Below are positions 1 through 36,574 of a stretch of DNA of 36,574 bases, one piece after another. Source of the stretch: Deltaproteobacteria bacterium (GTDB lineage Bacteria > Desulfobacterota > Desulfobulbia > Desulfobulbales > SURF-16); the NCBI GenBank assembly GCA_016219175.1, contig JACRCD010000017.1, positions 100,446 through 137,019 of the forward strand. The letters are read 5' to 3'. A program made the translations under genes and the position numbers. The notes under the pieces were generated by a model, which saw only the letters and a list, made by a program, of their open reading frames with translations, ran no database searches and was not told the origin of the DNA. Position 1 is the stretch's first letter; every line of letters starts with the position of its first letter.

Positions 1-1
1 C

Positions 2-1486
2 TGGCAGCTATTTCTGGCAGGCAACCAGGTGATTTCGCCGGCGGTTGTGGCCAACGAAATAAGCAATGATTTTACACGCCAGGCCGCCTCCGGCCGGATG
101 CCGGACTTGCGGGCCATTGATCTGCTCTGCGAAATGGCTGTTCTTGAGGGGAATTTCCAGCTGCGCAAGGCCGCGGTTGCCGCATTATATAAAAATATCA
201 TTGAGCCGCTCTGTGATGATTTCACCAGCGCCGGTGTCCGGATGTGCAATCTGGCCCTGCTGCGGATGATCGGTTTTCTCCGCTTGCAACCGGAAGGACA
301 GGGATTACATAATTTATTAAACGAGCTGCACTATCCTGTTCAGGATCTTTTGCTGCAACGTTTCGAAAAAATTAAGCAGCCGTCTGTGCTCAGTGCATCG
401 TTAAAAAAAAATATCAAAAAAATCCTCATCCTGTCGAGGGTCACCGTGGGTGCGGACGTGGCCATCGTCTCCATCATGGTGCATCGTCTGCTGCGCTCCT
501 TCCCCCGGGCTGACATCATTGTTTTCGGACCGCCCCATCTGCCGGAAATCTTTTTCGGCATGGATCGGGTCCACTGGGAGAAAATTCACTATCAAAGAGA
601 TGGCGGGCTTATTGGACGTTTGACAAGCTATACGTATCTTTATCAGCTGTTGCAAAATGAATGGCACGGGTTGCATGACGGGCAGACCCTTCTTTTTGAC
701 CCTGACAGCAGGCTGAGTCAGCTCGGGCTGCTGCCGCTGATTGACGACCGGTACTACTGCTACTTCCCCTCCCGCCTGGATCAACAGATAGACGACAGCA
801 GATTGAGCCAGCTGACCAACAGGTGGTTAAACCACATCCTGGCTGAAGAGGTGAACCTCCTGCCGCAGATTTCCATCCGCTCTGCGCATCTTGCCGATAT
901 AAAGAGTTTTTTTGCACAATTTCCTGAAACCTGCAAAAAAATCGTAATCAATTTCGGAGTGGGCAATGATGCCAGAAAGCGCCTGGCCGATCCCTTTGAG
1001 GAGAAACTGCTGGCCGGACTGCTGCAACAGGAAAACGCGATTGTCGTGCTGGACAGCGGCTCTCATCCGGATGAGAGGGAGCGGGCCAGGGGCCTTATGG
1101 AAATCATGGCCTCACAGTCGTTTCCAACCGCGGCTGTTTCCGAAAAAACCCTGACCACGAAAAAAATCCCTTTCCAGCATGGCTTGGTGTGCATCCAGGG
1201 AGGAATAGGCATGCTTGCCGCTCTGATTGATCAGGCTGATATCTTCCTTGGCTACGATTCATGCTGCCAGCACCTGGCCACGGCAAGGGGCACCCGATCA
1301 ATCATCTGCTTTGCCGGCGCGCCAAACGATCGTTTTTTTGACAGATGGCGTCCTCTTGATAAATCCGGATCAACCACAACCATCCGCATACACGACAGCT
1401 CAAACCTGGCTGAGGGTGAGTTGACGCAACTATCCGAAAAAATCCGCGGACTTATCTTTACGATTCATAGCGGGATAGAGCTTTAG
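2..1486 (+). CDS. GT9-family (heptosyltransferase-like) glycosyltransferase, 5' end outside window
   Basis: Probably transfers a sugar (heptose-type) to a lipid or surface polysaccharide from a nucleotide-activated donor at the inner face of the inner membrane. The first ~125 residues form a helical extension with no motif I recognise. A Rossmann-like GT9 N-domain begins at about residue 128 of the GTG-initiated reading (position 29) with KKILILSR. The C-domain carries FLGYDSCCQHLATARGT, matching the GT9 signature (F-x-G-x-D-S-x-x-x-H-x-A-A-x-G-T) that contacts the donor, followed by a W-R-P end. The frame is open back to position 2 and still reads as plausible protein, so the start is probably left of the window. 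The heptose-phosphate kinase gene 347 bp downstream supports a role in LPS core or glycan synthesis. The exact substrate cannot be told; a GT9 enzyme of another polysaccharide is possible. Confidence 0.75.
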   Translation, partial: WQLFLAGNQVISPAVVANEISNDFTRQAASGRMPDLRAIDLLCEMAVLEGNFQLRKAAVAALYKNIIEPLCDDFTSAGVRMCNLALLRMIGFLRLQPEGQGLHNLLNELHYPVQDLLLQRFEKIKQPSVLSASLKKNIKKILILSRVTVGADVAIVSIMVHRLLRSFPRADIIVFGPPHLPEIFFGMDRVHWEKIHYQRDGGLIGRLTSYTYLYQLLQNEWHGLHDGQTLLFDPDSRLSQLGLLPLIDDRYYCYFPSRLDQQIDDSRLSQLTNRWLNHILAEEVNLLPQISIRSAHLADIKSFFAQFPETCKKIVINFGVGNDARKRLADPFEEKLLAGLLQQENAIVVLDSGSHPDERERARGLMEIMASQSFPTAAVSEKTLTTKKIPFQHGLVCIQGGIGMLAALIDQADIFLGYDSCCQHLATARGTRSIICFAGAPNDRFFDRWRPLDKSGSTTTIRIHDSSNLAEGELTQLSEKIRGLIFTIHSGIEL

Positions 1487-1833
1487 CCGATGGTTGCGGC
1501 AGTGCAGCAGGCCGCGCCATTGAGTCCTCAATTGCGGCGGAGGCGCATTTATTTGTGGAAATAAACTTAAAAACCGGTAAAAGAACATTCCCATGTCAAC
1601 AAGGAAACCTGCAACCGGATCTTCCCTGCTTGCGAGCCGCGCCGAAGAGTCTCGGCGAGGACCGGGAGGATTTGGAATTTACGACGCCATTATTTTTTCA
1701 ACGTTTACGTTTCCGCTAACCAGCATGGCTGAACCAGGCTGGCCAGCCGCAACGAACCATAAAAGTCCGGCGCTCCGGCATGGTCGGTTTCGAGCACCGT
1801 CGACTTTCATATAAAAACATTCAGGAGCAAGGT
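1487..1833. other. Intergenic gap with a lone MITE-end-like sequence
   Basis: No convincing gene is seen. A 73-codon ORF beginning at 1593 lacks family features and a ribosome-binding site. Around 1677-1692 the sequence tttacgacgccatta matches the right end of the 163-180 bp element found whole at 5680 and 18500, but no left end is visible, so it may be a solo remnant. The distal part carries the AGGAG ribosome-binding site (1823-1827) of the kinase gene downstream. Confidence 0.4.
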
Positions 1834-2820
1834 GTGTTAGAAAACATCAGCAAAAAGAACCTGCGTCAAGCAATTCGAAAATTTCCTTCAACCAGGGTAC
1901 TGGTAATAGGGGATATCATCGTCGATCATTTCATCTGGGGCACGGTATCGCGCATATCTCCCGAGGCCCCGGTGCCGGTTGTCAATGTTACAGACGAGAG
2001 CCTGCTGCTGGGCGGTTCGGCCAATGTGCTGCATAACCTTTATGACCTTGGGGCACAGGGAACCCTGTGTGGTGTTATCGGTGAAGACATCATGGGGGAT
2101 CACCTGCTGGGGTTGCTTGACCAGATCAATTCGCCCACCGGCGGAGTGATAAAATCAGGGGATCGACCCACTACCAAAAAAACCAGAATTGTCGCCCAGA
2201 GTCAGCAGGTGGTTCGTGTTGACCGGGAAAAATCCGGCCCTCTTCCCACGGAAACCCTTGCCGCTCTCTGCTCGTTCATTGAGGCAAATATCTCCTCCTA
2301 TGATGCGGTTATAGTTTCGGATTACAGCAAGGGGGTTATCTGTAAACAACTGATGGATCATCTGCGTCTCCTTCTGAATCAATACCATCTGCCGATGATC
2401 ATTGATCCGAAACCATCCCATGCCGATCTGTTTAAAGAGGCGACCATCATTACCCCCAACCATCACGAAGCCGAGATGATGTCCGGGGTGCCAATCGTTG
2501 ATGAACAATCACTGTTTGCTGCGGCGGCAAATCTGCGGAAAAGGCTGAACAGCGCGGCGGTTCTCATCACCCGGGGCGAGGCAGGCATGGCCCTGCTCGA
2601 AAAGGACAAACCGATCTTCACCATTCCAACGGTGGCCAGGGAGGTCTATGATGTGACCGGCGCCGGGGATACGGTAATTGCCAGCCTCGCCCTGGGCCTG
2701 GCCAGCGGGCTCAACTTCGCGGAAGCGGCAACCCTGGCCAATTTCGCGGCAGGGATCGTCGTCGGCAAAGTCGGCACGGCCACGGCCTCGGCTGCGGAAC
2801 TCATGGAGCTCATGGCATGA
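1834..2820 (+). CDS. hldA: D-glycero-beta-D-manno-heptose-7-phosphate kinase (RfaE1/HldA-type)
   Basis: PfkB/ribokinase-fold kinase predicted to phosphorylate heptose 7-phosphate at C1 for ADP-heptose (LPS core) synthesis in the cytosol. It shows the GGSANV substrate motif near residue 60 and the DVTGAGDT anion-hole/catalytic motif, with the Asp of GAGD as base, near residue 280. At 328 residues it matches the kinase domain alone, without the fused nucleotidyltransferase of E. coli HldE, so the adenylyltransferase must be encoded elsewhere. The GTG at 1834 is chosen because AGGAG sits 6 nt upstream; the longer reading from 1780 has no Shine-Dalgarno and its extra residues are unlike the family. 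The stop overlaps the yicC start by ATGA (2817-2820), implying translational coupling. Other PfkB sugar kinases are a less likely alternative. Confidence 0.85.
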   Translation: MLENISKKNLRQAIRKFPSTRVLVIGDIIVDHFIWGTVSRISPEAPVPVVNVTDESLLLGGSANVLHNLYDLGAQGTLCGVIGEDIMGDHLLGLLDQINSPTGGVIKSGDRPTTKKTRIVAQSQQVVRVDREKSGPLPTETLAALCSFIEANISSYDAVIVSDYSKGVICKQLMDHLRLLLNQYHLPMIIDPKPSHADLFKEATIITPNHHEAEMMSGVPIVDEQSLFAAAANLRKRLNSAAVLITRGEAGMALLEKDKPIFTIPTVAREVYDVTGAGDTVIASLALGLASGLNFAEAATLANFAAGIVVGKVGTATASAAELMELMA

Positions 2821-3704
2821 AATATCCGGTAAGCATGACAGCCTTTGGCCGGGGCGAGCAGGTCACCGGGAACATTGGCTGGACGGTGGAAATCAAGTCC
2901 GTCAATCACCGTTTTTTCGACATCCGCATCAAAATGCCCAGACAATATTGCGCCCTGGAAGAAAGGATAAAAAAAGAAATAAGCCCTTTTTACAGCAGAG
3001 GCCATATTGAGGTGCAGATCACCCCGGCGGCGAACCTCCCGGAGAGCAAGGCACTGGCCGTCAATCTGCCCCTGGCCAGGCAATATTTGCATTGTCTGCA
3101 AGAGATAAAAAATGATCTCGGCTTGCCTGATTCAGCTACCGAGCTTGACCTGGTGGCAAATTATCCCAATGTGATCTTTGCCGGCGATGAGACGGAAGAT
3201 GTGGAGGCCATCTGGGATATTCTCAAACAGGCTTTGCGGCAGGCCCTGGAGTTGACCTGCGATATGCGGGAACGGGAGGGCGTGAATTTAAAAAACGACC
3301 TGCTCGGCCGGCTTGATTTTTTAGCCGCCACCAAGGAGCGTATTCACCAAAAAGTACCGGAACTGACCTCGCAGAAACACTCCTCCCTGCAGGAAAGGGT
3401 AATCAAGCTCATCAGCGAGGTTGACGTCGATCCCGCCCGGCTCGTGCAGGAGATCGCCCTCATCGCCGATAAGGCCGATGTTACCGAGGAGCTGGTGAGA
3501 CTGACCAGCCACATCGACCAGTTCCGCCATTTTCTTGAAATCCAGGAACCGGTGGGCCGTCGTCTTGATTTTCTTCTCCAGGAATTCCTAAGGGAGATCA
3601 ACACCATGGCGTCAAAAATTTCCGATGCCGCCATAGCGCATCAGGCCGTGGAGCTGAAAAATGAACTGGAAAAAATGCGGGAACAGGTGCAGAATCTGGA
3701 ATGA
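2817..3704 (+). CDS. yicC: YicC/YloC-family endoribonuclease
   Basis: 295 residues, the normal length of the family. The N-terminal YicC domain opens with the signature MTAFGR (residues 7-12) and EIKSVNHRFFD, and the C-terminal DUF1732 domain carries the conserved segment RRLDFLLQEFLREINTMASK followed by a Lys-Asn-Glu-Leu-Glu-Lys-Met-Arg-Glu-Gln stretch ending in NLE. E. coli YicC is reported as an endoribonuclease that contributes to small-RNA turnover; here that role is by homology. The start overlaps the hldA stop. The gene is followed by the RemA-like DUF370 gene and gmk, an order conserved in many bacteria. Confidence 0.9.
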   Translation: MKYPVSMTAFGRGEQVTGNIGWTVEIKSVNHRFFDIRIKMPRQYCALEERIKKEISPFYSRGHIEVQITPAANLPESKALAVNLPLARQYLHCLQEIKNDLGLPDSATELDLVANYPNVIFAGDETEDVEAIWDILKQALRQALELTCDMREREGVNLKNDLLGRLDFLAATKERIHQKVPELTSQKHSSLQERVIKLISEVDVDPARLVQEIALIADKADVTEELVRLTSHIDQFRHFLEIQEPVGRRLDFLLQEFLREINTMASKISDAAIAHQAVELKNELEKMREQVQNLE

Positions 3705-3741
3705 ACCGTACTGCCGTTTCACCTGAAAATATCGAGGCTTA

Positions 3742-4050
3742 TTGAAAAACATGGACCAGAGAATGATTAATGTCGGGTTTGGCAACTCAGTGGTGGCCAG
3801 CCGCATCCTCGCCGTTGTAAAGCCGAAATCCTCGCCGATAAAAAAATTGAAGGATGAGGCGAAAGAGCAGAAAAAACTCATTGACGTCACGGAGGGGCGC
3901 AAAACCCGCTCCATCATCATTTTAGACAGCAACCATGTTATCCTCTCCGCTGTGCAGCCTGAAACCATTACCCAGCGGTTCACCACCGCCAGCCTGCAGG
4001 ATTCCGCCTCCCTCCAGGCCCAATCCTCGCTGGAGGAGGACAGCCTATGA
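3742..4050 (+). CDS. RemA-like DUF370 family regulator
   Basis: Short DUF370/RemA protein. Conserved blocks visible are [15 protein letters not shown] near the N-terminus, then [14 protein letters not shown], then [20 protein letters not shown]. In Bacillus subtilis RemA is a DNA-binding activator of biofilm matrix genes; in Gram-negative bacteria the role is poorly known, and its place between yicC and gmk is the recurrent context. The start is uncertain: TTG at 3742 has GAGG four bases upstream (3734-3737), whereas ATG at 3751 (starting MDQRM) gives the more usual family N-terminus but sits 13 bases from GAGG. A tail of about 25 residues after the conserved core is rich in Ser, Gln and Leu. 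The stop overlaps the gmk start by four bases. Confidence 0.85.
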
Positions 4051-4652
4051 AGGGAAACCTCATTATCATATCAGCACCGTCCGGTACCGGGAAAACCACC
4101 ATTCTCAAAAACCTTTTTACCCAGACCAAAGGCGTGACTTTTTCCGTTTCTCACACCACCAGGGCTCCGCGCTCCGGGGAAAAGAACGGCATTGACTACC
4201 ACTTTGTCGATCAGGAAACCTTTGCGCGGATGCGCGCCAACAATGAATTCCTCGAATGGGCTGATGTCCATGGAAATTTTTACGGCACCAGCAGAGAGGA
4301 GGTGAACCGGCGTCTTGAACAGGGTCTTGACGTTTTTCTTGACATTGATGTGCAGGGAGCGAGGCAGGTCAGGGAGGCGGCGGGTCAGGAATGTTTGTCG
4401 ATATTTATTGTCCCCCCTTCCTGGGAAGAACAGGAAAAGCGCCTCATCGGCCGGGGCACGGATTCAGCCCAGACCATAAGCCTGCGCTTGCGGAATGCCA
4501 AAAAGGAAATGGAGGATGCCGGCCTCTATGATTATCTGATTGTCAATGATACGCTGGACGAGTCGGTTGCCGCCCTTCGCGCCATCATCATTGCCCAGCG
4601 CTGCCGCACGAGACGCGGGCCGGACGGACAACCACTCGTGCTGCCCCGGTGA
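4047..4652 (+). CDS. gmk: Guanylate kinase
   Basis: Catalyses ATP-dependent phosphorylation of GMP to GDP in purine nucleotide synthesis. The P-loop [10 protein letters not shown] lies at residues 9-18. The GMP-binding segment follows as [19 protein letters not shown], then [13 protein letters not shown], and the [11 protein letters not shown] block closes the active site. Its 201 residues are typical for the family. The ATG overlaps the DUF370 stop (ATGA), and the rlmB gene begins 6 bp after the stop, so yicC-remA-gmk-rlmB is very likely one transcript. Confidence 0.97.
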
Positions 4653-4658
4653 ATCATC

Positions 4659-5414
4659 ATGAATGACAACACACCAATGGACGAAGACCAGCTGGTCTGG
4701 GGAATTCACCCTGTTTATGAACTGCTGGCCGCCAGACCGCGTTCCATTCACGAAATTCTTATCCTCAAGGGCAAAACCAGCACCAAGCTGCAAGCCATCA
4801 TTGACCTGGCCAGAAATGAACAGGTAAAAGTCAAATTCACCCCCCAGTTCCGGCTGGCCGGCAGCAGGCAGATGAACCACCAGGGCGTCATCGCCAGGAT
4901 CATGCCGTTTGCCACCCTGAGCGAAGAAACCTTCCTGTCGCTTTTATCGGCCAGCGAAACCCCCTTTGTGCTGGCCCTTGATTCAATCCAGGACCCGCAT
5001 AATCTGGGGGCCATCATCCGTTCGGCATCCGCCGCGGGCGTTACCGGTCTTATTGTGCCCAAGGACCGTTCCGCCCCCTTGAGCGGCACGGTGGCCAAGA
5101 TTTCCGCCGGCGCCCTGGCCCATCTTCCTGTCTGCCAGAGCACAAACCTGGTCAGGATGCTGCAGAAATTAAAGGAGATGGGCATCTGGATCCACGGGAC
5201 CATCAAGGAAGGCGGGGTTTCCATCCATGCCGCCGATTTTGCCGGTCCGCTCTGCCTGGTCATCGGCGGCGAGGAAAAAGGCATACGGCCCCTGGTGAAA
5301 GAGCAGTGCGATTTTAAAGTGACGATTCCCATGCAGAGGGAAATTGATTCACTCAATGCCTCGGTTGCCGCCGGAATAATCCTGTTTGAGATTGTCCGCC
5401 AGAAAAACAGATAA
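4659..5414 (+). CDS. rlmB: 23S rRNA (guanosine-2'-O-)-methyltransferase RlmB (TrmH/SpoU family)
   Basis: SPOUT-class methyltransferase predicted to use SAM to 2'-O-methylate a guanosine of 23S rRNA (G2251 in E. coli numbering). The N-terminal ~75 residues form the L30e-like RNA-binding domain, beginning LVWGIHPVYELL. The knotted catalytic domain shows motif 1 (DSIQDPHNLGAIIRSA, with the catalytic-class N and R), motif 2 (LVIGGEEKGIRPL) and motif 3 (IPMQREIDSLNASVAAGI). The length, 251 residues, is typical. RlmB and other TrmH paralogues are hard to separate without alignment, so the precise target base is inferred. Confidence 0.92.
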   Translation: MNDNTPMDEDQLVWGIHPVYELLAARPRSIHEILILKGKTSTKLQAIIDLARNEQVKVKFTPQFRLAGSRQMNHQGVIARIMPFATLSEETFLSLLSASETPFVLALDSIQDPHNLGAIIRSASAAGVTGLIVPKDRSAPLSGTVAKISAGALAHLPVCQSTNLVRMLQKLKEMGIWIHGTIKEGGVSIHAADFAGPLCLVIGGEEKGIRPLVKEQCDFKVTIPMQREIDSLNASVAAGIILFEIVRQKNR

Positions 5415-5679
5415 CCATCTCACTCCGGCCTCTCCTCCCCTGCCGCGAACAAATCCGCCCAAGCACGGCGCGCCCCGCCAGGCGCAGTCCACTGCGGGTG
5501 AATCTTTTGTCCGCCCTTCTCTTTTGTTAAGTCCCGGCCCAAATCCACGCTTCACGCCCATCCAACACCCGCGCCGGAGAACAAATCCCCACTGTCCAAG
5601 TGCGGGAAACCCGTCATTTTCCAAAGAGTTAACAAGGCATCACGTTTCCCCCTCAAAAAAAAGCGGCCGCGATCAAAAT
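5415..5679. other. Intergenic, no gene seen
   Basis: Pyrimidine-rich sequence after rlmB. The only open frame (beginning inside rlmB) is low-complexity Pro/Arg and looks like a shadow. A weak hairpin is possible near 5588-5608 (cccactg ... agtgcggg) but no T-run follows, so I do not call a terminator. Confidence 0.4.
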
Positions 5680-5842
5680 TGATGAACTCGTAAAAAATCG
5701 GCGACAAAGCCCGGATGGCTAAGTAACAAAATTCGATATACAAGGCGTAGTGTATTTTTGAGAGTGAGGCAATACATGCGGTATGCCGAACGAACAAAAA
5801 TGCGCTACAACGCAGGAGATCGAATTTTTTACGACGCCATCA
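5680..5842. mobile_element. MITE-like element, family A copy 1 (163 bp)
   Basis: Bounded by terminal inverted repeats: left TGATGAACTCGTAAAAAA, right (reverse complement) TGATGGCGTCGTAAAAAA, matching at 15 of 18 positions. The four bases AAAT lie directly outside both ends (5676-5679 and 5843-5846), a possible target duplication. There is no ORF of transposase size. The interior is closely similar to the copy at 18500-18679, including the shared stretch gaacgaacaaaaatgcgct. It behaves as a non-autonomous element; the mobilising transposase is not in this window. Confidence 0.8.
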
Positions 5843-6076
5843 AAATTCCCTTGCCTTTGGCCAGTATTATACGATAGGATATTCCTAACTAAACAGTGTT
5901 ACCGCAAGTGAACCAAGAAAGAAATGCACGGCAAGAGACTTGGCGCCATGCAACTTTTGACCTTTTGGGGGGCAGGATTTATTGGACACCAATCCGCGTA
6001 TGCAAACGATGAAACCAGCAAATCTTCAGGCTCAAGCCTACAGCCTTAACCCCTGACCAGTTACGAAGGATTAAAA
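5843..6076. other. Upstream region of the signalling operon
   Basis: 234 bp between the MITE-like element and the large kinase gene. The kinase ATG is preceded by AAGGA at 6066-6070, six bases upstream. I see no clear sigma-70 promoter pair here, so the operon promoter is unresolved. Confidence 0.4.
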
Positions 6077-9000
6077 ATGGAATCTCTTGATTCTTGCGAC
6101 AATTTGCTCCAGCCCCGCACCATCTCCCTTGCCCTGGTTGCCGCGGTCATCGTCGTGGCGCTGATCGGTCTTGCCGGTTGGCTGACCGGGAATACACTGT
6201 TGGCAAGTTATGGTGGCCAATTCATTCCGATGGCGCCCAGCACCGCCATATGTTTTCTCCTCCTCTCCGTACCCCTGTTCAGCACGCTCCGTCTGGCGCA
6301 AGGCCCGGTTGTAAGCCACGCCGCCCTCCTCGCCGGCGGACTGGTCGCTTTCTACGCACTCCTGGTGGCCTGCGTCTGGCTTGCCGGACTGCCGCTCAGC
6401 CTGGAGGATCTGCTGTTAGCGGAAATGGGGACCCTGGGCAAACACCCTGTCGGCCGCATGTCCCCTGTTACCGCTTTTTTATTTCTCCTCTCCGGCCTTT
6501 CCCTCATTGCGCTGACCAGAGAGTTGTCCGGGGTAAAAACAACCAGGTTCTGCCTGTCGGTGGCCACTCTTTCCGGCTCCGCCATCCTGCTGGCCGGAAC
6601 TGTTTTCTCGCTTGGCTACACCCTCGGCTCCCCCCTGCTCTATGAAAGCAGCACCATCCCCCTGGCCCTGCCCACCGCGATTTCCTTTCTGCTGCTGGGG
6701 GGGGCGCTGACGCTTGCCGCCCTTCTGCACAGCCCTGTTTCCGGACGCTGGCACCGGGCGCTCAATGATCTGCGGATCGGCATCCAGCTGCGTCTGGCCC
6801 TGGGCATCATCCTCTCCTTCGTGCTGCTTCTCGGCGTGCTGACCTGGGAGAAAACCGATCTCATCTGGCTGCAGACCCAGACGATTTATGACCATCCCCT
6901 CCAGGTCCGCCGGGCCGTCGGCAAGCTGGAAGTCGACATCGAGAGCATATCCCGCCACGTGCGAGACCTGTTTCTGGCGCGAAACGATCAGGAGATCGAG
7001 GCAGCCCTGCAGGGCATTGAGATCGGCAAGACCGATGCGGCGCAGCGTTTCGTGGTTCTCTTCGACCGTTACCTCGGACCACGCGAGGATCTCATTGCGC
7101 TGCAAAAAGACTTCGCCATGTGGAACGCCCTGCGCGACGAAACTGTTCGCCTGTTCAGGGAGGGAAGGACAGAAGAGGCAGAGGGTCGCATCCGGCCCGG
7201 CGGTGTCCAGTACCTTCAGGCCGAGGTGGTGAGGGATAGCACCCTGACGATCAACAACTTCGCCCGCAACAAGGGCGACCAACTCTACCGCAACGCCACG
7301 GAGCAGAAGGATACCTTGAACCGCCAGCTGGCCGTCATCGTTACCGCCATCCTGCTGTTCTCCCTCGTTGTCTCCTGGCTCCTGCTGAAGGGGATCAGAA
7401 CCCCGCTGCACCATCTGACCGTGGCCGCGGAGCAATTCCGGCAGGGCAGGCTGGAAGCCAGGTGCCGATATGTCTCCGCCAACGAATTCGGGGTACTGTC
7501 CGAGGCATTCAACGCCCTGGCCGAGACGGTGCAAATCGAGATGACCTTCAGGGAGCGCGCCGCCCTGCTCAACGCCGGCATGCTGCGGGAAATCGAGGCG
7601 CGCGCCTTCCGCCTGCAGGTCCTCGAGCCGTTGATGCAACTTACCGGCTCACAGGTGGGAGCGATTTACCTGCTGAACGGCCAAAAGACCCATTACGAGC
7701 TTCTCGAATCCATCGGCCTGAACTCCGCCAGGAAGGGATCCTTCTCCGCCACGGCCCTTGAGGGTGAGTTCGGCTTCGCGCTGATCACCCGGCGCATGCA
7801 ACGGATCACCACCATTCCGGCGGATACGCCCTTTGCCTTTGCCGCGGTAAGCGGGGATCTACTGCCCCGGGAAATCATCACCATGCCACTACTCTCGGGA
7901 CAAGAAATTCCGGCCATCATTTCCCTGGCAAGCCTGCACGGTTACGATACCATTGCGGTCCGGCTGGTCACGGACATGCAGGCCTCCCTGTCTGCCTGGA
8001 TGAGCAGCATGATGGCCAATCGACGCATCGAGGCCCTGACAGAGGGCCTCGACCAGCAGAACCGGGAACTTCAGGCCCAACAGGAAGAGCTCACGGCCGC
8101 CAACGAGGAATTGGAGGAACAGACCCAGCGGTTGCAGGAGTCGGAGGAGAAGCTCAAGGTTCAGCAGGAAGAGCTTGAGGTCACCAACCAGGAACTTGCG
8201 GAGAAGAACGATCTGCTGGAGCAACAGAACAGGGAGGTCGAGCACGCGAGAAACGAAATCGAGAAAAAGGCCGGAGAAGTTGCCCTGGCCAGCAAGTACA
8301 AGTCCGAATTCCTGACCAACATGTCGCACGAACTACGCACCCCCCTCAACAGTCTGCTGCTGCTGGCACAGAATCTTGCGCAAAACAGAGACGGCAACCT
8401 GACAGGGGAGCAGGTGGAGGCCGCGCGGATCATCCACGGCAGCGGCAGCGACCTGCTGATGCTTATTAACGATATCCTGGATCTGTCCAAAATCGAGGCC
8501 GGGCGCATTGACATTCAGCTCGGCCTGGTGCGGATAAGCGACCTGGCCGAGGGGATGCGGGACTCTTTTCAACACCTGGCCGACGCAAAAGGAATCGTCC
8601 TTGAGATCATTGCGCCCGGCGACGCCCCGACCGAGATATCCTCTGACCGGAAACGCCTGGAACAGATCATCCGCAACCTCATCTCCAATGCCGTTAAATT
8701 TACGGACAGAGGAGGCGTTACCGTTACCTTCGGCCGCCCCGCCCCCGGAACCGGCCTGGCCGTCAGCGGACTTGCCGCGGATGACTGCCTGGCCGTGGCG
8801 GTCAAGGATACCGGCATCGGTATTGCCCCGGAGCTGCACAAGGTCATCTTCGAGGCCTTCCAGCAGGCGGATGGCACCACCTCGAGAAAATATGGGGGGA
8901 CCGGCTTGGGACTTTCCATCTCCAGGGAACTGGCTACCCTGCTCGGCGGCGAGATACAGCTGGCGAGCGAGCCCGGCCGGGGCAGCACCTTTACCCTCTA

Positions 9001-10309
9001 TCTGCCGGTGGCCGCGGGGCTCCGAACACAGGAACCCGCCCCCCCCTCGGCCGGGGGCGCGCCAAGAGCGGAGGGCAGTCCGGAGAAGCAGGCAATCACT
9101 CCGCGGATTGCTGACGATCGCCACAACATCGAGCCGTCCGACAGGGTCATGCTGGTCATTGAGGACGATCCGGATTTCGCCCGGCTGCTTTATGAAAAGT
9201 GTCGCGAAAAGAACTTCAAGTGCCTGGCCGTACCGACGGGTGAGGAGGGGCTGAAACTCGCCGCGCAGTACCTGCCCCGCGCGGTGATTCTCGATCTCCG
9301 CCTGCCCGGCATGGATGGCTGGGCCGTGCTGAGCGCCCTCAAGGAGAACACCCGCACCCGGCACATCCCGGTGCATATCGTTTCCGTTGAGAAACCCTCG
9401 ACATGGTCACTGCACAAGGGGGCTGTCGGACATATCGGCAAACCGGCCAATCAGCAAGAGCTGGAAGAGGCCTTCAGCAGACTCGAAAAGGTGTTGACCG
9501 GCAAGCCGAAACGGTTGCTGGTGGTGGAAGACAACCCGGAGATACGCCGCGAGACGGTGAAGCTGATCGGCAACGGAGATGTCAAGGTGGACGAGGCCGA
9601 AAACGGACAGCAGGCCCTGGAAGCGCTCCGCTCCGGGGGATACGACTGCGTGGTCCTCGATCTGGGCTTGCCGGACATGGACGGCTGCGAACTGCTTGAC
9701 CGGCTCCATAACGAAGGCGTTACGCTCCCCCCGGTGATTGTCTACACTGCCCGTGATCTCACCCTGGACGAAGAGTCGGCTCTCCGCGAACGGGCCGAAT
9801 CCATCGTCATTAAGGATGTCCGCTCACAGGAGAGACTGCTGGACGAGGTCTCGCTCTTCCTGCACCGGATTGTGAGTGGGATGTCCGACAAGAAACGCCA
9901 GGTTATCCAGAACCTGCATGAGGCCGACACCCTTTTGCGGGACAAGAAGGTGCTGGTGGTGGACGACGACATGCGGACCACCTTCGCCGTCTCGCGCCTC
10001 CTGGCCGAGTATGGCATGAAGCCGCTGAAGGCGGCCAATGGGGAGAAGGCCCTGCATCTTCTGGCGGAACAACCGGACGTGGATTTGGTCCTTATGGATA
10101 TCATGATGCCCGTGATGGACGGCTACGAGACCATGCGCAGGATTCGCGCCCAGGAGAGGTTCCGCAACCTGCCGATCATCGCCTTCACGGCCAAGGCCAT
10201 GCCGGAGGACAGGGAGAAGTGTCTGGCAGCTGGGGCCAACGATTACCTGCCCAAGCCGCTTGACCAGGGCAGGCTGTTCTCCATGCTGCGGGTTTGGCTT
10301 TGCAGGTAA
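6077..10309 (+). CDS. Membrane hybrid histidine kinase: 7TM-type sensor, HAMP, GAF, coiled coil, HisKA, HATPase_c, three REC
   Basis: 1410-residue inner-membrane sensor kinase. In order: about seven hydrophobic segments (residues 16-256), an extracytoplasmic helical region (about 257-415), a further membrane helix (about 417-438), HAMP (440-490), a GAF-like domain (about 510-645), a Glu/Gln-rich coiled coil (650-735), HisKA with MSHELRTP (phospho-His751), HATPase_c with N871, DTGIGI and GGTGLGLS, then three receiver domains with phospho-Asp D1073, D1195 and D1341. No Hpt domain is visible, so any onward relay needs a partner. It begins a run with cheR (30 bp later), cheB and a second hybrid kinase, which suggests that its activity is tuned by methylation. 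The stimulus is unknown. The start is supported by AAGGA at six bases. Domain limits are estimated by eye. Confidence 0.92.
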   Translation: MESLDSCDNLLQPRTISLALVAAVIVVALIGLAGWLTGNTLLASYGGQFIPMAPSTAICFLLLSVPLFSTLRLAQGPVVSHAALLAGGLVAFYALLVACVWLAGLPLSLEDLLLAEMGTLGKHPVGRMSPVTAFLFLLSGLSLIALTRELSGVKTTRFCLSVATLSGSAILLAGTVFSLGYTLGSPLLYESSTIPLALPTAISFLLLGGALTLAALLHSPVSGRWHRALNDLRIGIQLRLALGIILSFVLLLGVLTWEKTDLIWLQTQTIYDHPLQVRRAVGKLEVDIESISRHVRDLFLARNDQEIEAALQGIEIGKTDAAQRFVVLFDRYLGPREDLIALQKDFAMWNALRDETVRLFREGRTEEAEGRIRPGGVQYLQAEVVRDSTLTINNFARNKGDQLYRNATEQKDTLNRQLAVIVTAILLFSLVVSWLLLKGIRTPLHHLTVAAEQFRQGRLEARCRYVSANEFGVLSEAFNALAETVQIEMTFRERAALLNAGMLREIEARAFRLQVLEPLMQLTGSQVGAIYLLNGQKTHYELLESIGLNSARKGSFSATALEGEFGFALITRRMQRITTIPADTPFAFAAVSGDLLPREIITMPLLSGQEIPAIISLASLHGYDTIAVRLVTDMQASLSAWMSSMMANRRIEALTEGLDQQNRELQAQQEELTAANEELEEQTQRLQESEEKLKVQQEELEVTNQELAEKNDLLEQQNREVEHARNEIEKKAGEVALASKYKSEFLTNMSHELRTPLNSLLLLAQNLAQNRDGNLTGEQVEAARIIHGSGSDLLMLINDILDLSKIEAGRIDIQLGLVRISDLAEGMRDSFQHLADAKGIVLEIIAPGDAPTEISSDRKRLEQIIRNLISNAVKFTDRGGVTVTFGRPAPGTGLAVSGLAADDCLAVAVKDTGIGIAPELHKVIFEAFQQADGTTSRKYGGTGLGLSISRELATLLGGEIQLASEPGRGSTFTLYLPVAAGLRTQEPAPPSAGGAPRAEGSPEKQAITPRIADDRHNIEPSDRVMLVIEDDPDFARLLYEKCREKNFKCLAVPTGEEGLKLAAQYLPRAVILDLRLPGMDGWAVLSALKENTRTRHIPVHIVSVEKPSTWSLHKGAVGHIGKPANQQELEEAFSRLEKVLTGKPKRLLVVEDNPEIRRETVKLIGNGDVKVDEAENGQQALEALRSGGYDCVVLDLGLPDMDGCELLDRLHNEGVTLPPVIVYTARDLTLDEESALRERAESIVIKDVRSQERLLDEVSLFLHRIVSGMSDKKRQVIQNLHEADTLLRDKKVLVVDDDMRTTFAVSRLLAEYGMKPLKAANGEKALHLLAEQPDVDLVLMDIMMPVMDGYETMRRIRAQERFRNLPIIAFTAKAMPEDREKCLAAGANDYLPKPLDQGRLFSMLRVWLCR

Positions 10310-10339
10310 ACACGGAACATATCCGGTAGAAGATAAGGT

Positions 10340-11170
10340 ATGAAGACGAACGAGATAGAGCATATCGAAATCGATCTCCTGCTGGAGGCGATTTACCGGC
10401 GCTACGGCTACGATTTCCGCTCCTATGCCCGGGCCTCCATCGAACGCAGAATCAGACAATTTCTGTCGGGTTCCGGGTGCGCCTCGGTGTCCGAGATGAT
10501 CCCGAAGGTTCTCCATGACGAGGAGTTTTTTACCCGTCTTGCCAGGTATTTCTCCATTTCCGTGACCGAGATGTTCCGCGACCCGTTAGTTTATCGCGCC
10601 GTGCGAGAGAAGGTGGTGCCGCTTCTCAGGACGTGGCCGCATGTCAAGATCTGGCATGCCGGCTGCGCCACCGGCGAGGAGGTCTACTCCCTGGCCATCG
10701 TGCTCAAGGAAGAAGGCCTTTACGAACGGGCGACCATCTACGCCACCGATTTCAGTGACGTGGCCCTGGAACGGGCCCGGGAGGGGATCTACGAAACGGC
10801 AAAACTCCGGGAAGCCACCCGGAACTACCAGCAGGCAGGCGGCAAGGCTTCTTTTTCGGAATATTACCATGCCCGTTACGAGGCTGCGGCCATGGACGGT
10901 TCTCTCAAGGAACGCGTGGTCTTTTCCAGCCACAACCTGGCCTCGGACAGCGTGTTCGGCGAAATGCATCTTGTCTTCTGCCGCAACGTATTCATCTACT
11001 TCAAGCGCGACCTGCAGCACAGAGCTCTGGGCCTTTTCACGGAAAGCCTTGTGCATGGAGGATTCCTGTGCCTGGGCGCCAAGGAGGATCTGCGCTTTAC
11101 CGATTTCCGCGACCGTTACGAGATTGTCGATGATAAGGCGCGCATTTACAAGAAGAAGGACGGACCATGA
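10340..11170 (+). CDS. CheR-type SAM-dependent protein-glutamate methyltransferase
   Basis: 276-residue stand-alone CheR. The N-terminal helical CheR_N domain is followed by TEMFRDP (76-82, the family T-x-F-F-R-D motif) and the SAM-binding loop HAGCATGEE (106-114), then YATDFSDVALERAREGIY (the acidic ribose-binding region) and CRNVFIYF near residue 213. Canonical CheR methylates glutamates on chemoreceptors; no receptor gene is in the window, and the neighbouring genes are hybrid kinases, so a kinase is the likely substrate (inference). The length is normal, and there is no TPR or beta-subdomain extension. Its stop overlaps the cheB start (ATGA, 11167-11170), showing tight coupling of methylase and demethylase. 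Confidence 0.93.
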   Translation: MKTNEIEHIEIDLLLEAIYRRYGYDFRSYARASIERRIRQFLSGSGCASVSEMIPKVLHDEEFFTRLARYFSISVTEMFRDPLVYRAVREKVVPLLRTWPHVKIWHAGCATGEEVYSLAIVLKEEGLYERATIYATDFSDVALERAREGIYETAKLREATRNYQQAGGKASFSEYYHARYEAAAMDGSLKERVVFSSHNLASDSVFGEMHLVFCRNVFIYFKRDLQHRALGLFTESLVHGGFLCLGAKEDLRFTDFRDRYEIVDDKARIYKKKDGP

Positions 11171-11790
11171 GGACGAAGGAAGCGCAACGGCCGCCATGTT
11201 CCGTCCGGCGGGAAGCCGTCGTGATGGGCGGTTCGGCGGGGGGCTTCCCGGCTTTGACCGCCATCCTCTCCGGACTTTCCCCTGATTTTCTCCTGCCGGT
11301 CCTGGTGGTGCAGCATCTGCATCCCGGCGATGAGGGTCTGTTTGCCCAGCATCTGGCGAGGGCGGCGCGACTTCCGGTGAGCGAGCCCTGCGACAAGGAA
11401 CGGATCGAGCGAGGCCATGTGTACACCGCCCCCGCCAATTACCACATGCTGGTGGAACGAGACGGGACGATTGCCCTCTCCCTGGAAGCGAGGGTCAACT
11501 GGTCGAGACCCTCCATCGATGTGCTTTTCGAGAGCGCGGCCCTGGCCTGGGGAGAAGGGGTGATTGCCATCATCGTCTCGGGCGCGAGCGACGACGGCGC
11601 CAGGGGGATGCGGGCAATCAAGGCGGCCGGCGGGCTGACCATCGCCCAGGAACCGGCCACGGCCGAGTATCCGTTCATGCCCCAGGCGGCAATTGATACC
11701 GGCGCCGTGGACGAGGTGCTGCCGGTTGAGGCGATCGGCCGGCGACTTGTCGAGTGCGGAGGATGGCAGGTGAAAAATTGCCGGCTTTAA
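11167..11790 (+). CDS. CheB-type protein-glutamate methylesterase, catalytic domain only
   Basis: 207-residue CheB effector domain without the usual N-terminal receiver. The catalytic triad is visible: Ser23 in GGSAGG, His50 in VQHLHP, and Asp143 in GASDDGARGM (family form TGMGxDGAxGM). Without a receiver domain its activity cannot be raised by direct phosphorylation from CheA; regulation may come from interaction with receiver domains of the adjacent kinases, or it may be constitutive (inference). Overlap with cheR implies a matched pair that sets the methylation level of a shared target. Deamidase activity on glutamine is also known for this family. Confidence 0.93.
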   Translation: MRTKEAQRPPCSVRREAVVMGGSAGGFPALTAILSGLSPDFLLPVLVVQHLHPGDEGLFAQHLARAARLPVSEPCDKERIERGHVYTAPANYHMLVERDGTIALSLEARVNWSRPSIDVLFESAALAWGEGVIAIIVSGASDDGARGMRAIKAAGGLTIAQEPATAEYPFMPQAAIDTGAVDEVLPVEAIGRRLVECGGWQVKNCRL

Positions 11791-11819
11791 AACCGCAAAT
11801 CAATAATCGGAGATCGAAC

Positions 11820-14141
11820 ATGAACCTGACCCAAAAAATTCTGATCGTTGATGATAAAAAGGAAAACCTGGTGGCTCTGCGCCAGGTTCTGCACGGCGTG
11901 GAGGCTGAGATCATCGAGGCGAGCAGCGGCAACGAGGCGCTTGCCGCCACCCTTGATCACCGTTTTGCCATGGCGATTCTGGACGTCATGATGCCGGGCA
12001 TGAGCGGTTTCGAGCTGGCCGCGCACCTGCGCGGCGATGACACCACCAGGCTGCTGCCGATCGTCTTCGTCACCGCTGCCTATCCTGACGAACAACACGT
12101 GTTCAGCGGCTACGAGGCGGGATGTGTCGACTACATCGTCAAGCCTTTTGCCCCGGAGATTCTGCTCGCCAAGGTCCGGATCTTCCTGGAGCTGGACCGC
12201 CAAAGGCGGGAGCTGCAAGAACACCGTGACCAACTGGAGATGCTGGTTGCCGAGCGCACCAGGGAGCTTACCCATGAGCTGGCCGAGCACTGGCGAGCCG
12301 AGGTTGCCCTGAAGCGCATCGAATGGATGCTGTCTAAAAAACCGTCATCCTCTCATGACGGAGACCAGGCGGATGCCGAAGGCGGCCAAGGCTACCGGGA
12401 TCTGACCGCATTAAACCGTGGCGGCCTCATTTCAAGCTCCATCGACAGGCATATCCTGGAGGGAATCGCCAGCGAATACCTGGACCTGATGGAAACATCC
12501 ACCGCGATCTGCGAAAAAAACGGCGACTATGCCCTGGCCATATTCTCCTCGCGCTGGTGCCGGCTGATGAACCAAGCCTCCCGAAAATTATGCGATGCCG
12601 AAGACAACGTTGCGGCCCTGGGGTCCGGCAAATGGCTCTGCCACGAATCCTGCTGGACATCCAGCGCCAAACAGGCCATAGAGACGCGGGCCCCGGTGGA
12701 TGTTGGCTGCCATGGAGGAATACGGCTCTATGCCGAGCCCATTTTCGCCGGCAATGAGGTCATCGGGGCCATCAATTTCAGCTATGGTGATCCACCCCAG
12801 GATCCCGTAATGCTCAGAGCGCTCGCCGATTCCTATGGCTTGGATCATGAGGAACTCATCCGGGAAGCCCATGCCTACGATGCCCGCCCCCCCTTTATCA
12901 CGGAGGTGGCAAAAAAACGGTTGAAGGTTTCGGCCGGACTCATTGGCACCCTGGTTGAGCGCAAGCAGGCGGAGGATGAAAAAGAGAAGCTGCAGGCCCA
13001 GTTGAACCAGGCTCAGAAGATGGAGGCCATCGGCGTCCTGGCCGGCGGCATCGCCCATGACTTCAACAATATTCTGGCCGCCATCATGGGCTATACCGAG
13101 ATAAGCAGAGAGGACGCGGACCCGGATTCACAATTGGCTCAAGATCTCAATAAAGTATTAACCTCGGCCCATCGCGCCAAGGATCTGGTCAACCAAATCC
13201 TTGCCTTCAGCCGGGAGACCGACGTTGAACGGATTCCGATCAAAATTCAGCCGCTGGTCAAGGAATCATTAAAGATGCTGCGCGCCTCAATCCCCACCAC
13301 CATCACCATCAGGGAGGATATTTATCCGCGCTGCGGGGCTGTCCTGGCCAATCCGACCCAGATTCATCAGATAGTCATGAATCTGTGCACCAATGCCTTC
13401 CACGCCATGGAACAGACCGGCGGCGTGCTGTCGGTAGAGGTGAAGATGGCACACCTAGACTCTTCAGAACCGTTAGAGGCCAGACAGCTAAACCCGGGCG
13501 ACTATGTGGAGCTGACGGTACGCGACACCGGAACCGGCATAGGACCGGATATCATTGAGAAGATATTTGATCCGTACTTTACCACCAAGGAAATCGGCAG
13601 GGGAACGGGACTGGGCTTGTCGATCTCCCATGGCATCATCAAAAGCTATGGCGGCGCCATCACGGTTGAAAGCACCCCCGGCCAGGGGACAACTTTCCAT
13701 GTCTATTTTCCCGTGGTTCAGGACGAGGCCAAGGTATCCGAAGAAATCCAGGGGGCTCCCAGAGGCAGGGAGCGCATACTGTTTGTCGATGACGAGGAGC
13801 TGCTCGTCAGGATGTGCAAGAAGATGCTGGAACGGTTGGGTTACACCGTTACCGCTCACAGCAGCAGCATAGAGGCCCTTGCAGCCTTCAGCAATGCCCC
13901 GGCCCAGTTCGACCTGGTGATTACCGACCAGACCATGCCCGAGCTGACCGGAGTCGAGCTCACCCGCCGGCTGCTCCGGATCCGGCCTGATCTGCCGGTT
14001 ATACTCTGCACCGGGTTCAGCAATCTCATCAGCGAGGAATCGGCCAAGGCCATCGGCATCCGGGAATTTGCCCTGAAACCGCTTTCCATGTCATCGCTTG
14101 CACTACTGGTGAGAAAACTCTTGGATGGAGTGAAGCACTAA
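11820..14141 (+). CDS. Soluble hybrid histidine kinase: REC, coiled coil, PocR-like sensory domain, HisKA, HATPase_c, REC
   Basis: 773-residue cytoplasmic kinase with no membrane segment. In order: receiver (1-125; D55, T85, K108), coiled coil (128-170), a PocR-like ligand domain (about 205-360) with six cysteines (C231, C247, C258, C274, C278, C297) including a C-x3-C in KWLCHESC, a second coiled coil, HisKA with GGIAHDFNN (His413), HATPase_c with DTGTGIG and GRGTGLGLS, and a C-terminal receiver with D703. The N-terminal receiver suggests input from the upstream kinase. ATG at 11820 is chosen: GGAGA lies about eight bases upstream, and the family receiver start (KILIVDD) follows at once. A GTG/ATG reading from 11754 would overlap cheB and adds residues unlike the family. 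The PocR assignment is by pattern and is moderately sure. Confidence 0.92.
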
Positions 14142-14161
14142 GGGATTCAACAATTGTTGAT

Positions 14162-14278
14162 ATACCGTTTATCACGTCTCGAAGGTTCCGTCATTCCGGC
14201 ATGTTTTAAGCCGGAATCCAGATCATCACTGGATGCCAGCTAAAAGCATGCTGGCATGACGACACAGATAAACGGTAT
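14162..14278. repeat. Long imperfect palindrome (family C), possible bidirectional terminator
   Basis: ATACCGTTTATC at 14162-14173 is exactly mirrored by GATAAACGGTAT at 14267-14278. Inside, gtcattccggcatg (14190-14203) and its near mirror at about 14246-14259, then ggaatccag and ctggatgcc, extend the pairing, so nearly the whole 117 bp folds into one hairpin. It lies between the convergent second kinase and MFS genes. It may be a MITE, a REP-type element or a terminator for both genes. Confidence 0.75.
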
Positions 14279-14304
14279 TTTTAAAATTTCTAAGTCCCTG
14301 AAGT

Positions 14305-14327
14305 AAAAATACCCCCTCACGGGGTCA
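14305..14327 (-). terminator. Short terminator at the MFS stop codon
   Basis: Read on the minus strand, ACCCC-GTGA-GGGGGT is followed by ATTTTT. The stem includes the TGA stop codon of the MFS gene. It is a short but well-formed intrinsic terminator. Confidence 0.55.
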
Positions 14328-15543
14328 TGTCCCGGCGGCACGCGGACTGGCTCCGGTCTGTTTTTCCCATAAAAAACATAAGCATGGCAAACAGCAGAGC
14401 CGCGAGCCCCGCTGTCACGGAACCGTAATAAAACGCGGCGGCGGGGGAAACATGGTCCCAGAGCCAGCCGGCAATAAGACTCGCGGGAAAGGTGGCGAGC
14501 CCAACAAAGGTGGCGTAAACGCCAAAGGCTGTTGCCTTGAATTCCGGGGGGATGATGGTGGCCAGAAACGCCTTCTGGATTCCTTCCGTGAGCCCCATGA
14601 AAAGCCCATAGAAAATAAACAGCAGCCAGATGCCGCCCGGTGTCACGACGGATCCGAAGCCGTAATAGAGACCGGCGAACAGCAGGAAGCCCGTGAGAAT
14701 GATCCGTTTCCTGCCGAACCGGTCCGCCGCCATCCCGGCCGGGATGGCGGAAAGCGAATAAGCGAGGTTGAAGGTCAGATAGACCGCCGGTATCAACGGG
14801 GAAGCGATACCGGTCTGCTGCGCCCGGAGAATGAGGAAGGCGTCGCTGGAGTTCCCCAAGGCAAAGAGGGTGGCGATGAGGATAAAACACCTGACCTTCC
14901 AATCGAAGTGTTGCCAGGTGAGCCGGGGCCGTCCGGCATGAATGATCATTCCCCGCTTTTTCTCCTTGATGAAGAGGATGATCACGAGCACGGCCAGCAC
15001 ACCCGGGACCATGGAAAGCCAGAAGACCAGCCGATAGTTATTATTATACAGATGAAGGAGCAGGAGGGCAATGGCCGGACCTGCCACCGCCCCCATGGTA
15101 TCCATGGCCCGGTGGAAACCGAAGGCGCGGGCAAGCCGGCCCTTCTCCGCCGACTCGGCGATAATGGCATCCCGCGGCGCCGTGCGGACGCCCTTTCCCA
15201 CCCGGTCCACAAAGCGTGATGCAAGAATCAGCCGCCAGCCGGAGGCGCTGGCGGTCAGCGGTCTGCTCAAGGTGGAAATGCCGTAGCCCGCGGCCATAAG
15301 CCATTTGCGGTTGCCGATCCGGTCCGAGAACCAGCCGGAGAAAACCTTGAGAAGACTCGCGGTCGCCTCAGCCATCCCTTCTATCAGGCCGATCATGGAT
15401 TTGTTCACCCCCAGCACGTTGGCGAGGAAGAGCGGAATCAATGGGTAAATCATTTCGGAACTCACATCCATGCAGAAACTGGCGAGCCCGGCAACGACGA
15501 CGTTTTTATGGAAACCGAAATAGGTTTTTTCTTGTTTCACCAA
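14317..15543 (-). CDS. Major facilitator superfamily transporter
   Basis: 408-residue, Leu/Ala/Gly-rich protein with about twelve hydrophobic segments, so an inner-membrane secondary transporter. The loop between helices 2 and 3 reads GWFSDRIGNRKWLM (the MFS motif A type G-x-x-x-D-R-x-G-R-R), and the equivalent loop in the second half is MAADRFGRKR. The segment DRVGKGVRTAPRDA resembles a subgroup of MFS proteins of unknown substrate. The start is either TTG at 15543 (AAGGA six bases upstream) or GTG at 15540. It is transcribed toward the kinase operon and shares no obvious operon partner. The substrate cannot be assigned. Confidence 0.9.
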   Translation of the reverse strand: MVKQEKTYFGFHKNVVVAGLASFCMDVSSEMIYPLIPLFLANVLGVNKSMIGLIEGMAEATASLLKVFSGWFSDRIGNRKWLMAAGYGISTLSRPLTASASGWRLILASRFVDRVGKGVRTAPRDAIIAESAEKGRLARAFGFHRAMDTMGAVAGPAIALLLLHLYNNNYRLVFWLSMVPGVLAVLVIILFIKEKKRGMIIHAGRPRLTWQHFDWKVRCFILIATLFALGNSSDAFLILRAQQTGIASPLIPAVYLTFNLAYSLSAIPAGMAADRFGRKRIILTGFLLFAGLYYGFGSVVTPGGIWLLFIFYGLFMGLTEGIQKAFLATIIPPEFKATAFGVYATFVGLATFPASLIAGWLWDHVSPAAAFYYGSVTAGLAALLFAMLMFFMGKTDRSQSACRRDMTP

Positions 15544-15709
15544 TAAAAATCCTTGCAGACGATCAGGCCTGCGATGCTCATTTCACAACGATGACGGCAC
15601 CGTGGGACCGGGGCAATCCGCAAGCAGATCGAGAGAAGCGTGGCGATCAACGCCGGGGCCGGTCAAATCGCGGCCTGCCCCCAGACTTCGCCCAAGGACC
15701 CTCCAAAAC

Positions 15710-15750
15710 AAAAAAGGGCCAAACCCCTTGTTTCCAAAGGATTTGGCCCT
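15710..15750 (-). terminator. Rho-independent terminator after tRNA-Leu
   Basis: On the minus strand AGGGCCAAA ... TTTGGCCCT forms a nine-pair stem with an interior loop, followed by TTTTTT-G-TTTT. It lies directly downstream of the tRNA-Leu gene and would end the pgk-tpiA-secG-tRNA transcript. Confidence 0.85.
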
Positions 15751-15759
15751 GTTTATAGA

Positions 15760-15845
15760 TGGTGCCGAAGGCGAGACTCGAACTCGCACGACCAGAGGCC
15801 GCTACCCCCTCAAGATAGTGTGTCTACCAATTCCACCACTTCGGC
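15760..15845 (-). tRNA. tRNA-Leu (anticodon GAG)
   Basis: 86 nt with the CCA end encoded. The acceptor stem GCCGAAG pairs with CTTCGGC. The anticodon stem CTATC/GGTAG encloses the loop TTGAGGG, giving anticodon GAG, which reads CUC/CUU. There is a long variable arm (class II), as expected for leucine. It lies 10 bp after secG on the same strand and before a terminator, so it is probably processed from the glycolytic/secG transcript. Confidence 0.96.
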
Positions 15846-15855
15846 AAATCTTATG

Positions 15856-16344
15856 CTATTGTTTCGGACTTTCCGTCTTTTCTCCGCCGGCGGGAACATC
15901 AACCTTTTCCCGGGCCTGTCCGGTTCCCATTGGCAATTCCTGCTGTTCCGGCTTGCTTGCCGCATCCTGCGCCGCGGCCGGGGTGTTCTCCTCGGGGGCG
16001 GCCGGGGTCAGCGGCATGTCGGGAGCACCGCCCTGGGGCAAGGGTTCAGCGGATCTTTCTATCGCGTCTTCCTGCGGCTTTTGCACACTGTAATCCTTCA
16101 TGACGGAACTTGTGCTTTTATGCGCGGAAATATACGCCAGCGATATTGAGGTAACCATAAAGGTGATGGCAGCCAGCGTCGTTACTTTGTTCAGTAACGG
16201 CAATGGCCCTTCCGACCCGAACACCGTATTGCTTGAACCTCCGAAGGTGGCGCCCATATTGGCGCCTTTGCCCTGTTGCAGCAAAACGATAACCACCAGA
16301 AAAAAACAGACGATAATATGTACTACAGTAAGTAAGGTTGTCAT
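15856..16344 (-). CDS. secG: Protein translocase subunit SecG with a long acidic tail
   Basis: SecG of the SecYEG channel in the inner membrane. Two membrane segments are visible: residues 2-22 (TLLTVVHIIVCFFLVVIVLL) and about 52-70. Between them is the family loop QQGKGANMGATFGGSSNTVFG. At 162 residues it is clearly longer than the roughly 75-110 usual for the family; the extra ~90 residues after the second helix are rich in Pro, Ala, Glu and Gln with no fold I recognise. The gene follows tpiA and precedes tRNA-Leu, a neighbourhood (pgk-tpiA-secG-tRNA) common in proteobacteria and relatives. Confidence 0.93.
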   Translation of the reverse strand: MTTLLTVVHIIVCFFLVVIVLLQQGKGANMGATFGGSSNTVFGSEGPLPLLNKVTTLAAITFMVTSISLAYISAHKSTSSVMKDYSVQKPQEDAIERSAEPLPQGGAPDMPLTPAAPEENTPAAAQDAASKPEQQELPMGTGQAREKVDVPAGGEKTESPKQ

Positions 16345-16411
16345 TATATCATTGAAGGATCACTGCTTCAAAAAAAGAGCGATTGAACCTTCATGCGGTC
16401 CCGTTTCCAGA

Positions 16412-17167
16412 TTATCTTTTATAATTTATTATACGGCGGAATGATTCAGCTTTTAATGCAGCCCCACCCACCAGGGCACCATCGACATCATCCTGGGACA
16501 TCAAGGCATCAATGTTTTCCGGATTGACCGAGCCACCATACAATATTCTGATTTGCGTAGCAATATTTTTCTCATACATCTCGGCAAGAAGCCCCCTCAC
16601 AAAAAAATGGACTTCCTGGGCCTGGTCGACAGAGGCGGTTTTGCCCGTGCCGATGGCCCAGACCGGCTCATAGGCAATCACCATCCGCTCGGCCTCAGCC
16701 GGCGGGATGCCCCGCAGACCGCCAAGCAGCTGGAGTTCCAGCACCTGGAAGGTCTGACCGGATTCACGCTCAGCCAGGGTTTCTCCGATGCAGAGCACCG
16801 GAATCAGTCCATGGCGGAGCGCGCCGGTCGCCCTTCTGTTAATCATGGCATCGGACTCGCCGAATACATGCCGCCGTTCCGAATGGCCGACAATCACCAG
16901 GGTGCAACCCAGATCCTTCAACATGGGGGGTGAAATTTCACCTGTAAAGGCCCCCTTTTCTTCCCAGCACACATTCTGCGCGCCCAGCAGAACAGCTGAG
17001 TCCGCCACAATCCGGCGCACCGCGGCCAGCGCGGTAAAGGGGGGCGCCACCATCACATCCCGGTCAGCCGGGATAGGGGTTCCGGCAATGGCCAGGGCCA
17101 GTTCTTCAGCCTCGGCCACGGTGGTATGCATTTTCCAGTTTCCAGCAAGTAACGGTCTGCGCTCCAT
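16412..17167 (-). CDS. tpiA: Triosephosphate isomerase
   Basis: Interconverts dihydroxyacetone phosphate and glyceraldehyde 3-phosphate. All catalytic residues are visible: N10/K12 in GNWKMH, H95 in IVGHSERR, and E167 in YEPVWAIGTG, with the phosphate-binding loop ILYGGSVNPEN near the C-terminus. At 251 residues it is full length for the TIM-barrel family. ATG is preceded by GGAAGAG in the 16-bp gap after pgk, so the two are co-transcribed; secG follows 67 bp later on the same strand. Confidence 0.97.
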   Translation of the reverse strand: MERRPLLAGNWKMHTTVAEAEELALAIAGTPIPADRDVMVAPPFTALAAVRRIVADSAVLLGAQNVCWEEKGAFTGEISPPMLKDLGCTLVIVGHSERRHVFGESDAMINRRATGALRHGLIPVLCIGETLAERESGQTFQVLELQLLGGLRGIPPAEAERMVIAYEPVWAIGTGKTASVDQAQEVHFFVRGLLAEMYEKNIATQIRILYGGSVNPENIDALMSQDDVDGALVGGAALKAESFRRIINYKR

Positions 17168-17183
17168 AATCTCTTCCTTTCAG

Positions 17184-18377
17184 CTATTTTTTTGCGTCAA
17201 GCGCGGCAACGCCGGGGAGTTCCTTGCCCTCCATCAGCATCAGGAAGGCCCCGCCGCCGGTGGACATGTAGGAAACATCATCGGCCCAGCCCGCCTTATG
17301 TACAGCCGCATTGGTATCGCCGCCGCCGACAATGCTCAGGGCATGCGAGGCCGCTACTCTCTGCACCATGGACATCGTGCCCCTGGCGTAGGCATCCATT
17401 TCAAAGGCCCCCAGGGGGCCATTCCAGACGATGGTCCTGGCCGAGGCAATGGCCTCGCCGAAAAGAATTGTTGTGGCGGGTCCGATATCAAGGGCCATCC
17501 ACTCCGCCGGAATGTCCTGAATGGGCACAACCTTGGTCTGGGCATCAGCGGCAAACCGCTCCGCCACCACGCAGTCAACGGGCAGGTAAAGCTTGACCCC
17601 CTTCCGTGCCGCATCAACGATAAGATTGCGGGCCGTTTCCAGCAGATCATCTTCCACCAGGGATTTTCCCATGCCGTAACCCTGGCTTTTCAGAAATGTA
17701 TTGGCCATGGCGCCGCCGATGAGCATGGCATCCACCTTGTCCATGAGATTAATCAGGGCGGTCAGCTTGCCTGAAACCTTCGCGCCGCCGACGATTGCCA
17801 CCAGGGGACGAACCGGATCACTCACCGAGCGGTGAAAAAAATCCATCTCTTTCCGCAGGAGAAAGCCGGCGCCGCACTGCTCGCAAAACCGGGTTACCCC
17901 GACGACCGAGGCATCGGCCCGGTGGGAAACGGCAAAGGCATCATTGATATAGACATCGGCAAGAGAGGCAAGCTGACGGGAAAACCCGTCATCATTTTTT
18001 TGTTCCTCCGCGTGGAAGCGCAGATTCTCCAGCATCAGCACATCACCCGGCCGCATGGCGCCAACCATGTTTTCCACCTCGGGGCCGACACAATCCCTGG
18101 CGAGCCTGACCGGCTTGGCAATAAGCTGAGCAAGCCGCTGGGCCGCCGGGGCCAGACTGAACTCCTCAAGGGGTTTCCCTTTCGGACGGCCGAGGTGAGA
18201 ACAGATAATCACCTTGGCGTTTTCCGCCAGGGCATGCCTTATGGTCGGCAAGGCTTCGCGGATCCGCGTATCATCGGTAATCTGCTTTTTGTCATCAAGC
18301 GGCACATTGAAATCAACTCTGATAAGGACTTTTTTATCTTTAATATCAATATCACGGATATTCTTCACGATTGGCAC
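17184..18377 (-). CDS. pgk: Phosphoglycerate kinase
   Basis: Transfers phosphate from 1,3-bisphosphoglycerate to ADP in lower glycolysis (reversible in gluconeogenesis). The N-domain substrate motif [10 protein letters not shown] is at residues 21-30, with SHLGRPKG as the basic patch. The C-domain nucleotide motif [13 protein letters not shown] and the final [14 protein letters not shown] block are intact. The 397 residues are normal. The start is GTG at 18377, with no strong Shine-Dalgarno, so an internal start a few codons later is possible. The gene is separated from rimI and gap by a MITE-like element and about 120 bp that may hold a promoter (TTGACT, 17 bp, TAACAC; weak -10). Confidence 0.96.
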
Positions 18378-18499
18378 CTATGTTCGGTTGGTGATTCTAA
18401 GGATATAAAACGCCTATCTTTTAGTGTTACTTATCATAGCTGCTGAAGTCAAATTCGAAATGGAATCATGCAGAAAAAAATGATGGGGAATTCAAGATT

Positions 18500-18679
18500 T
18501 GATGAACTCGTAAAAAGCCGGCGCAAAGCCCGAATGGCTACGTAACAAAATTTGATATACAAGGCGTAACGTATTTTTGAGAGCGAGACTATACATGAGG
18601 TAGGCCGAACGAACAAAAATGCGCTGCAACGCAGCAGATCGGATTTATGCCCTTCAGGGTATTTTTTACGACGCCATCA
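18500..18679. mobile_element. MITE-like element, family A copy 2 (180 bp)
   Basis: Same element as 5680-5842: left end TGATGAACTCGTAAAAA, right end (reverse complement) TGATGGCGTCGTAAAAAA. It is 17 bp longer because of an added imperfect palindrome, atgcccttcagggtatt, next to the right end (about 18647-18663). The outermost three bases of its right end serve as the TGA stop codon of rimI on the minus strand. It sits inside the otherwise compact gap-rimI-pgk-tpiA series. No target duplication is evident. Confidence 0.8.
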
Positions 18680-19120
18680 ACATTTTGCCAGACTCAACTT
18701 ATAGACGATGGCATCCTCCCTGGGCGAGGTATAATACCCTTTGCGATGGCCGATCTGCCGAAAGCCAAATTTTTCATAAAGACTTTTGGCGATCTGATTG
18801 GAATCCCGAACCTCAAGATAGCAGCGGGTTACCTTTTCCTCAACCATCCGGGCAATGGCCTTACCGAGGAGCAGATTGCCAACCCCCTGCCCCCGGAAAT
18901 CCTCCGTCACGGCAAGCTTCAGGATCTCGGCCTCACCGGCCACGGAACGGCAGCAGATATACCCGGCAAATTGATAAGGGTCCCGGATACAGGCGACCAG
19001 CTGCCAACCATACCGATGATACAACTCCTCGGCAAACTGGGCCGCTGTCCAGGCCGGCTTTTCCTGCTCGGCCCGGACCAGATCGACCAGATCACCCTCT
19101 GACATCTCGCGGATAATCAC
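18677..19120 (-). CDS. rimI: GNAT-family N-acetyltransferase, RimI-like
   Basis: 147-residue GNAT protein, likely to acetylate a protein N-terminus with acetyl-CoA (ribosomal protein S18 for E. coli RimI). The acetyl-CoA pyrophosphate loop RGQGVGNLLL lies at about residues 73-82 (family R/Q-x-x-G-x-G/A), followed by the typical YEKFGFRQIGHRKGYY beta-hairpin seen in RimI proteins. The GTG start overlaps the gap stop as GTGA (19117-19120). The stop TGA coincides with the end of a MITE-like element, so the last residues may differ from relatives. RimI rather than another GNAT is likely from the C-terminal pattern but not certain. Confidence 0.85.
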   Translation of the reverse strand: MIIREMSEGDLVDLVRAEQEKPAWTAAQFAEELYHRYGWQLVACIRDPYQFAGYICCRSVAGEAEILKLAVTEDFRGQGVGNLLLGKAIARMVEEKVTRCYLEVRDSNQIAKSLYEKFGFRQIGHRKGYYTSPREDAIVYKLSLAKC

Positions 19121-20325
19121 ACCATCTGTTCGGCTATGGAAACCGTCCGGTCAGCCAGCATATTGGTATAGCTGCCCAGCTCATTATCATACCAGCCGTA
19201 AATGACCGCCTGGGTCACGGGTATCTGTATGGTCGGCTCGGAAGAGGTGCAACCCTTGATCTTCCCCAGATTAACCTTGATGGTCGCGGTGCGGGTATGG
19301 GTTTCCGTTCCTTCGATGATGGTGGCGGCAAAGGGAGTGCCGATGATATCGCTGGAGACATTCTGTTCATCAGAATATTCAAGATACTGAGAGTTTCTGG
19401 CGAATTCCCGATAAATGGTGTTGATCTTGTCGCGTTTGATCGGATCTTCCAGATCGTCCTGCAGATTAACGACAAGAACGATCAAGGAACCGGTGGAGGT
19501 GGGGATACGGACGGATTCGGCAATGAAACCGATCTCCTTCATTTCAGGGATGACCAGCCGCAGGGCCTTTGCCGCGCCGGTGGTGGTCAGAATGATATTA
19601 TTCATGATGCTGCGATTCTTGCGCAGATCCGTGGCCCCGGTTTTGGGCAGGCTGTCCAGCACCTTCTGGCTGCCGGTGGCGGCATGCACGGTAACCATGG
19701 AGGCGCTCAGGAAATTTTCAGCGCCGATCTGATCAAGCAGCGGCTTTATCATATACGAAAGACAGGTCGTTGTGCAGGAGGCCGCGGAAATCAGATTATG
19801 TTTGGAGGGGATATAATCCTCACCATTAATGCCCATGACCGTGGTAATGGCATCATCCGGCATGTTCAAGCCCTTGGCTTTTATCTTGAAGGGCGCGGAA
19901 AGAATAGCCTTCTCCGCCCCTGCCGCCAGATGGCCGCGAAAGGCCCCGGCAGGGGTATCCGCATCCGCGGTGGGATCATTAAAAACTCCGGTGGTATCAA
20001 CAACCAGGCGGACGCCGTTTTCCTTCCATTTGATGTTGCGCGGATTCCTGGATTCACGCAGAATCCTGACCGGCAGACCGTTAATGGTCATGGTCCCTTC
20101 AATCTCGTTTAAATTTTCAATCATCCGGCCGCCCTTATACCCATGCAGGTAATTGCCAAGCCGCCCGTATGAGCTGTCCCGCTCTATCGAGGCGGCGAGA
20201 TCCGCAAGCCCCTGGCCTATTTCACGGCCGGTGTTGACGACAATTTCCGAGAAATATTTCCTGCCGACATGATGCCACAGCGACAGCTTGCCGATCCGGC
20301 CAAGAGCATTAATCCCTAACTTCAT
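19117..20325 (-). CDS. gap: Extended glyceraldehyde-3-phosphate dehydrogenase
   Basis: Oxidises glyceraldehyde 3-phosphate with phosphate and NAD(P) to 1,3-bisphosphoglycerate. The dinucleotide motif INALGRIGKL is at residues 5-14, catalytic Cys184 in SAASCTTTCLS, His214 in VTVHAATGSQ, and the C-terminal YGWYDNELGSYTNML is intact. At 402 residues it exceeds the usual ~335, with extra sequence mainly in the first 150 residues. The position that normally reads N-D (Asp binds the NAD ribose) reads VNTGRE here, so cofactor preference may be altered. The ATG has AGGAG about ten bases upstream. The overlap with rimI indicates one transcript that may have continued into pgk before the MITE insertion. 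Confidence 0.92.
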   Translation of the reverse strand: MKLGINALGRIGKLSLWHHVGRKYFSEIVVNTGREIGQGLADLAASIERDSSYGRLGNYLHGYKGGRMIENLNEIEGTMTINGLPVRILRESRNPRNIKWKENGVRLVVDTTGVFNDPTADADTPAGAFRGHLAAGAEKAILSAPFKIKAKGLNMPDDAITTVMGINGEDYIPSKHNLISAASCTTTCLSYMIKPLLDQIGAENFLSASMVTVHAATGSQKVLDSLPKTGATDLRKNRSIMNNIILTTTGAAKALRLVIPEMKEIGFIAESVRIPTSTGSLIVLVVNLQDDLEDPIKRDKINTIYREFARNSQYLEYSDEQNVSSDIIGTPFAATIIEGTETHTRTATIKVNLGKIKGCTSSEPTIQIPVTQAVIYGWYDNELGSYTNMLADRTVSIAEQMV

Positions 20326-20476
20326 TTCTTTTTGTTCTCCTTCCTGGATGTTTTTTTGGTAACGGTTCAGGTGTTATTGATGCGCGACTGTCCCTGGGCA
20401 GAAAAAAACCGCCGATGCAAATAAAACAAAGGGAGCCTTTCTGCGCAAGTAAAACTTTAATCGCGTCAATAAATTA

Positions 20477-21388
20477 TCACAGCATGGACAAATAGCGCTC
20501 CCCGGTATCGGGAAGAATAACCACCAGAAGTTTTCCATGATTTTCAGGCCGGCAGGCAACCGTCAGAGCCGCGGCCACAGCCGCCCCGGAGGAAATACCG
20601 GCCAGAATCCCCTCCTGCCTGGCAAGTTCCCTGGCGGCGGACAGCGCCTCATCGGATTTTACCCGGACCACCTCATCGATTAATTCCCGGTTCAAAATGG
20701 CCGGCACAAACCCGGCCCCTATCCCCTGGATCTTATGCGGAGCAGGCTTGCCGCCCGACAACACCGGAGACTCATCCGGCTCCACCGCGATAATTTTCAA
20801 TTCCGGCCTTCTCGGCCTGATGACCTCGCCTATGCCGGTAAGCGTGCCGCCCGTACCCACTCCGGCGACCAGTATATCAATCAGGCCATCGGTATCCCGC
20901 CAGATTTCTTCCGCCGTGGTCTGGCGATGCGCCTCGGGGTTAGCCGGGTTTTCAAACTGCTGGGGCATGAACGAATCAGGGGTTTTGCCGGTCAGCTCGA
21001 TTGCCCTGTTGATGGCCCCGGTCATGCCTTCCGGGCCCGGGGTCAAGACGATCTCCGCTCCCAGCAGGGTCAAAAGTTTTCGCCTTTCCACGCTCATCGT
21101 CTCGGGCATGGTCAGAATAAGCCGATAACCCCTGGCCGCGGCAACCATGGCCAGGCCGATGCCGGTGTTTCCGGAAGTAGGCTCGATCAGTGTGGTATGC
21201 GGCCCGATTTTTCCCTGTTCCTCGGCCTTCATTATCATGCTGACGCTGATGCGGTCCTTCACGCTGCCGCAGGGATTAAACGATTCAAGCTTTGCCGCGA
21301 TCCTGGCCCGGCAATGAGCGGCCATACGGTTCAGACTAACCAGCGGAGTCCCGCCAACGGTTTCGGTAATGTCTTTATGGATTTTCAT
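20477..21388 (-). CDS. cysK: Cysteine synthase (O-acetylserine sulfhydrylase)
   Basis: PLP enzyme forming cysteine from O-acetylserine and sulfide. The PLP lysine is K44 in [10 protein letters not shown], the substrate loop is [11 protein letters not shown] (about 70-80), the PLP phosphate loop is [14 protein letters not shown], and the late SGAAVAAAL segment is present. Its 303 residues are typical of CysK/CysM. The start lies within the end of rmuC (14-bp overlap, 21375-21388), so the two are co-transcribed. With the sulfite reductase-like gene just beyond rmuC it points to local cysteine metabolism. CysK against CysM cannot be separated by eye. Confidence 0.95.
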
Positions 21389-22766
21389 GCGTAATCACCC
21401 TGGTTGTTGTATCTATTGTTTTAAGCACCGGCAACACCTTATCAAGGGAGGGATCAATCTCCTGAAATTTCCGGGCGCTCACCATAACACGGTTTTCAAA
21501 AGAGCCTGCGGCCTTATTGTAGGATTGCACGGTGCGGTCAAGATTCTTGCGCAACTCCTCAAAATGTTCGGCCAGAACCCAGAGACGGCTGAAAAGGTTC
21601 TTGCCCAGTTCCCCGATTTTCTCGGCATGCTCGGTGATCTGCTCCTGGCGCCAGCCATAGGAAACCGCCCGCAGGAGGGCAATAAGCGTGGTGGGCGTGG
21701 CAAGAATCACCTTCTGGGCCACGCCGAATTCAATCAGTTCGGGGTCCTGGGCCAGGGCCGCGCTGAAAAAATTTTCACCCGGCACAAACATCACCACGAA
21801 TTCAGGGGAATTCTGAAACTGCTGCCAATAATTCTTGGTGCTCAGCAGGGAAAGATGATTGCGCATCTGCCGGGCGTGACTTTTTAATTTTTCCAGGCGA
21901 TAATCATCATCCTCGCTTTCGTGGGCCTCAAGATAGGCCTGCAGGGATGCCTTGGAATCAACGACGATATTCTGCCCATTCGGCAGTCTGACAATCATAT
22001 CCGGACGCAGCGTCCCCTCGGAGCCGTCCACGGAATGCTGCTCGACAAAATCACAGTAGCGCACCATGCCGGCCATTTCCACCACCCGCCGCAACTGCAT
22101 TTCACCCCACCGGCCCCGGGCCACGGGCGTTCGCAGGGCGCGCACCAGATTGGCCGTTTCGCCCTGCAGCCGCGCCTGGCCGGTGGCCATGGATTTGACC
22201 TGCTCCGCCAGGGAGCTGTACGCCGCCACCCGTTCTTTTTCCAGCTGTCGGATATGCACATCAACCTTCTGCAAGGACTCATGCAGCGGCTTGACCAGCT
22301 CGCCTATTTCTTCCTTCTTCTGGGCAAAATCATCTCTGGCCCTGTCCTGCAGATGAGACAAGGTTGATTTGGCAATTTTCAAAAATGACTCGCTGTTGCT
22401 GCGGTAAATATCGGCGGACAACGCTTTAAACGAGGCGGCCAGTTCATCCCTGGCCTCTTTCAGCATGGCAAGCTGTTCATCCGCATGCCTTTTGGTCGCG
22501 GTAAGCTCCACGTTTCTGGCCAGCAAGTCTTTATGCTCTTCCGTTGCCCGCGCGAATTTGACTTCCAGTTCCGTGGCTTTTTCCAGCCGCGCCTCTAATC
22601 GCTCCTTTAAGACGGCATTCTCGGTCATTAAGGCCTGATTCCTCGCAAGAAAAAAACGCGACTCGCGCCTTTTCAACCACAGGGAGACAAGAAACCCGGC
22701 CGTTGCTCCCGTTAGCAGGCCCAGGGCAAGAATAGAAAAAGGAGATGATATAGCTGATAAAATCAT
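21375..22766 (-). CDS. rmuC: DNA recombination protein RmuC
   Basis: 463 residues. An N-terminal membrane anchor (about residues 8-30) is followed by a long coiled coil (about 35-190) and the RmuC nuclease-like domain, with blocks [57 protein letters not shown] and [20 protein letters not shown]. RmuC is a predicted endonuclease that limits DNA inversions at short inverted repeats in E. coli, which is notable in a window rich in such repeats. A TATAAT box (22783-22778) ends only about 11 bases before the ATG and no Shine-Dalgarno is visible, so the message may be nearly leaderless. Confidence 0.93.
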
Positions 22767-22777
22767 TAAAATAAACT

Positions 22778-22822
22778 ATTATAACAATAAGTTCTTGACT
22801 ATTTAATAATTACTACTAAAAT
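22778..22822. promoter_or_regulatory. Divergent promoters of rmuC (-) and the sulfite reductase-like gene (+)
   Basis: Plus strand: TTGACT (22795-22800), 16 bp, TAAAAT (22817-22822). Minus strand: TATAAT at 22783-22778 with a weak TTAAAT -35 seventeen bp upstream, overlapping the plus-strand elements. The two polymerase sites would interfere. Seen by consensus match only. Confidence 0.5.
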
Positions 22823-23021
22823 AATAATTAATGTCGTGGTTTTTTTATGAAAAAGCATGATCCCGCCAAAAGACCAAAGGGTACGGGGTGCTGATTATGC
22901 GGTCCAAACCGGAGGACGCGCGGGGACTTGCACCTCCTCCCACGGCATGCTTGATATTCTAGGACATTTAACTTCCCATTACCACTCGATTCTTATTCAC
23001 TATATTTACCAGGAGACAACA

Positions 23022-23678
23022 ATGTTAAAGGACGGAGAAAAAGGAGCGGTTTTACAGAGAGACAAAGAAAGCTACGCGATAGTTCCCCATTTCAGCCTGG
23101 GGGTTGTCACGGCTGCGGATTTACGGAAAATAGCCGATGTCGCGGACAAATACAACGTCACGGCCATGAAGATTACCAGCGCGGCGCGTATTTCCATGAT
23201 CGGCTTCAAAAAGGAGGATATCGATCAGGCCTGGCAGGATCTGGGTATTGATCCGGGACATGCTGTCGGACTTTGCGTGCGCAGCATCAAGGCCTGTCCG
23301 GGCGCCACCTTTTGCCGGCTGGGCAAGCAGGATTCCTTAAGCCTCGGCAAGCTGCTTGACAGCCGCTATCACGGCTATCAATTACCCAACAAATGCAAAA
23401 TAGGTGTTTCCGGCTGCATAAACAACTGCGCGGAAACACCGGTTAAGGATATCGGTTTCGTGGGCAAGCCGAAAGGGTGGACCGTCATGGTGGGCGGCAA
23501 TGCCGCATCCCGGCCCCAGCTGGCCCGCGAACTGATTGAGGGATTAACCGAAGAGCAGGCCCTGGCGGTTACCGACAGAATCATCAGGTATTATGAAAAA
23601 GAGGGGAAAAAAGCCGAACGGCTGGGTAGATTTATTGACCGTATCGGCTTCGACGCCTTCAAGGAAGCGGTTCTGTAA
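23022..23678 (+). CDS. Small siroheme/[4Fe-4S] sulfite (nitrite) reductase
   Basis: 218-residue protein consisting essentially of one siroheme-Fe4S sulfite/nitrite reductase unit. The cluster/siroheme ligand pattern is complete: C92-x5-C98 (ACPGATFC) and C132-x3-C136 (GCINNC). This matches the low-molecular-weight assimilatory-type sulfite reductase described from Desulfovibrio, rather than the ~560-residue CysI or the DsrAB complex. It would reduce sulfite to sulfide (or nitrite to ammonia) in the cytoplasm; the physiological role of this family is not settled. ATG at 23022 is chosen because GGAG lies about six bases upstream. The frame is open further back to 22857, but that part lacks family similarity. 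The leader is about 190 nt. Confidence 0.9.
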   Translation: MLKDGEKGAVLQRDKESYAIVPHFSLGVVTAADLRKIADVADKYNVTAMKITSAARISMIGFKKEDIDQAWQDLGIDPGHAVGLCVRSIKACPGATFCRLGKQDSLSLGKLLDSRYHGYQLPNKCKIGVSGCINNCAETPVKDIGFVGKPKGWTVMVGGNAASRPQLARELIEGLTEEQALAVTDRIIRYYEKEGKKAERLGRFIDRIGFDAFKEAVL

Positions 23679-23740
23679 CATGCTTCACATGGCTGAGCCT
23701 CTTGCTAATGTCGAAAAATGTTCCTTCACACAAACATCTA

Positions 23741-23768
23741 TTGACAAACGGTCAAGACCTGTTATTAT
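23741..23768 (+). promoter_or_regulatory. Promoter of the CAU tRNA
   Basis: TTGACA (23741-23746), 16 bp spacer, TATTAT (23763-23768), 25 bp before the tRNA 5' end. A perfect -35 and a near-consensus -10. Confidence 0.75.
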
Positions 23769-23793
23769 CACTAGATTTTTCTGAGCAACAATC

Positions 23794-23870
23794 GGGCCTA
23801 TAGCTCAGTTGGCTAGAGCCACCGGCTCATAACCGGTCTGTCCCTGGTTCGAGTCCAGGTAGGCCCACCA
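23794..23870 (+). tRNA. tRNA with CAU anticodon (Met elongator or Ile2)
   Basis: 77 nt with encoded CCA. Acceptor GGGCCTA/TAGGCCC, D-arm GCTC/GAGC, anticodon stem ACCGG/CCGGT around the loop CTCATAA, T-arm CCTGG/CCAGG with loop TTCGAGT. The anticodon CAU could be methionine or, after lysidine modification by TilS, isoleucine; the lack of an initiator-type C1-A72 mismatch excludes fMet. A run of nine T follows at 23871-23879 and may terminate it. Confidence 0.93.
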
Positions 23871-23983
23871 TTTTTTTTTAACGTCACAAAGGAAAAACAG
23901 GGCACATTGATTCGCTGCGCTATTGTTTTACATTTTTATTTTAAAAAAAAATCCGGGAAACACGCGTGGTTGCCGGATTTGCT

Positions 23984-24019
23984 AAAAAGGTGTAACCTGC
24001 CTCGGGTTACACCTTTTTT
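23984..24019 (+). terminator. Strong intrinsic terminator/hairpin
   Basis: AAAAAGGTGTAACC and GGTTACACCTTTTTT pair perfectly around a short loop, ending in a T-run. The A-run and T-run make it usable in both directions. It lies between the tRNA and the nif3-like gene. Confidence 0.85.
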
Positions 24020-24067
24020 CATGGGGACGGGTGGCCTTAAGCAGGCAACCAAAATGATATTGAGCAC

Positions 24068-24892
24068 ATGGCATCACCAATCAAGCTGAAAGAAATTCTT
24101 GCATATCTGGGGCGCTTTGCCCCTTGGGAGCTGGCAGAGACCTGGGACAATGTGGGTCTCATGATCGGCAACCCCGACCAGGAAGCGACGGGGGTGCTGG
24201 TTGCCCTGGATCCCACCCTGCCTCTCATAGAAGAAGCGATTCACAAAAAAGCAAACATCATCCTCACCCATCATCCTCTCATTTTCCACCCGATCAAATC
24301 AATCAACACCGCTACTCCATCCGGCCAATTTCTAAAAAAAGCACTGGCCTACGATATTGCCGTCATCAGCTGTCATACCAATCTCGACCTGATCGATGAC
24401 GGAGTCAGCGAGGCCCTGGCCTGCGCCCTGGATCTGCTTAACACGCACCCCCTGGCCCCCTCCGCCTCGGGACAGCCCGGGATAGGGTTCGGCAAGGTGG
24501 GAAATTTGCCGTTGCCGATGACGGGCGCTTTTTTCAAGGATTTCGTGGCCCAGCGCCTCGGCCTGAAGGTCCTGACTATTGCCGGTTCGCTCCCCGCATC
24601 AATAAAAACCATTGCAGTATGCGGAGGAAGCGGCTCCGACCTGGCCGAGGCCGCGCTGAAGTCCGGCGCCGATGTGTACATCACGGCCGAGATCAAACAC
24701 GCCGTGGCCCGCTGGGCGGAAGAGAACGGCCTGTGCATCATTGATGGGGGTCATTTCGCCACGGAAAACCTCATCATCCCCAGGCTTGTTGCAAAAATTT
24801 CGGCTTTTCTTGCCCAGACTGACACGGCCGTGCCTGTTACAGCCTCGCCCAGCCAAAACAGTCCATTGCGCTACTATATTTATGAAAATTGA
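24068..24892 (+). CDS. Nif3-like dinuclear metal centre protein
   Basis: 274-residue NIF3/YbgI (DUF34) protein, expected to form a toroidal hexamer with a two-metal site. Metal ligands in the usual places: H68/H69 in LTHHPLIF, D106 in CHTNLDL, and the C-terminal DGGHFATE with His and Glu. Blocks ETWDNVGLMIG and GSGSDLAEAALKSGADVYITAE are also typical. Some databases call it GTP cyclohydrolase I type 2, but the activity is not established. It is followed by the zinc-ribbon gene and rnhA-rnpB, a neighbourhood seen in other bacteria. It has the short form of the family, without the inserted PII-like domain. Confidence 0.92.
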   Translation: MASPIKLKEILAYLGRFAPWELAETWDNVGLMIGNPDQEATGVLVALDPTLPLIEEAIHKKANIILTHHPLIFHPIKSINTATPSGQFLKKALAYDIAVISCHTNLDLIDDGVSEALACALDLLNTHPLAPSASGQPGIGFGKVGNLPLPMTGAFFKDFVAQRLGLKVLTIAGSLPASIKTIAVCGGSGSDLAEAALKSGADVYITAEIKHAVARWAEENGLCIIDGGHFATENLIIPRLVAKISAFLAQTDTAVPVTASPSQNSPLRYYIYEN

Positions 24893-24976
24893 CGGCATTG
24901 CCAAAAGAGTCTCTATTTTTTTTGCGAGACCGTCAGAATCGAACATATAACATCTAACTAAAATGGGGAGCTAACA

Positions 24977-25696
24977 TTGAAAGAAGACCTCTCGCGACTT
25001 ATTGTACTGCAGGAAATTGACCTTCAGATAAAAAGGCTGGATGACGAGCTGGCCACCGGACAGGCTGACATCCAAAAACGGCAGGACGTCATTGACGAAA
25101 GAAAAGACAAGATCGCCAAGTATGCGGCAACGATCGAAAGCTCGGATACGCGAAGGATAGAACTTGAAGCGGAGATTGAAGCTGAGCTGGTGCATATCAA
25201 GGACCGGCAATCCAAGCTGATGAATGTCCAGACAAACAGGGAATATCAATCCCTGCTCAAGGAAATCGAGGAAAGCAAGAAGAACAATAAACGCAGGGAA
25301 GAAGAAATTGTTGGCCTGATGGAACAAAATGAGTCCCTGCAGAAAAAGGTCACCGAACAGGGCAACGTCTGCAAAAGTGAAGAGCAGCTTCTCGCCGAGG
25401 CTGGTGAAAAGGTTTCCGCCCTGATTCAGGAAACCCAGGACAAAAAACTCAAATTTGAAAAAACCCGCGAACAGCAGGCCAAAAAAATACCCGACCACCT
25501 TCGCCGGCGTTACGACCAGCTCCTGGCCAAACGCAACGGATTGGCCATCACCGGCGTTACCAAGGGGGTCTGCCAGGGTTGTTTCATGAACATCCCGCCA
25601 CAGCAGTTCAATGAGGTGTTGAAAGGAGAACAGCTGCTCTCCTGCCCGACCTGCCAGCGCATGATGTTCCATCAACCTGAAGCGAAAGAGGAATAA
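24977..25696 (+). CDS. CT398/DUF164-type coiled-coil protein with C4 zinc ribbon
   Basis: 239 residues: a long antiparallel coiled coil (about 5-175) and a C-terminal C4 zinc ribbon, with CQGC (about 202-205) and CPTC (about 226-229). This is the family of Helicobacter HP0958 and Chlamydia CT398, which have been linked to sigma-54 and flagellar gene control by protein or RNA binding; here that is only homology. The start is TTG at 24977, supported by GGGGAG about eight bases upstream. The stop lies 3 bp before rnhA, so translation is coupled. Confidence 0.9.
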   Translation: MKEDLSRLIVLQEIDLQIKRLDDELATGQADIQKRQDVIDERKDKIAKYAATIESSDTRRIELEAEIEAELVHIKDRQSKLMNVQTNREYQSLLKEIEESKKNNKRREEEIVGLMEQNESLQKKVTEQGNVCKSEEQLLAEAGEKVSALIQETQDKKLKFEKTREQQAKKIPDHLRRRYDQLLAKRNGLAITGVTKGVCQGCFMNIPPQQFNEVLKGEQLLSCPTCQRMMFHQPEAKEE

Positions 25697-25699
25697 AGC

Positions 25700-26125
25700 A
25701 TGGCAATCGCCTCACCTTTCATGCTTTATACCGACGGAGCTTCCCGGGGTAATCCGGGGGAGGCCGGAGCCGGCGTGGTTATTCTTGACGACCGGCGGCA
25801 GGAAATTGCCACCCGGGCCGAGTATCTCGGCCAGTGCACCAACAATGTCGCCGAATATCAGGCCCTGATACTGGGTCTGTCGGAAGCGGCCCAGCTGGGA
25901 TGCAAAAATCTTAGGATTTTCCTTGACTCCCAGCTCATCGTCCGTCAGATTCAAGGGTCGTACAAAGTTAAAAACAGCGCTCTTCTGCCTCTCTTTGCCA
26001 AGGCAAAGGAACTGCTGGCCGGCTTTGAACATTACGGGATCGCGCACATCCCCAGGGAAGAAAACAAACGTGCGGATCAATTGGCAAACCAGGGAATAAA
26101 TGACCGTTTTGGAGTGGGCGCATGA
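25700..26125 (+). CDS. Ribonuclease HI-type protein
   Basis: 141-residue RNase H1-fold nuclease that would cut the RNA of RNA-DNA hybrids. The four catalytic acids are visible: D12 (YTDGASRGNPG), E52 (NNVAEYQAL), D76 (LDSQLIVRQ) and D126 (RADQLAN). The basic protrusion of E. coli RNase HI is short, so it belongs to the compact subgroup seen in many bacteria and archaea. The last 15 bases of the gene (26111-26125) are also the first 15 of the RNase P RNA, so one DNA strand serves both products. Confidence 0.93.
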   Translation: MAIASPFMLYTDGASRGNPGEAGAGVVILDDRRQEIATRAEYLGQCTNNVAEYQALILGLSEAAQLGCKNLRIFLDSQLIVRQIQGSYKVKNSALLPLFAKAKELLAGFEHYGIAHIPREENKRADQLANQGINDRFGVGA

Positions 26126-26466
26126 TCGCACCGCCGCCAACCAGGCGTTGGTGAGGAAAGTCCGAACTCCGCAGGGCAGGATGGTTCGTAACTCGAACCG
26201 GGGGTGACCCCGGGAAAGTGCCACAGAAAAGATACCGCCCCGGTTTTCCGGGGTAAGGGTGAAACGGCGAGGTAAGAGCTCACCGCTTTCATGGCGACAT
26301 GGAAGGCACGGCAAACCCCATCCGGAGCAAGACCAAATAGGAAAGCATTTGAGGGCGGCCCGTCCAAAGCTTTCGGGTAGGTTGCAAGAGGTGCCGGGTG
26401 ATCGGCATCCCAGAGAAATGATCATGGCCCCGCAAGGGGTACAGAATTCGGCTTATAGCCCACTCC
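26111..26466 (+). ncRNA. rnpB: RNase P RNA (bacterial type A)
   Basis: Catalytic RNA that matures tRNA 5' ends. The P1 helix pairs GGAGTGGGC (26111-26119) with GCCCACTCC (26458-26466). The universally conserved GAGGAAAGTCCGAAC lies at 26153-26167 and the matching ACAGAATTCGGCTTA at 26441-26455. Other recognisable parts are GTGCCACAGAAAAGATACC, GGGTGAAACGGCGAGGTAAG and the segment AGAGAAATGATCATGG. I see no good -10 element just upstream, so it may be read from the upstream genes and processed. Confidence 0.97.
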
Positions 26467-26481
26467 ATTTTTACATCAGCC

Positions 26482-26516
26482 GGGGTTCAGGGTTCGATCC
26501 TCGAACCCTGAACCCC
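26482..26516. repeat. Perfect 16-bp stem palindrome after rnpB
   Basis: GGGGTTCAGGGTTCGA, a three-base loop TCC, then TCGAACCCTGAACCCC. No T-run follows on either side, so this is not a classical intrinsic terminator, although it may still help end the rnpB transcript. Related fragments (ttctgaacc) recur at 26520-26528 and 26770-26778. Confidence 0.8.
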
Positions 26517-26592
26517 AAATTCTGAACCCCAAACCTCAGACAACCTGATCTCGGCAGATTAAACGCTGGTACCAAAATACAAGATCAAAAAA

Positions 26593-26700
26593 AGTGCCTA
26601 AAGTACTTAAAATACTTCAAGTGCCTAAAGTTGTGGTACTTTCTGATCAGATAAACCTTTCACTTTAAGTACTTTAGGCATTTTAGGCACCTTAAGTACT
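26593..26700. repeat. Imperfect palindrome built from GTGCCTAAAGTACTT units
   Basis: The left arm carries gtgcctaaagtacttaaaata (26594 onward) and a second gtgcctaaag (26621 onward). The right arm carries the inverse, aagtactttaggcat and ttaggcacctt. The centre is CTGATCAG (26643-26650). No coding potential is seen. It looks like an intergenic dispersed repeat. Confidence 0.7.
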
Positions 26701-26756
26701 CAAACCGGTAACAAGCCAGAATTTGAGATAGCGGCTTAACTTATTGAAATTACGTT

Positions 26757-28007
26757 ATGGCGTCAGGAGTTCTGAACCTAGAAACGCAAACCTTGAACAC
26801 TCCACGGACAGCCGCCATCATCCCGGCCGGCGGAATCGGCAAACGCATGGGAACAGGCAGCCCCAAGCAGTTCTGCCTGCTGGCCGGCATCCCCCTGCTG
26901 GTCCATACCGTGCGCGCCTTTGCGCAGGTAGACGCCATTACGGCCATCATCATTGCCGCGCCCGCCGTTCACCTGCAACAGACCAGGCAACTGGCGGACA
27001 CATACAAACTGCAAAAAGTCACGGTGGTTGCCGGCGGCAAACTGCGGCAGGATTCAGTAAAAGCCGGTCTGGCCCATGTCCCGCCCGGATGTGAATTCGT
27101 GGCCGTGCATGACGGGGCCCGCCCCCTGATCACCCCGGCGCTCATCCGCGCCTGCCTGGCCGAGGCCGAAAAAAGCGGGGCCGCCATGGCTGCCGTTGCG
27201 GTCAAGGACACCATTAAGGAGGTCAAGGCAGGTTTCATCAGGCGGACCATCGACAGGGAAACCCTCTGGCAGGCCCAGACCCCCCAGGTGGTTCGCACCG
27301 AGACTCTGAAAAAAGCCTTTGCCCAGGCGGAAAAGTTATCATTCATCGGCACGGACGAGGCATCCTTTCTCGAACTCATCAACGAGCCCATGGCTGTGGT
27401 GCAAGGCTCGGAACAAAATATCAAGATCACCCGCCCGGAGGATCTCATCATTGCCGAGGCCATTCTCATGCAAAAAGCACAAAACGTTCTTCCCGGTCAA
27501 GCCCCTGCCCTTCGGGTCGGCCATGGTTATGACGCCCACAGGCTTGCTGCCGGACGCCTCCTTGTGCTGGGCGGGGTCGTCATCCCCCACCCCACCGGGC
27601 TTTTAGGCCATTCCGATGCCGATGTGCTCACCCATGCCCTGTGCGACGCCATCCTCGGGGCGCTCGGCGCGGGAGATATCGGCCACCATTTCCCGGACCA
27701 TGACCCGGCCTACAAGGATATCGACAGCCTGAAACTGCTGGCCCAGGTGATGGCAGCGGCCGACAGGGAAGGCTACGCCCTGGTCAATGCCGACATCACG
27801 GTTATTGCCCAGGAGCCGAAACTTGCCCCCCATTTCCCCGCCATGCGGGAAAAACTCGCAACAGTCTGCCGGACAGCCGAAAGCGCCATCAACCTGAAAG
27901 GAACCACCACGGAAAAGATGGGTTTTACCGGCCGGCAGGAAGGCATCGCCGCCCATGCCGTGGTATTGCTGCATCAGAAGGTAAAGGATATACTTACAGA
28001 ACCGTAA
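26757..28007 (+). CDS. ispDF: Bifunctional IspD/IspF (MEP pathway)
   Basis: 416-residue fusion of two non-consecutive MEP-pathway enzymes of isoprenoid precursor synthesis. IspD (about 18-238), the CTP-dependent cytidylyltransferase, shows AAIIPAGGIGKRMG, SPKQF, AVHDGARPL and the GTDEA region. IspF (about 252-412), the cyclodiphosphate synthase, shows GHGYDAHRL with metal ligands D259 and H261, GHSDADVLTHAL with H293, and the late TTTEKMGFTGR. Fusions of this order occur in several alpha-, epsilon- and deltaproteobacterial lineages. No Shine-Dalgarno precedes ATG 26757, and the first ~16 codons lie in repeat-like sequence, so the true start may be a few codons later. The 3' end overlaps the convergent lpxR-like gene by 34 bp. 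Confidence 0.95.
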   Translation: MASGVLNLETQTLNTPRTAAIIPAGGIGKRMGTGSPKQFCLLAGIPLLVHTVRAFAQVDAITAIIIAAPAVHLQQTRQLADTYKLQKVTVVAGGKLRQDSVKAGLAHVPPGCEFVAVHDGARPLITPALIRACLAEAEKSGAAMAAVAVKDTIKEVKAGFIRRTIDRETLWQAQTPQVVRTETLKKAFAQAEKLSFIGTDEASFLELINEPMAVVQGSEQNIKITRPEDLIIAEAILMQKAQNVLPGQAPALRVGHGYDAHRLAAGRLLVLGGVVIPHPTGLLGHSDADVLTHALCDAILGALGAGDIGHHFPDHDPAYKDIDSLKLLAQVMAAADREGYALVNADITVIAQEPKLAPHFPAMREKLATVCRTAESAINLKGTTTEKMGFTGRQEGIAAHAVVLLHQKVKDILTEP

Positions 28008-28993
28008 ATCTGTTCATCTTCCTGGGTCTCGAATTCTTTTGTCCGATAAACGTGGGAATAGGTAATCTTGAATTGGTCAAAATGAACACTTGCTCCTATC
28101 ATGAAGTCCGCGACAAAACTTTCCCTGTCGACCTCGTGGCTGTCGGTAAAAGTATTGCCGTCGAGAAAAATATTGCGAAGCACCGCCCTGCCATCAACCG
28201 CGGCAAAAAGATGACACCCCGTGGTGTTGTTTCGGGCATTCGGCGCGGGAATACTGGCATCGCCGGCAGGGCGGATCAAGCCGGTGCCGAAATCGTCGGG
28301 GAGATTAACGCCCAGCCGGAATTCCATGCCGGCATTCGCATAGGTATGGACATTTCCCAAGGCCATTCCGCCATGCGGGATGAAATCAAAGATGTCGGAA
28401 TTTTCGACGCCGAGCTGCAGGAGACGCCATTTTCTCTCGTAAACAAGGTTTACGCCCACTTCATTTTTCAACTGATTATCCCATCCCCGCGGTTCTATTG
28501 AGTCCACCAGGTCGTGTACTTCCTCCTGCACCTCGCGGGCATAGGATTGAGGCCCCACCAAACCGAGATCCAGTTCAAAAGCATCCAGGACTCTTTCACT
28601 TTTCGAAAGCAGGGTAACGCCCACATAGCTCCAACCGGCATAGGGACGATCATCGGGAATCAGATTCGGATTATCAAGGTCGCGCGGCGTATAGATCTTC
28701 TGACCCAGCGACAGGCCGACATGTTTTGTCGTCGCCGGCTGGTTGATGACGGGCAGGGAGTCGATGGATTTATCGCTCCAGTCGGGCAATCGCCTGTCCT
28801 CTGAATAGGAATCCAAGGCCCCGGATATCCAAAGAAGTTTAAAGCCATTCGTATAATTACGGTCAGTCCCGCTGAAAACATCATTCTCCCAGTAAAATAT
28901 TACTGTATTGTCATCACTTTCAGCGCCCATGGCGCTCCATGTTCCCATGAAGGTAAAACAAAGGATTGCGGCTGCAACACATACACTTTTCAT
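27974..28993 (-). CDS. LpxR-like lipid A 3'-O-deacylase (DUF2219), outer membrane
   Basis: 339-residue predicted outer-membrane beta-barrel. A signal peptide of about 23-24 residues is visible (Lys-2, hydrophobic core, small residues before ESDDN), and the protein ends in Phe, as barrels do. The N-terminal strand carries WENDVFSGTDRNYTNG, the DUF2219 signature whose N37/D38 correspond to the calcium/active-site pair of Salmonella LpxR. H160 with EPRGWDNQL matches the catalytic-His region. By homology it removes the 3'-acyloxyacyl chain of lipid A, changing the outer surface. A TTGACA with a poor -10 lies about 130 bp upstream. The function is family-level inference; some DUF2219 proteins are uncharacterised. 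Confidence 0.85.
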   Translation of the reverse strand: MKSVCVAAAILCFTFMGTWSAMGAESDDNTVIFYWENDVFSGTDRNYTNGFKLLWISGALDSYSEDRRLPDWSDKSIDSLPVINQPATTKHVGLSLGQKIYTPRDLDNPNLIPDDRPYAGWSYVGVTLLSKSERVLDAFELDLGLVGPQSYAREVQEEVHDLVDSIEPRGWDNQLKNEVGVNLVYERKWRLLQLGVENSDIFDFIPHGGMALGNVHTYANAGMEFRLGVNLPDDFGTGLIRPAGDASIPAPNARNNTTGCHLFAAVDGRAVLRNIFLDGNTFTDSHEVDRESFVADFMIGASVHFDQFKITYSHVYRTKEFETQEDEQIYGSVSISFTF

Positions 28994-29491
28994 TTGATGG
29001 CCTCACTTGAACCATGCACTCTATCTGATCCGCTTGTTTATGCGGGGAAACGGCACTGGCCGCCTTGCTGCCTCACATCTCAGCAGCGGATATGGCCTAT
29101 CCAGAAAAAACCAATAAAAAATCGTTTCTGTTTTTGGAAAATTTGTCAACCCGAAAGAAAATACGGGACATTAGAGGCAGGAAAACATGGTGAAAAAAAT
29201 TTTGTCGGCAACTATCACTGCGCCTTAAACTCCCCTTTCTGGCTGTCCGGACTCCAACGGACCGTCGCAAAAGGTTCTCAAACACAGATCAAGGGCATAA
29301 TGCGGATGACTATTCGTCAGTAGTGGTGAAATGGCAGTTGCGGGGGGAAGGGGAAAAGTATTTACCGGCGGCGTCACCCGCAATCCGGACTGCAACAGGA
29401 CGTACTTCGACGCCTTTTCGAAGAAAACCGCTTCGTCATGGTGAACCATTCCTTTTGCGGTTTTTTTACTGCGGGTTAGGGGTTGACGGAA
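28994..29491. other. Gene-free stretch upstream of the lpxR-like gene
   Basis: Small open frames on both strands lack ribosome-binding sites and family features. The minus strand has TTGACA (29149-29144) followed 17 bp later by AACGAT, a weak promoter candidate for the lpxR-like gene. Nothing else is recognised. Confidence 0.35.
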
Positions 29492-29624
29492 GAGGCTCTT
29501 GCAAAATAAGCAAAAGAGTGCCTCCTGTCATTTCGACCGAAGGGAGAAATCTAATAAAATCATGGCAATTAAAGATTCCTCACTGCGTTCGGAATGACAC
29601 ACACGTTCATTTTGCCAGAGACTC
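29492..29624 (+). mobile_element. MITE-like element, family B copy 1 (133 bp)
   Basis: Ends are GAGGCTCTTGCAAAAT and (reverse complement of the right end) GAGTCTCTGGCAAAAT, two mismatches. GGAA flanks both sides (29488-29491 and 29625-29628), consistent with a short target duplication. It has no coding capacity. It is nearly identical, in opposite orientation, to 30181-30313. Confidence 0.85.
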
Positions 29625-30017
29625 GGAAGAATTTAAATTCGCCGGCGCCGGCTGTCTCCGGGACCAATCCTCCAGAGTTTTTTCTCGCTGGTATCTTTCC
29701 AGAAGGCCATTGCCCATCCCCGCCGTGCCTTGCAACTGCCAGACCAGGGCGGCAAAGGCGCCAAGCCATATCAGAAAAAAAACTTGCCACAGCAGAGCCG
29801 GCAGCACCCGCCGGATCGCCGTTTCGCTTATGCCCGCGGAGTTCCGTCCCTGGGCGCGGCCCGCTGCCTGGGGGTAAAAATCGAGTCCCGCCGCCGCCTG
29901 GCTCTCAGCCCCACCCATGGGAGCAGAAAGGCAAGCCTGCCACGGCAATTCGCTGCCCAATCCCTCCAGGCGGGGCCTCATTGTTTTCCAATGGTATTCT
30001 TCGGAATAAAAGTTCAT
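29607..30017 (-). CDS. Small single-span membrane protein, family not recognised
   Basis: 136 residues from ATG 30017, chosen because AAGGA lies six bases upstream; an in-frame codon at 30041 has none. Residues 1-70 are hydrophilic with aromatic and Pro/Gly positions. One clear hydrophobic segment, LLWQVFFLIWLGAFAALVWQ (about residues 80-99), predicts a membrane anchor. The tail is Arg/Glu/Gln-rich. The final residues ESLAK and the stop codon lie inside the left MITE-like element, so the native C-terminus was probably replaced by the insertion. I cannot name a family. It lies between two inverted copies of that element and on the same strand as the downstream lpxR-like gene. It may be a gene in decay. 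Confidence 0.5.
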   Translation of the reverse strand: MNFYSEEYHWKTMRPRLEGLGSELPWQACLSAPMGGAESQAAAGLDFYPQAAGRAQGRNSAGISETAIRRVLPALLWQVFFLIWLGAFAALVWQLQGTAGMGNGLLERYQREKTLEDWSRRQPAPANLNSSESLAK

Positions 30018-30180
30018 GGCCAATCCTTGTCGAACCTGCATCGAGTCCTTTTCATCTTCCAGCGACCATAAGGGCCAATTCCTTGCCGGCCATTGACGTT
30101 AATGGTCTTTCCATATTCCAAAGAGTAGGCCGGCAATATAAGCTTCCCGTTAGAGAACAATTATTTTTTGATTAAAAACA
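30018..30180. other. Upstream region of the small membrane protein
   Basis: 163 bp of AT-richer sequence between the membrane-protein start and the second family B element. I see no clear promoter or gene in it. Confidence 0.35.
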
Positions 30181-30313
30181 GAGGCTCTTGCAAAATGAAC
30201 TTGCGTGTCATTCCGAACGCAGTGAGGAATCTTTAATTGCCATGATTTTATTAGATTTCTCCCTTCGGTCGAAATGACAGGAGGCACTCTTTTGCTTATT
30301 TTGCAAGAGCCTC
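30181..30313 (-). mobile_element. MITE-like element, family B copy 2 (133 bp, inverted)
   Basis: Perfect ends GAGGCTCTTGCAAAAT / ATTTTGCAAGAGCCTC. AAACA lies directly outside both ends (30176-30180 and 30314-30318), a five-base target duplication. It is the reverse complement of 29492-29624 with only a few differences near one end. Confidence 0.88.
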
Positions 30314-30404
30314 AAACAGATAGGCATATTTTTTTGGAGAGGGTGTTTGGGAGCTGGCCTGGATGATATGGGGCGCAAGAATGACAATCGGCATGCTCAG
30401 CGAT

Positions 30405-31952
30405 TCATGGTTTAAAAAAATGTACCAGATTGCGCCCAATTCCCTTGGCGTGATACATCGCCATATCGGCCCATTTAAGGACGTCTTCAGGGCTGGCTTC
30501 ATGGTTGATAAACAGCACTACGCCGATACTCGACGTGCAATGATGTTCTACCACGACCTCCGTATTGTCAGCTTCCCTGCTCGTCAACAAATAGGGCTCC
30601 GCCAGCATGACGCGTATCCTTTCGGCGACAATGCCAGCCTGTTCAACGGATAGTTCTTGATCCACATCCAACTCGCTGAGCAGCACGACGAATTCATCAC
30701 CTCCGAAACGCGCAACAGTATCCATTTCCCGCAAGCAACGGCTGATGCGGTGCGCCACTTCGACCAGCAGCAGATCGCCGATATTATGCCCGTGTGTATC
30801 GTTGAGCGGTTTAAAGTTGTCCAAATCCAGAAACATCACCGCACCATAACGCCCGCTCCGTTTGCTGGCAGCCATCGCCTGCCCCAGACGGTCATTAAGC
30901 AAACGGCGATTGGCAAGGTGCGTCAGGGTGTCATAGAAAGCAAGCTCGCGAATCTGTTCCTCAGTTTTTTTGCGTTCAGTGATGTCCCGGGACACATGCA
31001 CCACACTCACTACCTTGCCATTCCTGTCGAAGACCGGCGAGGTGGAGACCTCGGTATAAAACGTATCGCCGTTCGCCAGAGAATGGAGATGTTCGGCTTT
31101 CGAGTGATTCCCGGTTGTAACGGTTTCTTTCATCGGACAGATATCGAAGGGGAGGCCACAGGGATCGGGCTGATTATGGGTCACCTCGTAACATTTTCTT
31201 CCCAGCACGTCCGCCTTGGCCAGCCCGATCTGCTTGAGGAATACTGCGTTGCATCCGATGATCCGGTAATCGCTGACATCTATGATTGAAATGGCATCGT
31301 CGATACTGTCCATCACGATTCTGGAGAACTCGTTGGCGATCGTGATTGCCTCTTCCGCCCGCTTACGTTCGGAGACGTCCTCCGTTATGCCCATCAGCTT
31401 TTCAACGCTGCCATTCTTGTTTTTAATGGGAACAAAACACGATTTAAAAATCTTCCCGTACGGCCCGCTGGCCTTAAATTCGAAGTACGTGGTTTCACCG
31501 GCATACGATCTGGCAAGGAGTTCCGCTATACGCTCCCGGTCTGTATCACTTACCGCGTCCAGATATAAAGAGCCCAAAACCTCGCTTTCCTCTTTGACTC
31601 CCCGCATGAGAAGGCCAGCCCGGCTCATGGAGGCTACCCTGCCTTCCAGGTCTATTTCATGAATGCTCACAGGAGCGTTATCGACGAGCAAGCGGTAATG
31701 ATTTTCGCTTTCACGCAAGTCGCGGGTGATTTTCTCGGTGTTCAGTCGCGCCACCTCAAGCTCTCGGGTGCGGAGGCGCACCTGATCCTCAAGCGTGATC
31801 GCTGTCTGGAACAGATTGAAATCTGATCCCTGCATGCTGGTATTGCGTTCGGCGCGATTCATCAGTGCCTGAATGATCTTGTTCAGACGTGCGATCTCGG
31901 CCTGCAAAACCTGTTCATTGACAACAGGGACCGGCTGTACTTGCTCAGTCAT
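30405..31952 (-). CDS. PAS-PAS-GGDEF diguanylate cyclase
   Basis: 515 residues from ATG 31952. A coiled coil (about 10-85) is followed by PAS 1 (about 85-195), PAS 2 (about 205-325) and a GGDEF domain (335-515) with the active motif RFGGDEF (G417-F421) and an intact RxxD inhibitory site (R408-D411), so it should make c-di-GMP and be product-inhibited. PAS 2 contains C254, C265 and C272 in the pattern CYEV...PC...ICPM, a cysteine-rich PAS type that could sense redox or bind a metal (inference). No membrane segment is seen. The start overlaps the FIST gene stop by 8 bp (ATGACTGA), so the FIST protein is its probable partner. A longer reading to 32024 is unlikely because it would run deeper into the FIST gene. 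Confidence 0.93.
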   Translation of the reverse strand: MTEQVQPVPVVNEQVLQAEIARLNKIIQALMNRAERNTSMQGSDFNLFQTAITLEDQVRLRTRELEVARLNTEKITRDLRESENHYRLLVDNAPVSIHEIDLEGRVASMSRAGLLMRGVKEESEVLGSLYLDAVSDTDRERIAELLARSYAGETTYFEFKASGPYGKIFKSCFVPIKNKNGSVEKLMGITEDVSERKRAEEAITIANEFSRIVMDSIDDAISIIDVSDYRIIGCNAVFLKQIGLAKADVLGRKCYEVTHNQPDPCGLPFDICPMKETVTTGNHSKAEHLHSLANGDTFYTEVSTSPVFDRNGKVVSVVHVSRDITERKKTEEQIRELAFYDTLTHLANRRLLNDRLGQAMAASKRSGRYGAVMFLDLDNFKPLNDTHGHNIGDLLLVEVAHRISRCLREMDTVARFGGDEFVVLLSELDVDQELSVEQAGIVAERIRVMLAEPYLLTSREADNTEVVVEHHCTSSIGVVLFINHEASPEDVLKWADMAMYHAKGIGRNLVHFFKP

Positions 31953-33111
31953 CGCGGGGCTCTCTGGTTGCTTCCGGGGCAGAACCGATGGCGATCCCGG
32001 TGAGCGTCTGGTTGACGTGTACACCTTGGAACTGTTCGCCGTAGCTACTAAAACCTATGGTGTTGTTACGCCGGAAAATCTCTCCGACACTATCTTTCAA
32101 TCCGTTCTGGGAAACTTCCAGATTGCGCAAAATACAATCGCAACCGAAAACGAGTTGGAGCGGCCCGATCTCCCTCCGGATAGTGTCGAAAGTCTGCTCC
32201 AGATTATTCACCAGATCCACACCATGCGCCACCCTGAGCACCACCCCCTCCTCGATGGCACAAAAGAAAGTCAGGCTGCGGTCGGGATTGGCTTTCTGGA
32301 TGGAGCGTACATAGTCCGTCCCATCTATCACCACCACCACGGGCGATGCAGCGAAGCGCATGGGATTAAGATCATGCATGTCTACACCCACCAACCGCGC
32401 ATATTCTTCCGCGGCCGGCAGCCCGTTGATCTCCTTGACGATGCGCCTGGCTGAATCGGCTTCCGTGACCACCAGCCGTTCATCGGTGGAAACAAAATGC
32501 TGGGTTTTGAATACCTTAAAGGGCAAGGAGGTGGTGATCAGGATCAGTGCTACGCTATCAAGATGAAAACGTCCATTGCCAAAAATACTTGTCTTGGCGA
32601 ATTTCAGATCATCACCCGCCGAACCACCAATCAACGGCATTTTTCCCAACGCATACTGCAACGCATGCGCCACCGATTCCTCACGGACGGACAAGCCGTC
32701 TATCAGCATAAAGGCAAAGCTATTATCCGGACCTGCTTGTGGCGCTTTGCTTTCAAGGCGTTGCAACAGGGCCTGGGAAAAGTTATGCCCTCGGGTGATA
32801 TCGAATTGGCTCAAATGCTCCAGCACCTCACTCACAGCCACGCAACTGCCCGCGGCAAAGCTCGCCCCCGACAGGCTATTCGAGCGATACCCGGCTGGTC
32901 CGATTTCCCCGGCCGTGGTGCAGCCCACTACTTGAACCCCGGCAAACAGGCGGTTCATTTCCGTGGCCAGCACATCGAGATCGTATTCGCTGGAGCAGAA
33001 GAAAATCACCAGCTCCGCATCCGGCTGCGCCACCGCTGCATGAAACTCCTGCACCGCTTGTCGTGCTTCTGCCGCACACGATTGCGCCGTAAGAATAGAC
33101 TGGACACTCAT
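31945..33111 (-). CDS. FIST-domain signal-sensing protein
   Basis: 388 residues covering FIST_N (about 30-225) and FIST_C (about 230-370). Typical blocks are LVIFFCSSEYDLD, VQVVGCTTAGEIGP, GKMPLIGGSAGDDL and, near the end, IGFSSYGEQFQGVHVNQT. FIST is a predicted small-ligand (possibly amino acid) sensing domain often placed beside chemotaxis, kinase or GGDEF genes. Here it overlaps the diguanylate cyclase by 8 bp, so a two-protein module in which FIST sensing governs c-di-GMP output is likely (inference). It has no output domain of its own and no membrane segments. Confidence 0.9.
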   Translation of the reverse strand: MSVQSILTAQSCAAEARQAVQEFHAAVAQPDAELVIFFCSSEYDLDVLATEMNRLFAGVQVVGCTTAGEIGPAGYRSNSLSGASFAAGSCVAVSEVLEHLSQFDITRGHNFSQALLQRLESKAPQAGPDNSFAFMLIDGLSVREESVAHALQYALGKMPLIGGSAGDDLKFAKTSIFGNGRFHLDSVALILITTSLPFKVFKTQHFVSTDERLVVTEADSARRIVKEINGLPAAEEYARLVGVDMHDLNPMRFAASPVVVVIDGTDYVRSIQKANPDRSLTFFCAIEEGVVLRVAHGVDLVNNLEQTFDTIRREIGPLQLVFGCDCILRNLEVSQNGLKDSVGEIFRRNNTIGFSSYGEQFQGVHVNQTLTGIAIGSAPEATREPRDD

Positions 33112-33336
33112 ATTGCCTACCCGTGTTTAGATGCCAATGCGGCATTTGATTAATAAAGTATCAGATCTAATTTTCCCATTTACACTCAGTGTTGTCCAGT
33201 TAAGAAATTGCATATGGGTTTGAAGGCGGAGTGTAGGCAGGGCCGTAGGTGCGAGACTTTCATGCTTCGTTGTTCCCGCGTGTGGTGATGGAGGTTAGAC
33301 CGCTCTCGCAAGCAACCCGAGGAGGCGTTGCGGACT

Positions 33337-33783
33337 TCAACGAAGCGGCTCGGCGAGCGCAACGAGAATGCCTTCAGGACCACGAACATAACAGAGCAGG
33401 TATATGTCTTCGTACCGGACCACCTCTCCAACGAGTTCAGCCCCATGGGCCTGCAGACGGCTAAGGACCTCTTTGATGTTCTCGACGGCAAACATGATGC
33501 GACGGATACCTAACGTGTTCACCGGCGCGTTCGGCTCGCCGCTGGTCGCTGTTGGCGTTTGGAACTTTGTCAGCTCAATTCGATTATGGCCGTCAGGAGT
33601 CCGCATCATCGCGATATCGCTGCGGACACCGTTGAGTCCAACGATGCGGTCCACCCATTGCCCCTCGACTGTCATTTCGCCCTCCAACTCAAGACCGAGC
33701 TCGGCAAAGAACGCAATGGCACCCTTAAGGTCGTCAACAACGATGCCAACGTTGTGCATCTGCAGTAATTTACTTTTTCTCAT
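33337..33783 (-). CDS. VOC-superfamily (glyoxalase/bleomycin-resistance fold) protein
   Basis: 148 residues with two beta-alpha-beta-beta-beta modules. H10 in MHNVGIVVDDL and E70 in HNRIELTKF fall at usual metal-ligand positions; the second module has RRIMFAVENI and ends GPEGILVALAEPL. The family includes glyoxalases, epimerases, dioxygenases and drug-binding proteins; the present subgroup is usually annotated only as VOC family. The substrate is unknown. It lies beside a truncated dihydrofolate-reductase-family gene on the same strand, a gene pair typical of accessory chromosomal DNA. Confidence 0.85.
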   Translation of the reverse strand: MRKSKLLQMHNVGIVVDDLKGAIAFFAELGLELEGEMTVEGQWVDRIVGLNGVRSDIAMMRTPDGHNRIELTKFQTPTATSGEPNAPVNTLGIRRIMFAVENIKEVLSRLQAHGAELVGEVVRYEDIYLLCYVRGPEGILVALAEPLR

Positions 33784-33877
33784 GCCATATTCCTCTCTTC
33801 AAAGGGGCGCGGAGCGAGCGGCAGCGCCGTTTGGGGAGCGTCCTTCGCGACCGCCATGTGAGGCGCCTGCGAAGGCA

Positions 33878-34118
33878 TCACTCGTGTGGCGCACCTGAAT
33901 CGAAGACCACAGTTTCCTGGCCAACCTCTACCTCGCCGTATTTGAGGCCACCCACACGCTCGTAAACGTGCAGAACCGCACCAGTTGTGTTCATCTGTGT
34001 ATCGACGAGACGGAAACTGCGCGGGATCGTGCCTTCTCCAAACAAGCGCTTGCCGGCGCCGAGAGTAACGGGGAACTGCCAGATGCGTAATGTATCGACG
34101 AGATCGTGTTTGAGCCGA
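33878..34118 (-). pseudogene. 3' remnant of a dihydrofolate reductase/RibD-C family gene
   Basis: The sequence HDLVDTLRIWQFPVTLGAGK, then RLFGEGTIPRSFRLVDT and TGAVLHVYERVG, is the C-terminal third of the RibD_C/DHFR-like family, normally about 180-220 residues. The upstream two thirds are absent: the frame runs straight into the 3' end of the relE gene, whose stop is at 34122. An apparent ATG at 34162 lies inside relE and encodes unrelated residues. The toxin-antitoxin pair or a larger insertion replaced the 5' part. Confidence 0.8.
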
Positions 34119-34121
34119 TGG

Positions 34122-34418
34122 TTATGCCTGAATTTCTCCTGTAGGCAATATTTGTCTGCCATGTCGAACTGTAAGAATAGAAATTTTATTTTTTTCTACT
34201 CTGTAAATGATACGATAATTGTCATGGATCAGTTCACGAATTTCTTCTCGTCTCGTTTCTGGAACGATCCGGCCACTTAATGGAGATGATTTTAGTAACT
34301 CTACCTTACCAAATAATATTTCTACCCATTTTCGAGCTACGGAAGGATTGTCCTCGGCAATGTATTCCACGATTTCAGATGTTCTTTCAATGGCAAGCGG
34401 GGACCAAATGATTTTCAT
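34122..34418 (-). CDS. RelE/ParE-family toxin
   Basis: 98 residues, typical for the family. The N-terminal KIIWSPLAIERTSEIVEYI helix pair, the central SGRIVPETRREEIRELIHDN and the C-terminal YRIIYRVEKNKISILTVRHG strand pattern match RelE/ParE proteins. It may be a ribosome-dependent mRNA nuclease or a gyrase poison; the C-terminal RHGRQ fits the ParE-like branch equally well. It overlaps the antitoxin gene by four bases (34415-34418), the usual arrangement. Low GC compared with upstream genes suggests transfer. Confidence 0.9.
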   Translation of the reverse strand: MKIIWSPLAIERTSEIVEYIAEDNPSVARKWVEILFGKVELLKSSPLSGRIVPETRREEIRELIHDNYRIIYRVEKNKISILTVRHGRQILPTGEIQA

Positions 34419-34696
34419 GCCTTGATCCGCCCCATAATCGCTTCTTTGGCCTCATTGTGACCAACACCCGCACCTGAATCGATTTGCGCTATAGATGTTT
34501 GAATGTCTTGCAAAATTTCTATTTTTTCTTGCATAGCTTCATATTCAGAAACATCAAGCAAAACTGCGACACCTTTACCATGTTGGGTAATGACAAGGGG
34601 TCTTTTGGTTTCATGTACTTGCTTAAGAAAAGAAGCGATTCCAGTACGAAATTCTGACATTGGGCGGATATCTTGATCTACTTTGAGCCTTTGCAT
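34415..34696 (-). CDS. Phd/YefM-family antitoxin
   Basis: 93 residues. The N-terminal Phd DNA-binding fold is visible as DIRPMSEFRTGIASFLKQVH, then RPLVITQHGKGVAVLLDVSEYEAM, followed by a flexible C-terminal region likely to wrap the toxin. It would neutralise the adjacent RelE/ParE toxin and repress its own promoter, which lies directly upstream. The ATG has AGAGGTG about seven bases upstream. Confidence 0.92.
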   Translation of the reverse strand: MQRLKVDQDIRPMSEFRTGIASFLKQVHETKRPLVITQHGKGVAVLLDVSEYEAMQEKIEILQDIQTSIAQIDSGAGVGHNEAKEAIMGRIKA

Positions 34697-34723
34697 AATG
34701 CACCTCTTTTAAGTTTTTGGTAC

Positions 34724-34753
34724 ATTATACCGTACATCATATAGACATATCAA
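34724..34753 (-). promoter_or_regulatory. Promoter of the phd-relE operon with repeated ATGTAC operator candidates
   Basis: On the minus strand TTGATA (34753-34748), 18 bp, TATAAT (34729-34724). ATGTAC occurs on both sides of the -10 box (ATGTACGGTATAATGTACC), also giving a GTAC-N8-GTAC palindrome, a likely binding site for the antitoxin complex. Confidence 0.7.
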
Positions 34754-34806
34754 TATTATTACTTGAGAGGCGAATAACGTGAAAATCACCGGTTTATCCG
34801 GTGCAT

Positions 34807-36369
34807 TTAACTGTTGAAATCAGGCATTGTGTCCCTGAAGATCTCTTCGTATTTCTGTTCAATCGCTCGAATTTCCGGGGAAGTTAATTTTTCGAATTCC
34901 TTTTCACGTGCCTGTCTTGAAAGTTTTCCATTATTTTGAGTAAGAAAGCGGATGAGCAAATCAATAAGATTGCCGGGCATATCAATATAGTTTTTAATGA
35001 ACTCATTGAGAAGATCATATTTCCTTAGATACTCAACTTCCTCGGGAAGTGTCTTGTTAACCGTTTCTTCGACACATTCGAAAAGAAACTCAGCCTGCTT
35101 GGTTGCATCAAAATAGCGATATAGATCAATTGTCTCGTTTAAAACTTCCACGTTATTTTTTTCCGTCGGCCGCCATTCGATCAAATCAAGGCGGGAATTT
35201 GAAAAGTGTTCCAGAATTTTTCGATATTCTTGTATTCTTTCAAGAATGATAGCTGATACAGGAAATACCAGTCCTTTTGGAACAAAACTTTTTTCCGCCA
35301 GAACGTGATGAAATAAATAACGGTGAATCCGGCCATTTCCATCTTCAAATGGATGAATAAATACAAAACCAAAAGCAATAAGTGCCGCCATTAACACAGC
35401 ATCAAACTCGCTTTCCTTCAGATGGTCATATGTTTCTATTAGGCCGGACAAAAGAATATCTAAATCTTCCGGCCGCGCAGAAATATGATCAGGCATAGGC
35501 ATGCCTGTTGTGCGGTCATGCTCACCAACAAACCCACCTCCTTTTCGCAATCCAGGCTCAATGAACCGGCTGTCCTTTATAACCTGTGTTTGCAAATGTT
35601 CCAGTTCTTGAATACTGAGTTTACGTTTTCCAGCTTCACCAATAATACGCCCCCAACGTTCAATCCTGCTATGAGGTGGAGTTTCTCCTTCGATTGTGTA
35701 AGAGGCTTTCGAGTCTTTCAGAAGCAAAAACGCGGCTGCGCGTCCCAAGAGGTCTGGGTGAGTTTGGCCAATACGCTCTACAGCGGTTTCCGATAAGTTT
35801 TTGTCGATAAATTGGCCAAGCTTTTCTGTTTTGCGGATTAAAGGACAAAAATTACGTGTTCCCGGCAGGTTGTTATTGATGCGATGTCGCCGGGATGAGC
35901 GGGATTTTCCTTCATATTGCAACTTGCCGTTGATGAGAGAAATGAAATTTCCTGTTGTTGCATCTTCAATATCGAGTTGTTCATTTCGCAGCCATTCCCA
36001 CAAAAACCATATTTTCCGGCTATATATTCCGGTAGGCTCTGAGCGGATGATTATTTCAACATCTCCGGCTTGAATCGTCTGGAACAATGCACTGAGGGTG
36101 GATAGATCAATGCCTTCATATTTCAGAGCAAAGGTTAAATGTCCATAAAGTGTATCATTCGGCTTGTGGCGCGGTGTGAAAACGTGCCAGCGTTCTTTAT
36201 CGTATTTTTTATGTTTTGTGCCTATGACACAGAGGTAATCAGGGGTAGGTACTTTTAGAGCATGCGCTTCAATCAATGCGGAATAGCCAGCTAAACAGAA
36301 ACCTTCCTCCAGGTCGGGAAAGTCATGAAAAACAGTTTTGATTCGTGAATTTTGATTATATATAGTCAT
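34807..36369 (-). CDS. Fic-domain protein (AMPylase-type) with class II inhibitory motif
   Basis: 520-residue cytoplasmic Fic protein. The active loop HPFEDGNGRIHR lies at residues 339-350, with catalytic H339 and phosphate-binding G344-R347. The upstream motif S223-Y-T-I-E227-G228 fits the (S/T)xxxE(G/N) inhibitory helix, so it is a self-restrained class II Fic. The preceding ~200 residues (including a region about 1-130 that may be a separate domain) and the C-terminal ~170 residues are of unknown role. It probably attaches AMP to a protein Tyr/Ser/Thr. It lies about 110 bp upstream of the phd-relE pair on the same strand, in AT-rich DNA, suggesting a defence or stress island. No partner antitoxin gene is visible. 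Confidence 0.88.
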   Translation of the reverse strand: MTIYNQNSRIKTVFHDFPDLEEGFCLAGYSALIEAHALKVPTPDYLCVIGTKHKKYDKERWHVFTPRHKPNDTLYGHLTFALKYEGIDLSTLSALFQTIQAGDVEIIIRSEPTGIYSRKIWFLWEWLRNEQLDIEDATTGNFISLINGKLQYEGKSRSSRRHRINNNLPGTRNFCPLIRKTEKLGQFIDKNLSETAVERIGQTHPDLLGRAAAFLLLKDSKASYTIEGETPPHSRIERWGRIIGEAGKRKLSIQELEHLQTQVIKDSRFIEPGLRKGGGFVGEHDRTTGMPMPDHISARPEDLDILLSGLIETYDHLKESEFDAVLMAALIAFGFVFIHPFEDGNGRIHRYLFHHVLAEKSFVPKGLVFPVSAIILERIQEYRKILEHFSNSRLDLIEWRPTEKNNVEVLNETIDLYRYFDATKQAEFLFECVEETVNKTLPEEVEYLRKYDLLNEFIKNYIDMPGNLIDLLIRFLTQNNGKLSRQAREKEFEKLTSPEIRAIEQKYEEIFRDTMPDFNS

Positions 36370-36574
36370 TTCTGTGAATTTTCATTTTATCTACCTGCTC
36401 AGCATGGCATGAATAACGCTTGTTGTCCATGAAAAACGATTAGAAAAAAAGAATTACAATGAAAAATAGTTAATTATTTCTAGAGATGGACGGATATGTA
36501 GAATAATAACGTGGTCTGTCCCCTAATTTAAAGTTATCGGTTAAGTTGTTAAGTAAACACCGTCCCCCTCCCCC
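36370..36574. other. AT-rich right edge, no gene seen
   Basis: About 205 bp upstream of the Fic gene. The segment gtggtctgtcccctaattt near 36511 has the look of a dispersed intergenic repeat, but no second copy is in the window. The final bases (gtccccctccccc) are low complexity. Confidence 0.4.

Follow-up and report, generated by a model that had tools for sequence, protein, structure and literature searches.

An rnhA reading frame that ends inside the RNase P RNA gene in one genus of Desulfobulbales

The rnhA-rnpB locus and the geometry of the overlap

We analysed a window of 36,574 nucleotides, by which we mean the whole stretch taken from the contig. Between tRNA-Met and ispDF, it carries nif3, a zinc-ribbon gene, rnhA and rnpB, with the following features:

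23794-23870: tRNA-Met
24068-24892, + strand: nif3 (DUF34), first gene of a presumed message (Pfam PF01784, 2.2e-76)
24977-25696, + strand: zinc-ribbon gene (DUF164/CT398), which we take to be cdsZ and call so here (Pfam PF02591 and PF24481)
25700-26125, + strand: rnhA, RNase HI of the RVT_3 type, 141 aa (ORF; Pfam PF13456, 9e-25; PF00075, 4.8e-15)
26106-26109, + strand: GTTT immediately 5' of P1, a putative endonuclease cutting region (TT at -2 and -1 in 4/4 genus genomes)
26110-26471, + strand: rnpB, class A RNase P RNA (RF00010, full length)
26110-26119, + strand: 5' strand of the P1 helix, inside rnhA codons (Rfam alignment, fold, pair changes in relatives)
26121-26127, + strand: 5' strand of the P2 helix, containing the rnhA stop TGA at 26123-26125 (Rfam alignment, fold)
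26420-26426, + strand: 3' strand of the P2 helix (Rfam alignment, fold)
26458-26467, + strand: 3' strand of the P1 helix (Rfam alignment, fold, pair changes in relatives)
26757-28007: ispDF

The rnpB match is the only RF00010 match in the genome. It scores 322.6 bits, against a gathering score of 100, and spans model positions 1-367 of 367. A full-length covariance match above the gathering score, with both P1 and P2 formed, identifies the product as a class A RNase P RNA. The upstream protein was assigned to RNase HI of the RVT_3 type by its Pfam match and four acidic residues (D12, E52, D76 and D126), which we take to be the catalytic ones and which are invariant in all 14 rows of the alignment. 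The Pfam domain match stops at residue 131 of 141.

Comparison of the ORF with the Rfam match shows that the rnhA frame enters rnpB by 16 nt (26110-26125). An earlier note on this DNA had described an overlap of 15 nt, with the last four codons and the stop forming one strand of P1. The overlap is real and slightly longer, and the P1 assignment holds for three of the codons. The 3' end of rnhA reads GGA GTG GGC GCA TGA, where P1 takes up GGA GTG GGC together with the final base of the preceding codon. The remaining GCA TGA falls beyond P1, and the stop UGA sits within P2. Both helices were still formed in the predicted fold of 26040-26480, a segment that takes in the 3' end of rnhA. By eye, we also spotted an ATG at 26122-26124 that overlaps the rnhA stop (ATGA) and opens a frame of 10 codons inside rnpB. 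This frame is probably a meaningless product of the conserved P2 letters.

A separate observation concerns the region between tRNA-Met and nif3, where a hairpin, AAAAGGTGTAACC..GGTTACACCTTTTT, lies at 23985-24018. It was found at the same place in 14 of the 16 sequences examined; of the other two, one (L243) is cut by a contig end and one (L246) was missed by the tRNA pattern, and the genome of the latter does have the hairpin. The stem shows paired changes among relatives. There is one copy in its own genome; of 145 order genomes, 11 contain the exact pattern, and nine of these belong to the family. The hairpin resembles a conserved terminator, an attenuator or the end of a small RNA. A promoter-like site between the tRNA and the hairpin reached a shuffle p <=0.05 in only 5 of 14 loci. 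We do not claim that the cluster is transcribed from the tRNA-Met promoter, because a strong hairpin with a T-run intervenes.

Conservation of the overlap and of the shared letters

The earlier note had asked for conservation of the overlap in relatives. Within the genus it is conserved: six genomes were examined, and the four with an rnpB match all have the identical 16-nt overlap, so it is not a sequencing accident. The two genomes lacking an rnpB match are fragmented assemblies of 410 and 500 contigs. Outside the genus, the family has 14 further genomes with rnpB, and none of them shows the overlap. In seven of these, rnhA ends 7, 37, 38, 38, 75, 177 and 207 nt before rnpB. In the other seven, the zinc-ribbon gene lies upstream of rnpB with gaps of 6-210 nt, and no rnhA was found between the two. 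Clear separation of the two genes in relatives had been named beforehand as evidence against the note's proposal, and that is the arrangement in the seven family genomes with gaps of 7-207 nt. This removes any general need for the overlap and leaves the idea of RNA processing untouched.

To place the overlap phylogenetically, we used a tree of the zinc-ribbon protein that took in 80 of the 82 family and order loci. The four overlap genomes form one clade (support 100/96), whose neighbour is a genome with a zinc-ribbon gene ending 6 nt before rnpB. Considering this single clade and the absence of the overlap from the 14 other family genomes, it most likely arose once in the genus, and recently. 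Loss of the spacer and of the original rnhA stop would be the simplest history.

We next considered which product sets the shared letters. The RnhA tail FGVGA/LGVGA is present in the four genus rows of the 14-row alignment and in none of the 10 others, which end at the point where the tail starts or a few residues beyond. Conversely, GGAGTGGGCGCATGATCGC opens rnpB in three other loci beyond the reach of any rnhA frame (L005, L006 and L014), so that the same 19 letters are non-coding there. Across the genus, the first P1 pair is T-A, A-T or G.T, and the codon is correspondingly TTT, TTA or TTG. As the pair is kept while the codon changes, and as the letters are shared with non-coding relatives, it is the RNA structure that appears to be preserved, with the protein following. 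The constraint thus looks one-way, the RNase P RNA dictating the RnhA tail, and the mutual constraint put forward in the earlier note is not borne out.

Codon invariance within the genus adds little to this. The last five rnhA codons are identical in 4/4 genomes, whereas 89 of the 129 earlier codons vary, including 12 of the 15 directly before the overlap. Although these five form the longest invariant run, we do not read selection on the tail from invariance alone: 40 of 86 comparable rnhA codons are likewise unchanged in the genus, so the four invariant tail codons together are only mildly unusual.

The position of the stop codon raises the possibility of regulation. A ribosome that terminates at the UGA within P2 would keep P1 and P2 open. 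Any one transcript would then function as rnhA message or as RNase P RNA but not as both, and any cut, stop-less rnhA messages would go to tmRNA. The 5' strand of P1 is indeed wholly translated, the genome contains a tmRNA, and the arrangement is kept in all four genus genomes with rnpB. Yet it is limited to one genus of the family (0/14 other family genomes with rnpB), and the RNA alone explains the conservation. We therefore consider such regulation improbable. The same low probability applies to its consequence, namely that each nif3-zinc ribbon-rnhA-rnpB molecule would trade output of RNase P RNA against output of RnhA.

The wider gene cluster across the phylum

To determine how widespread this gene order is, we surveyed 149 loci with an assigned rnpB start: 18 from the family, 64 from the order and 67 from the phylum. 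The sample is not random: it began with the best-scoring matches, and 80 further loci were picked by hand for a spread of families. Four of the 73 RF00010 loci (L036, L052, L060 and L062) lie near contig ends and were dropped, having no assigned start. The nearest upstream gene was rnhA in 51 loci, cdsZ in 82 and nif3 in one, and none was found in 15. Here, upstream denotes the nearest same-strand member of the searched gene families in the 1.5-1.7 kb retrieved for each locus (shorter in a few cut loci). In this loose sense, with gaps of up to 1350 nt and only the searched families covered, rnpB lies downstream of nif3, the zinc-ribbon gene or rnhA in 134 of 149 loci. One gap value (L081) is wrong, because the alignment ran through a stop. 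The arrangement extends to other phyla: we examined 80 RNase H relatives from several phyla, and in 55 of them a usable rnpB follows on the same strand; the other 25, lacking a usable rnpB start on that strand, were dropped. As a side observation, this phylum-wide neighbourhood hints at a possible action of the zinc-ribbon protein on RNase P RNA.

The overlap in the genus is a small local oddity inside this far more widely conserved gene cluster. Overlaps with rnpB occur in 11 of the 149 loci and are 2 to 26 nt long. They comprise the four of the genus, five others with rnhA (-26, -7, -3, -3 and -2) and two with cdsZ (both -3). Judged from these sequences, overlap of an upstream gene with rnpB is a recurrent kind of arrangement. 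In another lineage with an overlap (L067 and L073), P1 is lengthened by 6-8 predicted pairs, which join rnhA codons to the 3' flank.

The recurrence of overlaps, twice with the zinc-ribbon gene in place of rnhA, argues for a neutral by-product of gene packing without effect on either product. We regard this as the probable status of the overlap, and no decisive point speaks against it. Neutral packing opposes only the regulatory role considered above. It is compatible both with processing of the RNA from a longer message and with an rnpB promoter of its own.

Parts of this neighbourhood have been described before. The available text of one study (PMC3372290) places NIF3 upstream of DUF164 (flgZ), and its Figure 3 legend also names rnhA and tRNA-Met, so that the neighbours are the same as here. 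In that text, RNase P RNA is mentioned once, downstream of the Borrelia burgdorferi flgZ homolog, as against the 134 of 149 loci of another phylum reported here. Among the open-licence literature matches listed, no title or beginning of an abstract concerned an rnhA-rnpB overlap, an absence that means little.

Promoters and processing of the RNase P RNA

How rnpB is transcribed bears directly on the meaning of the overlap. We scored sigma-70 sites with approximate E. coli-like weights. On this scale, P1-proximal scores average -1.7 in the four genus genomes (mean shuffle p 0.77), and none of the four has a proximal sigma-70 promoter, defined as a -35/-10 pair for a start at P1 with a score >=7. 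The best site within 120 nt of rnpB in the window scores only 1.6 (shuffle p 0.98). Together with the variation in 12 of 15 preceding codons, this upholds the earlier statement that no good promoter stands directly ahead. A candidate -35 element, TTGGCA at 26081-26086, was rejected, as it is not followed by a fitting -10 and the three relatives in the genus have CTGGCC there.

Nevertheless, rnpB may have its own promoter inside rnhA, of non-consensus type or farther upstream, in which case the two genes would have separate transcripts and most rnhA messages would stay uncut. Candidate sites exist. One, at -63, reaches 6.6-8.3 in the three other members of the genus; another, TTGACT-17-CAGATT, is present at -187/-164 in 4/4 genus genomes. 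The latter has a poor -10 and lies on codons of a conserved LDSQ..QI protein motif; we rejected it as a conserved promoter and kept it only as part of this alternative. Moreover, transcription starting as far up as -187/-164 would still need a cut at P1.

Loci elsewhere lend the alternative more weight. With one locus (L217, which has 106 nt upstream) left out, the promoter and flank tests covered 148 loci. A score >=7 near P1 was reached by 9 of 14 loci without cluster genes upstream versus 8 of 42 with gaps below 30 nt, by 33% of 39 loci with gaps of 30-79 nt and by 38% of 53 with larger gaps. Among the tight loci, 29% had a shuffle p <=0.1, compared to 10% expected. Own rnpB promoters are therefore not rare in the cluster. 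Most other overlapping loci also score >=10 within 120 nt (L048, L050, L072, L196 and L218, but not L067 and L073). The clearest case is a Desulfobacca-like lineage with a 7-nt overlap, in which TTGACC-17-TATAAT at -26 is written within the last RnhA codons (AIDQ..DYNL; L050 and L045). The same motif precedes rnpB in kin with no rnhA there (L057, and L044 with TAAAAT in place of TATAAT). L050 and L151 may be one genome, as their letters are identical in the compared stretch. Beside this lineage, four overlapping loci have sites of 10.5-12.5 within 120 nt. An overlapping gene can thus hold a promoter, while the genus, L067 and L073 do not appear to have one. We consider a separate rnpB promoter the main alternative, though on balance an unlikely one.

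We then looked for features that would accompany processing. Between 24525 and rnpB, a simple consensus scan of the + strand returned nothing resembling a terminator; the scan is insensitive and missed the hairpin at 23985-24018. The genome encodes two RNase E/G proteins. The RNase J model TIGR00649 had no match in the genome; the model is loose and matches 13 of 14 control genomes, including E. coli. Directly before P1, where all four genus genomes have TT, the AT content is 53%, modest for an RNase E site.

Flanks of rnpB that could pair as a precursor stalk were also assessed. They pair beyond shuffles (p <=0.01, 100 shuffles) in 19 of 148 loci, where about three are expected; within 30 nt, L192 forms 24 pairs and L194 forms 23. 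In these two and five more loci (L187, L182, L191, L009 and L221), inverted repeats bracket rnpB and lengthen P1, resembling the stalk of an rRNA precursor. A few loci with paired flanks have the 5' arm in coding DNA of the upstream gene (L073 and L199). Such flanks would be weakly consistent with precursors that start upstream and are then cut. We rejected a stalk of this kind for the locus studied here: paired flanks were found in none of the four genus loci (p 0.77-0.86), and strong pairing (<= -12 kcal/mol) reaches 43% in the 14 loci outside the cluster, at least matching the 26-29% seen inside it. A cut in the genus would have to fall in single-stranded RNA before P1.

On the whole, we lean slightly towards processing of the RNase P RNA out of the nif3-zinc ribbon-rnhA message, following a loss of the rnhA stop and spacer that left the protein with a tail of RNase P RNA sequence. 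In the ancestor of the genus, the rnhA stop and the spacer separating it from rnpB would have been lost; the frame now runs through the 5' strand of P1 and ends at a UGA supplied by the conserved P2. The FGVGA/LGVGA tail would then be RNase P RNA read as protein, tolerated past the RNase H domain. The RNase P RNA would be transcribed as the 3' part of the message, and an endonuclease of the RNase E/G type may make its 5' end by cutting in the U-rich stretch before P1. Cutting at P1 would indeed strip the rnhA stop from the upstream piece, as the earlier note had anticipated, and the linkage of RnhA and RNase P levels proposed there might follow.

The presumed embedding sets this gene apart from E. 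coli rnpB, which also yields a class A RNA with P1 at the 5' end but has its own strong promoter and is not embedded in a message.

A closer parallel is found in Staphylococcus aureus. In the part of PMC3937233 available, a longer transcript of gpsB (SA1279) reaches into rnpB and is trimmed to P1. An own rnpB start with a weak -35 is described there as also likely, the trimming is ascribed to RNase J, and an ORF inside rnpB, SA1278, may not be translated. As in that account, rnpB here stands behind a protein gene. In the present locus, no close promoter was found between the genes by E. coli-like weights. According to the same text, gpsB ends before rnpB, whereas here the rnhA frame enters P1 and P2. 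Further differences from the trimming by RNase J given there are that the present genome has no match to the RNase J model and that processing here is a prediction from sequence.

The locus illustrates how the stop codon of a protein gene can come from a helix within an essential ribozyme, whose sequence then sets the tail of the protein. More broadly, the pattern across the phylum, and also in some other phyla, suggests that RNase P RNA may often be matured by cutting from a protein message.
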